Below, in pieces: positions 1 through 64,000 of a DNA stretch of 64,000 nt. Where the stretch lies: positions 62,001 through 126,000 of the forward strand of contig NZ_JAGSYG010000010.1 of NCBI RefSeq assembly GCF_025685655.1, read 5' to 3'. The first letter of the stretch is position 1, and each line of letters starts with the position of its first letter. Under the pieces are notes generated by a model. It worked only from the letters and a program-made list of their open reading frames with translations. It did not search any database and was not told where the DNA came from. Both the position numbers and the translations under genes were made by a program. This DNA comes from Acidicapsa ligni. GTDB lineage: Bacteria > Acidobacteriota > Terriglobia > Terriglobales > Acidobacteriaceae.

Positions 1-1151
1 GCAACCTGCACATCGCGGACTCTGTGACCTACATCCCATCGCTCGGCCGTCTTTGCTCCACCCTTGCCGTCGAACACAATGCGGATGAGCGATTGCGATA
101 TGAGCCCGCTGGCAAGAGCAGAACCGTTCCACTGTGAGAACATGGCGCCTTTGTAGAACATGAGGTTGCCGGGTGCAATGACCGGAACCCAGTAAATGAC
201 AGGCTTGGCCAGGTCAGGGCGAGTGTCCGGGCTGGGAATGGGCACGCCGTTATAGTTGTGTCCATAGGAGACCAGAGGCCAGCCATAGTTTTTGCCGGGC
301 TCGATCAGGTTCAACTCATCGCCGCCGCGTGGGCCGTGTTCAAGCTCCCACAACCGTCCATCCGGCGCGAAGGCCAGCCCATAGGGAGTACGAAGTCCGG
401 AGCACCAGGTTTCCGCTGGCGTCAGGTTCGGGCCGGGAAAGGTATACGTTCTTACGACTGGAGCTGTCTTTGCTTCTTCGGTATCCTCGGGTGGATCAAT
501 GACAGGGACGGTAGGCGAGCCTGTCTTGCCAGCCATTGGATTTCCTGGGGCGGGTTTGCCATCCAGCGTCAGCCGCAGAATCTTGCCGAGTGGCTGGTTC
601 GGGTCCTGAGCTGGCGTCATGCGTTGCCGTTCGCCAGAGGAGAGGTAGAGATACTTGCCATCCGGAGAAAAGGCAACCTCTGCGCCAAACTGTCCGCCTT
701 CACCGCGCTCGCCATCGCGCCAGATCACCTGAAGGCCCTCAAGGCTCGCTGTATCCTGACCAATCTTCAACGTGGCCCGCGCCAGTGCCAGGCTCGAACC
801 ACCGTCACCCGGCTCTGCATACGTGAGGTAGACAAAGTGATCCTTCTCATAATGAGGCGAGAGATAGACGCCCAGCATTCCACCCTGACCTCTCCAGACA
901 ACGGCTGGAATATTGGTAACTGGCGTCTTTGCTCCTTGCTGGGTCATCAGGACCAGACCGCCGACCTTTTCAGTAATGAGCATCCGCCCATCGGGCAGGA
1001 AAGCAATCTTCCAGGGCAGGTTCAAAGTCGTCACCTGGACCATGTTGAATGGCAGGCTGGGTTCAGGCTTTTGTTCACCTGCATTGATCTGTGCAGATGC
1101 GCCGCTCGCGGTCAGGGCCAGGAAAAGTCCTGCGATCGCTAAGTCCTTCAT
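1..1151 (-). CDS. Secreted PQQ-dependent aldose sugar dehydrogenase (3' end outside window)
   Basis: The gene starts at an ATG at 1151 on the minus strand, with GGGAG about 7 bases upstream, and stays open for about 383 codons until it leaves the left edge. The N-terminus is a Sec signal peptide (about residues 1-20, ending ASGASA before Q), so the product is periplasmic or secreted. The rest reads as the six-bladed propeller of the soluble aldose sugar dehydrogenase family (GSDH/YliI type): LPWKIAFLPDGRMLITEK near residue 46, QFGAEVAFSPDGKYLYLS, CSGLRTPYGLAFAPDGRLW and the ELEHGPRGGDELNLI block that in this family lines the PQQ/calcium site. Enzymes of this family oxidise aldoses with PQQ; the substrate cannot be read from sequence. 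The last blades are missing only because of the window edge. The downstream neighbour is unseen. The SMP-30-like gene lies upstream on the same strand, 246 bases away. Confidence 0.88.
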   Translation of the reverse strand, partial: MKDLAIAGLFLALTASGASAQINAGEQKPEPSLPFNMVQVTTLNLPWKIAFLPDGRMLITEKVGGLVLMTQQGAKTPVTNIPAVVWRGQGGMLGVYLSPHYEKDHFVYLTYAEPGDGGSSLALARATLKIGQDTASLEGLQVIWRDGERGEGGQFGAEVAFSPDGKYLYLSSGERQRMTPAQDPNQPLGKILRLTLDGKPAPGNPMAGKTGSPTVPVIDPPEDTEEAKTAPVVRTYTFPGPNLTPAETWCSGLRTPYGLAFAPDGRLWELEHGPRGGDELNLIEPGKNYGWPLVSYGHNYNGVPIPSPDTRPDLAKPVIYWVPVIAPGNLMFYKGAMFSQWNGSALASGLISQSLIRIVFDGKGGAKTAERWDVGHRVRDVQV

Positions 1152-1397
1152 TTATGTCTCCCTTTATCGATAAAGTGGTCCGACGTTAAGGGATCCTCTT
1201 TGGCGAGGCTTGCTGTCCCAATACTTCGGTCTGTTTTAGAGTATCGCGCTTAGCTCATTGCAGGATCGACGAGCGTCCCTGAATGGCTTTCGAGAGACCC
1301 CTGCTAGCGATAGGGTAGCAAACTCCCTATCAGGATGGTGGCAGTTTCGTCCGGGGACACGAGCCTGTCTCTTACTAAAACTTGCTCCCTCGGCAAG

Positions 1398-2288
1398 CTA
1401 TTTAGGCAGAGGAACCGAAACTGCCCGGCCGGCACCACGCTCGGCGATCCAAAGAGTATCGCCCGCAGGTTCAACTCCGGTTGGCGTCTTGAGTCCATCC
1501 TTGAGCACGGTGACGCTTGCCTTGTCTCCGTTGATGGTGAGGGCAGAGATTTTGCCGCTGCCGTTTTCGGCGACGATGAGCTTGCCATTGGCTGCGCGCA
1601 TGCCATCTGGACCATTTACCGGCTGATCCATCCAGATATCGACAGCTTGCTCCGGCTTGCCAGCGGCGTCCACAGGGATGCGATAGAGCTTGTTGAAGAT
1701 TACGTTGTTCACATAGAGCGTGCCATTCAGGAAGGTGATGCCATCGACGCCCATAAGCACCCGCTGCTCCACGAAGAGTTCCGCGGTGGAAGCCCCAGCC
1801 GGCAGCCGGTAGATTCTTCCATTGGCCGTGTCTGTTATATAGAGTGCTTTGTCCGGTCCTATCGCAAAATCGTTGCAGGTTGTATTGTCCCCTGGCAGGT
1901 TCCAGCGAATCTTCGGCGCGCCGGTGGAGAGATCAAAGCTTCTCAGCGCAGTATGCCGCTGCACGGGACTGCTGTTCGGAATCGGGGTGAGCTGGCATGT
2001 CCACAACGTATTGCTTGAGGCATCCGCCAGCATGCCGAAGAAAAACGTCCCCGGACCCTCAGCAGTGGCGTCGATAAACTTCTCGGCGGTAGAGGAGCCA
2101 TTCGCTACCTTGTAGACGAATGGTGAACTGGCGCTGCCCACGATCAGGACGCCGCCTGGCGCCACGGTCAAACTTTCGGGCTGCGATTTCGCATCGGCGA
2201 TCAAAATATTAGCGGCGGACGCGGCTTGCGCAAGACTCATCATCAGAGCAACGCAGACAGTAAGGCGTCGCGCGTTCAAAATGGACAT
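1398..2288 (-). CDS. Secreted SMP-30/NHL-like beta-propeller protein
   Basis: The reading frame is open further upstream, to 2516, but the start at 2288 is preferred: it has GGAG about 9 bases upstream and begins a clean signal peptide (MSILNARRLTVCVALMMSLAQAASA). The mature 270-odd residues carry repeated propeller-blade motifs typical of SMP-30/gluconolactonase and NHL proteins, such as PDKALYITDTANGRIYRLP, GVDGITFLNGTLYVNN, GPDGMRAANGKLIVAENG and PTGVEPAGDTLWIAERG. Such proteins are often periplasmic lactonases or ligand-binding propellers. No catalytic assignment is made here. It shares strand and export with the sugar dehydrogenase downstream, which would suit oxidation of sugars to lactones followed by hydrolysis, but that link is inference. 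It is divergent from padR. Confidence 0.8.
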   Translation of the reverse strand: MSILNARRLTVCVALMMSLAQAASAANILIADAKSQPESLTVAPGGVLIVGSASSPFVYKVANGSSTAEKFIDATAEGPGTFFFGMLADASSNTLWTCQLTPIPNSSPVQRHTALRSFDLSTGAPKIRWNLPGDNTTCNDFAIGPDKALYITDTANGRIYRLPAGASTAELFVEQRVLMGVDGITFLNGTLYVNNVIFNKLYRIPVDAAGKPEQAVDIWMDQPVNGPDGMRAANGKLIVAENGSGKISALTINGDKASVTVLKDGLKTPTGVEPAGDTLWIAERGAGRAVSVPLPK

Positions 2289-2374
2289 GGGTAAATCTCC
2301 TAAAAGTAGATTGTTCAGGCCACCGATAAATGCTTGATTCAGGTGTGGATCAGGTTGGCTGCGAAAGAAGTACA

Positions 2375-2416
2375 GCAGACCACACTTGGCATACAACGCT
2401 TGGCAGACCACACTTG
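2375..2416. repeat. Two 14-bp direct repeats between divergent genes
   Basis: GCAGACCACACTTG occurs at 2375-2388 and again, identical, at 2403-2416, 28 bases apart start to start. They lie in the 298-base region between the SMP-30-like gene (minus) and padR (plus). The spacing is close to, but not exactly, three helical turns. Possible tandem protein-binding sites; no regulator is identified. Confidence 0.5.
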
Positions 2417-2546
2417 ATTGATCAGCCCTAGTATACGGAATGATTTTGAATGCACATCCCTCAGCACAGAAGTTCTTTCGAGCACGGTGCAATCCGCTGC
2501 CAACCCACACTCTCAAACTCCCGCAACACCGAACGAATAAAGAGTA

Positions 2547-2575
2547 TTGACATTACATATAGCCATCTATATATA
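2547..2575 (+). promoter_or_regulatory. padR promoter with inverted repeat over the spacer and -10
   Basis: A consensus -35 TTGACA (2547-2552) is followed by a 17-base spacer and a -10 TATATA (2570-2575). An inverted repeat TATAG-CCAT-CTATA (2558-2571) covers the downstream half of the spacer and touches the -10. Initiation about 7 bases after the -10 would leave only about 5 bases before the padR ATG at 2587, and no Shine-Dalgarno is visible there. The layout suggests an autorepressed, near-leaderless transcript. Confidence 0.7.
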
Positions 2576-2586
2576 GTCGTCTAAGT

Positions 2587-2916
2587 ATGAAAAAGCCTGA
2601 TGCTCTCCAAGGAACTCTTGATCTGCTGGTGTTAAAGATTCTTTCGCGCCGCCCGCGTACGCATGGATACGGAATCATGGCTGCAGTCAAAGACTGTTCC
2701 GACGAACTGCTGCGCGTTGAGGAAGGTTCTCTGTATCCCGCTCTCTATCGCATGGAAGAAGCTGGCTGGATTCGCGCGGAGTGGATCAAGAAGGACACCG
2801 GGCGGCGGGCGCGTGTTTATGAGTTGACAGCGGCTGGAAAAAAGCAGTTAGGAATCGAAGAATCTCGTTGGCAGTCCGCTTCCTCTGCCATCAATCAGGT
2901 TCTCAGGACGGTGTGA
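2587..2916 (+). CDS. PadR-family transcriptional regulator
   Basis: A 109-residue protein matching PadR-type winged-helix repressors from end to end: LQGTLDLLVLKILSRRPRTHGYGI opens the HTH, SLYPALYRMEEAGWI is the recognition helix/wing block diagnostic of the family, and TGRRARVYELTAAGKKQL forms the wing. The C-terminal helix is short, as in the compact subfamily 2. It lies one base upstream of the orphan permease gene, an arrangement seen repeatedly in acidobacteria, so the two are almost certainly cotranscribed. PadR proteins usually repress their own operon through an inverted repeat overlapping the promoter, and such a repeat is present at 2558-2571. The signal sensed is unknown. Confidence 0.92.
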   Translation: MKKPDALQGTLDLLVLKILSRRPRTHGYGIMAAVKDCSDELLRVEEGSLYPALYRMEEAGWIRAEWIKKDTGRRARVYELTAAGKKQLGIEESRWQSASSAINQVLRTV

Positions 2917-2917
2917 T

Positions 2918-5569
2918 ATGTCGCTATGGTCACGTATCGTTAATGCTGTTCGCAGTGAACAACTGAGCCGTGAGATTGCTGAAGAGATGGAGTCTCACAT
3001 TGCCGAAGCGGTCGAGCATGGGCGCGATCCTGACGAAGCCCGGCGGGCGCTTGGGCGCAGCTACGAGCAGCGTCAGCAGAGAGAGAGCAGCTACGAAATC
3101 CGCACTTTGGGCTGGCTTGAGCTGCTGCGTGCAGACGTCCTGTTCGGTTGGAAGCAGCTTAAACGAAATAAGGTCACCTCTATCGTCGCGATCCTTTCGC
3201 TTGCTCTCGCGATGGGCGCATGCATCGGAGCATTTCGACTCATGGATGCGTTACTCTGGCGTCCTCTGCCGGTAGCCAATGCTGAGCGCCTCTACGCTAT
3301 CTCGCGTGAGGCATTCACGCCTGAGGGTAAGCTCGTTCGATCGGACATATGGCCCTATCCTTCTTTCAGCCTCATGCGGGATGCCGTAAAGGATCAGGCC
3401 GAGTTGCTCGCAGTCTCCACCGCTGATCGAAGGGATCTGACATATGGGTCCGATGCGGAGATGGAGAAGGCGAATGTGCAGTACGTTTCCGGCGCGATGT
3501 TCCAGGCATTCGGCCTCAAGCCTGCTTTAGGAAGATTGCTGGTAGAAGACGACGACCGAACCCCGGGTTCTCATCCCTACGCCGTTCTCTCCTACGACTA
3601 CTGGACGCAACGCTTCGGGCATGATCCGCAGATCGTCGGCAAGACATTGCGCATCGGCAAAGATATCTACGAGATCACGGGAGTCGTCAACGAACCATTT
3701 ACCGGCACCGAGCCGGGTACGATGACAGACCTTTTTCTTCCGGCCATGATGCATCCTGCGGTAACCCGATCCGATGTTGGCTGGGTTCGGCCACTGGTGC
3801 TGGTTAAGCAGGGAACCACCCTTGAGCCGCTGCGCCAGAAATTGAGTGCAACCAGCCGCGCTTTCGATGAGGAACGGATCAAAGGTTTTTCCAGCGCGGA
3901 TAAGAAATCTTTGCGATGGATACTGGACGTGACACTGCTGATTCAGCCTGCGGGTGCTGGAGTTTCGAACCTTCAGGATGAATATCGCAAAGCTCTTAGC
4001 ATTCTCGGTGTCCTGGTCGCGATGGTTCTGCTTATTGCCTGCGCCAATGTCGCCAACCTGAAGATGGCACAGTCGGCAATGCGGTCTCGCGAAATGGCAC
4101 TGCGTGTTGCTATTGGCGCAGGACGAGGCCGCCTGGTGCAAATGCTCCTTGTAGAGAACGCTATGCTGGCCGTGCTCGCAGCAGGCCTAGGAGCGCTGTT
4201 CGCGTGGCAATCAGCGCCGCTTGTCGTGAGTATGATCCAGTCCTCCGATACTCCGGTGCGATTGCTTCTTTACACAGACTGGAGAGTTCTCGGCTTTGGT
4301 GTTGCGCTAGTCTTCTGCGTGTTGCTGCTCTTCGGAGTACTTCCCGCGCTTCGGGCCAGTGCAGTCAAGCCAGTCAGCGCACTCAAGGGTGGCGACGATG
4401 ATCCTAACTCACGACGCCGTTTGATGCATGGCCTGATCGCAGCCCAGGTAGCGTTTTGTTTCCTCGTGATATTCATGTCAGGACTCTTCGTAAGGACCTT
4501 CGAGAGTTTGTCGCATAAGCCTTTGGGCTTCTCTCCTGAAAATCTTCTGCTGCTGGACGTGGTTACACCACAGGGCCAACTGCCTGTGGTGTGGGATCAA
4601 ATCGCAGACAAATTACGGAGCGTCCCCGGCGTAGAAAGAGTTGCAATTGCGAGTTCACCGCTATTGTCGGGTGCCGCATGGAATAACTTTGTTTCGGTTG
4701 GAGGAGCAGCTCCGAGTTCCATTGCCGCCTACCTGCTTGCAATATCGCCGGGATGGTCAGAGACCATGAAGATCCCTTTGCTCGACGGAAGAGATTTTCG
4801 TTCCGGCGACGCCACCCCCGGTCAGGCGATCGTCAACCAGTCTTTCGTCAAGACTTTTTTGGATGGAAAGAATCCGATCGGAAAGACATTTCAAGAGGAA
4901 GAAAATCATTTCCAGGTCGTAGGGCTAATTGCAGATGCTCCCTATGGCAACCTCAGAGATCCTATTGTGCCGGTAGCCTACATTCCTTTTCATGAAGTGA
5001 ACGCTCAAGGCGTGGCGCAGCTGGAAACGCAGGAGACTTTTCTCGTTCGCACTTCAGGCTCCGATCCACTCGCGCTTGCTTCTGTACTGCGCAAGACAAT
5101 TCCGCAGGCACGCGCTGGCTTTCGTGTCACGGATCTTCGCACCCAGAGCGACCTGGTGCGAGCGCAGACTGTGCGCGAACGGCTGCTGGCGATGCTTGCA
5201 GCTTTCTTCTCTTTCGTAGCACTCTTGCTCGCAGCGATTGGTTTATACGGAGTGCTGAGTTATTCGGTGCAGCAGCGGGAGCGCGAATTTGGAATTCGTA
5301 TCGCAGTTGGTGCTCGGGTCGCCGACATCGCATGGCAGGCTACATCGCGGATCCTCCTGATGGTGATGATGGGAGCTGTGATCGGTGCAGCACTCGGGAT
5401 CGCATCGGTGCGTTATGTTGAGACGCTGCTGTATGGCGTGAAGGGAAGCGACCCACTCATGCTTACAGGTCCAGCACTAGCATTGTTGGCGATAGCTTTG
5501 CTGTCTGCGTTGCCAGTCATCGTACGTGCCTCGCGCATCGATCCGAAAATCATGTTGCGAGCGGAATGA
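2918..5569 (+). CDS. ADOP-type ABC transporter permease (duplicated FtsX/MacB domains)
   Basis: An 883-residue inner-membrane protein starting one base after padR. Residues 1-75 form a charged cytoplasmic prefix (MSLWSRIVNAVRSEQLSREI...) typical of acidobacterial duplicated orphan permeases. A first transmembrane helix (about 83-108) is followed by a MacB-like periplasmic domain, then an FtsX core with the signature LLIACANVANLKMAQ and RSREMALRVAIGAGRGRLVQ (about 368-405). After further helices a second periplasmic domain and a second FtsX core follow, with YGVLSYSVQQREREFGIRIAVGA (about 778-800, spelled in parts) before the C-terminus. No ATPase gene lies beside it, which is why the family is called orphan. 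MacB/FtsX permeases act as mechanotransmission units in efflux or lipoprotein handling; the cargo here is unknown. Probably controlled by the adjacent PadR. Confidence 0.9.
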   Translation: MSLWSRIVNAVRSEQLSREIAEEMESHIAEAVEHGRDPDEARRALGRSYEQRQQRESSYEIRTLGWLELLRADVLFGWKQLKRNKVTSIVAILSLALAMGACIGAFRLMDALLWRPLPVANAERLYAISREAFTPEGKLVRSDIWPYPSFSLMRDAVKDQAELLAVSTADRRDLTYGSDAEMEKANVQYVSGAMFQAFGLKPALGRLLVEDDDRTPGSHPYAVLSYDYWTQRFGHDPQIVGKTLRIGKDIYEITGVVNEPFTGTEPGTMTDLFLPAMMHPAVTRSDVGWVRPLVLVKQGTTLEPLRQKLSATSRAFDEERIKGFSSADKKSLRWILDVTLLIQPAGAGVSNLQDEYRKALSILGVLVAMVLLIACANVANLKMAQSAMRSREMALRVAIGAGRGRLVQMLLVENAMLAVLAAGLGALFAWQSAPLVVSMIQSSDTPVRLLLYTDWRVLGFGVALVFCVLLLFGVLPALRASAVKPVSALKGGDDDPNSRRRLMHGLIAAQVAFCFLVIFMSGLFVRTFESLSHKPLGFSPENLLLLDVVTPQGQLPVVWDQIADKLRSVPGVERVAIASSPLLSGAAWNNFVSVGGAAPSSIAAYLLAISPGWSETMKIPLLDGRDFRSGDATPGQAIVNQSFVKTFLDGKNPIGKTFQEEENHFQVVGLIADAPYGNLRDPIVPVAYIPFHEVNAQGVAQLETQETFLVRTSGSDPLALASVLRKTIPQARAGFRVTDLRTQSDLVRAQTVRERLLAMLAAFFSFVALLLAAIGLYGVLSYSVQQREREFGIRIAVGARVADIAWQATSRILLMVMMGAVIGAALGIASVRYVETLLYGVKGSDPLMLTGPALALLAIALLSALPVIVRASRIDPKIMLRAE

Positions 5570-6095
5570 CGCAATACGCTAAAGTGTGGAGTCGCTCCCT
5601 CAACACAATACTTATCGACTAGCGATATACCACTGAATCGCAGGAACAGTCTTCATTCTTTTGGAAAGGGAAATGAAGACGGACCAGTCCGTCCTTCCAC
5701 CCAACACACTTCGATAGTGACGTGGAAGCGTTACAGCCACTATTGATTAAGGACTTCGCATTACGAATAATTCATCGTTATGTAATCTGCCGTCGCGACT
5801 GGTCGTGTAAAAACATAACTGTCCCCCCTACAGTGTGCGGGTGCGGAACGCAACATCAGCGTTCGTGTGTATGTGTGTTCTTCCATCATGCGTGGCACTC
5901 TGAATCCCACTCAAAAATTTACAAAAATAAATCTTCTTTTGCCGTTGAGAAATCGCAAACTCGTACGGCATTCCAGTTAGGGAGAGTTTATTGATAACTC
6001 CCCTTGCGCTCCTACGCACTCCTGTCGATGCCCCATGCAAACGCATGGGCTGCTTCTGAGGCGATGGCCGCAAACTGAAGGTTTCTGGAGGATCT
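5570..6095. other. 526-base intergenic region with paired hairpins
   Basis: No convincing gene. It holds the overlapping hairpins at 5649-5693, probably the 3' end of the padR-permease transcript, and a weak promoter-like pair TTGATT (5743-5748) and AATAAT (5766-5771) with a 17-base spacer that could serve the lipoprotein gene starting at 6096. Confidence 0.5.
5649..5693. repeat. Two mutually exclusive inverted repeats after the permease gene
   Basis: GTCTTCATT (5649-5657) pairs with AATGAAGAC (5672-5680), and GACGGAC (5678-5684) pairs with GTCCGTC (5687-5693) across a 2-base centre. The two stems share the GAC at 5678-5680, so they compete. There is no T-run after the second stem, so simple intrinsic termination is not obvious. 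Confidence 0.5.
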
Positions 6096-9000
6096 GTGCG
6101 AGTTCTGCTGAAGAGGTTTGGAGGCCGTTCGACCGTAGCGGCGATGGCGCTGGCAAGTGTACTGACGATGGTGGGATGTGGCGGCAGCAACTCCTCCCTC
6201 CCGGGCAGCAACGGAACCGCAACGCCGACCTTTAGTCCGGGTGCGGGGTCCTATAACGTATCCAAGGACGTGACCATTGCGGACGCGACGAAGGGTGCGG
6301 TGATGTATTGCACCACCGATGGCACGACGCCGACCGCTTCGTCTCCCGTATGCGCCCAGCCCACCACAGTCTTCAAGACCGAGTTCCTGCAGGCTATTGC
6401 TATTGCGCCTGGCAAGACTGCCAGCCCTGTTGCCTCGGCAGGCTATACGATCACGCCGAATATGGTTCCGACTCCGACCTTCAATCCGGCTGGCGGCAAT
6501 TTTACCGGCACGCAGATGGTCACGATCAGCGACAGCGCTTCGAATGTAAACATCTACTACACGCTCGATGGTTCTGTGCCAAGCGCGAACTCCACGCTTT
6601 ACATCAGCGGCAGTCCGGTTGCCATCTCCCAGACTTCCACACTGAGCGCCATTGCCGTAGCCGCGGGCTTCACGAACAGCAGCGTGAACAGCGCTACCTA
6701 TATCATTCAGGCGATTCTCCCGCCTCCCATTGTTAGCGGTATCATGCCAACCTCTGCTAGCGCAGGCGGTGGGGTTCTTGCGCTGACGGTGAACGGGACA
6801 AACTTTATCTCTGGCTCTACGGTGCAGTGGAATGGCGTAACGCAGCCGACTATCTTTGTCAGCGCGACACAATTGACAGCCACGATTCCGGCCAGCCTGA
6901 TTGCCAATGCGGGCACGGCGAATGTGACTGTAGCCCAGTCTTCAGGCATCTCCGGGGCCGCAGCTTTCACCATCAACTCGGTTACTCCCGCAATTACGGC
7001 CGTGAGTCCTTCCTCTGGAACTGTAGGCACCTCTGTGTCCATCACAGGGACTAACTTCACTGGTGCGACAGCAGTCAGTTTCGGCAGCACGCCAGCCACC
7101 AGCTTCAAGGTGAACTCCGCAACCAGCATCACCGCAGTTGCTCCGGCAGGCACAGGCACCGTGGATGTAACGGCTGTCACGCCTACTGGCACCAGTAGCA
7201 CTTCCGCTGCCGATCAGTTCACCTATACGGTTCCGACACTGATCAGCATCAGCCCTGCAACCGGCCCGTCGACAGGCGGCTCCTCTGTGGCCATTACGGG
7301 AACCAACTTTACCGGTGCGACAGCGGTCAACTTCGGCACTGTGCCAGCCACCAGCTTCAAGGTAAACAGCGCAACCAGCATCACCGCAGTTGCTCCGGCA
7401 GGCACGGGCACTGTGGATGTGACGGTTGTTACGTCGAACGGCACCAGCGCAACTACCGCTGCCGACCAATTCGTTTATACGATTAATGCTCCTGCGGTGA
7501 CCAGCATCAGTCCTGCTATCGGTCTGTTGGCCGGCGGCACCACTGTAACTATCACGGGAGTCAACTTTACCGATGCGACTGCGGTCAATTTCGGCAGTAC
7601 AGCAGCCACCAGCATCACGGTGAACTCGACGGCAACCAGCATCACGGCAGTCTCTCCCGCGGGAACAGGTACCGTGGATGTGACGGTTGTTACACCTGCC
7701 GGCGTCAGCCCAACTGCCGCTACTGACCAATTTGCTTACGGAGTGGCGTTCAACGGCACTGTCTCCAGCGGTGCGTTACCGATCGTAGGTGCGACAGTGC
7801 AGTTGTATGCCGCAGGTACTCAAGCTTACGGTTCGGGTGCTACCCCGCTTACAACGGGGCCTAGCCCGATCGTTACGGATGCGAGCGGAAAGTTTTCACT
7901 TCTCTACGCTTGCCCCACATCGGGCGCTCCAGGAGACCAGGTTTACCTGGTGGCCTCCGGAGGCAACACCACAAGCGGACCCAACCCCAACGCCAACATC
8001 CTGTTGATGGAGGCTCTTGGCTCGTGCAGCCAGCTTGCACTTGCTTCGCCAGTCACGGTGAATGAAGTCACGACAATTGCGTCGGCGTATGCACTGTCCG
8101 CATTCGCGACGATCAACAGCAGCGGAGGCATCGATGTAGGTGCACCTGCAACTGGAACGACCTGCAATGCCGCAGGCAATTGGAAGAGCACGACGGCGGA
8201 AAGCTGCAACTACACCGGGCTGGCCAATGCTTTCAGTGCGGTGAACAACCTGGTGAACATAAGCACGGGCGTGGCGCGCACCTTTACTCCCGCATATAAG
8301 ACTGATCTGGCAGGCGATCCGCAAGTCGTGAACAACAGCACAGTACCCACGGCGCGCATCAACGCGCTGGCGGATATGCTGGCCTCCTGTGTGGAGGGTG
8401 ACGGTTCCGGCTGTGGCAGCGGCCTGTTCAGTGCGGCGTCAACGAATGGAGCAACAACGGGAACCACACCGATTACGCCCGTAGATACGCTGCAGGCGGC
8501 GCTTAACATCGCACAGAATCCCGGCAACAACGTCACACAATTGCTGGGCCTGGTTTCATCGACTTCGCCTTACAGCATCACGAGCCCGGACCCCGGCAGC
8601 GTCGCCCTTGCGGTGAGCGGCCCGGGTGCGCCGACGGACCTGACCCTGGCTCTTACCTTCACCGGCGCGGGCCTGGGAGTTGGGCCTGGCATTACTCTTT
8701 CGGACAACAACATCGGATTCAGCAATGCGGCACTCAGCATCGACGCCGGGGGTAACATCTGGGTCGCGGCATACGCCTTTAACCTGAACGATTTTTCTGC
8801 CAATGGCGAGGTGATTGCAGAGTTCAACGCCCTGGGCGCGCCTGTGAGTAAGTCCACCAGCATAGACGCAGCCAATAACCCAACCTATGGCGGCTACAAC
8901 CCTCAGCCGGGCAGCACAACCGACGGGGTCCAGACAAATATGCTCGCCGTCGACCAGTCTGGGAACCTGTGGACATATCAGGACGGGCAAACCGGAAACA

Positions 9001-9926
9001 CCGTGAACGCGCTTGAAATAAGCACCATTCCTGGCTTTTCCCTGCTAAACACGATTTCCATCCTCAATGTAAGTGCAATCGCCGATGCGACCTCCGTCGC
9101 CATCGATGTCAATGGCAACGCCTGGTATGCCTCGAGCAACAGTACACAGGTGGTAGAGATTCATGGCGACGGAACTCTCGGCGTCGTCGGAGTCGATATC
9201 AACTCCTTAGGCGTCTGGGGTCCTCTGTCTAGTCTAACTTTCGACTCCGGCGGGGGAATGTGGATGGCCGTCGAAAGCAACCCTTCTGGCGGCGCGGATG
9301 TGTTGCAGGTCAGTCCGGCGGACGGAAGCCTTACCTACGAGGCATTTCCTTCGAGCAATATGGGCCGTTCGTACGTCACAACCCTGGCCGCAGACAACGG
9401 GGGCAATGTCTACGGATGTGACCCGTCCGGCTTGAATCTGAATGTGTTCAACGCGAGCAGCTCGGCCGCTCCTACCACCTACCCCATTAAGACCCAAAGA
9501 GCCTGCGGCACGCAACTGGTGCTGGATGGGCAAGGACACCTCTTTGCGCCGCTTATAAGCTCCTTTGGCCCCGCAGTGAATTACGGCTACGCCTTCCAAT
9601 TCTTCGCGAATCTCGATGAGTTCACAACCAAAGGGGCGCTGATTTCGCCGATCGCGAACGGCTACACCGGGAGCAGCAGCACGGAGTCGCCCACACTGAA
9701 CGTCGATCAGAATGGAAGTACCGCTGGGGGTGTTGTTGGGACCGGGGCGGCCATCGACGAATCCGGCAATCTCTGGGTTCTAAATCCCTCCGCATACGGC
9801 ACTAACTTCAGCACAGGCGCTAACGTACCGGCTAACGTGCTGGTGGAGTATATCGGTATCGGAGCGCCAGTGCTTACACCCGTAGCGACTGCACTGACGA
9901 ACGACATGTTGGGAGTTCGCCCATAA
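6096..9926 (+). CDS. Surface lipoprotein: chitobiase-C-like repeats, four IPT/TIG domains, NHL propeller
   Basis: Begins at a GTG (6096) with GGAGG a few bases upstream. The signal peptide ends in LTMVGC, so Cys28 is the likely lipidated residue and the protein sits in the outer membrane or at the surface. Order of parts in 1,276 residues: two chitobiase/hexosaminidase C-terminal-like repeats (about 40-205; motif IYYTLDGSVP), four IPT/TIG Ig-fold domains (about 210-550; motif GTNFTGATAVNFG), a conserved linker domain with a hinge-like start and several Cys pairs (about 551-850), then a propeller with NHL-like motifs GNIWVAA, GNLWTYQ, GNAWYAS (about 850-1276). IPT domains 2-4 are close copies at DNA level. 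The linker and propeller are homologous to those of the lipoprotein at 12617. A role in adhesion or polymer binding is inferred from the domains only. A hairpin follows the stop. Confidence 0.85.
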   Translation: MRVLLKRFGGRSTVAAMALASVLTMVGCGGSNSSLPGSNGTATPTFSPGAGSYNVSKDVTIADATKGAVMYCTTDGTTPTASSPVCAQPTTVFKTEFLQAIAIAPGKTASPVASAGYTITPNMVPTPTFNPAGGNFTGTQMVTISDSASNVNIYYTLDGSVPSANSTLYISGSPVAISQTSTLSAIAVAAGFTNSSVNSATYIIQAILPPPIVSGIMPTSASAGGGVLALTVNGTNFISGSTVQWNGVTQPTIFVSATQLTATIPASLIANAGTANVTVAQSSGISGAAAFTINSVTPAITAVSPSSGTVGTSVSITGTNFTGATAVSFGSTPATSFKVNSATSITAVAPAGTGTVDVTAVTPTGTSSTSAADQFTYTVPTLISISPATGPSTGGSSVAITGTNFTGATAVNFGTVPATSFKVNSATSITAVAPAGTGTVDVTVVTSNGTSATTAADQFVYTINAPAVTSISPAIGLLAGGTTVTITGVNFTDATAVNFGSTAATSITVNSTATSITAVSPAGTGTVDVTVVTPAGVSPTAATDQFAYGVAFNGTVSSGALPIVGATVQLYAAGTQAYGSGATPLTTGPSPIVTDASGKFSLLYACPTSGAPGDQVYLVASGGNTTSGPNPNANILLMEALGSCSQLALASPVTVNEVTTIASAYALSAFATINSSGGIDVGAPATGTTCNAAGNWKSTTAESCNYTGLANAFSAVNNLVNISTGVARTFTPAYKTDLAGDPQVVNNSTVPTARINALADMLASCVEGDGSGCGSGLFSAASTNGATTGTTPITPVDTLQAALNIAQNPGNNVTQLLGLVSSTSPYSITSPDPGSVALAVSGPGAPTDLTLALTFTGAGLGVGPGITLSDNNIGFSNAALSIDAGGNIWVAAYAFNLNDFSANGEVIAEFNALGAPVSKSTSIDAANNPTYGGYNPQPGSTTDGVQTNMLAVDQSGNLWTYQDGQTGNTVNALEISTIPGFSLLNTISILNVSAIADATSVAIDVNGNAWYASSNSTQVVEIHGDGTLGVVGVDINSLGVWGPLSSLTFDSGGGMWMAVESNPSGGADVLQVSPADGSLTYEAFPSSNMGRSYVTTLAADNGGNVYGCDPSGLNLNVFNASSSAAPTTYPIKTQRACGTQLVLDGQGHLFAPLISSFGPAVNYGYAFQFFANLDEFTTKGALISPIANGYTGSSSTESPTLNVDQNGSTAGGVVGTGAAIDESGNLWVLNPSAYGTNFSTGANVPANVLVEYIGIGAPVLTPVATALTNDMLGVRP
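6990..7740 (+). repeat. Three near-identical IPT/TIG coding repeats, about 252-260 bp period
   Basis: The block ending GTGGATGT recurs at about 7161, 7413 and 7673 within the lipoprotein gene, each preceded by nearly the same stretch encoding ATSxxVNSATSITAVAPAG. The first two units are almost identical at nucleotide level, implying recent in-frame duplication. Confidence 0.8.
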
Positions 9927-9933
9927 CGATTGT

Positions 9934-9963
9934 GCGAGGGTGTGGCGCAAGCCTCACCCTCGC
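9934..9963 (+). terminator. Hairpin with GCAA tetraloop after the first lipoprotein gene
   Basis: GCGAGGGTGTGGC (9934-9946) and GCCTCACCCTCGC (9951-9963) pair with one T-T mismatch around a GCAA (GNRA) loop, 8 bases after the stop codon. Pyrimidine-rich sequence follows, but only short T-runs. It likely ends or trims the transcript before the sigma-factor operon. Confidence 0.65.
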
Positions 9964-10034
9964 GCTATTCCTTTCCGTCTGGCCCACTTGATTGAATTTT
10001 TCTGAAATTAGCTGGAATAACCGGGAGAAATAAC

Positions 10035-10823
10035 GTGAGCGTCGCAGTCGCTTCCCATACTCAGAGTACAAGCACAAATCTCCGTTTTCCCGATACCTCT
10101 ACGCCAGAGGTAAAGGTAGGAACGAAGCTTGCGCTTGTTCGTGGGGAAGGAGTAGTCGATATGGACATTACCGATGAAGCTCAATCTGCTCTGAATGACA
10201 ATCTTGATCGCGCAAGCGTACGAAGGAATACATTTGTGTCTGAAGAACATATTGGGCGCATCTTTCATCTTTTTCCAAGAGCGAGTGCTGCAGGCCGGGA
10301 AAGTGATCGAGAGTTTCACGGTGGATCTTACGACGAGATTCTCGCTCTCTACCGGGAATACCGGCCCAAACTCTTCGCCTACGTTCGCAGCCTGTATCTC
10401 ACAAAAGATGAGGCGGAAGATGTCATTCAAGAGACGTTCCTGCGCCTGACCAACAAGCTGCTGCAAAAGGTCGATATCGAAAATGTGCAGGGGTGGGTAG
10501 TTCATGTAGCCCATGACCTGGCGGTTGATGTACTTCGGCGAAGAGACCGGGACGCGGCTCGATTTCGCGCACCCGTAGCCTTTGAGTTTGAAAGCCTGCA
10601 GGACCGGACATCCAGCCCGGAAGAGATGCTGTTCGAGAAGGAGCAGAGGCAAGCCATCGAGACTGCTCTACTGCGATTTACTCCACAGCAGCAACGGTGT
10701 TTTCATCTGCGGGCTGAAGGGTTTTTGTATAAGGACATCGGATTGGCACTTGGCATCAGCGAGCAGCGTGCCGCTCTCATCGTGAAGCAAGTCATCATTC
10801 GACTGACGGCGGTTTTCGGATAG
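10035..10823 (+). CDS. ECF-type RNA polymerase sigma factor with long N-terminal extension
   Basis: GTG start at 10035 with GGGAGA 8 bases upstream; 262 residues. Sigma region 2 spans about 101-170 (YREYRPKLFAYVRSLYLTKDEAEDVIQETFLRL, given in two parts) and region 4 about 205-258 (LLRFTPQQQRCFHLRAEGF, then YKDIGLALGISEQRAALIV as the HTH). The roughly 95 residues before region 2 are unlike usual ECF proteins, which start almost directly with region 2. The anti-sigma gene starts 5 bases after its stop, a standard sigma/anti-sigma arrangement, and four surface-protein genes follow on the same strand. It probably directs transcription of this operon and perhaps other genes. Its promoter motif could not be identified here. 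Confidence 0.9.
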   Translation: MSVAVASHTQSTSTNLRFPDTSTPEVKVGTKLALVRGEGVVDMDITDEAQSALNDNLDRASVRRNTFVSEEHIGRIFHLFPRASAAGRESDREFHGGSYDEILALYREYRPKLFAYVRSLYLTKDEAEDVIQETFLRLTNKLLQKVDIENVQGWVVHVAHDLAVDVLRRRDRDAARFRAPVAFEFESLQDRTSSPEEMLFEKEQRQAIETALLRFTPQQQRCFHLRAEGFLYKDIGLALGISEQRAALIVKQVIIRLTAVFG

Positions 10824-10828
10824 AAACT

Positions 10829-12604
10829 ATGAACAAACTTCTGCGCTATTTCATTCCGAGTGTGAACGAACATCTATCCGATGATCGTCTGGCAAATCTG
10901 CTTTGCGGAGATCTCTCATTCCTGCAGAGGTGGATCGCACAGCGGCACCTCGCAGCGTGTTCGCAATGCAAACTCCAGCAGGAAGAGTTGGAAGGCCCAC
11001 GCGCTGAGCATTTCTTCGATCACTATCTTCAGATCCGACGCCGGGAAAAATTATCCGACGAGCCGGAGATGCAGTTCGCTAAAAAACTGCGGACTCACAT
11101 TCAGAATGTGCCGCAGGAACACAAGGCTTTTCTCTTCCCCAAAATCTCATTCCCCGAGCTTTCTCTGATGAATCCAGCCCTGGTCGCCTGCGTGGTGTTT
11201 GGCTTCGCAACAGTTCTCTCCTTCTTCTTCTGGTGGCAGCAGCGCACTCCACAGATCAGCTCAAACGCGCTGCTGGTTCGCGCCGAAAAGTGGGATACGT
11301 CGAGTCTCGCTTCTGCCTCCGGCGTTGTGTATCAGACTGTACGCATCACCATGACCAAAGAGTCAAAGCAGGAAACGCTATCGCGTGCGATCTACCGAGA
11401 CCCGAAAGGCAAGCGCAAGCCAAAACCCATACGACTGGATGAGAGCCAGGAGCAGGTGAAGAACACGCTCACGACGGCTGGTCTTGACTGGGATGAGCCT
11501 CTCTCTGCTTCGGGTTATCAGAACTGGCACGATCATCAACATATACGTGAAGACCACATCGCCCGCGCCGGTTCGCATCTCCTGCGGCTTACAACGACGG
11601 TGCCTGAGGGGTTCGTCTCGGAACAGTCTCTCACCGTGCGCGATACGGATTTTCATCCTGTGCAGCGGACAGTAGCTCTCCGCAACAGCAGCACCGTGGA
11701 GATTGCCGAGGTGGATTTCAAGATTCTCCCGTGGAACCAGGTCAATTCCAATGTCTTCGAGCCTTCAGAGATAGCAAGCTCAGGAGCTGTATCGAATACC
11801 GCCCGCATCCTGCCATTTCCGCATCTGCCGGAGACGCTCACGGAAGAGCAGATCGATGTGGCCGAGCTTGGCGCACGTCTCATGTTGAACCGGCTACACG
11901 CCGACAGCGGAGTGCCCATTGAGCTTCATCGCAATGCGCAGGGAGTGACTGTAGACGGCCTGGTCGACACGGAAAACAGGCGTCGGGAACTACAGGCAGG
12001 GCTGCAGAGCGTGCCGCATGTCACCGTCGCTATTCAAAGCGATGAGGCACTGAAGGCCAATCCATCCGCCATGAATAGCGTGCAGTCCATATCGGTAGCT
12101 TCGATGCCGGACCAGCCATCGCCCCTGGAAATATACCTGGAAAGCCACGGGCAGAAGATCGCCGACATCAATAGCCTTGCGCAGCAGTTCTTTGATGACG
12201 CGCTGACGATCAATCAGGAGAGCAGGGAGATTGCAGATCTCCAGACGCGGTTCACGCCGGAGGGGCAAACGCTCCTCACGTCGGCAACCCTGTCGGAGTT
12301 GATCTACCGACACCACGAGCGCTTAGAGGAAGCCTTGAGGCGCGAGCGTGAATTATTGGGTGACGCGCAGAGCGCACCCACGCCGGATCCCGGCTCGCCC
12401 ACGCCATCAACATCCTCACTGGTGGAAGCAGCGGAGCGCAATCTCGCTCTTGCAAAAGAGTTGACGCAAACCAATCACCCAGCCGTACGGACTGCCGACA
12501 GGATTCTCGCGGAAATGTCGCTTGCGATGAATGATCTGATCGCAGGAGCCCGGGAAGCATACGGCAAGTCTCAGAGCCACGTGTCTCTGAGCGGAAAGAA
12601 GTAG
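10829..12604 (+). CDS. Anti-sigma factor: zinc-finger ZAS domain, one TM helix, large periplasmic region
   Basis: 591 residues, starting 5 bases after the sigma gene. The N-terminus has HLSDDRLANLLCGDL and then H40-LAA-C44-SQ-C47, the HxxxCxxC core of zinc-binding anti-sigma domains, which hold the ECF factor at the membrane. A single transmembrane helix follows at about 115-136 (ALVACVVFGFATVLSFFFWW). The remaining 450 residues should be periplasmic and are far longer than in ordinary anti-sigma factors. They start beta-rich (about 140-300) and become helical and Q/E-rich towards the C-terminus, where long amphipathic helices are likely. No protease site was identified. The periplasmic part presumably senses the envelope or one of the surface proteins encoded downstream; that is inference. 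Confidence 0.83.
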   Translation: MNKLLRYFIPSVNEHLSDDRLANLLCGDLSFLQRWIAQRHLAACSQCKLQQEELEGPRAEHFFDHYLQIRRREKLSDEPEMQFAKKLRTHIQNVPQEHKAFLFPKISFPELSLMNPALVACVVFGFATVLSFFFWWQQRTPQISSNALLVRAEKWDTSSLASASGVVYQTVRITMTKESKQETLSRAIYRDPKGKRKPKPIRLDESQEQVKNTLTTAGLDWDEPLSASGYQNWHDHQHIREDHIARAGSHLLRLTTTVPEGFVSEQSLTVRDTDFHPVQRTVALRNSSTVEIAEVDFKILPWNQVNSNVFEPSEIASSGAVSNTARILPFPHLPETLTEEQIDVAELGARLMLNRLHADSGVPIELHRNAQGVTVDGLVDTENRRRELQAGLQSVPHVTVAIQSDEALKANPSAMNSVQSISVASMPDQPSPLEIYLESHGQKIADINSLAQQFFDDALTINQESREIADLQTRFTPEGQTLLTSATLSELIYRHHERLEEALRRERELLGDAQSAPTPDPGSPTPSTSSLVEAAERNLALAKELTQTNHPAVRTADRILAEMSLAMNDLIAGAREAYGKSQSHVSLSGKK

Positions 12605-12616
12605 GAAACCTCGGTC

Positions 12617-15600
12617 ATGCTGTCGATTCTTCGTCAAGTTGTATCCCTTCAGTCTGTCCATTGCGGTTGGCCATCTCGATCCATCCAGGGAACGCGCAGA
12701 ACTGGCCGTTTATGCGGTCGTTTGCGTAGTCACGTGTTATTGGGCGGTGTCCTCGCTGTACTGCTTGTCGTCATGGCGGGTTGCGGAGGCAGCGGCTCTA
12801 CGCCAGGTGGTGGCGGCGGCGCAACAGCGACCCCGATCACGATGACCAACGCGAACGGACTGACGGCTACTGCGAGCGCTCTATCGATCGGTTCGAAGAT
12901 CTCGTTCAGCATGAAGCCGTTGAACGACACGAATAATCTGGGCGTGGACTGGACCGTGGCCTGCGGCGGAAATCCAGTTACTGGAAGTGTCACCAACGGC
13001 AATTGCGGCACATTTGCGCCGGCTCACACGCAAGACGGAGGCTCGACCCTCTATAGCGCTCCATCCCAGGTCCCGATTAACGCCTCAATTACGATCACTG
13101 CGACAGTAACAGGGAATCGATCGCAGAGCAGCAGCGTGAGCCTCACAATCGTCGCGGCGCCGATTGGCGTTGAGATCCACTCTGCTGTGCCTTCCTCTAT
13201 GGTGATCAACGCAACAACAAATATCTTCGCTACCGTGACTAACGATGCGGCGGGTACGGGCGTCATCTGGACGGTGAGTTGCGGATCCAGTGTCTGCGGT
13301 TCGTTCAACCCGCCAACGGCGCTACCAGGATACGGCACTGTGTATACGGCTCCCTCTGCCGTGCCGACAGGGAACTCAGTAACGATCACGGCAACTTCGC
13401 TGACCGATACCACTAAGTCCTCGAGCGTCACCGTGCAGATCACCGCGCCGCCTCCACCTGTTCCAGTTACGTTGACCTTACGGCCATTGAGCGTGTATCT
13501 CGAAACTACTGGTTTAGCTCACTCGACTCCGTTGACAGCGGTCGTTTCTAACGATCCAGCCGATGCGGGTGTCGATTGGTCTCTTAGTTGCGGCTCATCG
13601 AGCTGCGGAACGATCAATGCATCGGTAAAAGCACACACCCCGAGTGGTGGTTCCGTTAGCTATGCAAGTCCTGCAACGGTGCCGTCGGGTGGAACAGTCA
13701 CCATCACGGCGAAATCCACGACGAATCCGGCAATATCGGAATCCACTACCGCGACAATCATCACAACCTTGCCGATTATTGTCACGATGCCTTCCGCACC
13801 CCCAGCAGCAATTGCAACAGGGGCTCAGGCAACGCTGTCGGCAACGGTCGCAAATGATACGGCCAACCTGGGAGTAAATTGGACCGCGAGTTGCGGCAGC
13901 GCAGGCGCATGCGGCAGCTTCAATCTGTCTCCAGCTCAAACGGCAAGTGGCGGGCAAATCGTTTACACCGCTCCAACCTCGATCCCCACAGGCGGGCTGA
14001 TAACAATCACCGCGTCTTCGCCTGCCTCCACGCCGTCGAATCCAGCTGTTGCCTTTACTACAATCGTTGCCCGGCCGCCATCTCTTACGTTCTCGCAGAT
14101 GCTGCCGTCCTCAATGGTATCTGCGACACAGGCTCCGGTAAGCGCCACAGTTGCGAACGATGTTTCTCCGGGAGGCGTTACCTGGTCGGTGCAGTGCAGC
14201 AGCACACTTCCCGGTGGCTGCGGATGGGTCGTTCCCGCCCACACGGCGAGCGGCGCGACTGCCATCTATACTGCGCCTCCGGTCACATCGACCGAGACGT
14301 CGGTGACGGTCACAGCAACATCGACTGCAGATTCGAGCATAAGCATTGTTTCAAATCCCCTCACGGTCAATCCGTCAACAGTTTCGGTCGGGTTCGTCCC
14401 CTCTTTGCCGGCGAATATCCAGCCGAACGCAACCGTGAATCTGATCGCGTCAGTGGCCAACGATACGACGAACGCAGGCGTGGACTGGCAGGTATGCTCA
14501 AGCGGCTGCGGCTTCTTTACGATCAAGCCTGCAACCGCGGCAATTCCTGCCACGCTGACTACGCCGTATATTCCAGCAGTCGCTGCTGTGACGTCGCCGT
14601 GCACTGGTTGTTTGTCTTCAACAGGCGTCCCCATCCCCGCGTGGCCCAATGGCCTGCCGATCCCATATACCGCTCCATCGGATATACCCTCTACCGGCAT
14701 TGTGGCGATTGGAGCAGCGGCCCATGCCGATGCGACGAAAGCGAACTCGGGCACTATCACTGTCACTACGAGCTTGACCGGTCCTGCGCTGAATGGCGTT
14801 GTTCAGTCAGGATCAATACCGGTCGCGGGAACTTCCGTTCTTTTATTCGCCGCCGGGACCAGCGGATATGCATCTGCCTCTTCGCAGATCGCAGAAACTA
14901 CGGCAGGCAAGAATGGCAACTTCACAATACCGTCTGGCTATGCGTGCCCATCCTCCAGCAGTCAGATGTACCTGGTGGCCACTGGGGGCTCTGTTGGCAC
15001 CAACGCCGCGAATCCAAATCTTTCGTTGATGACAGCGCTCGGAAGCTGTAGCGGGTTGGCCTCCAGCCCGCTTGTAGTCAATGAGCTCACGACCATTGCT
15101 TCAACATTGGCAACATCACCTTTTGCCTCCAACGATGCGCTCACGGGTAACAGCAGCTATCTTTACCTGGGCACGAGCAGCGGGAATCTCTCCGGGCTTG
15201 CGAACGCGTTCGCCATGGTGAACAGCATGGTAGACATCACCACTGGGCAGCCAAAATTCTGGACTCCGGCAGAAAATGCAGTGGTTCCCTTTCAACAGCT
15301 CAACACGCTGGCCAATTACCTGAACGGCTGTGTGGCAACCTCGGGTGGCGTTGAAGGCGACGGAAGTCCCTGCAGTATTTTGTTCACTGCGACGGATACG
15401 CTCGGACAAGCACCAGGAGTCTTCTCCGGGGCCATCGCACCATCCGACACACTACAGGCTGCATTCAATATGGCGCAGCATCCCTCTTCGACGTACAACG
15501 GTACTGGCAATCCGCTCGTCGGAGCATATACTTTCGATCGCGACAACAACCTCTTCACGCTGGCAACCTCAACCTCTGCTTTTCAGCCTACCTATACGGC

Positions 15601-16654
15601 GAGTCTAGTCCCTGCGACGATCTCGTTTAACTACACCGGCGGTGGCGGCCTTACTGCCGCTAGCGTGGTCGATTCCTTCGCTGTCGACGCAAATGACAAT
15701 CTTTGGATTACAGATACTGCTAACGGCAGCGTCATCGAATGGAACGCTACCGGCGCAGCACTCTCACCCTCTACCGGCTTCCCGGCCGGAGGCGGTCCTC
15801 TTGCAATCGATGCAAACGGAAATATATGGGTCTCCGGCAACGGCGTTCTAAACGAACTGACGAGCCTCGGAGCCCCAGTCCCCGGAAGTCCCTTTAAGGG
15901 CCTGGTTGGAGGCGGCAACGACATGGCCTTCGACGCCCAGGACAATCTGTGGATTGCAAACGGCGCTGGAGTGAATGAGTTCAGCAACTTTGGAGTGGAG
16001 CTGTCGCCCGCATCCGGATTCACCAATAGCGGGATCTCCAATATCACCGCTGTAGGCATTGATAGTTCCAACAACGTGTGGATCGGGAGTTCGATCATTG
16101 AGACTGACGCCACGCTCTCATTGCTTTCCGAACTTACGAATCCGAGTGGAGAGTTGATCGTCAGTACCTCATCGGCTGGCGAGGTTCTCCCCGGAATCGC
16201 TGCGAATGGCTCGGGCGTTATTGCGGCTGCCCTGAGCGGCGAGGCCGGCTTGCACAGTCAGGGCGGCGGGATCTGCAAAGTTCCACCCTACGGCGGGTTA
16301 AACACCATTCTGATACCCACGTGCTACGCGGGCGGCCTACCACTTGGGGGCAACGGTTACACCCCTGTTCCCGCCAGCCCGCAAGGTGTCGTATACGACG
16401 GCGCGGGAGGTTTATGGATGTCAGGTGAGGATGGGACATTGGTCCTCTACGATGCGATGGGAAACTTCGGTGGCGCCAGCATTTCTCTTGCTAACCCCAT
16501 TCCCGGATCATTGCGCACTGCCGTGGACGGATCCGGCAACGTATGGGTACTGCTCGCCGATAACACAGTGATAGAACACATTGGCGCCGCCACGCCGGTG
16601 GTGACGCCCATCGCGTTAGGCGTGAAAAACAAAACGCTGGCGGCGAAACCATGA
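12617..16654 (+). CDS. Surface lipoprotein: six Cys-paired Ig-like repeats, shared linker, NHL propeller
   Basis: 1,345 residues, 12 bases after the anti-sigma gene, with AGGAAA upstream of the ATG. The signal peptide ends in VVMAGC (lipid Cys56), followed by a Gly-rich tether. Six Ig-like repeats of about 100 residues run from about 66 to 718. Each follows the pattern ATVxNDxxxxGVxW, then a tight Cys pair (usually CGSxxCGxF), T(A/P)SG, YTAPxxVPxG and VTITAxS. A linker domain (about 720-1000) with GxVxSGxxPVxG, LMTALGSCSGL, ELTTIAS and GLANAFAMVNSMVDITTG comes next, then a propeller with NLWITDTANG, GNIWVSGNG, NLWIANGAG and GNVWVLLAD. Linker and propeller are paralogous to those of the 6096 gene, whereas the N-terminal arrays differ. 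Likely a surface-exposed binding protein. Position behind sigma/anti-sigma implies shared regulation. Confidence 0.85.
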   Translation: MLSILRQVVSLQSVHCGWPSRSIQGTRRTGRLCGRLRSHVLLGGVLAVLLVVMAGCGGSGSTPGGGGGATATPITMTNANGLTATASALSIGSKISFSMKPLNDTNNLGVDWTVACGGNPVTGSVTNGNCGTFAPAHTQDGGSTLYSAPSQVPINASITITATVTGNRSQSSSVSLTIVAAPIGVEIHSAVPSSMVINATTNIFATVTNDAAGTGVIWTVSCGSSVCGSFNPPTALPGYGTVYTAPSAVPTGNSVTITATSLTDTTKSSSVTVQITAPPPPVPVTLTLRPLSVYLETTGLAHSTPLTAVVSNDPADAGVDWSLSCGSSSCGTINASVKAHTPSGGSVSYASPATVPSGGTVTITAKSTTNPAISESTTATIITTLPIIVTMPSAPPAAIATGAQATLSATVANDTANLGVNWTASCGSAGACGSFNLSPAQTASGGQIVYTAPTSIPTGGLITITASSPASTPSNPAVAFTTIVARPPSLTFSQMLPSSMVSATQAPVSATVANDVSPGGVTWSVQCSSTLPGGCGWVVPAHTASGATAIYTAPPVTSTETSVTVTATSTADSSISIVSNPLTVNPSTVSVGFVPSLPANIQPNATVNLIASVANDTTNAGVDWQVCSSGCGFFTIKPATAAIPATLTTPYIPAVAAVTSPCTGCLSSTGVPIPAWPNGLPIPYTAPSDIPSTGIVAIGAAAHADATKANSGTITVTTSLTGPALNGVVQSGSIPVAGTSVLLFAAGTSGYASASSQIAETTAGKNGNFTIPSGYACPSSSSQMYLVATGGSVGTNAANPNLSLMTALGSCSGLASSPLVVNELTTIASTLATSPFASNDALTGNSSYLYLGTSSGNLSGLANAFAMVNSMVDITTGQPKFWTPAENAVVPFQQLNTLANYLNGCVATSGGVEGDGSPCSILFTATDTLGQAPGVFSGAIAPSDTLQAAFNMAQHPSSTYNGTGNPLVGAYTFDRDNNLFTLATSTSAFQPTYTASLVPATISFNYTGGGGLTAASVVDSFAVDANDNLWITDTANGSVIEWNATGAALSPSTGFPAGGGPLAIDANGNIWVSGNGVLNELTSLGAPVPGSPFKGLVGGGNDMAFDAQDNLWIANGAGVNEFSNFGVELSPASGFTNSGISNITAVGIDSSNNVWIGSSIIETDATLSLLSELTNPSGELIVSTSSAGEVLPGIAANGSGVIAAALSGEAGLHSQGGGICKVPPYGGLNTILIPTCYAGGLPLGGNGYTPVPASPQGVVYDGAGGLWMSGEDGTLVLYDAMGNFGGASISLANPIPGSLRTAVDGSGNVWVLLADNTVIEHIGAATPVVTPIALGVKNKTLAAKP

Positions 16655-16713
16655 GAGACGCAGTTGGATTGTTGCCTGCCCGTCCACACCGAATATCTGA
16701 CCAAGAGGAATCG

Positions 16714-17556
16714 ATGAAGACTGCATTTTGCTTATACGAAACAACGAAGAAGGATTTGCCTTTACTGCATCTCTCGAATGTAGCCACGAGAGGCTGTCTG
16801 GCTTTGCTGTGTGCTGCTGTTTTGTGTGTAGTGTCCGGCTGCTCTTCGAGCAACGCCTACAAGCCTACCGTCGAAGGAATCATGTTTACCGATGTGAATG
16901 GCACCCCACTAAAAACTCAGCCAAAATCGCTGACCGTGGGGCAGGGAAGTTATGTCAATGTCACGCTGAGCGGTGATACCCAGCTTCTGGGAGCGAACTG
17001 GAGTGTCGTTTGCGGCAGCGCGCTTCCTCCAGGCGAGCCGCTTCCGCCGGGGCAGACTCAGGATCAGTCCTGTGGCACTTTCACGCCTGCTCACACCATG
17101 AGCGGTCCGATCCCAACCTTCGTGGGGAACGCAGTTACCTCAGGATATGTCGCACTGTATGTTGCGCCCGCAGCCCCACCAAAGCAGGGAGCGGTCACAC
17201 TCTACGCCCTGGCAACCGCAGATCCCAACAAGACCGCCTCGGTCACACTATCCATTGATGGAGAGCCCATCTCGGTCAGCTTCGCACCGGCTCCGCCTTC
17301 CACTATGCAGGTCGGTGCAAGCGCGCAGTCCAGGGTAATACTGAACAACGATATAACCAGCGCCGGGGTACGGTGGTCGACCATTTGCGGATCGGCAGAT
17401 TGCGGTTTCTTTGGGCCGGCAGAGAGCTTGGGCGGGGTGACAACCACTTACGTTGCGCCAGCCTCGGTACCTCGCGGCGGTACGGTTCAGGTTACGGCGA
17501 CCTCGATTGCCGATCCCACCAAAACGATTACGACAGCAGTTTCTATTACCCCATAG
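16714..17556 (+). CDS. Lipoprotein with two Cys-paired Ig-like repeats
   Basis: The frame is open back to 16651, but the ATG at 16714 with AGAGGA just upstream is preferred. The signal peptide ends in VVSGC, a perfect lipobox (Cys43). The 280-residue product contains two Ig-like units of the same type as in the preceding protein: GANWSVVCGS with a second Cys about 20 residues later (QSCGTFTPAHT), then GVRWSTICGSADCGFFGP, TTYVAPASVPRGGTVQVTATS. It ends directly after the second unit, with no linker or propeller, so it is a short stand-alone version of the array. Function is unknown; a small adhesin or a cap for the surface complex would fit. It lies 59 bases after the larger lipoprotein gene and 52 before the porin gene. 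Confidence 0.82.
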   Translation: MKTAFCLYETTKKDLPLLHLSNVATRGCLALLCAAVLCVVSGCSSSNAYKPTVEGIMFTDVNGTPLKTQPKSLTVGQGSYVNVTLSGDTQLLGANWSVVCGSALPPGEPLPPGQTQDQSCGTFTPAHTMSGPIPTFVGNAVTSGYVALYVAPAAPPKQGAVTLYALATADPNKTASVTLSIDGEPISVSFAPAPPSTMQVGASAQSRVILNNDITSAGVRWSTICGSADCGFFGPAESLGGVTTTYVAPASVPRGGTVQVTATSIADPTKTITTAVSITP

Positions 17557-17608
17557 CGCGGCCACTTATTCATCCACGCCGAGAAGACAGAACCGAAGGA
17601 GAAGACGA

Positions 17609-19522
17609 ATGCAGATGTTCAGAAAATTTATCGCTGGGGTGCTCTTGGCCGCGTGTGTGGCAGCTCAGGCGCAGACTGCCACAGATCCATCATCGACAAA
17701 ACCTGCTGCTACAAAGCCCGCAAAACATCAGACGCAGGAAGAGATGCTGCTGGAGCAGATCAACGGCAACTTCCGCAAGCTCGACCAGATGAATGAGCGC
17801 TTGGAGAACCTGCAACAGAAATATGATGCGCTGGAAAAGCGCATGTCCGTCAGGGACGGCGAACTGGAGCAGGCAAAGAAGCAGGCCGCAGATGCACTGG
17901 CCGCAGCCGCAGACGCCAAGCAGAAGCTCGACGCGACACAACAGGCCATTGGTCCGCAGGGTTCTTCAGTAACGGAGCTTCAAACGCAGGTTGCGGCTTT
18001 GAAGGCAGCTTCTACTTCGCTCACCTCGAAGGTCGAGACCGCAGAAGAAGCAACGAAGAAGCTGGAGCATCCCGACGCTATCCACTTTCTTGGCGTGGAC
18101 CTGATCCCTGGAGGCTTTCTTGCCGCGGAAACAGTGAACCGGCAGCGAGCCATTGGCGGCGACGTCAATACGCAATTCAATGGCATCCCCTTTGCCGGGC
18201 AGACAGCGGGTGTTCTTTCAGAGTTCAACGCGAGCGGTCGGCAGTCGCGTCTTTCTTTGATGGCCGAGGGCAAACGAGCTTCGGCTACATTGCGCGGTTA
18301 CTTTGAGACTGATTTCCTCTCCGCTGGAACGACCTCAAACGACAACCAGAGCAACAGCTACACGCTGCGTCTTCGCCAGGCCTGGGCCCAGGATGCTCTC
18401 AACAATGGATGGACATTCACCGGCGGTCAGATGTGGTCGCTTGGAACAGAGTACCGGCATGGTTTGGATAATCTCTCTGAGGCAATTCCACTCACCATCG
18501 ACGCGCAGTATAACGTCGGCTTCACCTGGGAACGGCAATATGGTTTTCGCGTAGTAAAGCGTGTTGGAGAGCGTTTCTGGATTGGAAGTTCTGTCGAAGA
18601 AGCACAGACGCTCAACATCGGCGGCCACAATCTTCCCACGATCGCTTATCAGCAGGCAGGCAATGCTGGCGGTCTGTATAACCCAACCGCAAACTACAGC
18701 TTCAACTATGCGCCCGATGTGTTGGCGAAGGCTGCATACGAAACCAACTGGGGACACTTCGAACTCTTCGGCATCGGCCGCTTCTTCCGCGATCGCGTCT
18801 ATCCGAACGGACCGACGCCTCCGGGAGCACAGCAGCCAGCGACGACCTCCGCAGTTGGAGCCTTCACATCGAAGACGGCAGGCGGCGGTGTTGGCGCAAA
18901 TGCTCGCGTCTCATTGCTCGCGAAGAAATTCGATTTCGGCGCGCATATTCTTGCCGGAAATGGAATCGGCCGCTACAGCACCAGTACGCTGCCGGACGCA
19001 ACCGCGCATCCCGACGGTTCTCTCGAACTCCTGACAGGTGGTTCAGCGTTGGGCTCTCTTGAATGGCATGCGACCCCACGTTTTGACCTGTATGGATACT
19101 ACGGTGGTGAATACGCCAAGCGTGCCTGGTATGCAACGGGCTTCACGAACACCACAGCCGGACCCACCCTTGGCCTGCCGATTCTTGCTGGCTACGGTGC
19201 TCCCACCAATATCGTTTCCGGTTGTTCCACAGAGGTATTGCCTACTTCTTCTCCCAATGGAGGAGGCAATGTACCCGGCGCTGCGGCCAATTGCAACGCC
19301 GATACTCGCAACATTCAGGAAGGGACCTTTGGTTATTGGTTCCGCTTCTACAGGGGTGTTCACGGATCGCTGCAACAAGGCATCCAGTACTCCTACGCCG
19401 TACGCCACACGTGGCAGGGCATCGGGGATCTCAACAGCGACATACCTAATTCGCCCAAGGCGATCGACAACATGTGGTTTACGTCGCTTCGTTACTATCT
19501 CCCGCAGCCCAGCAGCAAATAG
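17609..19522 (+). CDS. Outer-membrane porin-like protein with N-terminal coiled coil
   Basis: Start at ATG 17609 with AGGAG 7 bases upstream (open frame extends further but without such a site); 637 residues. Signal peptide (FRKFIAGVLLAACVAAQAQ), a P/T/K-rich stretch, then a coiled coil at about 42-165 (QINGNFRKLDQMNERLENLQ and Ala/Lys heptads). The rest alternates as beta-strands: LSLMAEGKRASATLRGYFE, YTLRLRQAWAQ, WTFTGGQMWSLGTEY, GHFELFGIGRFFRD and a terminal RYYLPQPSSK. This is the layout of trimeric porins with a periplasmic coiled-coil stalk and a 16-18-strand barrel. Substrate is unknown. The gene lies between Ig-lipoprotein genes and an Oar-like receptor, so it probably supplies a channel to the same surface system. 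Confidence 0.8.
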   Translation: MQMFRKFIAGVLLAACVAAQAQTATDPSSTKPAATKPAKHQTQEEMLLEQINGNFRKLDQMNERLENLQQKYDALEKRMSVRDGELEQAKKQAADALAAAADAKQKLDATQQAIGPQGSSVTELQTQVAALKAASTSLTSKVETAEEATKKLEHPDAIHFLGVDLIPGGFLAAETVNRQRAIGGDVNTQFNGIPFAGQTAGVLSEFNASGRQSRLSLMAEGKRASATLRGYFETDFLSAGTTSNDNQSNSYTLRLRQAWAQDALNNGWTFTGGQMWSLGTEYRHGLDNLSEAIPLTIDAQYNVGFTWERQYGFRVVKRVGERFWIGSSVEEAQTLNIGGHNLPTIAYQQAGNAGGLYNPTANYSFNYAPDVLAKAAYETNWGHFELFGIGRFFRDRVYPNGPTPPGAQQPATTSAVGAFTSKTAGGGVGANARVSLLAKKFDFGAHILAGNGIGRYSTSTLPDATAHPDGSLELLTGGSALGSLEWHATPRFDLYGYYGGEYAKRAWYATGFTNTTAGPTLGLPILAGYGAPTNIVSGCSTEVLPTSSPNGGGNVPGAAANCNADTRNIQEGTFGYWFRFYRGVHGSLQQGIQYSYAVRHTWQGIGDLNSDIPNSPKAIDNMWFTSLRYYLPQPSSK

Positions 19523-19567
19523 CAAGTAGGAAGACCCTTGAGTCGAAACCAGGAAGTAAGGTTGAAT

Positions 19568-22500
19568 ATGTTGCGATCGTTTTCCCGGCTACTGTATGTG
19601 GTCACATTGATGACTCTGTTGACCGGCGTGTCTCTTCTTGCGCAGAGCGTTACTGCCCGTTTTTCTGGTCAGGTCACTGATACCGACGGAGGCTCCATTC
19701 CAGGAGCCTCCATTCAGATCATCAACCAGGAGAGTCTGGCAAAGCGCGAAACAAAGACAGATGCGTCAGGTGGATATAGTGTGGCCAACCTGGCTCCAGG
19801 GCGCTATCAGATTGTTGTAGAGGCCGACGGTTTTGCCCGCAGATCGAGCGATGTCATCACGATTATTCCAGGGCAGAATTTTATCTTCAACGTGAAGATG
19901 ACTGTCGGCGGCGTGCAAACAGAGGTTCAGGTCGAGGGTGTAGGAGGGATAACTACAGTTGATACAGAGACTGCCTCTATATCAACGACCCTGGGCGCGC
20001 AAGAGATTACAGGCTACGGACTGAACGGCCGCAATTTCTCACAGCTGATCACGATGGCCCCCGGCGTGAGCAATCAAACCGGCCAGGATGAAGCCAAAGT
20101 GGGCGTAGCAGGCAGCGCGAAATTCAGCGTGAACGGAGGCCGCGTAGAGTACAACACCTTCGAGGTAGATGGTAGCGATGTCTTGAATACCAGCATCAAC
20201 GCCAGCCGTGGACAGGGCGAGCCGCTGATGGTTTATCCAAGTATCGACGCCATTCAGGATATGAAGGTTCTCACTGCCGATTACAGCGCACTGTATGGCA
20301 AGAGTGCTTCCGGTAGCGTCCTGATCAGTACGAAATCAGGTACGGATAAGCTTCACGGTAACGGATATGGCTTTCTCCGCAACGAGATGTTCAATGCGCG
20401 AAACTATTTTGACCAGCCCAATACGGAGCCAGCGGGATATCAGGGAAAGCCTGTATACCGAACGCCCCTTTATCGCAGACTGGATTTCGGCGGTACCATC
20501 GGCGGTCCGCTGTTTATTCCCCATATTTACGATAGAGATAAATCGAAGACCTTTTTCTTCTTCTCCGAGGAGATACGTCGCGAAAAAACGCCGGTCGACT
20601 ACAACCAGGCTGTGCCCACGGCGTCTGAGCGTTCCGGTGACTTTTCCGACGTGTGTCCGGTCCCGGTTCCAGGAGCGCCCATAACGTTCAGCCCATCCGC
20701 CTATCCGGATTGCCCGCAGGTTCCGCAAGGTGGCGGAGCCATTGGCATCGGCCGCAATGTAAGGGTGGATTACACCAGCCAGGCAATTCTCAATTCAGGC
20801 CTCATTCCTCAGGCGAACTCTACCAGCGGTTGCGACTCCACCAATCCCTCGCCTCTGGCCCACTGTTATGTCGCCTCTGTTTCCCCGCCGACTCATTGGC
20901 GGGAAGAGTTGTTCCGTATCGATCACGATCTGACGCCCAAAGAACGACTATCATTTCGCTACGTTCATGACTCCTGGGATACGGTGACGCTGGCCCCCCA
21001 ATGGGGCGTCGTCCATAACAGCTTTCCGACTGTTCAGAACCAGCTCGACGGCCCGGGCCTGAACATGGCAGTCATTCTTTCGCAGAGTTTGCCCCACAAC
21101 ATTACCAATCTGGTCTCTGCCAGCTACACGGTAGAACATATCTCACTCTTCCCACAGCCGGGCCCTGGGGTAGAGTCGCTCAATAGGCCACTGCTTCTTG
21201 ACGATCCCGCTGCGACTGGTGGAACTGCTGTTTCGGGTTCCACGCAGTGCGCTCTATTTTCGCCGCCCTCAGGAAACGACAATCCAAATGGCATCACCGA
21301 GTGCCCGATGGGCTACATCTTTAACAATGGCTATGGCGGCAACAAGCTGTCCGGCCCCGGTCTTCTGCCCGGACTGGCCTTCCAGGGAAACAATGGAGCC
21401 TATGGCGGGCACGGATTTGCCGCAGATACCGGTTACGCTCCGTGGAACCAGGCCAATCCCACTTTCACTGTGCGTGACGACGTCAGCAAAACCATCGGGA
21501 AACATACTTTGCAGTGGGGATTTTGGGGAAGCTTCGTACAGCAGAATGAACTAAGCGGCGTCACCGGCGCCAACTCCGGCGACTTGCAGGGTTTGCTGAC
21601 TTTCAGCAATGAACAATCCATTAATACAACAGGCAATGCATTCGCCGACTTTCTCAACGGAGAGGGTTTTACAAGCGCCAGCGGTAGTGGGGATGAGGTA
21701 GCTGCAGGAGGCGGCATTAAGAGCTACACGCAGGATAGTGGCCAGGCGAAGTATTACACCCGCAACAAAACCGCCGAGTTCTATCTGCAGGAAGACTGGC
21801 ATGTACTTCCCCATCTCACCATCAACGTTGGCCTCCGCGCCAGCCTCCTCGGTGCCTGGTACAACCCGAATGGAACGGCCTATAACTGGCGTCCCGAAGT
21901 ATTCAATCCATCCATCGGCTCATCCATCTATGTCGACCCGACTCTGGGCAATCTCAGGGAGAAGATCGGCGGCAACGCTGTTCCTCTAAGCCGTAGTGGA
22001 CCATACAGTCTCAGTTCTCTCGATCCAGTGATTACCAATGGACTGACGAAGTGCGGCGGTAGCGGCAGCATGTTGCCTGACTCCTGCATGAAGAACTCTC
22101 TCTTCCATCCCTCGCCGCGCGTAGGCTTCTCCTGGGATCCGTGGGGTGATGGCAAGACCGCCATCCACGCTGGTTACGGGCTGTTTTGGGAACACGGCAC
22201 CGGCTATGAAGCCAATGTCGGTTCGCTGATCGGCAGTGCGCCTTTGGTCCTGAGCGAGACTCAGTCGAATATCGCAGGTGATTTTAGTCCTGATAATAAC
22301 GGCATCGAACATGGGGGCAACGCCTACAGCCTCATTGGACTCTCCTGCCAGCAAGGCATGACACAATGCGGAGCCAACACTCCGACCGGCACCGGTGGCG
22401 CCACATTCCCGTTGAACGTAACTTCGGTACCCGTGAAGGCCGTGTATTCCTATGTTCAGCAGTGGAGCTTGAGCGTGCAACGCGAGGTGCGCAGGGGCAT

Positions 22501-23800
22501 GGTCGGACAGCTTGCTTATGTGGGCACCAAGGGAACCCATCTGACAGCGGTGAGCGATCTCAACCAATTGCAGCCGCTCAGCAATAGCTTAAATCCCTTT
22601 GCGCCCGGTGAACCTATCACCGCCAACGTCTGTAACAGTGGAGCCAATTTTGGAGCCTTTTCCGTATTAGGCGAGAATGGCGACTTCGGGAAAGAGGGCA
22701 TCTCGATTCCCAGTTCTCCGGCCATTGGTCCCAACGATCCTGGCTACCAGAATATGTTTGTCGCCTGTACCGGCAATCCAGGATTCTCTGACGAAAAGTT
22801 CTCAAACCAAAAACTTGGTATCAGTGCCGATGCTGTGCGGCCCTATCGCGGCTTTAGCAATATCATCTCCGTACAAAACATCGCAGACTCCGAATACAAT
22901 GCTTTTCAGGCGACGCTCCGCCAGACTACAGGCTCGCTGACTATTGGCATTGCGTATACCTATAGCCACTCGCTTGACGATTCTTCCGATCGGTCCAGCG
23001 CCAATTTTGCAAACTCACTCGATATTCACTCGAACCGCGCCAGTTCTGACTTCGATCAGCGGCACCTTCTCAATGTCAACTACATCTACGATCTGCCGTT
23101 TCTGAAGTTATTGAGTGGTTTCACGCATATCGCAGGAAGCGCAGGAGATCCGTCGGATGATAGTTACTCCATGAACCAGGACAAAGCATATTGGCAACCT
23201 GGTTCTCTGTTGAAGGCTGTGCTCGGCGGCTGGCAGCTTAGCGGCATCACCACCTACGAAACTGGAGCGCCTTTCAGTGTTATCAACGCTGGCGGTTCAG
23301 ATGGAACAGGCGCAGCCGACAATGCTGGTGTGGGCGATGGCCTTGGGGTCGGCTCCTATGCGGACATTATCGGCAAGAGCAAGATTGGCAAGCCATTTGT
23401 TACGCCCGGTCTGAACAACATAGGGCCGCTGCTCTTGAACCCAGGAGCGTTTGCCGCGCCGCGTGGCCTTACCTTTGGTAATTCCGGCCGCAACTACCTC
23501 AGAAATCCTTCGCGGATCAACTTCAACATGTCGACGTTTAAGCACTTCAAGCCATTCCAGGGACGTGTCGATATGGAGTTCCGCGTCGAGGCTTTCAACG
23601 TCTTCAATCATACCCAGTTCCGCATTACCGATCCCGCGAATCCCGGCAACACCGGTAACAACGTTATCAACTGCTATGGCGGGCAGTCAGAGCTTTATTC
23701 CGCGGGAGCATCCAGTTGTCTCCAGGGCAACTCCTTCTTGCATCCAGTCGATGCACACGACCCGCGCATCCTGCAGTTTGGTCTGAAAGGCAGTTTCTAA
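19568..23800 (+). CDS. Oar-like TonB-dependent receptor with carboxypeptidase-regulatory-like domain
   Basis: The ATG at 19568 has TAAGG 6 bases upstream; a TTG at 19538 in the same frame is an alternative start. 1,410 residues: signal peptide (to LLAQ), CarboxypepD_reg-like fold (about 25-110; GQVTDTDGGSIPGASIQI, YSVANLAPGRYQIVVEADGF), plug (about 115-260; GLNGRNFSQLITMAPGV, FEVDGSDVLNT, YGKSASGSVLISTKSGTDKL), then a very large barrel ending HDPRILQFGLKGSF with the terminal Phe used for barrel assembly. Such receptors abound in acidobacteria and import or bind polymers and other large ligands. No SusD partner is nearby, but lipoproteins flank it on both sides and could play that part. The downstream lipoprotein gene starts one base after the stop. 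Confidence 0.9.
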   Translation: MLRSFSRLLYVVTLMTLLTGVSLLAQSVTARFSGQVTDTDGGSIPGASIQIINQESLAKRETKTDASGGYSVANLAPGRYQIVVEADGFARRSSDVITIIPGQNFIFNVKMTVGGVQTEVQVEGVGGITTVDTETASISTTLGAQEITGYGLNGRNFSQLITMAPGVSNQTGQDEAKVGVAGSAKFSVNGGRVEYNTFEVDGSDVLNTSINASRGQGEPLMVYPSIDAIQDMKVLTADYSALYGKSASGSVLISTKSGTDKLHGNGYGFLRNEMFNARNYFDQPNTEPAGYQGKPVYRTPLYRRLDFGGTIGGPLFIPHIYDRDKSKTFFFFSEEIRREKTPVDYNQAVPTASERSGDFSDVCPVPVPGAPITFSPSAYPDCPQVPQGGGAIGIGRNVRVDYTSQAILNSGLIPQANSTSGCDSTNPSPLAHCYVASVSPPTHWREELFRIDHDLTPKERLSFRYVHDSWDTVTLAPQWGVVHNSFPTVQNQLDGPGLNMAVILSQSLPHNITNLVSASYTVEHISLFPQPGPGVESLNRPLLLDDPAATGGTAVSGSTQCALFSPPSGNDNPNGITECPMGYIFNNGYGGNKLSGPGLLPGLAFQGNNGAYGGHGFAADTGYAPWNQANPTFTVRDDVSKTIGKHTLQWGFWGSFVQQNELSGVTGANSGDLQGLLTFSNEQSINTTGNAFADFLNGEGFTSASGSGDEVAAGGGIKSYTQDSGQAKYYTRNKTAEFYLQEDWHVLPHLTINVGLRASLLGAWYNPNGTAYNWRPEVFNPSIGSSIYVDPTLGNLREKIGGNAVPLSRSGPYSLSSLDPVITNGLTKCGGSGSMLPDSCMKNSLFHPSPRVGFSWDPWGDGKTAIHAGYGLFWEHGTGYEANVGSLIGSAPLVLSETQSNIAGDFSPDNNGIEHGGNAYSLIGLSCQQGMTQCGANTPTGTGGATFPLNVTSVPVKAVYSYVQQWSLSVQREVRRGMVGQLAYVGTKGTHLTAVSDLNQLQPLSNSLNPFAPGEPITANVCNSGANFGAFSVLGENGDFGKEGISIPSSPAIGPNDPGYQNMFVACTGNPGFSDEKFSNQKLGISADAVRPYRGFSNIISVQNIADSEYNAFQATLRQTTGSLTIGIAYTYSHSLDDSSDRSSANFANSLDIHSNRASSDFDQRHLLNVNYIYDLPFLKLLSGFTHIAGSAGDPSDDSYSMNQDKAYWQPGSLLKAVLGGWQLSGITTYETGAPFSVINAGGSDGTGAADNAGVGDGLGVGSYADIIGKSKIGKPFVTPGLNNIGPLLLNPGAFAAPRGLTFGNSGRNYLRNPSRINFNMSTFKHFKPFQGRVDMEFRVEAFNVFNHTQFRITDPANPGNTGNNVINCYGGQSELYSAGASSCLQGNSFLHPVDAHDPRILQFGLKGSF

Positions 23801-23801
23801 C

Positions 23802-25244
23802 ATGAAGGATAATTCCATGCAGCGATCTGAACCTGAGAACAATTTGTGCAAAAGACTCGCGCGGACGACCTGCATGCTGAGCGGTGTCTTGATGGCATTC
23901 TGGATTGCTGGCTGCGGCGGCAGCAGCAAGAGTTCAAGCACTCCGCCACCCGCTCAGCAGGCTCCGCAAAGTTACTTCGCCCCGGGGGTTAGTGGATTCG
24001 CCGGACTCTCAGGTCCTCAGACTTTTATCTTCGACGATATAGCGTCGCCTATGACGTTCTCGCAGGAGACCTTTGCTCTTAATTTGCCTTCTCAAACAGG
24101 CCTGCAAGTCTCAAATGCCGGTCGTTTCACGATCGACCCGCGTGGTCTGCGGAGCCTTGCAATTTGGACAACTTACGTTGTAAATCCTCAAACCAATGCA
24201 TATCTTCCAATGAATTACACCACTCCCGAAACCGGTGGCTTTGCCGTGGAACTTGCCAATCAGGCGGGAGGATTTATCCAGATGGTAGGGCAGCCGGCGA
24301 TGCCTCTCATTGCCGCTACACAATGTCCGGGTTCTACCTCCGTGACCTACCAGTTCATTACCCTTCCGGAGGCAACTTACTTCTGGAACCCAACAACCGA
24401 TACTGCCTACGGAAGCGTGGACATCGCCTCGAACGGCAGCGCTGTCAATTTCCAGAACATTCATCAATACACAATGCCTCCGCCTTCCTCAGGCGGAGCC
24501 GGAGGAACACCCGTGCAGCCGTCAAGCACCTCGCCGGTAACTGGTGCATGCGGCCCGACAACCCTGGGAGCTATCACCGGAGTGCCGGGTATGTACGTTG
24601 ACCCTGATCCTGGCATTAGCAACTCCGTACCTCCTCAAGCAGCCGTAGGCATCGGTCCAACCGGTCTCCTCGCGGAAGATAACGGGGCAGTGAACGGCAG
24701 CGGCGAGACCTTTCTTGGCGCGGGCACCGGAGCCCTCGGCCTGCCTAAGCCGACAAGTCCGCTCAGTGCCAATGGCCCCAGCGCATTGGTCGGCGCGCAA
24801 TACCTCGGCTTCATCTATAGCGCAGGTCAGAACAACAGCTTTGGCTCCCTTGTTTTGCCTTCCTCCTCGCATCTCGCTTCGTTTGGCTTTTCGAGTGTGC
24901 CATCGAGTTGTGCCTCGATTGCTCCCAGCACTCCGACAATGATCTATGGTGGAGACTTTCCGCAGAGCAACGGGCAGGATAATCCATCTGCCTCGCCCGA
25001 CGGTTTTGGCAACTGCGACTTCGCCATCGATCTCGGCAAAGAAGACCCCTCGAATAACGGGCTATTTCCCTCGGTAAAAGTGACGATCGGGGCCAGCTAC
25101 GCGAGCAATATTGTCGGTAGCACTTACTCCTTTTCGGCTGTCGCTATCGCCGGACAACTCAACGGCAAAAATGCCATCTTCGTCCTCGGCGTCGATTCCA
25201 CGCAGCCGTGGACGATGTATCTCCTGCAGTCGAATACTCCATAA
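23802..25244 (+). CDS. Lipoprotein of unknown function, last gene of the surface operon
   Basis: 480 residues. It starts one base after the receptor gene, so translation is probably coupled. A second ATG at 23817 has AAGGA 7 bases upstream and may be the true start. The signal peptide ends in WIAGC (lipid Cys38), followed by a Ser/Pro/Gln tether. The mature protein has no family I recognise: it is rich in Gly/Pro/Ser/Thr with strand-like stretches (FAGLSGPQTFIFDDI, FGNCDFAIDLG, GKNAIFVLGVDST) and a proline/serine-rich break near residue 225-250. One gene copy directly behind an Oar-like receptor suggests a cell-surface partner of that receptor, analogous in place though not in sequence to SusD. 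A strong terminator lies about 180 bases downstream. Confidence 0.72.
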   Translation: MKDNSMQRSEPENNLCKRLARTTCMLSGVLMAFWIAGCGGSSKSSSTPPPAQQAPQSYFAPGVSGFAGLSGPQTFIFDDIASPMTFSQETFALNLPSQTGLQVSNAGRFTIDPRGLRSLAIWTTYVVNPQTNAYLPMNYTTPETGGFAVELANQAGGFIQMVGQPAMPLIAATQCPGSTSVTYQFITLPEATYFWNPTTDTAYGSVDIASNGSAVNFQNIHQYTMPPPSSGGAGGTPVQPSSTSPVTGACGPTTLGAITGVPGMYVDPDPGISNSVPPQAAVGIGPTGLLAEDNGAVNGSGETFLGAGTGALGLPKPTSPLSANGPSALVGAQYLGFIYSAGQNNSFGSLVLPSSSHLASFGFSSVPSSCASIAPSTPTMIYGGDFPQSNGQDNPSASPDGFGNCDFAIDLGKEDPSNNGLFPSVKVTIGASYASNIVGSTYSFSAVAIAGQLNGKNAIFVLGVDSTQPWTMYLLQSNTP

Positions 25245-25427
25245 GAGCTAGAAGTTGCGGAGAACGCCGCAGTGCGGAGAGCAAGAATGGAGAGCAAGTG
25301 TGGGAGCAAAAGAAGATCCACATCCACCTCTCGTGACAAAGACACAATCAAGCCATTCTCATCCTGCCCGGTCCTAAGGTGAGAATGGCACAAACTGAAA
25401 ATTAGATGAGTTTACCCCTGCCTCCAC

Positions 25428-25464
25428 GGCGTCAAGACTTGCCAGTCTTGACGCCATTTTTTAT
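25428..25464 (+). terminator. Rho-independent terminator closing the surface operon
   Basis: A perfect 12-bp stem GGCGTCAAGACT / AGTCTTGACGCC (25428-25439 and 25444-25455) with loop TGCC, followed by ATTTTTTAT. This is the strongest terminator in the window. Confidence 0.93.
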
Positions 25465-25801
25465 CTCCCAGACTAAAAGTGATTTAGCCGAGACCATGCA
25501 CTCACGCAACGAAAAGATAACCAAACGTAGTTGCGGCCGATACTATATGCGAAATGAATGTTAGAGTTTATGAAATTGCAGCAATCGTTATATCGGCAGT
25601 TCATGCGAGATTCTATTTTCACGGAAAGCGGATGGAGTGCAACTCTCCGCGCACAGCCGTTGGGACCAGGATGAACCGGCGATGGCCAGGCGTAGCAGTG
25701 ATAACGTCGCCTGCAAGGCCAGGCCTGATTGCATTGCAATTATGTTGAGTATGGCTGTAAACATGTGGTTTCGATCTAGGGTTAATTTTTTGAAAAGGTG
25801 A
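25465..25801. other. Intergenic region before the GH2 gene
   Basis: 337 bases with no credible gene. It is more A/T-rich than its surroundings and presumably holds the promoter of the GH2 gene, but no clear -35/-10 pair was found. AAAGGTG sits just before the ATG at 25802. Confidence 0.4.
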
Positions 25802-28519
25802 ATGGACCGAATGACGAGTAATCATGCAATGACTTATTCCACAAAGCGCTTGGTTCAATTGTTTGTTGCTGCGGCAGGATTGCTTCTGCCGAGCCTTGCA
25901 CCCCGGCTTGCGGTTAGCGAAGTGGCCTCTGCCAGCCAATTGCGGCTTGATTCCGGATGGGAACTCCAGTCCTCGGCCAAGGTGCCGGAATCCGGGGATG
26001 TACTTTCGTCCGCAAGCTACAAGCCGCAGGGCTGGTATCCGGTGACTGTGCCCACTACCGTAGTGGCCGCCCTCGTCAAAGCCAAAGTTTACCCCGATCC
26101 AGACTTCGGAACGAATCTGCGCAACTTCCCCGGAATGGACTATGCCGTCGGCAAGGTCTTTGCTCGACTTCCCATGAATGCGGCTAGCCCCTTTGCTGTG
26201 CCGTGGTGGTATCGCAGGGTCTTTGAATTGCCGGCAGGCGAGAGCAAGAAATCAGCCTGGCTCAACTTTGACGGCATCAATTATCGGGCGAATATCTGGC
26301 TCAACGGCCAGAAGATTGCCGACACCAGCACCGTTGCAGGGGCATGGCGTCACTACGAATTCGACATATCCAAGGCGATCCATCCGGGTGGCAAAAACAT
26401 CCTCGCCGTCCAGGTTTTCCCCCCATCCGAACATGATCTTGCCATTACTTTTGTCGACTGGAATCCGGCGCCCCCGGACAAGGATATGGGGATTTTTCAT
26501 GAAGTCTCCATTCTCACCAGCGGCCCGGTTGCGCTTCGTCATCCAGCCGTTATTTCGCAGGTGAATTCTCCAGCCAATGACGAGGCTGAGTTGACCGTTC
26601 TCGCGCAGGCTACGAACGCAACCGATCAACCGATTCAGGGAGAGTTGCGCGGGCGGATCGAAAGTATCTCGTTCGTTCAGAAAGTCGAGCTTGCTCCGCA
26701 CGAGACAAAAGAGGTTCAGTTTCATGCCAGCGAATTTCCGCAACTGAAGCTGGAGCACCCGCGTCTCTGGTGGCCCACTCAGATGGGCAAGCCAGAACTA
26801 TATGCGCTCCATCTCCAATTCGAAATCCAGGGGAGGCCTTCGGATGAAGTAGAGTCGCACTTCGGCATCCGGCAGATTACTTCTGAAGTAACCTCGCCTA
26901 CACGGCGGCTCTTTCGCATCAACGGCCAACCTCTGCTGATTCGAGGTGGAGGCTGGTCCAACGATTTCCTCATGCGATGGGACAGTCAACGCTTCCATCA
27001 AGAGCTTGACTACGTCGCAGACATGCGGCTGAACACAGTTCGCCTCGAAGGCAGGTCGTTGCCGCAGGAGTTCTACGATGAAACTGATCGCCGTGGAATA
27101 CTCGTCATGGCCGGCTGGAGCTGCTGCGATGCCTGGGAGCAATGGCCGAAGTGGACAGCAGAGGATCACGACATCGCGAAAGCATCCATGCGCTCACAGA
27201 TGCTGCGATTGCGAAACCACCCCAGCCTGCTGATGTGGCTGAATGGAAGCGATAATGCGCCGCCTGCTGACCAGGAAGCGGTCTATCTCGAGGTAGAGAA
27301 AGATTTGCAATGGCCTAACCCCATCCTGTCTTCAGCAACGGCGAAGGCGACCACGATTCACCCGCAAAATGGCGTTCGCATGACTGGTCCCTATGACTAT
27401 GTAACTCCGTCGTACTGGTTCGCGGATTCGGAAGAAAATCAGGCCGGCCACACCTGCGACCTGGGCGGATGCGGCGGTGCTCATGGATTCAACACTGAGA
27501 CCAGCGCTGGTCCAGCCGTGCCTCCAATCGAGAGCTTGCAGGCAATGTTTGGGAAAGACCATCTATGGCCTATCGATGACACGTGGACATTGCACGCAGG
27601 CGGCGGAGTCTTCAGCAGTCTTACTAACTTCACCAATGCCCTCAACCAGCGTTATGGAGAAGTGAAAGACGTACGAGACTTCGCAGAGAAATCGCAGTTA
27701 ATGACCTATGAAGGTACACGCGGCATGTATGAGGCATACAGCAAAAATAAGTATGTCTCTACGGGAGTTATCCAATGGATGCTGAACAACGCCTGGCCTT
27801 CCACAATCTGGCATTTGTATGACTACTACCTGCGTCCTGGTGGAGGCTATTTCGGAGCCAAGATCGCCATGGAACCACTGCATCCCATCTACTCTTCGAC
27901 GGATCGCTCGATCTGGGTGGTGAGCAGTCAATACACAGATGTGAAAGGTCTCAAGCTTCAGACAAAGGTCTACAACCTTGATATGGCTGAGAAATTCAAT
28001 AAGTCGATCGATCTCGATGCCGCTGCAGACAGTACAGCACAAGTGCTGACGCTGCCGCAGATGGATGGTCTGACACCGACTTACTTCCTGAAGCTCACGC
28101 TGACAAATGCAACAGGCAAGACTGTCGGCACTAATTTTTATTGGCTTTCCACCACACCCGAGACCATCGATTGGAGTAAGTCGAACTGGTACACCACTCC
28201 GGTAACTTCACAATCGGATTTCAAAGCCCTCAACAGTCTGCCCAAGGTCAAACTGGAGTCCTCTATCCGAACCGTCCAAACTGGTGAGGAAGAGACAACG
28301 CATGTCACCATTCGGAATCCAAGTAAAAACCTGGCCTTCTTCATTCGGCTCAAGCTGGACAAAGGCGCAGGCGGCGAAGAGATCCTACCTGTTCTTTGGG
28401 AGGATAATTACATCTCTCTCTTGCCCGGTGAGAAACGAGAAATTACCGCGCACTATGCACATCGCGACGCAGGTGCGCATGAGCCAACACTAGAAGTAAG
28501 AGGATGGAATGCGGACTGA
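25802..28519 (+). CDS. Secreted GH2 exo-beta-D-glucosaminidase-like glycoside hydrolase
   Basis: 905 residues with a signal peptide (about 11-44, ending AVSEVASA). It follows the GH2 layout: N-terminal jelly-roll (about 48-240; VPTTVVAALVKAKVYPDPDFG, WYRRVFELP, NFDGINYRANIWLNGQ), Ig-like domain (about 245-360), TIM barrel (about 370-680) and C-terminal beta domains. The acid/base motif reads NGSDNAPP with Asp484 where ordinary GH2 enzymes have NE, and the nucleophile motif is GFNTETSAGPAVPP with Glu566. Both are features of the CsxA exo-glucosaminidase (chitosan-cleaving) branch. The expected reaction is release of glucosamine from the non-reducing end of chitosan oligomers, outside the cytoplasm. 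It stands alone after the surface operon terminator, ahead of a hairpin at 28633. Confidence 0.88.
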   Translation: MDRMTSNHAMTYSTKRLVQLFVAAAGLLLPSLAPRLAVSEVASASQLRLDSGWELQSSAKVPESGDVLSSASYKPQGWYPVTVPTTVVAALVKAKVYPDPDFGTNLRNFPGMDYAVGKVFARLPMNAASPFAVPWWYRRVFELPAGESKKSAWLNFDGINYRANIWLNGQKIADTSTVAGAWRHYEFDISKAIHPGGKNILAVQVFPPSEHDLAITFVDWNPAPPDKDMGIFHEVSILTSGPVALRHPAVISQVNSPANDEAELTVLAQATNATDQPIQGELRGRIESISFVQKVELAPHETKEVQFHASEFPQLKLEHPRLWWPTQMGKPELYALHLQFEIQGRPSDEVESHFGIRQITSEVTSPTRRLFRINGQPLLIRGGGWSNDFLMRWDSQRFHQELDYVADMRLNTVRLEGRSLPQEFYDETDRRGILVMAGWSCCDAWEQWPKWTAEDHDIAKASMRSQMLRLRNHPSLLMWLNGSDNAPPADQEAVYLEVEKDLQWPNPILSSATAKATTIHPQNGVRMTGPYDYVTPSYWFADSEENQAGHTCDLGGCGGAHGFNTETSAGPAVPPIESLQAMFGKDHLWPIDDTWTLHAGGGVFSSLTNFTNALNQRYGEVKDVRDFAEKSQLMTYEGTRGMYEAYSKNKYVSTGVIQWMLNNAWPSTIWHLYDYYLRPGGGYFGAKIAMEPLHPIYSSTDRSIWVVSSQYTDVKGLKLQTKVYNLDMAEKFNKSIDLDAAADSTAQVLTLPQMDGLTPTYFLKLTLTNATGKTVGTNFYWLSTTPETIDWSKSNWYTTPVTSQSDFKALNSLPKVKLESSIRTVQTGEEETTHVTIRNPSKNLAFFIRLKLDKGAGGEEILPVLWEDNYISLLPGEKREITAHYAHRDAGAHEPTLEVRGWNAD

Positions 28520-28632
28520 TGATCGGCGTAAGAGAGAACACCTGGAAAAACATGATCCCAATTGCTCCAACTGATCCGATTAAAGATCGAGTTGCAACCG
28601 TGCCCGCTTGAACGTACGCGTAATACCATGCT

Positions 28633-28678
28633 CAGCGGTAGCCGACATGCTCTAAACCAAGTATGTCGGCTACCGCTG
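28633..28678. terminator. 16-bp perfect inverted repeat between convergent genes
   Basis: CAGCGGTAGCCGACAT (28633-28648) and ATGTCGGCTACCGCTG (28663-28678) pair perfectly around a 14-base loop. It lies between the end of the GH2 gene (plus) and the end of a small minus-strand gene, so it could stop both transcripts, although no T-run follows. Its outer part resembles the hairpin at 61006-61040, so it may be a REP-like dispersed repeat. Confidence 0.6.
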
Positions 28679-28683
28679 AACGT

Positions 28684-28839
28684 TTACTCTGTTGTGATCG
28701 GGCCTTCGTCATATCCCGGGTGGCGTGTCTGGATTGCCTGGATCGTTTTCAATATATCTTCCAGGCTCGGAATCTCATTCTGCGGGCTCAGATAGTGAAG
28801 CAGGGTTTGAACCAATACAGCCATATCGCGTTCGCTCAT
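28684..28839 (-). CDS. 51-residue protein of unknown function
   Basis: ATG at 28839 on the minus strand with an ideal AAGGAGG 6 bases upstream, which is the main evidence that this short frame is real. The product is 51 residues, acidic and helical in appearance: MSERDMAVLVQTLLHYLSPQ followed by EIPSLEDILKTIQAIQTRH and an acidic tail ending ITTE. It has no signal peptide or membrane segment and no family I recognise. It ends against the 16-bp hairpin at 28633. Upstream (28840-29123) is the region shared with the divergent MFS gene. Confidence 0.6.
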   Translation of the reverse strand: MSERDMAVLVQTLLHYLSPQNEIPSLEDILKTIQAIQTRHPGYDEGPITTE

Positions 28840-29123
28840 TGAGTCCTCCTTACCGAGCGAATCATACCTGAATCCGCGGGGATGAGTCACCCTGCATTTC
28901 TATTCGATTTTGTTTGTTTCAGAATTGTATTCGCAGCCTCAGTGATAACCCTGTACTCGCCACGAACCCGAGGCAGAGAGCGCGCTGTTTGAAAACAAGA
29001 CAGGCAGCTTGAGAGATGACCTCTCCTGTACATCCATTCTCATTTCGCTTGAAGTAGAATCGGTCTGACCAGAACACGAAAAACCAGATTTTCCTGGCAT
29101 CTGCACACAGGGATTCCCAAACA

Positions 29124-30581
29124 ATGAATTCGCCAGAATCACTTCCTGACGCTTCACAAACGGTGCCCTTGTCGGAAGCCAGCAAGCATCTGCTGCCCTG
29201 GCTGGTTGCCGTCGCACTCTTCATGGAGTCACTCGACACAACCATTCTGAATACCGCTGTCCCCGCCATTTCGTCCGCGCTCAAAGTAGGTCCGCTGAGT
29301 ATGAAAGCAGTGCTGGCCAGTTATACGTTGAGCCTCGCAGTGTTCATTCCTATCAGCGGATGGATGGCTGACCGGTTTGGAACTCGCCGGGTATTCGCCT
29401 CTGCTATCGGCCTGTTTACGCTCGGATCTTTGCTCTGCGGAGTTTCGAGCAACATCCATCTTCTAGTGGCCTGCCGCGTACTTCAGGGTATGGGTGGAGC
29501 CATGATGGTGCCAGTGGGCAGGCTTACACTCGTACGTGCGTTCGCCAAGTCCGAATTGCTTCGCGCGATGAGCTTTGTATCTATTCCCGCGCTCGTAGCT
29601 CCAATGCTCGGACCGATCGCTGGTGGCTTGATTGTGGGTTATCTCCACTGGCGCTTTATCTTTTTCCTGAATATTCCAATTGGCCTGGTCGGTCTTGTCC
29701 TCGTTTACCTGCATTTGCCCGACTATCGAGAAGAGAAAACACATGAACTTGATCTCGTCGGACTTATCCTGTTTGGATCGGGAATCGCCTTGCTTTCCTA
29801 CGTGCTTGAGATATTTGGAGAACATGCGCTAAGTTCGCGAGAAGTCAGTGGACTATTGGCGCTCTCAATTTTCATGTTGGTTGGCTACGCGGCACACGCA
29901 AAAAACATTCCTTTCCCATTGCTGCAACTCAGTCTCTTCCGTATTCGAACATTTCGCGCGGCTGTCAGCGGCAGCTTCTTTACCCGCCTTGGAATGGGCG
30001 GCGTACCTTTTCTGCTGCCCCTGCTCTACCAGGTTGGATTGGGATACACACCGATACAATCCGGACTACTGATCATGCCTCAGGCAATGGGTGCAATGGC
30101 TATGAAACTGTTTATGCCTGCAGTTCTCACCCGACTTGGATATCGTGGTGTCCTGATCTCAAACACGGTGTTGATAGGCTTGCTCATCATGGCCTTCGCA
30201 AGCATTGGTCTTCATACATCTATATGGATGATTGCGGTTCAGGCATTTTGCTACGGTGCATTCTCGTCGCTGCAATATACAAGCATGAACACACTTGCAT
30301 ACGCAGATACAACAGAACAGCAGGCGAGCAGCGCGAGTTCCATAGCGAGCACCATGCAGCAGATGTCCGTGAGCTTTGGAGTTGCCGCGGCCGGGATAAC
30401 AACCGCTCTGTTCATTCCTCAAACCAACCCAACGACCGCGAATGAAACGGTTCGTGGAATCCATCTTGCGCTTCTCGTCCTCGGAGCCTTGACGATCGCT
30501 TCTACTGTGGTATTTAGAAGCCTGCGTAAAGGGGATGGCGACGACGTAAGTCATCAGAAGGCCATCCATGCCGGTGGTTAA
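29124..30581 (+). CDS. MFS drug-efflux-type transporter (DHA2/EmrB-QacA family)
   Basis: 485 residues, ATG with AGGGA about 9 bases upstream. Typical DHA2 features: LFMESLDTTILNTAVPAIS at the first helix (motif D1), GWMADRFGTRRVF (motif A, loop 2-3), RVLQGMGGAMMVPVGRL (motif B), and LVAPMLGPIAGGLI (motif C, the antiporter signature) at about 152-170. About 13-14 hydrophobic helices follow through VLGALTIASTVVFRSL near the end. No EmrA-like membrane-fusion partner is adjacent, and the substrate is unknown; proton-driven export of a small molecule is the family role. Convergent with the TamB-like gene, with a hairpin between them. Confidence 0.9.
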   Translation: MNSPESLPDASQTVPLSEASKHLLPWLVAVALFMESLDTTILNTAVPAISSALKVGPLSMKAVLASYTLSLAVFIPISGWMADRFGTRRVFASAIGLFTLGSLLCGVSSNIHLLVACRVLQGMGGAMMVPVGRLTLVRAFAKSELLRAMSFVSIPALVAPMLGPIAGGLIVGYLHWRFIFFLNIPIGLVGLVLVYLHLPDYREEKTHELDLVGLILFGSGIALLSYVLEIFGEHALSSREVSGLLALSIFMLVGYAAHAKNIPFPLLQLSLFRIRTFRAAVSGSFFTRLGMGGVPFLLPLLYQVGLGYTPIQSGLLIMPQAMGAMAMKLFMPAVLTRLGYRGVLISNTVLIGLLIMAFASIGLHTSIWMIAVQAFCYGAFSSLQYTSMNTLAYADTTEQQASSASSIASTMQQMSVSFGVAAAGITTALFIPQTNPTTANETVRGIHLALLVLGALTIASTVVFRSLRKGDGDDVSHQKAIHAGG

Positions 30582-30604
30582 CAGTTGACAGGCTCATCAG
30601 GAAT

Positions 30605-30632
30605 GCAATCGTCCAATTGAATGGATGATTGC
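30605..30632. terminator. Hairpin between convergent MFS and TamB-like genes
   Basis: GCAATCGTCCA (30605-30615) pairs with TGGATGATTGC (30622-30632), 11 bp with one G-T, around ATTGAA. Its place in a 62-base convergent gap fits a shared terminator; there is no long T-run on either side. Confidence 0.55.
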
Positions 30633-30643
30633 GAAAGCTCTTC

Positions 30644-33600
30644 TTACCAGCTCTTCTTGAGCAGCGTATCTACTGCGAAGCCTCCGTTTTGATCGCGCGT
30701 TGCGCTAACAGCTACGCGCGGTGAAAGCTGATATTGACCTTGTATGGTCTGGCTTTGAGTAGAGGCCACATTACTCGAAAATGTAATGAATAAATTACCA
30801 GTAACACGTTGCTGAATAGTGATGTTTGCACCTGCAGGACCCTGGCTCGTGCCATTCGCCAGGACAGGATTGATAGAGAGTTGTGAGATGCCCGCAATCT
30901 TTGAAACGCGGCTTGTAACCTGACTGCTTACCTGTGAAGCAACGAGCGATTCCGCCGCCTGGTTAGTCGTGGTCGATGCTGAACTAGCGGCGCTTGCTTC
31001 TGTAGTTTGTCCGAAAGCTAAAAGATTGATAATGTCTGCCGAGGGCAGTGCAGGATCGGAGCTATAGTTTGTCCGCAGTTGATCGACGGGCCCATTGAAG
31101 CGGAGATACACATCGTACTGTTGAATCGTTGTCTTGAGGGACAGGTTCACGACCGGCTCTGTCTCAGATGGATTGACGAACTCAATAGTGCCTCCGTTGA
31201 GAAGAAATCTATCGCCGTTCAAAATGATATCGCCGCTGTCCAGGTTTACTCGCCCGAGAATGACCGGCGTTGCAGCCGTTCCACGTACCTGTAGATTCGC
31301 AGATCCACCAACGCTCAACGTTCTACTGACCAAGTTTACATTATTGCTCGAACGTACAGCCAGATTCAGTTGCAGGTCCTGGCTGAATCCCTGCGTAGGC
31401 GGCGAACTAACTCCTCCAGAGAATTGATTGATAAAACTACTTAGATCAAATGCAGACGTGAAAGAAAGATCCGAGAGATTAACGGACCCGCCCAGGACCG
31501 CACTTTTTGTAGTTCCTGCCAGTCTCAAATTTGCGTCGACGCTTTCACGAACTCCTTGCGGATACAGTATCCGTAGATCTTTCGCCGTAATTCCAAGATC
31601 AAACTGCGCACCCGCTCGCAACGCCACTCCGCCCTGCGCAGTAAGAGTACCTCCACCCATGGAGCCCTGAAAATTAGTAATACTAAGCCGATCTTTGGAT
31701 AGGGTGAGTACACCGTTCCCATGTTGCAATCCAACAGGTAAATCGTCAGATGCAAATGCGGCGTCAACGATCTGAATTTGCCCTCCAAAATCGGCGCCAT
31801 TTCCATGTGAGTTGACGTTGAACTTAAGCTCTCCAGAAGTTCTGATATCTGGATCGAAAAGTTGCGCAAGTTGTAGATTGACTGTTCCCAGAAGCATCGC
31901 CGATATAGGAGCATTTCCTGCCGTGGGGATAGATCCTTGCAACTGAAGGTCCGTGTCAGTCCCGCGAATTGAAGCGCGTTGTAAATCTACGACACCGTTC
32001 TTGTAGTCGACGTGGATAGGAGAAGCGGCTGCCAGTTGTATAGTCTTGCCGTACGACATCGAGAGCATAGGAATCGTGACATGCGCTTCGAGCAGATTCT
32101 TGTTCTTGAGGGGTCCGTGCAGCGTTGCATGAACCTCAGTCTGTCCAGAGATGTTTGCCGCCTCCTCAGGTGCATAGACCGCCAGCAGTGGCTGTAGCGG
32201 AATCACCTGCGTATTCAGCGTCGCATCGGCCATATAGTCCCCGGAAAGATAGACCTTGGCCTGTGCCTGGATATTGGTATTGACGGCAGAGCTTGTCAGG
32301 TTTGCATTTCCAACATGATTGGCAACATTCACGCGAAGATTGAGCGCGCTGATAGTTTGGTTTTGAATGACAAGCCGTGGAATCTGCAGGGTCGCATCAA
32401 GCTGAGGATTGTCGAATGTTCCTTGTCCACTAGCGTTCAGCGTGAGCATTCCAGTAAGATCAACGCCTTTATCTTTGAGCGTGCGAAGAGCATCAAGTTT
32501 AAGCCCTGTCGAAGTCAGTTTGGCTGTGTAAGCTCGCTGCTTTGGTTGAACACTGAATTGTCCCTGCACCTGGCCCGCGGGCAGTTGTACCGCCAGATCG
32601 CCATGCGCTTCATCTCCCGTTCCAGTGAAGTTGAGTTTTATCGTTCGAACAGCTTCACCATAAGCGACAACTTCTGCAAGAGATATGCTGCCGCTCCCAA
32701 CTGGACTTAGCTCCGTCCCATGAAGTTTTATATTTACGTTGACTGTACCGCTTACGGGTATCTTTTGATCTGCCAGTTCTGTGAGTTCCGCAATATTGAG
32801 CTGCGTGGCATTCAGGTCAATCTGGATGGGACTCTCTTGAGTGAAAGACCATTGGTTGAGGCCTGTACTTACATCAAAAGAAATGCGGCCTCGAGATGCA
32901 GGATCAAGTTCCGCATGTTGTAGGCTTACGCGCGAGGGACTAACATCTACTGCGCTGCGTAACAATTTCCACTCTGTTCCACGAACATGGAGGTTTGAGC
33001 CAACCAACTGTCCAACGAGATGAGGCGAAGCTGTTGACCCTGTAACGATGCCCTGAAAAGATGCGGTGCCTGCAAGGCCAAGCGGTTGTAACGTCTGGCC
33101 AGGAGGCGTTGCGCGAAAGAGATCTGCGATCGTTTCCAGTTCACGTAAATCATCAGCCTGAAGTCGCAAGTCGAGATTAGATCGATCACTCACGAGTCCA
33201 TTCATGGTTAGATTGGTCTGAGGTGTTCGCACAAAACTATTGGTAAGTTGGATCTGCTTACTGCTCGCCGTATAGTGTCCATGCAGAGCACTCTCGACTG
33301 AAACATCTGTCAAAGATACGGCTGGCTTGATTCCTTTTCCGCTTGTTTGAGTTAGATGTCCATGAATCGTTGCGTCCGTTTGGGCTACGAGATTATTAAG
33401 CGTTTTTCCCCACGTTGCTGAGGCCTGTGCGTTCAGTGTACCCGTCAATGCAACATTGCCTGTCGATGCGGATGAAGCGAAAGTGCGTTTCAATTCCTGG
33501 AGAGAGATTCCATGAAGAGAAGCATTCAACTTGGAATGTGTATCTCCACCAACGCCGTTCATCGCGCCGGTTGCTTCAAGTTGGCCGCCCAATAAACTAG

Positions 33601-34681
33601 CTCTAAAATTGTTAAGCGTCACATCACCATCGTGCAGTGAATAATGTCCATCTATATTGGTGATGCGCGAATGAGTGGCCTGCAGTTTCACATCTAACTG
33701 TTGGCTGGCCAATTCGCCATTTACATCAATTGCATTGATCACAGAATGTCCGGTAGCGAGGTGGTAATGCGCAGTACCCTTGGTATGAATCAGTCCGCTT
33801 GGTAGAGACTTATTCTCAAGTATTTTGCCAATCTGGCTGCCATCAAGGTTGGCATCATACGAGAGATCAATGATTGGATCATCGTAATTTTGCAACGTCC
33901 CACTAATAGATAGCTGAGATGTATCGCATGTGAGTTGTGCTTTTGTCAGTTCAAAGCGAGTTCGCGTCGCTTCAAATTCGGCATCGAGATTGTGAGGAAT
34001 GGGCTTGAGAGATCCTGAGATCAGATGCCCGTCGTCATATGCCAATCGACCGGAATATTTTTGTAGCAGGTTATTGAAGGATGCTCGAAATTCGACATCA
34101 TGTAAATCAGCTTCGAGAACACTCTGCTTGTCGTTGTAATAGACCTCTCCTTTAGTCAAGACGGCTCTTCGAATTGCTAAATCAAACAAGGTCGTGCTGC
34201 TGTTACCGCTGCCTCCACCTTTTAATTTAGGTAGATTGGACACTCCGTTTGCATCAACGAATAATCGAACGATTGGCCTATCAATGCGAAGAGTGTCTAG
34301 GTACCATTTTCCATGCAGGATAGAGACGATGCGAACTCCGACCTGGGCATGATCAACCTTAAGCAGGGGTGGGTTTGAATAGGGAGCAGCTCCATCGACT
34401 GTAATGCCATAAGCATCAAGGCTCAGATTCGATAGGTTCAAAACAAAATCATGTAGCTGAACATGAACGCCTAATGCGGAACTCGCCTCCTTTTCCGCAG
34501 TCTCCAATATGTATGCATGGACGCGCTTATTGTGCAGCGCGATCGTGAGACCGATGCCAATCAACGCTATCAATGTAACGACACAAACCGAAGCCCATGC
34601 GATCACCTTTAGAACAAGTCGCCCATGGCGCGGGGAATCAGCCGAGGAGGGAGGAGTTGAATTGGGTTGTGTCGTATCCAA
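30644..34681 (-). CDS. tamB: TamB/AsmA-like translocation and assembly protein (DUF490)
   Basis: 1,345 residues. The start is a TTG at 34681 with GAGG 7 bases upstream. An N-terminal transmembrane anchor (about 25-50; VLKVIAWASVCVVTLIALIG) is followed by an AsmA-like start (ILETAEKEASSALGVHVQL), then a long run of amphipathic beta-strands that in TamB forms a hydrophobic groove spanning the periplasm. The C-terminal 340 residues carry the DUF490/TamB signature: GGTIEFVNPSETEPVVNLSL, LRTNYSSDPALPSADIINLL and a terminal DQNGGFAVDTLLKKSW. It lies 12 bases after the Omp85-type gene, as tamA-tamB pairs do. Expected role: phospholipid transport to, or protein assembly in, the outer membrane. Size and architecture match the family. 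Confidence 0.88.
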   Translation of the reverse strand: MDTTQPNSTPPSSADSPRHGRLVLKVIAWASVCVVTLIALIGIGLTIALHNKRVHAYILETAEKEASSALGVHVQLHDFVLNLSNLSLDAYGITVDGAAPYSNPPLLKVDHAQVGVRIVSILHGKWYLDTLRIDRPIVRLFVDANGVSNLPKLKGGGSGNSSTTLFDLAIRRAVLTKGEVYYNDKQSVLEADLHDVEFRASFNNLLQKYSGRLAYDDGHLISGSLKPIPHNLDAEFEATRTRFELTKAQLTCDTSQLSISGTLQNYDDPIIDLSYDANLDGSQIGKILENKSLPSGLIHTKGTAHYHLATGHSVINAIDVNGELASQQLDVKLQATHSRITNIDGHYSLHDGDVTLNNFRASLLGGQLEATGAMNGVGGDTHSKLNASLHGISLQELKRTFASSASTGNVALTGTLNAQASATWGKTLNNLVAQTDATIHGHLTQTSGKGIKPAVSLTDVSVESALHGHYTASSKQIQLTNSFVRTPQTNLTMNGLVSDRSNLDLRLQADDLRELETIADLFRATPPGQTLQPLGLAGTASFQGIVTGSTASPHLVGQLVGSNLHVRGTEWKLLRSAVDVSPSRVSLQHAELDPASRGRISFDVSTGLNQWSFTQESPIQIDLNATQLNIAELTELADQKIPVSGTVNVNIKLHGTELSPVGSGSISLAEVVAYGEAVRTIKLNFTGTGDEAHGDLAVQLPAGQVQGQFSVQPKQRAYTAKLTSTGLKLDALRTLKDKGVDLTGMLTLNASGQGTFDNPQLDATLQIPRLVIQNQTISALNLRVNVANHVGNANLTSSAVNTNIQAQAKVYLSGDYMADATLNTQVIPLQPLLAVYAPEEAANISGQTEVHATLHGPLKNKNLLEAHVTIPMLSMSYGKTIQLAAASPIHVDYKNGVVDLQRASIRGTDTDLQLQGSIPTAGNAPISAMLLGTVNLQLAQLFDPDIRTSGELKFNVNSHGNGADFGGQIQIVDAAFASDDLPVGLQHGNGVLTLSKDRLSITNFQGSMGGGTLTAQGGVALRAGAQFDLGITAKDLRILYPQGVRESVDANLRLAGTTKSAVLGGSVNLSDLSFTSAFDLSSFINQFSGGVSSPPTQGFSQDLQLNLAVRSSNNVNLVSRTLSVGGSANLQVRGTAATPVILGRVNLDSGDIILNGDRFLLNGGTIEFVNPSETEPVVNLSLKTTIQQYDVYLRFNGPVDQLRTNYSSDPALPSADIINLLAFGQTTEASAASSASTTTNQAAESLVASQVSSQVTSRVSKIAGISQLSINPVLANGTSQGPAGANITIQQRVTGNLFITFSSNVASTQSQTIQGQYQLSPRVAVSATRDQNGGFAVDTLLKKSW

Positions 34682-34693
34682 TGGATGCCTCGC

Positions 34694-37600
34694 TCAGAAC
34701 GCTTGTCCAATGCTGATGAAATATTGCGTTGCCTGGATTCCAGGAGTGGGATTGAGATTGCGTCCCAGGTCAACTCGAATCGGCCCTACAGGCGTTGCAT
34801 AGCGTAGCCCCAGGCCGGCGTTGTTGGAATAGAGAGACGTGAAGTCATGAAATCCAACATTGGGAAATACATTTCCGCCATCGTAGAACACAACAATACC
34901 AAGACCTTTTTTAATAGGCAGAGGAATGCGTGCTTCCGAATTGATCAAAAGAAGTTCATTGCCGCCACTTGGCACCTGGACGAAGGAACAATCGGTGCTC
35001 GACCCGCTGCTGCAAACCTTAACCTGCCGTTGAGGCCCGGCGCCATCTAATGGAAAACCACGAAGGCTATTACCTCCACCGGTGAAGAAAGCCTCACTCA
35101 GCGGCACTCTACTGCCACCGTACGGTTGAGCTAGGCCAATCCGAATGCTGTTAGCAAAGATGATGTTGTGATAGCCCTGCTTGTAGTAAGCGAGCTGCCC
35201 AGTCAGCTTTGTGAAGTCAACGCTTGAGCCCAGTTTTGTCGAATTGAAATCAAGCTCCATCGATCGCAAAATACCCTTGTGCGCGTCGAGAACATTATCG
35301 CGTGTATCGCGAGTCAGGTTGGCGGCCAGCGTAGAAAGACGAACATGCTGATCTTCTGGTAAGACCAGGGATGGAATTTCAATTCGAGTTAGATCTGTCT
35401 GGCTAAAGCTATAACGTAAAAACAACGTGTTGAAATGCGCTTTGTCTAAACTTCTCTGAAGCTGAAAACTCCCTAACTCCTGTTGCGAAGAGAACACTGG
35501 ATTTTCTTCGTTGCGCTCCCCTGATACAGATGCAGTTGCTCTCCAGTTCGACCATAGAAAATTTGGATCGATATAGTAAGCCGCCCCGCGTTGATCGAGT
35601 CTTCCCGCGAATCCAGTGAAGGAAAGTGATTCGCCCTTGCCTCGAAAGTTGTTACGCGTATATTGAAATGTTCCTCGCGGCCCATAGAATGTCGTTTGGC
35701 TGGTCGTAAAATTAGGAGGCAGTCCGACTGGCGGCAGACCAGGAACAGCAACTGTTCCGCTCGGAATGCTTCCGCCACGATTGATCACTTCAAATCCAAA
35801 ACCATATGTGATCTGATTTCGTTTGGCTTCATGCACCCTTACGAGAACATCTTCTTTAGTCTGCGTCGTGATCTGGCGTTTCGGATCGACCTCTGCCCAA
35901 TCAAACACGCCGGTATGGTTGTAAAGCTGACTCTCCGCCGTCAATAGGTTTGTTTCGGTGAGAGGCTCTCCGCTCTTGATGGAGACGATATCTTTGTCAA
36001 TCAATCGTTGCCTTGTCTTCATGCGGCCGAGAGTCACAATATCTCCAGCGAAGACGCGCGGACCCTCATAAATGTGATATACCACATCGATATGATGTGG
36101 ATCGCTCTTCGATACTATCGTTGCTGTTTGTCTAAAGCTCGCTGTCAAATATCCGGCTTGTAAGTAATGAGCAATAACGCTTGCGCGATCGGATTGAACC
36201 AGCGCTTGTGAGTAGGGTTTATCGGTTGCGAGCTTCAACCCAGTCGGGGCGAAACTGGACTCAGGAAAAGTGTCTGCGCCGTCAATCGTGAGTGTTCTTA
36301 CAATATCGCGCGGCCCCTCATTCACCTGAAAAGATACCCGGATATCTGCTCCATTGTTTACTACAGTGGGTGTGATGTGAACACTACTGAAGCCTTCGGA
36401 TTGGTAGACGCCTTCAAGATTTTTTACGCTTGAGCGCACAAGTTTTTCGCTGAACTTTCCCGAAGAAAATAAGTGAGACTTTTCGACTCCAAGATGCGGC
36501 GCAAGTTTGTCTGAAGCGATCTGGGTATTTCCATGCAAACTTACCTCTGTAACTTTATGTTTTTTTTCTTTCGTGATCTGGTAAACGATGATCTGACCGG
36601 ATTTACCATTCCGAAATTGCGCGTCAACCTTAACGTCGAAGAATCCCTTTGCCTGAAAGTAAGATATGAGAGCCTGTTTGCCTTCCTGTATCGATTCGTC
36701 ATCAACACTGATTCCCTGGTACATCGGCAATAGAGATTTGCGTGTCCAACTGAACAGGTGAGCTCCCTCCACCTGGACATGCGTAAACGGCCCGGCCTGC
36801 ACTGTGAAATGGATATCTGCGCGATTCAAATCTGCGTGATATTCAGCTCCCGCGAGCTTCACCTGTGCTCCGAGATGATCCTGTTTAGCCAATTCGTTTT
36901 CGAGATATTTGACTGCTCTTGAGAGAGTAGATCGGCGATAGGGGCGTCCTTGTCGAATAGCGGCGCCGTGACCGCGCGCGAGCAGAGTCTGAAGGCTTTG
37001 ATTGAGAATCGCGGCCTGTTGTGGAGTCGCGTCGGCAATCACTATATTTCCAAATTGCGCCCGACGTTTGAGCGTCACGTGGAACAGGACATTGGCAAGA
37101 CGATGAGGTTGATCAAGTTTTGTTTCCGGCTGCACCTCTGCCTGAAAAAAACCTTCCTGCCGAAAAAACATCAATAGGCTTTGGCGATCCCTCTCTATGT
37201 CCTCTGCGTTAAAAGGAGCTTCAGATGGAAAATTGGTCGCTTGCAAAAGCCGTGAATACGAGAATTGCTCGGCGCCGGGGAACTGAAAGATTCCGAACGA
37301 AATGGATGGTTCCAGAATCATCAGGACTCGAACTCCGTCTGCCTCTGGATCGACCTGCAGGCGTACTTCTTCGAAGTGTCCGTGAGCCTTTAACGATGTT
37401 ACCGTTTGATCAATTTTATCTTTTGAAAATGGCTCGCCAGCCTTTTGTATAAAGAGAGGAGAGAACTGAGACGTGGAGATATCCGGGCGTCCCGCAATTT
37501 CTATCGCTGTTACTTTTTGTCCTTCATAGGACGAGAGAATCTCGGTTGACGCTGGGGAATCCTTGGGCACCTGCTCTGTTGATGGCCTTGGATTCTGCGC

Positions 37601-37696
37601 ACCTGTTGGAAGAGTGAAGGCGACAAGCAGAAACATCAAAACTTGCCAGTACAATCCATGCAGCTTCCATTGCCGATCCTTGTTTTTGACCAGCAT
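34694..37696 (-). CDS. Omp85-family outer-membrane protein (TamA/BamA-like) with many POTRA domains
   Basis: Start chosen at ATG 37696 (GGAGG 11 bases upstream), because the open frame upstream to 38062 has no signal peptide and overlaps the divergent promoter region. That gives 1,000 residues with an export signal (QVLMFLLVAFTLPTGAQ). About residues 50-650 read as a series of POTRA-like units (VTAIEIAGRPDISTSQFSPL, GPFTHVQVEGAHLFSW, KVTEVSLHGNTQIASDKLAP, RDIVRTLTIDGADTFPESSF), more than the three of classical TamA. The barrel (about 660-1000) has FRGKGESLSF, TRDTRDNVLDAHKG, the Omp85 lid-lock-like SLRGFPLDGAGP and ends RNLNPTPGIQATQYFISIGQAF (in parts) with terminal Phe. Paired with TamB downstream on the same strand. 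BamA itself is less likely because of this pairing. Confidence 0.86.
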   Translation of the reverse strand: MLVKNKDRQWKLHGLYWQVLMFLLVAFTLPTGAQNPRPSTEQVPKDSPASTEILSSYEGQKVTAIEIAGRPDISTSQFSPLFIQKAGEPFSKDKIDQTVTSLKAHGHFEEVRLQVDPEADGVRVLMILEPSISFGIFQFPGAEQFSYSRLLQATNFPSEAPFNAEDIERDRQSLLMFFRQEGFFQAEVQPETKLDQPHRLANVLFHVTLKRRAQFGNIVIADATPQQAAILNQSLQTLLARGHGAAIRQGRPYRRSTLSRAVKYLENELAKQDHLGAQVKLAGAEYHADLNRADIHFTVQAGPFTHVQVEGAHLFSWTRKSLLPMYQGISVDDESIQEGKQALISYFQAKGFFDVKVDAQFRNGKSGQIIVYQITKEKKHKVTEVSLHGNTQIASDKLAPHLGVEKSHLFSSGKFSEKLVRSSVKNLEGVYQSEGFSSVHITPTVVNNGADIRVSFQVNEGPRDIVRTLTIDGADTFPESSFAPTGLKLATDKPYSQALVQSDRASVIAHYLQAGYLTASFRQTATIVSKSDPHHIDVVYHIYEGPRVFAGDIVTLGRMKTRQRLIDKDIVSIKSGEPLTETNLLTAESQLYNHTGVFDWAEVDPKRQITTQTKEDVLVRVHEAKRNQITYGFGFEVINRGGSIPSGTVAVPGLPPVGLPPNFTTSQTTFYGPRGTFQYTRNNFRGKGESLSFTGFAGRLDQRGAAYYIDPNFLWSNWRATASVSGERNEENPVFSSQQELGSFQLQRSLDKAHFNTLFLRYSFSQTDLTRIEIPSLVLPEDQHVRLSTLAANLTRDTRDNVLDAHKGILRSMELDFNSTKLGSSVDFTKLTGQLAYYKQGYHNIIFANSIRIGLAQPYGGSRVPLSEAFFTGGGNSLRGFPLDGAGPQRQVKVCSSGSSTDCSFVQVPSGGNELLLINSEARIPLPIKKGLGIVVFYDGGNVFPNVGFHDFTSLYSNNAGLGLRYATPVGPIRVDLGRNLNPTPGIQATQYFISIGQAF

Positions 37697-37903
37697 GCAG
37701 TGCAAATCCTCCGAAGTAAAAACATTATCTACTATTGGATGCATGTGGTCAGTGCTCAGTTGATCACTCCTGAAAAGGAAGCCCAATGCAGGAACGACTG
37801 CCTGCAATTTCCAAATGGTTTCAAAACGACGCGTCAGGCGCTGTGCTGAAGCCGAAATTCTGGCACCCAATCGAGGGCGCTTCGCATCCATCATTACAGC
37901 AAG

Positions 37904-38929
37904 ATGCATCATGACAGGCGAGGGGGCACGGTCTTGAACGATAACGATACTGATCCTCTCCCTGCGTCCAAACCCGGCGTGGTACTTGCTCACGAAATTA
38001 ACCGGCGAGGGTTCAGAGAATTCTGCCTCCGTTCTGGTACATATTCGCTGTGGGATCTGCATGGAATATCTCTCCGGACACTTGCCTCCAGAACGTGGAA
38101 ATCAGCGCAGGAAGATCGTCTATTGGATCGATCCGCAGAACTCGGCTTTTACTTTTTCTTCGCCCTTTTCCCCGCGCTTTTTAGTGCGAGTTCAATTCTG
38201 GGATTAGCTGCAAAATCTGCCGATCTGATCTATGACCGGCTTCTCAATTACCTCGCGCTTGTCATACCATCCTCGGCGTTGGGAACGGTGCTCGATACCT
38301 TTAATGAGACCACGGCTGCTTCTACTCCGGGCAAAATAACCTTTGGTCTCATCGTGGCAATCTGGTCGGCCGCTATTGGTATTTCTGCGGTACAAGATAC
38401 GCTCAACGTTGTCTGTGGAGTACGCGAAACGCGCTCCTATTTTGTAGCCCGCTTATATGCAATCCGACTCACGATTATCCTGAGCGCAATCATCACACTT
38501 GTCCTGACATGCCTCTTTGGAGGAGATTTCGTAGCTCGAATGGTGTATCCTCATGCCGATGGTCACCTTATGCCGATGGTAGTAAGTGTGATGGCAAGAC
38601 TTATAGGGTGGGGAATTGCGATCATTCTGTTATCGCTTTCCTTTGCAGTCACCTATTATTGGGCACCAGACATCAAGAACCGTAAATGGCGTTGGTTTAC
38701 GCCTGGCGCAATGATCGGCATATTAGGATGGTTTCTGGCATCCCTTGGCCTGCGTCTATATCTCCATTACTTCAATACATATTCAATTACGTATGGCTCG
38801 CTGGGGGTCGTGATTATTTTACTTACATGGTTTTATATCACTGGACTCATGCTGCTTCTTGGTGCAGAGATCAACAATGAACTTGAAATCGCCGAAGCGG
38901 TGTGCAACGCATCTGCATCATCTTTGTGA
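37904..38929 (+). CDS. YihY/BrkB-family inner-membrane protein
   Basis: 341 residues, divergent from the Omp85 gene. An in-frame TTG at 37934 has GAGGGGG 7 bases upstream and may be the true start in place of the ATG at 37904. After a cytoplasmic N-terminus of about 75 residues come about six transmembrane helices. Family motifs are present: ELGFYFFFALFPALFSASSI, AAIGISAVQDTLNVVCGVRETRSY (in parts), PGAMIGILGWFLASLGLRLY, then the FNTYSITYGSLGVVIILLTW block and LLGAEINNELE at the end, all typical of YihY/UPF0761 proteins. The molecular function of the family is not settled; despite the older label ribonuclease BN, these are membrane proteins. A 10-bp palindrome CGGTTAACCG (38944-38953) follows the stop. 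Confidence 0.88.
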   Translation: MHHDRRGGTVLNDNDTDPLPASKPGVVLAHEINRRGFREFCLRSGTYSLWDLHGISLRTLASRTWKSAQEDRLLDRSAELGFYFFFALFPALFSASSILGLAAKSADLIYDRLLNYLALVIPSSALGTVLDTFNETTAASTPGKITFGLIVAIWSAAIGISAVQDTLNVVCGVRETRSYFVARLYAIRLTIILSAIITLVLTCLFGGDFVARMVYPHADGHLMPMVVSVMARLIGWGIAIILLSLSFAVTYYWAPDIKNRKWRWFTPGAMIGILGWFLASLGLRLYLHYFNTYSITYGSLGVVIILLTWFYITGLMLLLGAEINNELEIAEAVCNASASSL

Positions 38930-38991
38930 ATCCGCTTTAGCGCCGGTTAACCGAGAAAACGATCCCAGATATTCGCAGATAATGACCAACA

Positions 38992-39171
38992 ATGACCAAC
39001 ATTGATCAGCAAAAGCCAGAGCGATTGAATACGGTAATTGCGTTGAAGTTTAGTCGAGGTTCAAAGGTTCAGGTTGAAGTAAACGGACATTTTGTATCGC
39101 TTTACACGCTTTCAGAGGTAAAAGGAGACCCAAATGACCACACCCAAAAAATGCGCACATCCTGCCTGTAA
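38992..39171 (+). CDS. Possible 59-residue protein overlapping the metallothionein start
   Basis: An ATG at 38992, in the second copy of a 10-base tandem repeat AATGACCAAC (38981-39000), opens a frame of 59 codons ending at TAA 39169-39171. Its last 38 bases overlap the metallothionein gene in another frame. The product looks protein-like (LNTVIALKFSRGSKVQVEVN, then GHFVSLYTLSEVKG), but no ribosome binding site is visible. It may be a real small gene or only the metallothionein leader. Confidence 0.3.
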   Translation: MTNIDQQKPERLNTVIALKFSRGSKVQVEVNGHFVSLYTLSEVKGDPNDHTQKMRTSCL

Positions 39172-39277
39172 TTGTTTGGCAAGCGAAGGCAATAAATACT
39201 GCAGCGACCATTGCAGGACAGCCAAAAACCTGACGGAACTAACCTGTCAATGTCGACACCCAGAATGCAATGCCTAG
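39134..39277 (+). CDS. Bacterial metallothionein (SmtA/BmtA-like), 47 residues
   Basis: ATG at 39134 with AAAGGAGA upstream (AGGAG 6 bases from the ATG), ending at TAG 39275-39277. The 47-residue product has 8 Cys (7, 12, 14, 23, 27, 38, 40, 45) and three His (9, 26, 42), arranged as in cyanobacterial/pseudomonad family-14 metallothioneins: KCAHPACNC, KYCSDHC and CRHPEC, corresponding to KCACxxCxC, YYCSxxC and CGHxxCxC. Known members bind a Zn4-type cluster, store zinc and buffer cadmium in the cytoplasm. Compared with SmtA, one N-terminal cysteine is replaced by His9, the last cysteine is missing (Ala47), and Cys38 is extra. It stands between the YihY gene and an Oar-like receptor; no SmtB-type repressor is nearby. 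Confidence 0.85.
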   Translation: MTTPKKCAHPACNCLASEGNKYCSDHCRTAKNLTELTCQCRHPECNA

Positions 39278-39601
39278 CATCATCCGCCTGTGGGCAAATT
39301 GAGAAGTTCATTTTCTGCAGGCTTGCGCAAACTGCGATAGCCCTCAGAAGAAACGGTCCTTCTTGCCTCGAATGGCACGATATGTTAATTTCGTTTTAAT
39401 GTTAGTTGAGATCAGTCTAGTGCTCGCTCGCTGTTGTGCATCTCCTGCGCACGCGACCTGTTGTTGTCCTCGCTAGACACCGCGATCTCCTAGTTCCTCA
39501 ATCTCCAGGAAACATTCATTCAATTGTTGCCGTCCACTGTTTGACGCTCTGCTCTCTCAACTTTTGACAATCTACATGAACAATTTATAAGGAGCCTCGT
39601 A
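39278..39601. other. Intergenic region before the first sulfur-locus receptor
   Basis: 324 bases without a gene. AAGGAG (39589-39594) is the ribosome binding site of the receptor gene. A TTGACA (39564-39569) with TATAAG 16 bases on is visible but overlaps that site, so the real promoter is probably further upstream in the A/T-rich part around 39380-39410. No terminator is clear after the metallothionein gene. Confidence 0.4.
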
Positions 39602-42600
39602 ATGGCCCATTGGTGCCGCGTTGTTTTATTGCCTGCTTTATTTGTATTAAGTTTAGCGTCAGTAACTGTATCGCCAGCGTTCGCGCAATTAGTCGGTGGA
39701 ACCATCGCTGGCAGCATCGTAGATTCAGGCGGAGCCTCTGTTGTCGGAGCAGCCGTGGTGATTCGCAATGAAGAAACCGGAGGAGTTCGCCAACTGGTTA
39801 CATCGCAATACGGCACCTTCTCGGCACCATCCATTCCCGTTGGCACCTATACCCTCTCTGTGACCCTGGATGGATTTGCTCCGCTCAAGCGAACAGGCAT
39901 TGCGCTTACCGTTGGGCAGAGCCTTGAGCTTCATCTCAAGTTGAATGTTGGCAAGGTTGAGCAGCTTGTTACCGTCGTCGATACTCCTTCCGGGGTTGAC
40001 ACCTCTACATTGCAGTCTCAGGGGCTGGTCAACGAACGCCAGGTGAAGGAACTGCCTCTGAATGGGCGCAGCTTTGACCAATTGCTGCAACTAAATCCAG
40101 CCTCTATCAGCTACACCACGCAAAGGTCTGGAGGCGTCGGAACCTCGAATTCTTCCGTAGGAAATATGTATTCGATTTCGGGTCGCAGGCCGCAGGACAA
40201 TCTCTTTCTGCTGAATGGAATTGAATACACCGGGGCATCGCTGATCAACGTTACGCCAGGTGGAACAAGCGGCCAACTACTCGGCGTAGAAGCTGTGCGC
40301 GAGTTCAATGTCGTTAGCGACACATACGGAGCCAACTACGGTAAGCGGACAGGAGCGCAGGTATCCATCATCACCGCTTCCGGCAGCAATCAAGTACACG
40401 GCTCAGTCTACGAGTTCTTTCGTAACAGCGCATTGGATGCACGCAACTTCTTCGATCAATCTCAGATTCCAGCCTTTGGAAGAAATGATTATGGCGCAGC
40501 GCTGGGTGGTCCGTTGCGTAAAGATAAGCTTTTCGCATTCGGCAATTACGAGGGATATCGCCAACACCTCGGTTTGAGTGATGTAACGTTCGTTCCCGAT
40601 AATGCATCCAGAGCCGCCGCAGTTGCGAGCGTGCAACCGTTGCTATCGTTGTGGCCTGTTGGAACTACAGAATTGGGCGGAGGAATCGCCGAAGCATTTT
40701 CGAATCCACCGCAGCACGTAAGAGAAGACTTCGGCACAACGCGTGTTGACGCCAACCTTACCAATCAGGATCTTTTCTTTGCAGCTTATACCGTGGATGA
40801 CAGCGATGCGACGACCCCGTCCGCCAATCCTTATTCCTCAATCTACGAGCGATTGCGCGAGCAGGTATTGAGTGCGCAGGAGCAGCATGTTTTCTCACCG
40901 GCATTACTCAATACCTTGCGCGTTGGCTACTCCCGCGCAGCGTTTGCCTTCAATAGCATCCTGTCCGGTTCGGTTCCGGGATGGGTCGCGGGTGGACCGG
41001 TAGGTTCAATCGTGATCGCCGGCAGCACCGCCTCCAATGGTGCTTCGCAAGTGACTCTGGCCGGCGCTAATACCGGCAGCAATAACGAGACCGTACGCAA
41101 TCTCTTTACCGTCGACGACCATATCTATTGGACTCATGGCAAGCATCAGATTGAGGCAGGAGTATGGTTGCAGCGCATGCAGTCAAACGACTTTCTTGCG
41201 CAGAATCAATATGGTCAGGCATCTTTTTCTACGCTGGCCACATTTGAGCAAGGTGCGGTATCGAAGTACACGATCGTTCCGTCGCCCACAGAATTGGGAT
41301 GGCGTTCACTCTTCTCCGCTGGATTTATTGAAGACTCGTGGAAAGCCACTCCTCGCCTCGAACTCCGCGCAGGTATTCGGATCGAATCTTCAAACGGATG
41401 GAATGAAGTACAGGGTCGCGCATCGAACTACGATTTCACCAACGGAGTCATCAACACGAATCCGACAGTTAGCAGCTCAGCTCTGTCTGACAATCGCGCC
41501 AAGTTTCTTCCCGAACCACGCATTGGAGCGACGTATGATCTACTCGGCAACGGCAAAACTGCGCTGAAGGCCAGCTTCGGTTTACACCGCGCCTTACTAG
41601 ATACTCTCGATTACCGTTTGGATCAAACAGCGCCCTTCAACACAACACTTTCCTTCAGCAACACCACCGTGAGCGATCTTCCCGAACTCTCAACAGGGCA
41701 GGTACCGGGCCTGGTTTCTCCAAGCAACGTACAACGCAATCTCGAGACACCGACGGTACTGTCGTGGACAGCTAAAGTAGAGCAGGAAATCGCACCGCGA
41801 ACCACGTTGACGATTGGCTATATCGGCTCGCATGGTTATCACCAGATTCTCTCTGAAGACCAGAATACGCCCGCTGCGGTGATCTGCCCCTCGCCATCTT
41901 GCCCTGGTTCACTTGCGGATGGCACGGTCTACTATCCGACAACGAAACTAGCTAACCCGGCACTCGCCAACTCCACGTCATGGGTGTCTCAGGGCATCAG
42001 TAATTACAACGGATTGGAAGTCGATGTGAAGCGCCAGTTCTCGAAGGGCCTTCAACTACGCGGCGTCTATACGTGGTCGAAAAACCTCGACGATGGTTCA
42101 GCATGGAATACGAGCGTGTCTGCAAACACGCCAGCCTTTGTTTCGTTCCCAGGCAATCCCAAGCTGGATTATGGGCCTGCGGCGACAAACATCACGCATG
42201 CAGCAGCTATCAACGGCACCTGGGAGCTGCCTGTTGGCAAAGGCCATCTAGCGCTTGCCAACGCATCCTCACTTGTTCAAAACCTTGCAGGGGGCTGGGC
42301 GTTGAGTGGCATTGCGACCTTGCAGAGTGGCTTTCCATTTTCGCCTCAACTTGGCTACAATCCCACAGGCAATGGAGATTCACGTAACCCTGCGCGGCCT
42401 CAGCTCAACCCCGATTTTCATGGAAAGCTCTACGCAAGAACCCAATCGGACTGGTTTAATCCCGACGCCTTTCTCGCGCCATATCCCGGCACATTTGGCA
42501 ATACCAGCCGCGACTCGCTCGTCGGGCCCGGCCTCACGGATGTAGATCTTTCGCTCTCGAAGAGCACCGTGGTTCACGACCGTGTTCGAGCCCAGTTTCG

Positions 42601-42784
42601 TGTGGAGTATTTCAATGTGCTGAATCACAGCAATTTCACTACACCAAACGCCGTGGTCTTCAGCACCGGGCCCACGCCAGCCAAGCCCGATACGGCCGCC
42701 GCAGTTTCTCCTACTGCAGGTGTAGTGACCGCAACAGCGACTACTTCGAGACAACTGCAGTTCGCATTGAAGTTCCTCTTCTGA
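39602..42784 (+). CDS. Oar-like TonB-dependent receptor upstream of cysDNH
   Basis: 1,060 residues; AAGGAG 7 bases before the ATG. Signal peptide (to SPAFA before Q), CarboxypepD_reg-like domain (about 30-115; GSIVDSGGASVVGAAVVIRN, FSAPSIPVGTYTLSVTLDGF), plug (about 120-270; LPLNGRSFDQLLQLNPA, LFLLNGIEYTGA, YGANYGKRTGAQVSIITASG) and a large barrel. Ends with RQLQFALKFLF, terminal Phe. Shorter than the 1,410-residue receptor at 19568 and of the same family. Its immediate downstream neighbours are the sulfate-activation genes, and another Oar-like receptor closes the group, so uptake of a sulfur-containing ligand such as a sulfate ester is a reasonable guess, not shown by the sequence itself. 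The cysD promoter at 42841-42869 suggests partly separate transcription. Confidence 0.88.
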   Translation: MAHWCRVVLLPALFVLSLASVTVSPAFAQLVGGTIAGSIVDSGGASVVGAAVVIRNEETGGVRQLVTSQYGTFSAPSIPVGTYTLSVTLDGFAPLKRTGIALTVGQSLELHLKLNVGKVEQLVTVVDTPSGVDTSTLQSQGLVNERQVKELPLNGRSFDQLLQLNPASISYTTQRSGGVGTSNSSVGNMYSISGRRPQDNLFLLNGIEYTGASLINVTPGGTSGQLLGVEAVREFNVVSDTYGANYGKRTGAQVSIITASGSNQVHGSVYEFFRNSALDARNFFDQSQIPAFGRNDYGAALGGPLRKDKLFAFGNYEGYRQHLGLSDVTFVPDNASRAAAVASVQPLLSLWPVGTTELGGGIAEAFSNPPQHVREDFGTTRVDANLTNQDLFFAAYTVDDSDATTPSANPYSSIYERLREQVLSAQEQHVFSPALLNTLRVGYSRAAFAFNSILSGSVPGWVAGGPVGSIVIAGSTASNGASQVTLAGANTGSNNETVRNLFTVDDHIYWTHGKHQIEAGVWLQRMQSNDFLAQNQYGQASFSTLATFEQGAVSKYTIVPSPTELGWRSLFSAGFIEDSWKATPRLELRAGIRIESSNGWNEVQGRASNYDFTNGVINTNPTVSSSALSDNRAKFLPEPRIGATYDLLGNGKTALKASFGLHRALLDTLDYRLDQTAPFNTTLSFSNTTVSDLPELSTGQVPGLVSPSNVQRNLETPTVLSWTAKVEQEIAPRTTLTIGYIGSHGYHQILSEDQNTPAAVICPSPSCPGSLADGTVYYPTTKLANPALANSTSWVSQGISNYNGLEVDVKRQFSKGLQLRGVYTWSKNLDDGSAWNTSVSANTPAFVSFPGNPKLDYGPAATNITHAAAINGTWELPVGKGHLALANASSLVQNLAGGWALSGIATLQSGFPFSPQLGYNPTGNGDSRNPARPQLNPDFHGKLYARTQSDWFNPDAFLAPYPGTFGNTSRDSLVGPGLTDVDLSLSKSTVVHDRVRAQFRVEYFNVLNHSNFTTPNAVVFSTGPTPAKPDTAAAVSPTAGVVTATATTSRQLQFALKFLF

Positions 42785-42835
42785 GGTATGCCAGATTCAT
42801 GGCATGCCCCGGATACAGACCAATTCAGATACAGG

Positions 42836-42869
42836 CCCAATTGGGTGCAGCATGTGAATTTGTTATACT
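42836..42869 (+). promoter_or_regulatory. Candidate cysD promoter with palindromic operator
   Basis: TTGGGT (42841-42846), a 17-base spacer and TATACT (42864-42869) form a promoter. The palindrome CCCAATTGGG (42836-42845) overlaps the -35, as a repressor site would. Transcription would start near 42876, giving a leader of about 185 bases before cysD. Confidence 0.5.
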
Positions 42870-42914
42870 AATGAAACGCATGCTGTGCATCTCCCAAAAC
42901 GGCTACTGTTGTTG

Positions 42915-42935
42915 CCTGTCGAAATCTTCGACGGG
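42915..42935 (+). other. Hairpin in the cysD leader
   Basis: CCTGTCGAA (42915-42923) pairs with TTCGACGGG (42927-42935) around ATC, with one T-G pair. It lies inside the predicted leader; the sequence after it is only moderately T-rich. It may be an attenuator or a processing site; no known riboswitch was recognised. Confidence 0.4.
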
Positions 42936-43060
42936 TGTTCTTATTAGTCTCTGATCTCCACGCACAATTGATCCAGATGACGCATCCGTAGCTGAATAAG
43001 CCGGGTATGTCTCGTTCTACTTCGGCCTTCAGCATCCCTTTTAGAAGCAATGAGGTTTGT

Positions 43061-44017
43061 ATGCCGGCAGTAGAGAACGAAACAAGGCCAGAAGCGTCGA
43101 TAACAAGTGTCTCCGCGGCACAGCGTCTCAGCCATCTGCGTCTTCTGGAGGCAGAGAGCATCCACATCCTGCGTGAAGTGGCCTCTGAATTCGAGCGGCC
43201 GGTGATGCTGTATTCAATCGGCAAAGATTCATCGGTGATGCTCCGCCTTGCGCAAAAGGCTTTCTACCCTGCTCCAATTCCATTCCCCCTGCTGCATGTC
43301 GACACAGGTTTCAAGTTCGCGGAGATGATCACCTTCCGCGATGAAATGGCACGTTCAGTAGGAGCCGAACTGCTGGTCTGGCGTAATGAATCGGCAATCG
43401 CAGCAGGTACAAATCCGATTGCTCTCGATACCAAACGCTGCTGTGGCTTGCTCAAGACACAAGCACTCCTCGATGCACTCAAACACTATAACTTCGACGC
43501 TGCATTCGGAGGCGCTCGCCGCGATGAAGAAAAATCGCGAGCCAAGGAACGTATCTATTCCTTCCGAGACAATGCTGGTCAATGGGATCCGAAGAACCAG
43601 CGCCCCGAACTCTGGAATCTCTATAACGCTCGTATTCATCCCGGCGAAAGCATCCGCGTCTTTCCATTGTCCAACTGGACCGAGATGGATGTCTGGCAGT
43701 ACATCCACGAGGAGAACATCCCCGTCGTCGATCTCTACTTTGCAAAAGAGAGGCCGATGTATATTCGCGGCGATAGTTTGTTGCCCATCGAGCAGTCATT
43801 CGTTGCGCGACTTGGGGAACAGCCTACGCTGGTCAAATCGCGATTACGCTCTCTCGGCTGTAGTCCATGCACAGGAGCGATTCGTTCCGACGCAGACACG
43901 ATTCCCGCCATCATCGCGGAACTCCTATCCTTCCGCTCCTCCGAACGTGCGAATCGAGCGATTGATCACGACCAGGAAGGCTCAATGGAAATTAAGAAAC
44001 GCGAGGGCTATTTCTAG
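43061..44017 (+). CDS. cysD: Sulfate adenylyltransferase subunit 2 (ATP sulfurylase small subunit)
   Basis: The ATG at 43061 with TGAGG 5 bases upstream is preferred over one at 43007, giving 318 residues, close to the usual 300. PP-loop ATPase: [19 protein letters not shown] holds the SGGKDS-like loop; [56 protein letters not shown], and the C-terminal [20 protein letters not shown] and KKREGYF are all hallmarks of CysD. With CysN it forms the heterodimer that makes APS and PPi from sulfate and ATP, driven by GTP hydrolysis. Its stop TAG shares its G with the GTG start of cysN, so the two are translationally coupled. First gene of the cysDNH-TauE unit. Confidence 0.96.
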
Positions 44018-45732
44018 TGACACTTGCAGCCCCCAGCTTTGTTATTGATCAATTTCTAACGCAGGAGCGCGAAAAAGATCTTCTTCGTTTCTCAACCGCT
44101 GGGAGTGTCGATGATGGAAAATCGACGCTCATCGGACGGCTTCTCTATGACACGCAATCGGTCTATGAAGATCAGGTTCGGTCCATTGAAGGCAAGGGAA
44201 CTACTGCTCCCGGTCAGATAGATTTCGCGCTCTTGACGGACGGTCTTCGTGCCGAGCGGGAGCAGGGTATCACCATCGATGTAGCCTACCGCTACTTCTC
44301 GACAGCTCGCCGCAAGTTCATCATCGCGGATACTCCAGGCCATGAACAATACACGCGCAACATGGCTACAGGTGCTTCAACAGCAGATGCGACCGTGGTG
44401 CTTCTCGACGCAAGCAAAGGCGTGTTGATGCAGTCGCGGAGGCATGCCTATATCGCATCGCTTCTCCGGGTGAAGCATGTCGTAGTTGCGGTAAATAAGA
44501 TGGATCTGATCGGTTATAGCGAAACTTCTTTTCGTACCATCGAACGTGATTTTCAGTTGGTCCTCGATCAGATAGCAAGTGATACCGGTAATCCTGTCGA
44601 AGCCACATTCATCCCTGTCAGTGCGCTTGCGGGTGACAACATCGTACATCGATCGACAGCGATGTCATGGTACGGTGGCCCTTCGCTTTTGGAAGTGCTT
44701 GAAGCCCTGCCGTCATCGCTGGATACCCGTTATGCGCCGTTCCGTTTTCCCGTGCAGCGTGTCATCCGGCCTGACCATACCTTTCGCGGATTTGCCGGTC
44801 AGATTGCTTCCGGCACGATTCGTCCCGGAGACACGATCACTGCTCTTCCATCCGGCAGAGTCGCGAAGATCTCTCGCATCGTCACCTGGGATGGAGACCT
44901 TTCCGAGGCTCACGCGCCGCTCTCGGTAACGCTTACTCTTGATAGAGAACTCGATATCAGCCGCGGTGATCTTATCGCGTCGTCACAGGCGCCTGCTTCC
45001 ATCGTAAAAACTTTTCCCGCTTCGCTCGTATGGATGGATCAGCGGCCACTTGCGCTTCATCGCCGCTATCTTTTGAAGCACAGCAGTCATTCAGTTCCAG
45101 CCGTCGTTTCCACTCTTGAATACAGAACCAATGTCGGCACACTTACGCATGAACCTGCTGCAACATTGGAAATGAATGGTATTGGCACCGTGACGATACA
45201 GGTGCTTCGCCCCATCGCTATTGATTCTTATGGAGAGGATCGTAGTACCGGCGCTTTCATCCTTATTGATCCAGAGACGAACGGTACCGTAGCCGCCGGC
45301 ATGGTCACTGACCTATCGCGATCTATCTCTACGAATGAAGAACCCGCTATCTCAGATGGACCAGTTACAAGTCAAGAAAGAGCCCAGCGTTGGGGACACC
45401 GTGGCGCACTCATCGAGTTCAGTGGCCCGGAAGAAATCCTCGATAAGATCGAGCGTTCTCTTTTTGCAAGAGGCGCAGTCACAAGCCGAATTCACTCTGC
45501 TTTATTGGAAACTCGCTCCGAGCAATCTGCGGCCATCATAGACTTTAATATCCAGTCGGGCTTCCTCGTCCTCGTCACATCTCTTCATGAAGCACGCACA
45601 GTGGTAGTACGAGCAGAGGGGCAGGAGATAGTGATCAATACTGACGATGAAAGCAAAGTGGTCTCCGCGGTTTATGCGTTACTGAGCCGTGTGCATATTA
45701 TCAACGCCTCCGGAAAGGCAGATGTTGAATGA
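44017..45732 (+). CDS. cysN: Sulfate adenylyltransferase subunit 1 (GTPase) with a degenerate APS-kinase-like tail
   Basis: GTG start overlapping the cysD stop by one base; 571 residues. GTPase domain: STAGSVDDGKSTLIGRLLYD (P-loop, about 26-45), DTPGHEQYTRNMATGAS (G3), NKMD (G4), then elongation-factor-like beta-barrels up to AGMV near residue 432. Ordinary CysN stops around there; here 115 more residues (about 457-571) begin WGHRGALIEFSGPEEILDKI and then ERSLFARG. This aligns by eye with the start of the APS kinase of CysNC fusions (GxxGAxxWFTGLSGSGKST, ALERxLFxRG), with the P-loop lost and the domain shortened. So sulfate activation to APS should work, while APS phosphorylation by this tail should not. 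The tail may be structural. The stop overlaps cysH (ATGA). Confidence 0.93.
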   Translation: MTLAAPSFVIDQFLTQEREKDLLRFSTAGSVDDGKSTLIGRLLYDTQSVYEDQVRSIEGKGTTAPGQIDFALLTDGLRAEREQGITIDVAYRYFSTARRKFIIADTPGHEQYTRNMATGASTADATVVLLDASKGVLMQSRRHAYIASLLRVKHVVVAVNKMDLIGYSETSFRTIERDFQLVLDQIASDTGNPVEATFIPVSALAGDNIVHRSTAMSWYGGPSLLEVLEALPSSLDTRYAPFRFPVQRVIRPDHTFRGFAGQIASGTIRPGDTITALPSGRVAKISRIVTWDGDLSEAHAPLSVTLTLDRELDISRGDLIASSQAPASIVKTFPASLVWMDQRPLALHRRYLLKHSSHSVPAVVSTLEYRTNVGTLTHEPAATLEMNGIGTVTIQVLRPIAIDSYGEDRSTGAFILIDPETNGTVAAGMVTDLSRSISTNEEPAISDGPVTSQERAQRWGHRGALIEFSGPEEILDKIERSLFARGAVTSRIHSALLETRSEQSAAIIDFNIQSGFLVLVTSLHEARTVVVRAEGQEIVINTDDESKVVSAVYALLSRVHIINASGKADVE

Positions 45733-46436
45733 GCACTTCAGAAATTGATTCGATCCACACACAAGTCAATGCGAAGCTGGATCACGTACGCGCCGCACTC
45801 GCTGCCGAAATCGGCGCCACTCATGATGTCTGTCTGACCTGCAGCTTCCAGGCAGAAGACGTACTGCTGACAAAGCTCGCTCTGGAACTCGACCCCACCA
45901 TTCCGGTTCTCTTTCTTGATACCGGTTATCACTTTCGCGAGACATACGAATATCGCGATCAGATAGCTAAAGACTGGCACTTGAATCTGATCAATCTGCT
46001 GCCGGAAAAGACAGTAGCAGAGCAGGAACTTGAGCATGGCCTTCTCTATCAATCCGCGCCTGACCAGTGCTGCAAGCTACGCAAGGTAGAGCCGCTCTTC
46101 AAGGCCGTGGGCGAATACCGTGTCTGGCTCACCGGTCTTCGGCGGGAACAGGCAAAAAGCCGTGCAGCGCTTGAAGAATCCGCACTCTTCACCCTCCCCG
46201 GCGGCAAGCAGGTTTTGAAGCTCGCGCCTCTCGCAGAGTGGACCACTCGCGATGTCTGGTATGCATGCGAACAGCTTGCGATTCCACTTTTGCCGCTGTA
46301 CGAACGAGGTTTCTCATCGATTGGATGTGAGCCGTGTACCACTCTTCCCCTCGACCCCAATGACCCGCGTTCAGGACGCTGGGCAGGTCGCAAAGTAGAA
46401 TGCGGCATACACATAGAAGCAGCATCGGCGAAGTAG
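45729..46436 (+). CDS. cysH: APS reductase (thioredoxin-dependent, [4Fe-4S] type)
   Basis: Starts in an ATGA overlap with cysN; 235 residues. Reduces adenylylsulfate to sulfite with thioredoxin. SFQAEDVLLTKLAL (about 39-52) and FLDTGYHFRETYEYRD (about 62-77) are the nucleotide-binding blocks. It carries both cysteine pairs of the iron-sulfur subfamily, C114-C115 (QCCKLRKVEPL) and C200-x2-C203 (GCEPCTTLP), that PAPS-specific CysH lacks, plus the catalytic cysteine C225 in ECGIH. RSGRWAG precedes it as in APS reductases. Together with cysDN this gives sulfate to APS to sulfite without PAPS, which explains why no intact APS kinase is present in the cluster. Confidence 0.95.
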   Translation: MSTSEIDSIHTQVNAKLDHVRAALAAEIGATHDVCLTCSFQAEDVLLTKLALELDPTIPVLFLDTGYHFRETYEYRDQIAKDWHLNLINLLPEKTVAEQELEHGLLYQSAPDQCCKLRKVEPLFKAVGEYRVWLTGLRREQAKSRAALEESALFTLPGGKQVLKLAPLAEWTTRDVWYACEQLAIPLLPLYERGFSSIGCEPCTTLPLDPNDPRSGRWAGRKVECGIHIEAASAK

Positions 46437-46464
46437 AGGCGCAGGCACTTCGCGAGGGCAACCA

Positions 46465-47232
46465 ATGCAATATGTCATCGGATTCGTAATCGCACTTTTC
46501 ATCGCGTTGACTGGTGTCGGAGCGGGCACCATCACCGTGCCGATCCTCGTATTGTTTTTGCGTGTCCCAGCTCCGATTGCTGTAGGCATCGGTCTCACCT
46601 TCTCTGCCGTTATCAAGCTCATACTGGTGCCGGCTCAGATTGTTCGCGGCAACGTAGCGTGGCGCACGCTTGGGTTTATGCTTCTTGGCGGCGCGCCGGG
46701 CGTAATCGTTGGTTCTCTGCTTTTGAAGCACCTGGTATCAGCCGGATCACAGAACCTGTTAAACGCGCTGCTAGGGGCCATCCTGGTAGCTACGGCAAGC
46801 TGGCAGATTCTCTTCTCATTTCGATCCATCAAAGGAGATCGCGAACGCCGCGATCGTAGCCCCTTACTCGCCTGGCTCATGTTTCCTGTAGGCGCAGAGG
46901 TAGGCTTTTCCTCTGCCGGTGCAGGAGCTCTCGGCAGTGCAGCGCTCCTAAGTCTCACATCTCTGTTGCCTGCTCAGGTTGTCGGTACAGATATAGCTTT
47001 TGGATTTGTTGTGTCACTTATAGGAAGCGGCGCACATTGGTTTTCAACAACCTCAAACCTGCAGCTTCTACTGCAACTCACCGCCGGAGGTATCGCAGGA
47101 GCAATCACCGGTACGCTTATTAGCAATGCCATTCCTCGTCGCCCCCTGCGCTTCGCGCTATGGCTATGGCTGCTTGTCCTCGGGGGCCAGTTTCTCTTCA
47201 CGAGCTATCACGTCTGGGCTGCTCCGCGATAG
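46465..47232 (+). CDS. TauE/SafE-family sulfite/organosulfonate exporter
   Basis: 255 residues, 28 bases after cysH, so probably in the same transcript. About eight hydrophobic helices. Family features are the N-terminal FIALTGVGAGTITVPILVLFL, the matching half-repeat VGFSSAGAGALGSAALLSLT at about 145-168, and small-residue-rich helices (GGAPGVIVGSLLLK, AGGIAGAITGTLISNAIP). TauE/SafE proteins move sulfite, sulfoacetate or related anions across the inner membrane. Beside an APS reductase, export of surplus sulfite to avoid toxicity is the natural reading. Direction and substrate cannot be read from the sequence. Confidence 0.88.
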   Translation: MQYVIGFVIALFIALTGVGAGTITVPILVLFLRVPAPIAVGIGLTFSAVIKLILVPAQIVRGNVAWRTLGFMLLGGAPGVIVGSLLLKHLVSAGSQNLLNALLGAILVATASWQILFSFRSIKGDRERRDRSPLLAWLMFPVGAEVGFSSAGAGALGSAALLSLTSLLPAQVVGTDIAFGFVVSLIGSGAHWFSTTSNLQLLLQLTAGGIAGAITGTLISNAIPRRPLRFALWLWLLVLGGQFLFTSYHVWAAPR

Positions 47233-47436
47233 ACGAGCTCCGTTTTCAAAGTAAAATTAGATCAAGAATACCTAGAGCGGTTTTGCATTCTGTTTCGTCT
47301 CATAAACAATTGCGATCGTCCATCGGAAGAAGTGTGCGTCGCGAGCTTCAATTTTTCCGCTAGTTTCATCTTTTCCAAACTTGGAATCGATGTCTCAGGT
47401 GTAGTTTCTCTACTTTCAGGAGTGCCTTGCTCTGTT

Positions 47437-50340
47437 ATGCCATGTTACCGCTTGTTGTCTCGCGCCCTTTTTTCGTTGATAGCGGCAATTATTTCTGTAG
47501 CCCCTATCGCATTGATGCTAAGCAGCATTGTTGGTAATGCCCAGTTAGCCAATCCCGGATCGAGCGGCTCCATTGTTGGAACCGTAGTGGATCCCCAGGG
47601 TGCAGTCGTGCCGGGTGCAAACCTGGCAATAACGAATGCTGCTGGTAAATCCGTAGTCGTTGTATGCGATGCATTAGGGAAGTATTCGGTCGAGGGACTA
47701 ACTCCCGGATCCTACACCATCGAAGTCCAGGCGTCCGGCTTTCGCACCACGCGAAAGGACGATGTTCTTATCAATTCCGGGGCGCCTCAACACCTGAATC
47801 TAACACTGGAGATCGCTGTTGATCAGCAGGAGGTAGTCGTCTCCGCAGCCGACACCACACTCGACTCCAGCCCTGAAAAAAATGGCGGAGCCATTGTCCT
47901 GAAAGGCTCCGACCTTCAGGCACTGTCCGATGATCAGGATGAAATGCAGCAGCAGTTGCAGGCCATGGCAGGCTCCGATCCGGAGACAGGAACGCAGTTT
48001 TATGTCGATGGATTCTCCGGCGGCAAGCTGCCACCCAAATCATCCATCCGTGAAATTCGCATCAATCAGAACCCCTACTCAGCGCAATATGACACGCTCG
48101 GCTACGGGCGAATTGAGATATTCACCAAGCCAGGCACGGACAAACTTCACGGCGACGTATGGATGCAAGGCAATGATTCGCCATTGAACGCGCGAAGTCC
48201 CTTCGTGACGACGCAACCGTCGTATTATTCCTATCAATTTGAAGGCGACGTCAACGGGCCAATCAATAAGACTGCATCCTACTTCGCAAGCACCTATTAC
48301 CAAAACGCTGTGAATGATTCGATTGTCAACGCATTCGTTCTGGATCCGTCCTTGAATCAGACCTCGTTCACGCAAGCTATCTCAAGTCCTACCACCAACC
48401 TTTCATCGACTTTCCGCGTCGATAAACAGATTGGCAAAGTACAAACGTTGAGCGTTCGCTATCAGTTGGAGAGAACGAAGCAGACCAATGGCGGTGTGGG
48501 TCAATTCAACTTGGCTTCGCAGGCCTTTAACAGTCTCAATACTGAGCAGGTCCTGCAGATCTCCGATACTCAGGCCTACGGCGCTAAGGTGGTAAACGAG
48601 ACAAGGTTCCAATATATTCGTGACCGCAACAATCAAACTGCGCTGACCGGAGGTCCAACAATCGCAGTGCAGGGCGCGTTTACCGGAGGTGGCAGCAGCC
48701 AGGGCTCAACACGCGACAATCAGGATCACTACGAGTTTCAGGATTATGTCCAGGTCACAGCCGGTACACATGAGTTCAACTTTGGCGGCCGTCTGCGTGG
48801 CGTTCGAGATGCGAATTACTCGACCACGAATTTCAATGGGCAATATACATTTGCCTCACTCGCCGCTTATCAGATCACCGAACAAGGGCTGAAAAACGGC
48901 CTGAGCCCGGCTGCAATTCGCGCTGCAGGTGGGGGAGCCAGTCAGTTCAGCCAGACTTCCGGCACACCCAGCGTAGCGGTATCGCTCGTCGATACTGGTC
49001 TTTATGCTGAAGACAACTGGAAGGTCAAGCCGGATATCACTCTTAGTCTGGGCTTGCGTTTTGAAACTCAGACAAAGATCCATGATCATGCAGACTTTGG
49101 ACCTCGTGTTGCCGCTTCATGGGCTATCCCCGGCGGTAAAAACAAGCCTCCAAAAGCAGTACTCCGCACCGGCGGAGGCTTCTTTTATCAGCGATTTCAA
49201 TCGACGAATCTGTTACAGGCTCAACGGCAGAATGGCGTAACAGAAACAGAGTCTGTAGTGAATCTACCCGATTTTTATCCCGCGACCTGCACGACGAACG
49301 CTGCTCAATGCGCTTCTTCAAATGTAAGTTCGCCAACTGTATATCAAGTCAGCCCTGTGATACGTTCGCCGTATATCTTCATGGCTGGCGCTGGCATAGA
49401 TAAACCCATCAGCAAGTACGGTTCGCTCTCCGCGAACTATATCTTCTCCCGCGGGGAGCATCTCTTCCTGACAAGAAACATCAATGCACCTCTTCCCGGA
49501 ACGTATGATCCATCGGACCCATCCAGCGGCACTCGTCCCACGGACTCCAACGAAAATATCTATGAATACGACTCCGAAGGGGCATCAGGACGCAATCGAC
49601 TTATCGTCAATGGCAATGTGCGCATCAAGCCCCTCAGTCTCTTCGGCTATTACATGCTGAGTAAGGTCAATACGAATACTGCCGGAATCGGTACGTTTCC
49701 ATCGAATCAGTACGATCTTCATGTAGATTATGGACGAGCCTCGTATGACGTGCGCAACCGCCTGTTCCTTGGCGGATTCACCAAACTTCCCTGGGGATTT
49801 GGGCTCAACCCATTCATCATTTATCAGTCCAGCGCGCCTTTCAACATCGTTGTAGGAGAAGATCTCAACGGCGACACTCAGTTCAACGATCGTCCTGCGT
49901 TTGCCACTGACCTCACTCGCTCCAGCGTCTATCACACTAAATGGGGCGTTTTCGATGCGCAGCCAATCGCCGGTCAGAAAATCATTCCGATCAATTACGG
50001 CAAAGGCCCCGGACTCTTCATTACGAATCTCCGATTGACCAAGAATTTCTCTTTCGGACCAGCCATACCTGACGAGAATCCTCCACCAGCGCCGACGCCT
50101 GCAAAAGACGACAAGGCAACGACAAAGACTCCAGCTAAGCCAGTGAAAAAAGTGATTGAGCGAAAGTACAACCTGGGCTTCAGCCTAAGTTCCGATAATG
50201 TCTTTAATCACGTCAATCTGGCTCCGCCAATCGGCGTCCTCGGTTCACCGCTATTTGGCACCTCAACATCGCTCACCACCGTCTTTGGCTCAGGTTCTGC
50301 AAACCGCACAGTCAACCTGGACATGTTCTTCCGCTTCTAA
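47437..50340 (+). CDS. Oar-like TonB-dependent receptor closing the sulfur locus
   Basis: The frame is open from 47332, but the ATG at 47437 begins a clean export signal (MPCYRLLSRALFSLIAAIIS, to GNAQ). No good ribosome binding site precedes either start, so the N-terminus is uncertain; 967 residues from 47437. CarboxypepD_reg-like domain (GTVVDPQGAVVPGANLAIT, YSVEGLTPGSYTIEVQASGF), plug (ALSDDQDEMQQQLQAMAGSD, QFYVDGFSGGKLP, GYGRIEIFTKPGTDKLHGDV), barrel ending TVNLDMFFRF. The plug is shorter and more divergent than in the receptor at 39602. A Pro/Lys/Thr-rich insertion (PPPAPTPAKDDKATTKTPAK) interrupts the last barrel strands. Followed by a strong terminator, so it ends the block that begins near 39.6 kb. 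Confidence 0.86.
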   Translation: MPCYRLLSRALFSLIAAIISVAPIALMLSSIVGNAQLANPGSSGSIVGTVVDPQGAVVPGANLAITNAAGKSVVVVCDALGKYSVEGLTPGSYTIEVQASGFRTTRKDDVLINSGAPQHLNLTLEIAVDQQEVVVSAADTTLDSSPEKNGGAIVLKGSDLQALSDDQDEMQQQLQAMAGSDPETGTQFYVDGFSGGKLPPKSSIREIRINQNPYSAQYDTLGYGRIEIFTKPGTDKLHGDVWMQGNDSPLNARSPFVTTQPSYYSYQFEGDVNGPINKTASYFASTYYQNAVNDSIVNAFVLDPSLNQTSFTQAISSPTTNLSSTFRVDKQIGKVQTLSVRYQLERTKQTNGGVGQFNLASQAFNSLNTEQVLQISDTQAYGAKVVNETRFQYIRDRNNQTALTGGPTIAVQGAFTGGGSSQGSTRDNQDHYEFQDYVQVTAGTHEFNFGGRLRGVRDANYSTTNFNGQYTFASLAAYQITEQGLKNGLSPAAIRAAGGGASQFSQTSGTPSVAVSLVDTGLYAEDNWKVKPDITLSLGLRFETQTKIHDHADFGPRVAASWAIPGGKNKPPKAVLRTGGGFFYQRFQSTNLLQAQRQNGVTETESVVNLPDFYPATCTTNAAQCASSNVSSPTVYQVSPVIRSPYIFMAGAGIDKPISKYGSLSANYIFSRGEHLFLTRNINAPLPGTYDPSDPSSGTRPTDSNENIYEYDSEGASGRNRLIVNGNVRIKPLSLFGYYMLSKVNTNTAGIGTFPSNQYDLHVDYGRASYDVRNRLFLGGFTKLPWGFGLNPFIIYQSSAPFNIVVGEDLNGDTQFNDRPAFATDLTRSSVYHTKWGVFDAQPIAGQKIIPINYGKGPGLFITNLRLTKNFSFGPAIPDENPPPAPTPAKDDKATTKTPAKPVKKVIERKYNLGFSLSSDNVFNHVNLAPPIGVLGSPLFGTSTSLTTVFGSGSANRTVNLDMFFRF

Positions 50341-50362
50341 TCTCTAACGTAAGCCACTGAAT

Positions 50363-50409
50363 AAAAGCGCCTTTCTGCCGCCGGTATCCCCAGGCAGAAG
50401 GCGCTTTTT
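50363..50409. terminator. Bidirectional intrinsic terminator
   Basis: AAAAGCGCCTTTCTGCC (50363-50379) pairs with GGCAGAAGGCGCTTTTT (50393-50409) with a single bulged base, around a 13-base loop, and runs into T's after the right arm and A's before the left. It starts 23 bases after the receptor stop. Confidence 0.92.
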
Positions 50410-50514
50410 ATTACGCACTAAAAAAATAGATATTTTCTGAAACGCTTTCCTTCAAGAGACACCATCCCACATCAGGCCCCTGTTGATGAGCACGCCTGGG
50501 GTGGAGGAAGTTTC

Positions 50515-50895
50515 ATGCAGACGAGCGCAATTTTCATAAAACTGGTTCTCGCTTCACTCGTGGTCTGGAGGTTGACACAGCTTCTCTCCAGCACCGATAA
50601 GTCGCGAAATCTAACTGATCTTATTGTGCAAAATAAAAGCTCCAACTTTTGGGGACGAGCTCAGGCCCTGCTCTGTTGCATCGCTCTCTGGATCGCTTCA
50701 CCTGCAGCAATTTTTCTAAATAATGGATTCGTCGGTCTGGCTCTTCATTGGCTGGCGATCGCCGCAGCCGCATTTCTATTGGAAGAAACATCCACCGACG
50801 CATACAGGGATGCATACCAGAAAGACTCCGGGAAAGAGATCTTAGAAGGAGATATGCCGTGTGCCATAGCCACAATTCACCCACCCTTGAAATAG
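50515..50895 (+). CDS. Small inner-membrane protein, DUF1360-like in shape
   Basis: 126 residues with GGAGGAAG 6-7 bases upstream of the ATG. An N-terminal helix (IFIKLVLASLVVWRLTQLL) with the RLTxLL motif seen in DUF1360 proteins, a polar loop, then hydrophobic segments ALLCCIALWIASPAAIFL and GLALHWLAIAAAAFLLEE. The tail after about residue 95 is polar. DUF1360 resemblance rests only on the N-terminal motif and overall shape, and the paired cysteines normally seen in that family are reduced to CC. It stands alone between a terminator and the sigma/CHAT cluster. Function is unknown. Confidence 0.6.
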   Translation: MQTSAIFIKLVLASLVVWRLTQLLSSTDKSRNLTDLIVQNKSSNFWGRAQALLCCIALWIASPAAIFLNNGFVGLALHWLAIAAAAFLLEETSTDAYRDAYQKDSGKEILEGDMPCAIATIHPPLK

Positions 50896-51208
50896 CCAAC
50901 AAGGTAATAGTCGACAAGGCAAATGACCGCGCCTGGAAAGCATCCTCTTGCATATCGCAGCCGTGCTCTGGAATGTGCGCGTGCAGGAAGACATGCGTCC
51001 AGGAAGCTTTGTATCCTTCCGCGATTGATACTCCGGTCCCGAGCGTTGAGTTATCGCTCCAATTCTCACCCCTGCAAATGCAGAGCATCAGGCCAATCCT
51101 ATGACATGCGCACAGCCGTTACACTCGCAATCAATCGCTCCCTATGGTGGTTCCTCGCTCCCTGCCGCGATGCTATACTTGCGTCCACTTAGAAGGACGG
51201 CCGCCACC
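50896..51208. other. Intergenic region with candidate promoter for the sigma/CHAT cluster
   Basis: 313 bases with no convincing gene. TATACT at 51174-51179 could be a -10 element (the matching -35 region TTCCTC is poor), placing the transcript start near 51186 and supporting the TTG at 51209 as sigma-factor start. AGAAGGA lies at 51191-51197. Confidence 0.4.
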
Positions 51209-51805
51209 TTGAAATTTCAAGCGTTCGATGCAGATTATCTGGAGAGCCTTCGTGCCGGAGATTTCCGCACACAGGAGCACTTCGTCTGCTATTTCACTGA
51301 TTTGATTCACATGAAGCTGCGCTCTCGGCTCCAATCGCAACAGGCCATCGAAGATGTGCGCCAGGAGACTTTCGCTCGCGTGTTAGCCATCATCCGAAAG
51401 GATGGAGGCCTGCGCCAGCCCGAGCGGCTTGGCCCGTTCGTCAATACGGTCTGCAACAATGTCCTGCTTGAACACTATCGGCAATCTTCGCGCAGTGATT
51501 CGCTTGATGAAGAAGGCAAGCCCGAGTTGCCCGCTACCGGAAGAAGCAGTCTGGATCTTGCCGAATCCAAACAGGCCGAAGAGCAAGTTAGAGAGGTATT
51601 AGAAGAAATGCCTCTCAAAGACAGGTTGTTGTTGAAGGCGGTTTTCCTCGACGAACGAGATCGAGATGAAGTGTGCCGCGAATTTGGAGTGGACTCCGAT
51701 TATCTTCGCGTCTTGTTACATAGAGCGAAGAAAGTATTCAAGGCCACTTATCTAAGGCGCATAGGAAGCCACCTTCCCATCGACTCAAAGGTGAAACAAG
51801 CATGA
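51209..51805 (+). CDS. ECF-type RNA polymerase sigma factor
   Basis: The frame is open from 51101, but the TTG at 51209 is favoured: AGAAGGA upstream, a -10-like TATACT before it, and a 198-residue product of normal ECF length. Region 2: FVCYFTDLIHMKLRSRLQ, then AIEDVRQETFARVLAII (DVRQETF is the -10 recognition helix). Region 4: PLKDRLLLKAVFLDERDRDE, then VCREFGVDSDYLRVLLHRA as the HTH. The stop overlaps the start of the anti-sigma gene (ATGA), so the two are coupled. It heads a four-gene row that ends with a CHAT protease. The region between 2 and 4 is Ser/Glu-rich and short, as in ECF factors. Confidence 0.87.
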   Translation: MKFQAFDADYLESLRAGDFRTQEHFVCYFTDLIHMKLRSRLQSQQAIEDVRQETFARVLAIIRKDGGLRQPERLGPFVNTVCNNVLLEHYRQSSRSDSLDEEGKPELPATGRSSLDLAESKQAEEQVREVLEEMPLKDRLLLKAVFLDERDRDEVCREFGVDSDYLRVLLHRAKKVFKATYLRRIGSHLPIDSKVKQA

Positions 51806-52563
51806 AATCAACAAGAGATCACGTGCCATTTGTCATACATGGCGGAGAGGAAATCGAACCCATGGATCATCATGAGGCAATTACGATGATGGCGTCAGAG
51901 CGCTATCTGCTAGGAGATTTGAACCCGGAGCTGCGCGACGCCTATGAAGAGCATCTCTTCGATTGCCCTGAATGCGCGTCCGATGTACGCTCCGGAATGA
52001 TGTTTATCGATCACGCAAAAGCTGTGCTGCCAAGCATGGTTGCAGATATGCAGCCTGCGCAGTCCATCATGCCCATCAAGCCCGCGGCCACGCAGAAGAA
52101 TTGGTTTTCATCCTTCTCTGCATGGTTGCGCCCAGCGCTTCTGGTTCCAGCTTTCGCGGCCCTATTGGCTGTTATCGCCTATCAGAATATTGTTACTTAT
52201 CCAGCGCTGCAAACAGCCGCGAACGAACCAAGGCTGCTTCCCTGGACCACGCTTCATAACGCGACCCGCGGCGGCCACCAGGTTATTGTCGCTGACCGCA
52301 GGCAGGGTGGAGCGTTGATCATCAATGTCCCACAGGACACGATTTATCCCACTTATACGTTTGATCTATACGACTCTGACGGCAAACGTGTCTGGACGAA
52401 AACAGCAGCATCCACTGCGAATCCAGATGCTTCCTGGTCGCTCTGGATTCCCGGAGGTATCTTCACAGAAGGTTCGTACAAACTTGCGATTCAGGGTGTA
52501 ACATCAGGGGGCGAGAGCGTCCCAGTCGAACAGAGTACCTTTGACCTTCAGATTCAAAAGTAG
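51802..52563 (+). CDS. Membrane anti-sigma factor with zinc-finger-like N-terminus
   Basis: 253 residues, starting in a 4-base overlap with the sigma gene. N-terminal domain: YLLGDLNPELRDAYEEHLFD then CPEC, with His66-like spacing (EEHLFDCPEC = HxxxCxxC), the zinc-binding anti-sigma core. A transmembrane helix (WLRPALLVPAFAALLAVIAY, about 107-126) follows. The periplasmic part (about 130-253) is all-beta: QVIVADRRQGGALIINVPQD, YPTYTFDLYDSDGKRVW, WSLWIPGGIFTEGSYKLAIQ, a fold like small envelope-sensing domains. It should hold the ECF sigma at the membrane until a signal or cleavage releases it. The unknown protein and the TPR-CHAT protease downstream are candidates for that input. Confidence 0.82.
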   Translation: MKSTRDHVPFVIHGGEEIEPMDHHEAITMMASERYLLGDLNPELRDAYEEHLFDCPECASDVRSGMMFIDHAKAVLPSMVADMQPAQSIMPIKPAATQKNWFSSFSAWLRPALLVPAFAALLAVIAYQNIVTYPALQTAANEPRLLPWTTLHNATRGGHQVIVADRRQGGALIINVPQDTIYPTYTFDLYDSDGKRVWTKTAASTANPDASWSLWIPGGIFTEGSYKLAIQGVTSGGESVPVEQSTFDLQIQK

Positions 52564-52607
52564 ATGCTCCCGAGAAAATGGGATAGGACGAAAGGCAGAA
52601 CATATTC

Positions 52608-53450
52608 ATGGCGGAATCCGAAAGCGTAAGAAGAGAGCACACTTACCATGCTGAAGCCAAGGCGTTGATAGGTCATTTGACCCTGCCATTGAACAGAAGC
52701 ATCGAGCCTCAGGTCTTTCTGAGCCTTCCGCAAGCTGGCGGTTATAACTCGCAGCGGACAGGTAAGTTTCATCTCGAACAGGCGATATCGTTTGAGTCCG
52801 CATACACCGAGGTTGCAGGCAATAAAGAGACGAAGCCCGGGCATGGATGGAGCACTCTGGCCACCTCCGTCATTGAAGGCCTCAATATCCTGGAGATCGT
52901 CACTGCCGACAGAGTAGTCGCTCAAATCTCGACGGAGCATCCCCTGATCGGCCACGTGCCAACGATCAACTTCCTCGGTACACGCTTCGAAAATCTCCGC
53001 ATCGCTGGACATCCCGTGCATCTCGATCTGGATCTGAAAATGCTCGGTCCTAAGCCCGAACAGGACGCGCCCTACACCAGTAATCGTAGCCTCTCAGATC
53101 GCATTGCCCAACAGCGTAAGCGCATCCTCAAGGATGAAAATCTTCCTGAAGAAGTACGTCAGGGATACAATCGTCCAGAAGAGAATAAGGATTCGGGGTT
53201 GTTGGAATGTTCCCTGGTCAATCAGGTAAATGGCACAATCCCTGGTCACGCAGCAGGGCATGTGATCCATGTGCCCAACTTCGGAACGATCCACCTCGCA
53301 GCAGTCCATGTCCACCACGAGGACTTCCAGAAGGGGACACCCCACCGTACAACAGTAGGTCTGAACATGATCGAAGCGCACATGGGCTGCGTAGCGGCAG
53401 GCAAAGTGGGAGTAGCAACAACGAAGACCAACGGCGTCACCAGACCCTGA
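52608..53450 (+). CDS. Unknown 280-residue protein between anti-sigma factor and CHAT protease
   Basis: ATG at 52608; only a weak AAGG upstream. There is no signal peptide or transmembrane segment, so it should be cytoplasmic. The N-terminal half looks like mixed beta-structure (IEPQVFLSLPQAGGYNSQRT, AISFESAYTEVAGNKE, LNILEIVTADRVVAQISTEH). A charged helical stretch (about 160-200; SDRIAQQRKRILKDENLPEE) follows, and a His-rich beta block ends it (GTIPGHAAGHVIHVPNFGTI, HLAAVHVHHEDF, LNMIEAHMGCVAAGKVG). I do not recognise the family; similar proteins of unknown function seem common in acidobacteria. The His cluster could bind a metal. Its stop codon overlaps or abuts the start of the TPR-CHAT gene, so it is likely a functional partner and a candidate substrate of that protease. 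Confidence 0.75.
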   Translation: MAESESVRREHTYHAEAKALIGHLTLPLNRSIEPQVFLSLPQAGGYNSQRTGKFHLEQAISFESAYTEVAGNKETKPGHGWSTLATSVIEGLNILEIVTADRVVAQISTEHPLIGHVPTINFLGTRFENLRIAGHPVHLDLDLKMLGPKPEQDAPYTSNRSLSDRIAQQRKRILKDENLPEEVRQGYNRPEENKDSGLLECSLVNQVNGTIPGHAAGHVIHVPNFGTIHLAAVHVHHEDFQKGTPHRTTVGLNMIEAHMGCVAAGKVGVATTKTNGVTRP

Positions 53451-53455
53451 CATTA

Positions 53456-55924
53456 TTGTTCTTTGCTATCTGGCTGCTTGTATCTTTCGCTCTGCTTGGG
53501 TTGAAAGATATAGGCCCGGAATGTGCACAATCTACTTACAATCATATAAGACAGTTATTTCTTCAGGGAGCTCTAGCCGATTCTCAAGTTGAGGCGGCGA
53601 GGGCGCGTAGTCGGTTTGCTGGTTCAAGTTCCGAGTGGGCCAGGAAGTTCCAGATCTTAGAAGCTGAGTCCATGCTCTGGCGTGGATTAAATGATCAAGT
53701 CCTGCAATCTTTTAGTGTGAACACGATAGCCTCTCCAGACATGGAATCTCGTGTCGAAGAGCTTTCGTTGCGGAGTGTTGCGCTCACGCATCTTGATCGC
53801 CTCGCCGAGGCGAATCAAGTAATAGCTGAGGCAAATCGCTTGTGTGATTTCGAGTCCTACAGCGCCTGTGGAGACATTATCCGTGCACGAGGAGTAATAG
53901 CCCTTGAACGCGGCGAGCAGCTTGAGGCCAAGCGTGATTTCCTGGAAAGCCTAAAGTATGCAAGTACCCATAAAGATGGACTACTCGAAACAACGGCGCT
54001 TATAAACCTCAGTGCGGTCGCCTTACAGCAGGAGCATTACGACGAAGCTTTGGATTGGTCAAAGTCTGCGTATCGCGACGCGGTTCAGTTAGGGGCGGAT
54101 GATCTGACGCAAAGTGCTCTCGGAAATCAAGGGAGTGCCTACTATGGTTTAGGCGATCCAGATAAGGCGCTTGAGTTATTTCTCGAAGCGGAAAATCGCG
54201 CAGCACTTTTGGGAAGCACAGAGATACGCATCGCGTGGCTTACTTCAGCCGGCAACGTATATGCCAGCACTGGGCAGCTCCTACTTGCAGAGCGTTCCTA
54301 TAAGAATGCAATTCAGTTTGCAAGCCAGATCAATAATAAAGAAGAGATAGTAAACGCCTCAATGGATCTGGCACAAATATACAGCGGGTTAACAAGATTA
54401 GAGGATGCAGATCACTACGCCAATCAAGCCTGGAAGATGGCGCAGCAAAGCGGTAACCGCGTCGACATGCTTAATTCCCATTTGATCCTGGGCGAGACCG
54501 CCGCACTTCGTCATGATTGGGATCGAGCCTCCAACCTTTTGCATGAAGTAGAAACCGCTCCCGATAGCCAGATATCGATGAAGTGGGCAGCAGAACATGC
54601 CCTGGCACAGATGTATGAAACTCAGGGCCAGAGATCCTCCGCACAGCACGCATATCAAAGTGCTCTCGCAAGTTTTGAGAGTGCTCGCGCAGAACTAAAG
54701 CAGGATGATTCACGCCTGTCCTTTGTGACAAACGCAGCACGCATCTACGACGACTATATTCACTTCCTCATCATGCAGCATAAGTCCGTCGTAGCTCTCG
54801 AAGCCGCCGACTGGAGCCGCGCCCGAACACTCGAACAAGGTCTTGGTCTCATCCAGAATTCCAAAAATGTTCAACCCCTTCCGTTCAGTCCGACACAGAT
54901 AGCCCGCAACGCAAACGCAACTCTGCTCTTCTATTGGCTCGGCGAAAAGCAGTCCTATCTATGGGCCGTCTCTCCAGACAAAACCGAAGTCGTGCCTCTG
55001 CCCACAAAGCGCGAAATCAGCTCGATCATCGTTCGTTATAACAACGCGCTGCTCAAACTTGAAGATCCTCTAAAAGATGAGAACAAGGACGGATCAGCCC
55101 TCTACAACATGCTCGTAGCACCAGTCTCCGATCTCATTTCCGCGCACCGTCCCGTGATCATTCTTGCCGATGGAGAACTTAGCCAGTTGAATTTCGAAAC
55201 GCTGCTCGTCTCCTCACCTACACCTCATTACTGGATCGAAGACGCAACCATCCTCTCTGCGCCATCGATTCGCATGGTCACTGCGGCGAAGCCCGCAATA
55301 AAAAGCGATGGCAAGCTATTGCTCATGGGCGATGCTGTTTCGCCTGACCCTGATTATCCTGATCTCCCGATGGCATATTCAGAGATTCAACAAATTCAAA
55401 AGCATTTTCCCTCATTCAAAGAGGCCGTCTTTACTCGCCAGCACGCCACCCCTGCTGCTTACCTCTCAGCCAAACCGGAGCAATACTCTTACATCCACTT
55501 TGTCGCTCACGGAACAGCAAGCCGCCTTAGCCCGTTGGATTCGGCAGTTATTCTTTCCAGCAGCAGAGGAGCCCCGGACGGCTATAAACTTTATGCCCGA
55601 GACATCCTCCAGCATCCCATCAACGCGCGCCTGGTCACCATGGCTGCGTGTTACAGCAGCGGAACCCGCTCTTACGCTGGTGAAGGTCTCGTCGGCCTGT
55701 CGTGGGCCTTCCTGCGCGCCGGCGCCCATAGCACGATTGGTGCTCTGTGGGATGTGAGCGATGAATCAACGCCGCGATTGATGGACGGTCTCTACAGCGG
55801 TCTGGAGAGCGGATTATCTCCTGCCACAGCATTGCGAGCATCCAAGCTGGCGTTGTTGCATTCCAAAGGGAACTTCCGCAGGCCATTCTATTGGGCTCCA
55901 TTTCAGCTTTATGTCGGCCGGTAG
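53456..55924 (+). CDS. TPR-CHAT caspase-like protease with N-terminal membrane segment
   Basis: The start is uncertain. The frame has no ATG, GTG or TTG between 53207 (deep inside the previous gene) and the TTG at 53456 used here; CTG codons at 53387 and 53447 (overlapping the previous stop) are alternatives. From 53456 it has 822 residues: a hydrophobic segment at the very N-terminus (LFFAIWLLVSFALLGL), helical TPR repeats at about 57-400 (LINLSAVALQQEHYDEALDW, LGNQGSAYYGLGDPDKALEL, LTSAGNVYASTGQLLLAERS), then a CHAT domain at about 520-822. The catalytic dyad is visible: His685 in YIHFVAHGT and Cys732 in VTMAACYSSGT, followed by GLVGLSWAFLRAGAHSTIGA and LWDVSDE. CHAT proteins are cysteine proteases related to separase and caspases. 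Cotranscribed with ECF sigma, anti-sigma and an unknown protein. Confidence 0.9.
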   Translation: MFFAIWLLVSFALLGLKDIGPECAQSTYNHIRQLFLQGALADSQVEAARARSRFAGSSSEWARKFQILEAESMLWRGLNDQVLQSFSVNTIASPDMESRVEELSLRSVALTHLDRLAEANQVIAEANRLCDFESYSACGDIIRARGVIALERGEQLEAKRDFLESLKYASTHKDGLLETTALINLSAVALQQEHYDEALDWSKSAYRDAVQLGADDLTQSALGNQGSAYYGLGDPDKALELFLEAENRAALLGSTEIRIAWLTSAGNVYASTGQLLLAERSYKNAIQFASQINNKEEIVNASMDLAQIYSGLTRLEDADHYANQAWKMAQQSGNRVDMLNSHLILGETAALRHDWDRASNLLHEVETAPDSQISMKWAAEHALAQMYETQGQRSSAQHAYQSALASFESARAELKQDDSRLSFVTNAARIYDDYIHFLIMQHKSVVALEAADWSRARTLEQGLGLIQNSKNVQPLPFSPTQIARNANATLLFYWLGEKQSYLWAVSPDKTEVVPLPTKREISSIIVRYNNALLKLEDPLKDENKDGSALYNMLVAPVSDLISAHRPVIILADGELSQLNFETLLVSSPTPHYWIEDATILSAPSIRMVTAAKPAIKSDGKLLLMGDAVSPDPDYPDLPMAYSEIQQIQKHFPSFKEAVFTRQHATPAAYLSAKPEQYSYIHFVAHGTASRLSPLDSAVILSSSRGAPDGYKLYARDILQHPINARLVTMAACYSSGTRSYAGEGLVGLSWAFLRAGAHSTIGALWDVSDESTPRLMDGLYSGLESGLSPATALRASKLALLHSKGNFRRPFYWAPFQLYVGR

Positions 55925-56103
55925 GCGCCCCTGCATGGAGGCGATACAATAATCTTCGTTCTGTGAACGCCATACTTAAACGGATGAGCAGAACTGACCA
56001 CCGAGTCGTAAATGTTGTGGATGTGCGAAGCCTTTTTGCCTGAAAAGCATCTCACTGCTGTGAGTTCAAGATCTATCTACGAAATTTAAGGAGCTGAAAT
56101 CAA

Positions 56104-56844
56104 ATGAGCACTGATACAAAGAAGATCGCCCTGATCACCGGAGCAAACAAAGGAATTGGCCTCGAAACAGCTCGCCAGTTGGGGAAGCTGGGTATCACCA
56201 TATTGGTCGGAGTCCGCGATCTAGCCAAAGGTGAGGCTGCTCTTGCAGAATTAAAAAAAGATGGCGTTGTCGCAAAGCTCTTGAAGCTCGATGTGGATGA
56301 TCCCGCTGACTACAAGAAGGCATTTGAAGCCATTGAGCAAGAGTTTGGAGTGCTCGATATCCTCATCAATAACGCGGGTATCCTGATCGACTCGCGTAGT
56401 GGGAATGCAACGAGCACCACTTCGCCTGAACTGCTGCGAAAGACATTCGACACGAACTTTTTTGCCGTAGTCGCTTTGACTCAGACATTGCTGCCACTGC
56501 TGCGCAAGAGCAACGCCGGTCGCATCGTAAACCTCTCCAGCATTCTTGCTTCACTGACGCTGCATGCCACTCCGGGTTCGCCAATCTATGATGCGAAAAC
56601 CTTCGCTTATGATTCGTCCAAGACGGCACTCAATGCATTCACCATTCACCTCGCTCACGAATTGCAGGGAACAAAGATTAAGGTCAACTCTGCGCACCCA
56701 GGCTGGGTTAAAACAGACATGGGCGGTGAAGGCGCAGTGATGGATATCGTAGAAGGCGCAAAGACCTCAGTAGAGCTGGCGACGCTGCCGGATGACGGAC
56801 CCACTGGCGGATTTTTCCATTTGGGCAATTCGCTCAGCTGGTAA
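56104..56844 (+). CDS. Short-chain dehydrogenase/reductase
   Basis: 246 residues; AAGGAG about 10 bases before the ATG. Classical SDR: TGANKGIG (12-19) binds the nucleotide, NNAG (89-92), catalytic Ser145/146 in IVNLSSILAS and Tyr169-x3-Lys173 (YDSSK). The C-terminal HPGWVKTDMGG and GGFFHLGNSLSW resemble plant/bacterial carbonyl reductase-like SDRs. An Arg in the VGVRD stretch after the second strand favours NADPH. The substrate is unknown; oxidised small molecules are plausible given the redox genes downstream, but it has its own terminator-like hairpin (56875-56912) before the peroxiredoxin. Confidence 0.92.
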   Translation: MSTDTKKIALITGANKGIGLETARQLGKLGITILVGVRDLAKGEAALAELKKDGVVAKLLKLDVDDPADYKKAFEAIEQEFGVLDILINNAGILIDSRSGNATSTTSPELLRKTFDTNFFAVVALTQTLLPLLRKSNAGRIVNLSSILASLTLHATPGSPIYDAKTFAYDSSKTALNAFTIHLAHELQGTKIKVNSAHPGWVKTDMGGEGAVMDIVEGAKTSVELATLPDDGPTGGFFHLGNSLSW

Positions 56845-56874
56845 TATACGTTCGGCTGTAGAAGCGATACGATC

Positions 56875-56916
56875 AAATCCCCAACAAAAGAAAATTTAGT
56901 TGTCGGGGATTTTCAA
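56875..56916 (+). terminator. Terminator-like hairpin between SDR and peroxiredoxin genes
   Basis: AAATCCCC (56875-56882) pairs with GGGGATTT (56905-56912), extended inward by AAC/GTT around a two-base bulge, and is followed by TC after the T's of the right arm. Of moderate strength. Confidence 0.55.
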
Positions 56917-56945
56917 CAATTGATAACCAACGAACGGAGAGCACA

Positions 56946-57413
56946 ATGAGCGAAGTTTTGTCTCCCGGAACGCAGGCTCCGGATTTTAGTCTACCCGTTA
57001 CACCTGACCAGAAACTCTCACTCCGGGAGTTGCGCGGCATGCCCGTGATCCTCGCATTTTATCCAGCAGATTGGAGCCCAGTGTGCGGCGATCAAATGGC
57101 TCTGTATAACGAGATCCTGCCGGAGTTTCAGAAGCATGGTGCTAAACTGCTGGGCATCTCCGTCGATGGCTCATGGTGTCATGAGGCCTTCACGAAAAAT
57201 CGCAATCTCCATTTTCCGCTGCTTGCAGATTTTGAGCCCAAAGGTGCAGTGGCACGTAGCTACGGTGCCTATCGCGAAGAGGACGGCATTACCGAACGAG
57301 CCCTCTTTGTGATTGATAAAGATGGCATCATTCGTTGGAGCTACTGTTCTCCCATCGCAATTAATCCAGGGGCCGAGGGCATACTTCAGGCGCTTGAAAG
57401 CTTGTCAGAATAA
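56946..57413 (+). CDS. Peroxiredoxin (AhpC/TSA family)
   Basis: 155 residues, GGAGAG before the ATG. The thioredoxin-like fold has the peroxidatic motif P40-ADW-S44-PV-C47 (YPADWSPVCGDQ), a Ser variant of PxxxTxxC, and the conserved Arg is probably R109 or nearby. KLLGISVDGSWCHEAF places a second Cys at 78, where AhpE/BCP-type enzymes vary. No signal peptide; cytoplasmic. It reduces H2O2 or organic hydroperoxides with a thiol donor. The DsbA-like thioredoxin gene starts 9 bases after its stop and may supply or receive the electrons. It lacks the C-terminal extension of typical 2-Cys AhpC. Confidence 0.92.
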   Translation: MSEVLSPGTQAPDFSLPVTPDQKLSLRELRGMPVILAFYPADWSPVCGDQMALYNEILPEFQKHGAKLLGISVDGSWCHEAFTKNRNLHFPLLADFEPKGAVARSYGAYREEDGITERALFVIDKDGIIRWSYCSPIAINPGAEGILQALESLSE

Positions 57414-57422
57414 GGGAATATT

Positions 57423-57956
57423 ATGGCCAAACTGACCGTTGCTGTTAGTCCGGAAGATCACGCCGAAGGCAATCGTGAAGCCGTATGCACACTGGTTGAA
57501 TACGGAGACTATGAGTGTCCCCATTGTGGAGCAGCATATCAGGTGGTCAAGCGCCTTCAGAAGCATTTTGGAGATCGCCTCTGCTTCGTCTTTCGTAACT
57601 TTCCCCTGAGCCAGATGCATCCCCATGCGGAAGTTGCTGCGCAGACTGCGGAGTTTGCAGGCTCGCACGGTAAGTTCTGGGAGATGCACGATCTGCTTTT
57701 CGAAAATCAAAACGATCTCGAACTAGCCAATCTGCATAAGCTGACGAAGCACCTCCATCTTGTGCCGAAGGAGTTAGATACCGCCCTGGAAAGTCAGGCG
57801 TATCAGGCACGTGTTCGCGCCGATTTTGTTGGTGGAGTTCGCAGCGGTGTGAACGGGACGCCGACCTTCTTTCTCAACGGCAGACGCATCGATAGAGGGT
57901 CAGACTATCAATCTCTTCTTGAAGTAATTGAAGAAGAAATTGCAAAGACTCAATAG
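57423..57956 (+). CDS. DsbA-family thioredoxin-like protein (cytoplasmic)
   Basis: 177 residues, 9 bases after the peroxiredoxin gene. Active site C32-P-H-C35 (DYECPHCGAAY), helical insert with FRNFPLSQMHPHAEVAAQTA, and the cis-proline loop GVNGTPTFFLNGRRID. Domain type Thioredoxin_4/DsbA-like. It has no signal peptide, unlike periplasmic DsbA, so it should act in the cytoplasm, as do similar FrnE-like or stress-linked homologues. Coupling to the peroxiredoxin suggests thiol-dependent peroxide detoxification or repair. A bidirectional terminator follows. Confidence 0.92.
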   Translation: MAKLTVAVSPEDHAEGNREAVCTLVEYGDYECPHCGAAYQVVKRLQKHFGDRLCFVFRNFPLSQMHPHAEVAAQTAEFAGSHGKFWEMHDLLFENQNDLELANLHKLTKHLHLVPKELDTALESQAYQARVRADFVGGVRSGVNGTPTFFLNGRRIDRGSDYQSLLEVIEEEIAKTQ

Positions 57957-57962
57957 TGAATC

Positions 57963-58000
57963 CAGCATCGCGCAAATCCAAATTGCGCGATGCTGTTTTC
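57963..58000. terminator. Bidirectional terminator, 13-bp stem
   Basis: CAGCATCGCGCAA (57963-57975) and TTGCGCGATGCTG (57983-57995) pair perfectly around ATCCAAA, followed by TTTTC. It lies between the thioredoxin-like gene and the convergent methyltransferase gene, whose stop codon falls just beyond. Confidence 0.88.
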
Positions 58001-58778
58001 AAATACGCGTAAAGTAGAAGCCGTGATAAGAATTGAGCCGAACCTTAGGATGGAACTTCACCGAGAAGGTGCTCTCCGGGCAGTTCCAGTCATCCACCAA
58101 TCGGTATCCTAGATCTTCTATAGATTTGACGAATGCCTGATGATTGAATATCTGGTAAGGGCAAATGCAAAATCCAATATCCTGCACGGTGAAGAGCGGT
58201 GCTTTTTCCCATGTCGGAATACGGTTAATCAACACTGTCTCAGGAAGCTCAGGTAGCTGCCGCAATGTCTCCGCCACCGGAGTTTCAATGTATTGCAAAG
58301 TGCCGCTCGAAAAGAAAATATCGAATTTTCCATCCGCACCGGAAAGCCCGGGCAAATCAGGCGTCGCAATAAACTTAAGGCCAGCGCTGGGATTTCCTTC
58401 ACGTTGAGCTACTTCTTTCCCCGCTTCAATCACTTTGGGCAGATCGCACACGATCCACGAAAACGATTCTGGCAACGGAAAATATTTCAGCGTCGTGTAA
58501 TACGCCATTCCGATATTCCCGCCTAGATCAAGCACCCGCCCCCCAGGCTTAGCCAGGTTTCGAATGTGCAGAAGAATTGGGTAATCCGCCGGGCGTACAC
58601 GAGCCGTTGGATAATGCAGGAATACATTCTTCGTCTCTTCCTGGTCGTATCCGATTCGGCACTCTGTCGGAATGGCCGCCAAAGCTGCGGCAAATGATGA
58701 ATACATCCCTATCCACGGAGTCCTGAAGATCAATGAAAGGGGTGGGCTTTTCAGCAACTTCAGGGTCAGTCTATGCAT
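57999..58778 (-). CDS. TIGR04325-family putative methyltransferase
   Basis: 259 residues. Rossmann-type class I methyltransferase core: GGRVLDLGGNIGMAYYTTLK (about 79-98) contains the SAM-binding loop, FSWIVCDLPKVIEAGKEVAQ supplies the acidic residue, and FDIFFSSGTLQYIETPVAE is motif IV. The N-terminal MHRLTLKLLKSPPLSLIFRT and the C-terminal GYRLVDDWNCPESTFSVKFH, then HGFYFTRI, match the TIGR04325 group (often in polysaccharide or LPS clusters). It lies 123 bases downstream of the ABC exporter on the same strand, suggesting joint work on a cell-surface glycan or lipid. The substrate is unknown. Confidence 0.87.
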   Translation of the reverse strand: MHRLTLKLLKSPPLSLIFRTPWIGMYSSFAAALAAIPTECRIGYDQEETKNVFLHYPTARVRPADYPILLHIRNLAKPGGRVLDLGGNIGMAYYTTLKYFPLPESFSWIVCDLPKVIEAGKEVAQREGNPSAGLKFIATPDLPGLSGADGKFDIFFSSGTLQYIETPVAETLRQLPELPETVLINRIPTWEKAPLFTVQDIGFCICPYQIFNHQAFVKSIEDLGYRLVDDWNCPESTFSVKFHPKVRLNSYHGFYFTRI

Positions 58779-58901
58779 CTGTTACAGTCCTTGAGAATTC
58801 ATGTTTCTTGGGTTCGCCCTCAATTTTTTGGGGCTTAGTCTGGTGAACTGGACGATTCCGCAAACTTCGAATTAGCAGGGAATTGCCTGCAATGGTTTCT
58901 T

Positions 58902-60734
58902 TTAGGTTTGCTTCTGCGCAAGGCCTTGTATCGGAGCGTCATTCGTTGCGGAGTCTTCCCACGTGTCTGTTTCAGGAAGCTTATCTCCCTCGCCAGGCGC
59001 GAGAAACAAATTCGATTCGAGTGAATGCTGGCGGGTATACAGATCGTAGTAGCGGCCACGCAGCGCATAAAGATCATGATGATTCCCGCATTCCGCCACG
59101 CTGCCATTCTCGATCACTAAAATCTGATCCGCGCTTCGAATCGTCGATAAGCGATGGGCAATGACGAAAGTTGTGCGGCCTTCCACAAGGTACTTCAGCC
59201 CCTCCTGGATCAACGATTCCGATTCGGAGTCTAGGCTTGAAGTCGCTTCATCCAAAATCAAAATGCGAGGATTCGCAAGGATTGCGCGTGCAATAGAAAC
59301 ACGCTGACGTTGTCCGCCGGAGAGTTTTACTCCGCGCTCTCCTACAATCGTATTGAAGCCACCCGGCAGTCGAACTGCAAACTCATCGACGCGTGCAATC
59401 GATGCAGCTCGCATGATTTCCTCATGGGATGCATCCGGACGCGCAAACGCAAGATTCTCGAGGATGGTTCCTTCAAAGAGAAAAGACTCTTGTAAAACTA
59501 CCCCTAGGCTATTGCGAAATCCCTCTAACTGAAGCGTAGATAAATCGAGCCCGTCTACCAGGATCGTCCCTTCATCCGGCTTATTGAATGCGCAAACCAT
59601 ACCGATAATTGTGGATTTACCAGAGCCCGAAGAGCCGACTAATGCCGTAACCGTCCCCGGCGCTGCATTGAAACTTATGCCATGCAGAACGGTCTTGCCC
59701 TTTTCATACGCAAACCGTACATCGCGAAATTCAACATGCCCGCGAATGTCCTGTGGCCTGATCGCAACCGTGCGGTCAGGATCATCATCCTCTTCAGCCT
59801 CGCGCAAAATCTCCTGAGTTCTGTCGAGCCCTGCAATCGCTTCGGATATCTGCGTACCGATTGAAACCACCTGCGTAACGGGAGAAACCATGTACACCAG
59901 CAGCATCGTGAATGCGACATATGTACCCAGGGTCATCTTTCCCGCATAGATTTCTCTCGTCCCCATGAACATGATGGTTGCAGCAATCAGTCCCACCACT
60001 CCGGTGGACATCATGGACGTGAAAGACGTCTTGTTCACTGCGCGCATCACATTCGCAAGCAACCGGTTGGCGCCGCGTGCAAACACCTCAGACTCGCGAT
60101 TCTCAGCCCGATACGATTTGATAACTCTCACGCCGTTGAGGGATTCCGTCAGGCGCCCAGTCACCTCAGCATTGATCTCCCCGCGTTCTCTTGCAATCGG
60201 CCTGATGATGCCGAAAACTTTGCGTTGCACCAGCGCAAACGCAGCCATAAACGAAACCGTAAGCAGTGTCAGCTTGACGTTAATGTGGAGTGCGTAAATG
60301 AACGCAATCAGCGCCATCAGCAAACCGCCGGCAAAATCAATAAGCCCCGTTCCAATCAGATTGCGAATACCTTCCACATCTGACATGATTCTCGAAACGA
60401 GACTACCCGCGCGGTTTACATCGTAAAAAGCGACAGGCAAATGACTGATATGCCGTTGCACCTCGATCCGCAGATCCGTGATCAAATTCCACGAGGCGCG
60501 CGATAACTTCTGCGTCAAGGTGTAAGCGCATACGGCCTGAATCGCTGTAGCCAAAACCACCACGAGGATGATTCGATGCAGCAGGTCTCCACGGTGCTGG
60601 CCGATCACTTTATCAATCAGAACCGTCGTACAGTAGGGAACTGCAAACCGTGCCAACTGGCCTATCAGCATCAGCACTAGGCATACGCTCAGAATCATCC
60701 ACCTCGGCCGGAGAATGGACTGAATCGAAGGCAT
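58902..60734 (-). CDS. MsbA-like ABC exporter (fused permease and ATPase)
   Basis: 610 residues: six transmembrane helices (about 10-310) and an ATPase domain (about 340-580) with Walker A GSSGSGKST, Q-loop VVLQESFLFEGTILENLAFA, signature LSGGQRQRVSIARAIL, Walker B ILILDEATSSLD and H-loop IAHRLSTI. This is a half-transporter that works as a homodimer, of the MsbA/lipid-A or multidrug type. The N-terminus is uncertain: no ribosome binding site precedes ATG 60734, a GCCGG/CCGGC hairpin sits just upstream, and the frame stays open for over 30 codons more to an AAGGAG near 60836-60841 without a standard start codon. The methyltransferase gene follows on the same strand. Confidence 0.9.
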   Translation of the reverse strand: MPSIQSILRPRWMILSVCLVLMLIGQLARFAVPYCTTVLIDKVIGQHRGDLLHRIILVVVLATAIQAVCAYTLTQKLSRASWNLITDLRIEVQRHISHLPVAFYDVNRAGSLVSRIMSDVEGIRNLIGTGLIDFAGGLLMALIAFIYALHINVKLTLLTVSFMAAFALVQRKVFGIIRPIARERGEINAEVTGRLTESLNGVRVIKSYRAENRESEVFARGANRLLANVMRAVNKTSFTSMMSTGVVGLIAATIMFMGTREIYAGKMTLGTYVAFTMLLVYMVSPVTQVVSIGTQISEAIAGLDRTQEILREAEEDDDPDRTVAIRPQDIRGHVEFRDVRFAYEKGKTVLHGISFNAAPGTVTALVGSSGSGKSTIIGMVCAFNKPDEGTILVDGLDLSTLQLEGFRNSLGVVLQESFLFEGTILENLAFARPDASHEEIMRAASIARVDEFAVRLPGGFNTIVGERGVKLSGGQRQRVSIARAILANPRILILDEATSSLDSESESLIQEGLKYLVEGRTTFVIAHRLSTIRSADQILVIENGSVAECGNHHDLYALRGRYYDLYTRQHSLESNLFLAPGEGDKLPETDTWEDSATNDAPIQGLAQKQT

Positions 60735-61005
60735 ACTGCGCGGGCCGGTTCTAGCCGGCGACGAAGCAGTCGTACCAACCCTGGCATCGGTAGAATGAGA
60801 GTGCGAAACTGGATTCCCGGAAGTAACGATGATTCTCCTTGAACTCGTTCAAGTAACGGACACTCACATCCGGTCCGCTCCACTGCTAAAGACTATCTGA
60901 ACACCAGGACATACCAAATAACTCCTTTGTGGTGGTCCAGGTGCACCCGACCATGCTTGCCCCGTGAAATGTTTCAAACGGGTTAATCCGAATAACCTGT
61001 CGAGT

Positions 61006-61040
61006 CAGGGGTAGCGTTCTTGCGAGCAGAACGCTACCTG
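61006..61040. repeat. REP-like hairpin
   Basis: GGTAGCGTTCT (61010-61020) and AGAACGCTACC (61028-61038) pair perfectly around TGCGAGC; the flanking CAG (61006-61008) and CTG (61038-61040 region) extend the symmetry. The outer pattern CAGxGGTAGC ... GCTACC resembles the 28633-28678 hairpin. Confidence 0.55.
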
Positions 61041-61284
61041 AGATGGATAGAACGCGCAGCCATCCGTCAAGATATTTCTGATGTGTATCATAACGGAGCA
61101 AAAGGCTATGGGGAAAAGAAAGTAATCTAATTTCGATTACTACCATCGTTAATAAAATGACAAAAGTTGTATCCCCCCAATAGGCCAGACAGTACACAAT
61201 GATATTTGTGCGAGAATCTATCAAAGGTCACCAGCTAAGTTAAGGGTTTGTCCGATGCTTGTCCCATGCGGACACATGTCTTAC

Positions 61285-61392
61285 CTGGAGTTATGCCCAC
61301 TGGAGTCATGCCCATAGGTTGAGCCATTCCAATTCATCGGTAGCGCGAAGCCTGGATCTTGCCGAGCCTGGATCTTACGAAGCCAGGATCTC
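61285..61392. repeat. Two sets of short tandem repeats upstream of a secreted-protein gene
   Basis: CTGGAGTTATGCCCA / CTGGAGTCATGCCCA are adjacent 15-base units at 61285-61314. GCGAAGCCTGGATCTT / GCCGAGCCTGGATCTT / ACGAAGCCAGGATCTC are three adjacent 16-base units at 61345-61392. Unit lengths are not compatible with one coding frame (16 is not a multiple of 3). Confidence 0.8.
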
Positions 61393-61550
61393 TTCGAAAC
61401 GGGAGCCTTGTAACATCGAACTTTCACTCCACCTGCCCCGTTTTTCAGAGCGCAAAATGCTGGAAGCACCAACGCATCAACCGTCTGTATTCGTGTGCCG
61501 TAGCACTGAAAACGTAACACTGGAAAGTAGTTGTCTTGGAGGCAGTAAAG

Positions 61551-64000
61551 ATGCTAGCAGTAGGCTCGTTCGTTGATAACAGGTCAATCCAGGCGCCGCT
61601 ATCAGGCTGCGCAAAAATCGTAGTTGGTTCACGGAACTTCTGCCAGTCTCTAGCGCTCTCCATGATCGCGATTCTATTCGCGACTCTTGCTGTCCAGAAT
61701 GGCAATGCGCAGACCAACGTAACGACCTATCACAATGACATCGGGCGTACCGGCCAGAACCAGACGGAAACGATCCTCAACACCTCGAATGTAAATGCAA
61801 CATCCTTTGGAAAACTTTTCTCGCAGCCCGTGGATGGCCTCATCTATGCCCAGCCTCTTTATCTCCATGCAATTACCGTTAAGGGCGCTACCCACAATGT
61901 AGTCTTCGTTGCGACCGAGCATGACAGCGTCTACGCTTTCGATGCCGATTCCAATGTTGGAACCGACGCCAGTCCGTTATGGCATGATGCTCTTCTTTCG
62001 ACTGCCTTCGGCGCAGCCTCTGGAGCGACCACTGTTCCATCCACCGTCGTTGGATCGGACATTTCTCCTGAGGTGGGCATCACCGGCACACCGGTTATCG
62101 ATCCGTCGACGGGCACTCTCTACGTTGTAAGCAAGACATATGAAAGCAGCGTTGCCGTCCAACGGTTACACGCTCTCGATGTGACTACGGGGGCGGAAAA
62201 ATTTGGCGGTCCGGTTGTTCTTACCGCAACCATTCCAGGTACAGGAAACGGCAGCGTTAATGGATCTCTGACCTTTGATCCCTTGTGGGAAAATCAGCGC
62301 CCCGGCCTGTTGCTGCTCAATGGCATCGTCTATATCGGCTTTGCAGCCCACGGCGATAATGGCCCCTGGCACGGATGGATACTTGGCTATAACGCCACTA
62401 ATCTGAAGCAGACCGGAGCCTTCAATGCCTCGCCGAATGGAACAGGTTCGGGCTTCTGGATGTCAGGTGAAGGCTTGGCCGCAGATCAGCTAGACCCTGT
62501 AAACAAGCCGTTTGGGCGCATGTTCGTGCCAACCGGTAATGGGGACTACGACGCGGTAAAGCCCTATACCACCAGCATGGACTTCGGCGACAGTCATTTG
62601 AATCTCGATCTGACCAACGGTTCGCCGACAGTTACCGATGAATTCACTACCAATCAGCAGGCTTCACTGAACGCCGAAGACGGCGATATCGCATCCGGTG
62701 GCATGATTGTTATTCCTACCCAAACGACCGGAAGCACCCCGCACCTGGCAGTGCAGGCAGGCAAAGGTGGCACGCTCTATCTACTCAATCGAGATAACAT
62801 GGGAGGCTATAACCTCACTACCGACCAGGCAGTGCAGGAGCAGGCATACTCCGTCGGCAATGTTGGTGTATGGAGCACTCCTGCGTACTTTAACGGCGCA
62901 GTCTACTATTGGGGTCGCTTCGACTATCTAAAATCTTTTCCGCTCATAAATGGACTACTTTCCACCACGCCAACCAAGTCTGCCGAGCAGTACGGGTATC
63001 CCGGCGCAACTCCCTCAATCTCTGCCAATGGCACAAGCCAGGGAATAGTCTGGTCCATCGACTCGGAAAATTATCCCAACAATGGCGCAGCGATTCTTCA
63101 GGCTCATGACGCCAGTAACGTCGCGTCCATGCTCTACTCCAGTTCTACAAACTCTGCCCGTGATGCCGGCGGTCCTGCTGTAAAGTTCACGGTCCCTACC
63201 ATCGCAGATGGCATGGTTTTTGTAGGTGCAGCCGGAGAGGTGGATTTCTACGGGTTGCTCAACGGAGTAACGCAAACCGACTCGCCATCCATTACGCCTG
63301 GAACAGAATCGTATAACGGCACCATCAGCGTCACCATCACAGATGGGTCCCCCAACGCAATCATCTATTACACGACTGACGGATCGGCTGCGACAACATC
63401 CTCTCCTGTCTATACAGGACCCATCTCGGTTAATACAACTGAGACCATTCACGCTATTGCCAGCTCTTCCGGTCTTCTCCTGAGCGCACAATCATCCGTG
63501 ACCTATACGAATGTCTCGCAAACAAGTGCGGTCATTTTCAGCGCGCCGACCGGCAGCTATTCATCAGCCCAGACCGTCAAGCTTACGGACGCGACGGTGA
63601 ATTCCGTGATTTACTACACGACGAACGGTAGTACGCCTACGACCGCTTCAACGGTGTATTCGTCTCCTATCGTAGTGAGTTCTACAGAGACGATTACTGC
63701 CTTTGCCGTAGCGACAGGTCTGGGACCGAGCCCAACTCTCGCGCAGACCTACACCATACAGAATGGTGCAGGAGGCATCGACTTCAGTCAGGGCTTTGCA
63801 GCCTCGTCTGGATTGATAGTCCTCAACGGAAGTGCCGCTCTGAACGATTCCCGCCTGCAACTGACGAATGGTCTCACGGGCGAAGCCGGCTCCGCCTTTT
63901 ATCACTCTGCGGTCAACATTCAGGCATTTACGTCTGACTTCACTATGCAGTTATCAAACCCCGTAGCGAACGGGATGACCTTCACGATTGAAAATGCGCC
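61551..64000 (+). CDS. Secreted PQQ-like propeller protein with chitobiase-C-like repeats (3' end outside window)
   Basis: ATG at 61551 with GGAGG 8 bases upstream; open for 816 codons to the right edge. The signal sequence sits inside a long N-terminus (about 37-58; LSMIAILFATLAVQNGNAQ). Residues about 60-570 form a PQQ/quinoprotein-like propeller (VVFVATEHDSVYAFDADSNV, TGTPVIDPSTGTLYVVSKTY, GKGGTLYLLNRDNMGGYN, FTVPTIADGMVFVGAAGEVD). Two chitobiase C-terminal-like repeats follow (IIYYTTDGSAATTSSPVY, VIYYTTNGSTPTTASTVY), the same module as in the 6096 lipoprotein, then the start of what looks like a lectin/concanavalin-like domain (SGLIVLNGSAALNDSRLQLT, HSAVNIQAFTSDFTMQL). Such proteins bind or act on extracellular polymers; enzyme activity is not shown. 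The upstream region carries tandem repeats. Confidence 0.85.
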   Translation, partial: MLAVGSFVDNRSIQAPLSGCAKIVVGSRNFCQSLALSMIAILFATLAVQNGNAQTNVTTYHNDIGRTGQNQTETILNTSNVNATSFGKLFSQPVDGLIYAQPLYLHAITVKGATHNVVFVATEHDSVYAFDADSNVGTDASPLWHDALLSTAFGAASGATTVPSTVVGSDISPEVGITGTPVIDPSTGTLYVVSKTYESSVAVQRLHALDVTTGAEKFGGPVVLTATIPGTGNGSVNGSLTFDPLWENQRPGLLLLNGIVYIGFAAHGDNGPWHGWILGYNATNLKQTGAFNASPNGTGSGFWMSGEGLAADQLDPVNKPFGRMFVPTGNGDYDAVKPYTTSMDFGDSHLNLDLTNGSPTVTDEFTTNQQASLNAEDGDIASGGMIVIPTQTTGSTPHLAVQAGKGGTLYLLNRDNMGGYNLTTDQAVQEQAYSVGNVGVWSTPAYFNGAVYYWGRFDYLKSFPLINGLLSTTPTKSAEQYGYPGATPSISANGTSQGIVWSIDSENYPNNGAAILQAHDASNVASMLYSSSTNSARDAGGPAVKFTVPTIADGMVFVGAAGEVDFYGLLNGVTQTDSPSITPGTESYNGTISVTITDGSPNAIIYYTTDGSAATTSSPVYTGPISVNTTETIHAIASSSGLLLSAQSSVTYTNVSQTSAVIFSAPTGSYSSAQTVKLTDATVNSVIYYTTNGSTPTTASTVYSSPIVVSSTETITAFAVATGLGPSPTLAQTYTIQNGAGGIDFSQGFAASSGLIVLNGSAALNDSRLQLTNGLTGEAGSAFYHSAVNIQAFTSDFTMQLSNPVANGMTFTIENA

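Follow-up and report, generated by a model that had tools for sequence, protein, structure and literature searches.

An acidobacterial operon joins an ECF sigma factor and a membrane anti-sigma factor to a TPR-CHAT protein: a possible CRISPR-free switch at the cell envelope

A 64,000-nucleotide stretch of Acidicapsa ligni DNA (the window) carries four genes on the same strand that encode an ECF sigma factor, a zinc-finger anti-sigma factor, a 280-residue protein (UNK) and a TPR-CHAT protein. We found that this four-gene arrangement is a conserved unit of soil acidobacteria, recurring far beyond chance. The conserved layout suggests a switch that is turned on when the protease cuts the anchor protein outside the membrane. 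We propose tentatively, at a little under an even chance, that the operon encodes an envelope switch that works by regulated proteolysis and without CRISPR, with an exported CHAT protein as the site-1 protease of the anti-sigma factor.

In the resting cell, the sigma factor would be held by the zinc-binding N-terminal domain of the membrane-spanning anti-sigma factor. The TPR-CHAT protein, a lipoprotein in many species, would cross the inner membrane and serve as the dedicated site-1 protease, one of clan CD. Binding of an envelope signal to the TPRs would prompt CHAT to cut the anti-sigma ectodomain, with the flexible linker that holds a conserved Arg156-Gly/Ser as the most likely site, and a housekeeping M50 intramembrane protease would then free the sigma factor. 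UNK, predicted to be cytoplasmic, would assist or tune the system. M50 peptidases, the site-2 candidates, are present in the genome.

Operon layout and conservation

All four genes are on the forward strand, and coordinate and family checks bore out the gene set, positions and His/Cys dyad of the first-pass annotation. The sigma gene (51209..51805) begins at TTG 51209, where the conserved core of its orthologues also starts, with a ribosome-binding site, AGAAGGA, ~10 nt 5′ of this codon. The anti-sigma gene (51802..52563) overlaps it by 4 bases (ATGA), and a 44-base gap leads to UNK (52608..53450). The TPR-CHAT gene follows (53456..55924), though its start is uncertain between 53207 and 53456 because the frame is open back to ATG 53207, inside UNK, and a start at TTG 53456 would deprive the hydrophobic N-terminus of the positive charges seen in orthologues. 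The genes flanking the operon are not conserved among orthologous loci, except for a small ORF.

An extended −10-like element, TGCTATACTTGCG, lies ~26 nt before the start codon of the sigma gene (51171..51183, forward strand), and in aligned upstream DNA either TGnTATACTTG or TGTAAACTTG is kept at the same spacing in most orthologous operons; this comparison covered the region upstream of sigma, and an internal promoter before UNK is possible. A sigma regulon defined by the element was rejected, and none is inferred, because the element is not enriched genome-wide (4 matches compared to 5 in a reversed control).

The order sigma, anti-sigma, UNK, CHAT recurs on one strand in 28 of the 30 orthologous loci examined, across 13 genera and 6 acidobacterial families, a recurrence that the first-pass annotation had left to be checked. 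In the GTDB 220 genome set, peptide patterns retrieved one close UNK relative, in Acidicapsa dinghuensis, and the remainder came from profile searches. The annotation had also allowed that CHAT might usually occur without the sigma pair; searching from CHAT first, we found the anti-sigma gene adjacent in 26/28 orthologues. UNK was nearby in 28/28, making it, rather than the sigma pair, the most constant neighbor of CHAT. One locus retains only UNK and CHAT (L148), two have no sigma gene nearby (L059 and L061), and in two others the sigma or anti-sigma gene is replaced by another ECF lineage while the linkage to CHAT is retained (L149 and L150).

The association between CHAT and ECF genes is not unique to this operon. 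Elsewhere in the phylum, CHAT is adjoined by other ECF lineages and other anti-sigma families in both gene orders, including CHAT-sigma-anti-sigma in L166 and L189. Among 40 sampled acidobacterial CHAT genes, a sigma gene was nearby in 14/40, compared to 3/40 random windows, and a sigma gene together with an anti-sigma gene in 8/40, compared to 0/40 (Fisher p about 0.003). The persistence of this linkage across ECF lineages and in both gene orders supports the site-1 protease model.

The constancy of UNK beside CHAT weakens that model, which leaves it unexplained. No pair is more constant than UNK-CHAT, which also turns up where no sigma gene is nearby (L148, L059, L061); this favors an alternative in which both proteins are outputs: the sigma pair would sense envelope stress through other site-1 proteases, and UNK and CHAT would process other envelope proteins. 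An ECF/anti-sigma pair often controls the genes 3′ of it, as this alternative would have it. However, within the compared region upstream of sigma, one conserved housekeeping-like −10 element precedes the whole operon, unrelated ECF lineages also occur with CHAT, and in L166 and L189 the CHAT gene lies upstream of sigma. We consider the output reading possible, but unlikely.

The protease, its predicted location and the candidate cut site

The TPR-CHAT protein belongs to the clan CD family PF12770 (E=7.5e-50, 170 bits compared to a cut-off of 24) and also contains TPRs (TPR_12). On a 905-aa frame, the TPR region spans residues 263-492 (53993..54682, forward strand; Pfam TPR_12 / TPR_MalT) and the CHAT peptidase domain spans residues 628-902 (55088..55912, forward strand). 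The intact catalytic dyad, numbered from TTG 53456, is His685 (codon 55508-55510) and Cys732 (codon 55649-55651), and both residues are invariant in the 33 alignable orthologues. Nearly all CHAT orthologues carry a Sec-type or lipoprotein signal, with a clear lipobox in many, and the window copy has an N-terminal hydrophobic export signal or anchor. Because of these signals, CHAT should reside outside the inner membrane, in the periplasm, which would place it with the anti-sigma ectodomain and thereby supports the site-1 protease model.

The sigma gene product contains sigma regions 2 and 4 only, as in ECF factors (sigma70-ECF, TIGR02937; E=2.5e-13, 50 bits compared to a cut-off of 42.9). The anti-sigma factor is a ZAS protein (zf-HC2, E=4.6e-5) with an invariant zinc motif, H51-x3-C55-x2-C58, in 30/30 orthologues, and one transmembrane helix appears both in its sequence and in its model. 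The AF2 model (pLDDT 83) has a helical N-domain, a helix at 102-140 and a β-sandwich at 144-252. The predicted periplasmic domain is Ig-like, matching CopC/Ig-like folds in the PDB (E=3.6e-5), and the protein weakly matches a Mycobacterium tuberculosis anti-sigma factor (3hug_B, E=0.006).

Within this ectodomain, Arg156 (NATR-GGH; codon 52267..52269, forward strand) is a candidate recognition or cleavage residue. It is Arg in 28/30 orthologues, compared to 19/30 for the next best polar ectodomain position, and it sits in an otherwise variable loop that is predicted to be disordered (block 151-160, mean pLDDT 60). Conservation of one residue in a linker that is otherwise variable and predicted to be disordered supports the site-1 protease model. 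An R-G or R-S is found at the equivalent place in most other CHAT-linked anti-sigma factors, unrelated ones included. Several peptidase families of clan CD usually have Arg at P1 (PMC4357240), which we count in favor of the model, and Craspases cut at non-conserved sites (PMC11106740), which we count against it. Alternatively, Arg156 could be a structural residue.

The CHAT domain weakly matches the separase protease domain (E=0.004). We take CHAT P773 to align with separase D2151, by an offset that rests partly on the catalytic Cys number of the fungal separase. Position 773 is Pro in 23 of the 33 orthologues and Asp in none, while D769, four residues before it, is conserved in 32/33. D2151 confers the P1-Arg preference of separase (PMC9729208). 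Since P773 stands in place of this S1 Asp, an Arg specificity is not predicted for CHAT, and a separase-like P1-Arg specificity was rejected.

UNK and the choice of substrate

The first-pass annotation described UNK as unknown. It can be linked, though distantly, to the NCBIfam family choice-of-anchor P (NF040603), the window copy scoring 25.1 bits over part of the profile; 7/8 UNK orthologues match this family, and several orthologues score above the cut-off. Choice-of-anchor P proteins are defined by a score above 27 bits, a signal peptide and a C-terminal anchor, whereas the window copy falls short of that score and UNK carries neither feature. None of 21 scored orthologues had an export signal, and no signal peptide or transmembrane segment was visible among 32; its predicted location is the cytoplasm. 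The AF2 model is a confident β fold (pLDDT 90.9, pTM 0.90), with no match in PDB or viral models at E<1e-3, and the extreme C-terminus has a conserved NGxxxP.

The annotation had named either the anti-sigma factor or UNK as the substrate. The predicted compartments favor the anti-sigma ectodomain as the better candidate, since an exported CHAT would meet this domain and be kept apart from UNK, which has no export signal. An alternative, in which CHAT cleaves UNK as an accessory inhibitor or messenger of sigma, in the manner of Csx30, would account for the presence of UNK near CHAT in all 28 orthologous loci and for the conserved NGxxxP, as in a docking tail. Moreover, signal peptides do occur on choice-of-anchor P relatives within the phylum, so a fold of this type can work outside. 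We nevertheless judge this alternative improbable: different compartments are expected, and UNK has no sequence match to any PDB chain, Csx30 included, and no fold match. The possibility that UNK is a Csx30 homologue was rejected on the same searches.

Comparison with known systems

Like type III-E Craspase (Csx29, Csx30 and CASP-sigma), the operon encodes a TPR-CHAT protein with a His/Cys dyad beside an ECF sigma factor and an inhibitor, and proteolytic sigma release is proposed in both. Unlike Craspase, it has no Csx30-like inhibitor or Cas1; its inhibitor is a membrane-spanning ZAS anti-sigma factor, it has an additional β-fold protein, its CHAT is predicted to be exported, and the S1-region residue differs (Csx29 K670, CHAT P773). 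Csx29 acts in the cytoplasm within the Cas7-11-crRNA complex. The first-pass annotation's view of a stand-alone proteolytic sigma switch remains the best-supported reading. Its likening of the switch to Csx29 fell away: almost all CHAT orthologues have an export signal of Sec or lipoprotein type, and neither a Csx30 homologue nor a Csx29 relationship was detectable by sequence, with PDB searches of CHAT returning only TPR proteins, the weak separase match and, at E=0.12, a CHAT-domain protein. In keeping with its statement that the window has no Cas gene, we found no Cas1 in the genome and no PADLOC CRISPR effector in the four genes or their flanks; by these searches the operon is not part of a Cas7-11/CRISPR locus with Csx30 and Csx31.

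These searches also bear on a role for CHAT in cell death or anti-phage defense, as a stand-alone protease that shares the operon with a regulator by chance. In defense, gasdermins or Csx30 are the substrates of other TPR-CHAT proteins (PMC9729208), but the four proteins match no defense family beyond TPR and a weak CARF-type match within the TPRs, the operon is conserved in 13 genera, and CHAT carries an export signal. Such a role is very improbable, and a defense or plasmid-borne system was rejected, with no PADLOC support, no Cas1 in the genome and no UNK match on plasmids.

The anti-sigma factor resembles RseA of the RseA/DegS/RseP system in having a single transmembrane helix between cytoplasmic sigma-binding and periplasmic domains, with M50 proteases in the genome. 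Here, the site-1 role would fall to a clan CD cysteine peptidase, CHAT, encoded in the same operon, rather than to a PDZ serine protease encoded elsewhere. DegS-type site-1 proteases are usually encoded apart from their anti-sigma factors, which we count against the site-1 protease model. If that model is correct, a caspase/separase-type protease joins the short list of proteases that initiate anti-sigma release, the many exported CHAT proteins of acidobacteria are accounted for, and a CRISPR-free setting becomes available for asking how CHAT-sigma coupling in type III-E arose. The model can be probed directly at two residues, R156 of the anti-sigma factor and C732 of the protease.

A broader proposal, which we regard as doubtful, is that Acidobacteriota possess many envelope signaling systems of one CRISPR-independent class, in which exported TPR-CHAT lipoproteins of separase/caspase type would act as dedicated site-1 proteases of membrane anti-sigma factors, paired with several ECF lineages and cutting at a conserved small-Arg-Gly/Ser site. 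One branch would include a leaderless new-fold protein, and type III-E CRISPR may have taken its CHAT-sigma pair from a system of this kind.

In the literature on CHAT-ECF linkage, we found only a remark on ECF54, whose neighbors are CHAT, subtilase or carboxypeptidase and for which proteolytic control was proposed (review PMC8999054). As in ECF54, CHAT is conserved beside the ECF sigma factor. The review gives ECF54 as a group without an anti-sigma factor in its conserved context (PMC8999054), and by this description the operon is set apart, since it keeps a conserved membrane anti-sigma factor and UNK. The CHAT-ECF linkage is therefore already known, and the operon is a variant of it with these two additional conserved genes.

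An operon conserved across acidobacteria

The four genes placed here by the first-pass annotation are real and lie where it had put them: an ECF sigma factor gene with a TTG start (51209-51805; sigma70-ECF in the domain search), an anti-sigma gene overlapping it by 4 bases (51802-52563; zf-HC2), the gene of a 280-residue protein, UNK, after a 44-base gap (52608-53450) and a TPR-CHAT gene ending at 55924 (TPR and CHAT in the domain search). The claimed CHAT dyad, H685/C732 when counted from TTG 53456, is likewise intact, and each of the 33 orthologues that could be aligned keeps both residues. TTG 53456 is a provisional start codon for CHAT: the frame stays open upstream to ATG 53207, within UNK, and a start at TTG 53456 would omit the Lys/Arg residues that precede the hydrophobic stretch in orthologues. 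Upstream of the operon, a small hydrophobic 126-aa ORF (50515-50895, +) has weak relatives (27-38% identity) preceding the sigma gene in four loci (L015, L017, L048 and L049) and may be an optional fifth component.

The first search for relatives, with UNK as query, was positive in 8 of the 41 genomes that make up the relatives set and in 21 of 396 phylum genomes, Acidicapsa dinghuensis included. Reading the neighbourhoods gave the order sigma-anti-sigma-UNK-CHAT on a single strand in 27/29 loci as well as in the window, spanning 13 genera and 6 families; the exceptions, L059 and L061, have UNK-CHAT-anti-sigma and no sigma gene nearby. One locus, L016, has an extra ORF between UNK and CHAT (7654-8445, −), encoding a TPR-like protein of 263 residues that lacks a CHAT domain.

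A second search began from the CHAT profile, so that sigma was outside the search criteria, and found 28 orthologues above 400 bits. UNK is in the neighbourhood of every one, divergently transcribed in genome G047. An anti-sigma gene adjoins 26, and so the first-pass annotation's proposal, that CHAT cleaves the anti-sigma or UNK and frees sigma as Csx29 does with Csx30, is not undercut by CHAT usually lacking the sigma pair in this branch. Sigma factors from other ECF lineages keep the same place in G047 (L149) and G202 (L150). The G290 locus is divided between contigs, one G202 copy is on a short contig ending after UNK, and G266 (L148) retains UNK and CHAT only.

Predicted protein locations and a candidate cleavage site

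By hydropathy and lipobox scan, almost every CHAT orthologue has a signal or anchor at its N-terminus, and in many the lipobox is unmistakable (L097, MRVFVVLVWLLASAC-GR; L098, RRLLAALVVVAVAAC-GG; L062, LLITGC-NR). The anti-sigma carries a ZAS motif in its N-terminal part (H51-x3-C55-x2-C58, in 30/30 orthologues) and one TM helix, followed by an Ig-like domain outside. A sequence scan found no signal or TM segment in any UNK orthologue; true choice-of-anchor P proteins of the same phylum carry signal peptides. Because of these export signals, the TM topology and the leaderless UNK, CHAT and the anti-sigma ectodomain would share a compartment and UNK would apparently be elsewhere. This predicted separation weighs against the alternative that CHAT acts on UNK, which has in its favor that no other gene accompanies CHAT as constantly as UNK does.

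We tentatively prefer a mechanism whereby exported CHAT would perform site-1 proteolysis of the anti-sigma, after which an M50 protease would act on it and release sigma; candidate M50 proteases are encoded in this genome. Gene content, order, conservation, the dyad, the export signals and a conserved Arg are its observed steps; CHAT's location, the cleavage, its site, the signal and sigma release are inferred. Our confidence stays under an even chance mainly because UNK's constancy beside CHAT is unaccounted for. The system would resemble RseA/DegS in its predicted topology, and may belong to the RseA-type class, and it would resemble the Craspase-sigma module in outline; a Craspase system was rejected on the features tested.

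The conserved Arg is R156 of the anti-sigma ectodomain, present in 28/30 orthologues (the next most conserved polar position reaches 19/30) with variable flanking residues and Gly the commonest following residue. In the structure model, residues 151-160 have a mean pLDDT of 60, with 152-154 below 50, and are flanked by better-predicted parts. In most other CHAT-linked anti-sigmas an R-G or R-S pair immediately precedes the first strand of the ectodomain, and Arg is the preferred P1 residue for several families of clan CD peptidases (PMC4357240). By sequence, the R156 region is a candidate site for CHAT cleavage; alternatively, R156 may be structural. Against cleavage there, P773 of the window's CHAT presumably aligns with the separase D2151 position. 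D2151 is the P1-Arg residue of separase, replaced by K670 in Csx29 (PMC9729208), and Craspases cut non-conserved sites (PMC11106740).

The AlphaFold2 model of UNK is confident and beta-rich (pLDDT 90.9, pTM 0.90), and its fold had no match at E<1e-3 in PDB or viral models. Its C-terminal NGxxxP (53430-53447 in the window), often NGxWYP, is kept in otherwise divergent orthologues, a pattern that a docking or processing tail would show. UNK and CHAT could instead be the output of sigma. A TGnTATACTTG-like element ~26 nt upstream of the sigma start, common to most orthologous operons, is by its sequence an extended −10 of housekeeping type and showed no enrichment in a genome-wide scan; it is compatible with basal expression of the whole four-gene operon and proves nothing on autoregulation.

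CHAT genes and sigma factors in the wider phylum

We compared the surroundings of 40 CHAT genes, chosen among the acidobacterial hits of a Pfam search, with 40 arbitrary stretches of comparable length, taken for the most part from the same genomes. A sigma gene was detected in the fetched stretch for 14/40 CHAT genes versus 3/40 controls (Fisher p=0.0026), and sigma plus anti-sigma for 8/40 versus 0/40 (Fisher p=0.0027), with detection skewed to CHAT-linked types because CHAT-linked loci were the main source for two of the HMMs. No sigma neighbour was detected at the window genome's other three CHAT genes. A third alternative is an unrelated death or defence role for CHAT. A CHAT-ECF association is already mentioned in a review for group ECF54, there without an anti-sigma (PMC8999054).

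The anti-sigma profile also matches other anti-sigma families adjoining CHAT genes that come with a second type of ECF factor, in the orders sigma-anti-sigma-CHAT and CHAT-sigma-anti-sigma. Second-type sigma genes lie beside CHAT in L100, L106, L155, L166, L170 and L189. All six products match TIGR02989/TIGR02937 and also the type III-E CRISPR sigma model NF041236, in this case with scores far under the cut-off; no Pfam sigma model matched the two tested (L100, L106). Directly upstream of the CHAT-ECF-anti-sigma operon, L100 (13216-15048, −) and L102 (6822-8669, −) encode a C11 protein, of clostripain family PF03415 in L100 (E=1.2e-20) and assigned by eye in L102, and therefore have two clan CD peptidases in one sigma operon. 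Between the anti-sigma and CHAT genes, L104 encodes a protein of 1525 residues (3202-7779, −) that has numerous putative Ig (He_PIG) domains and is possibly a surface target or sensor.
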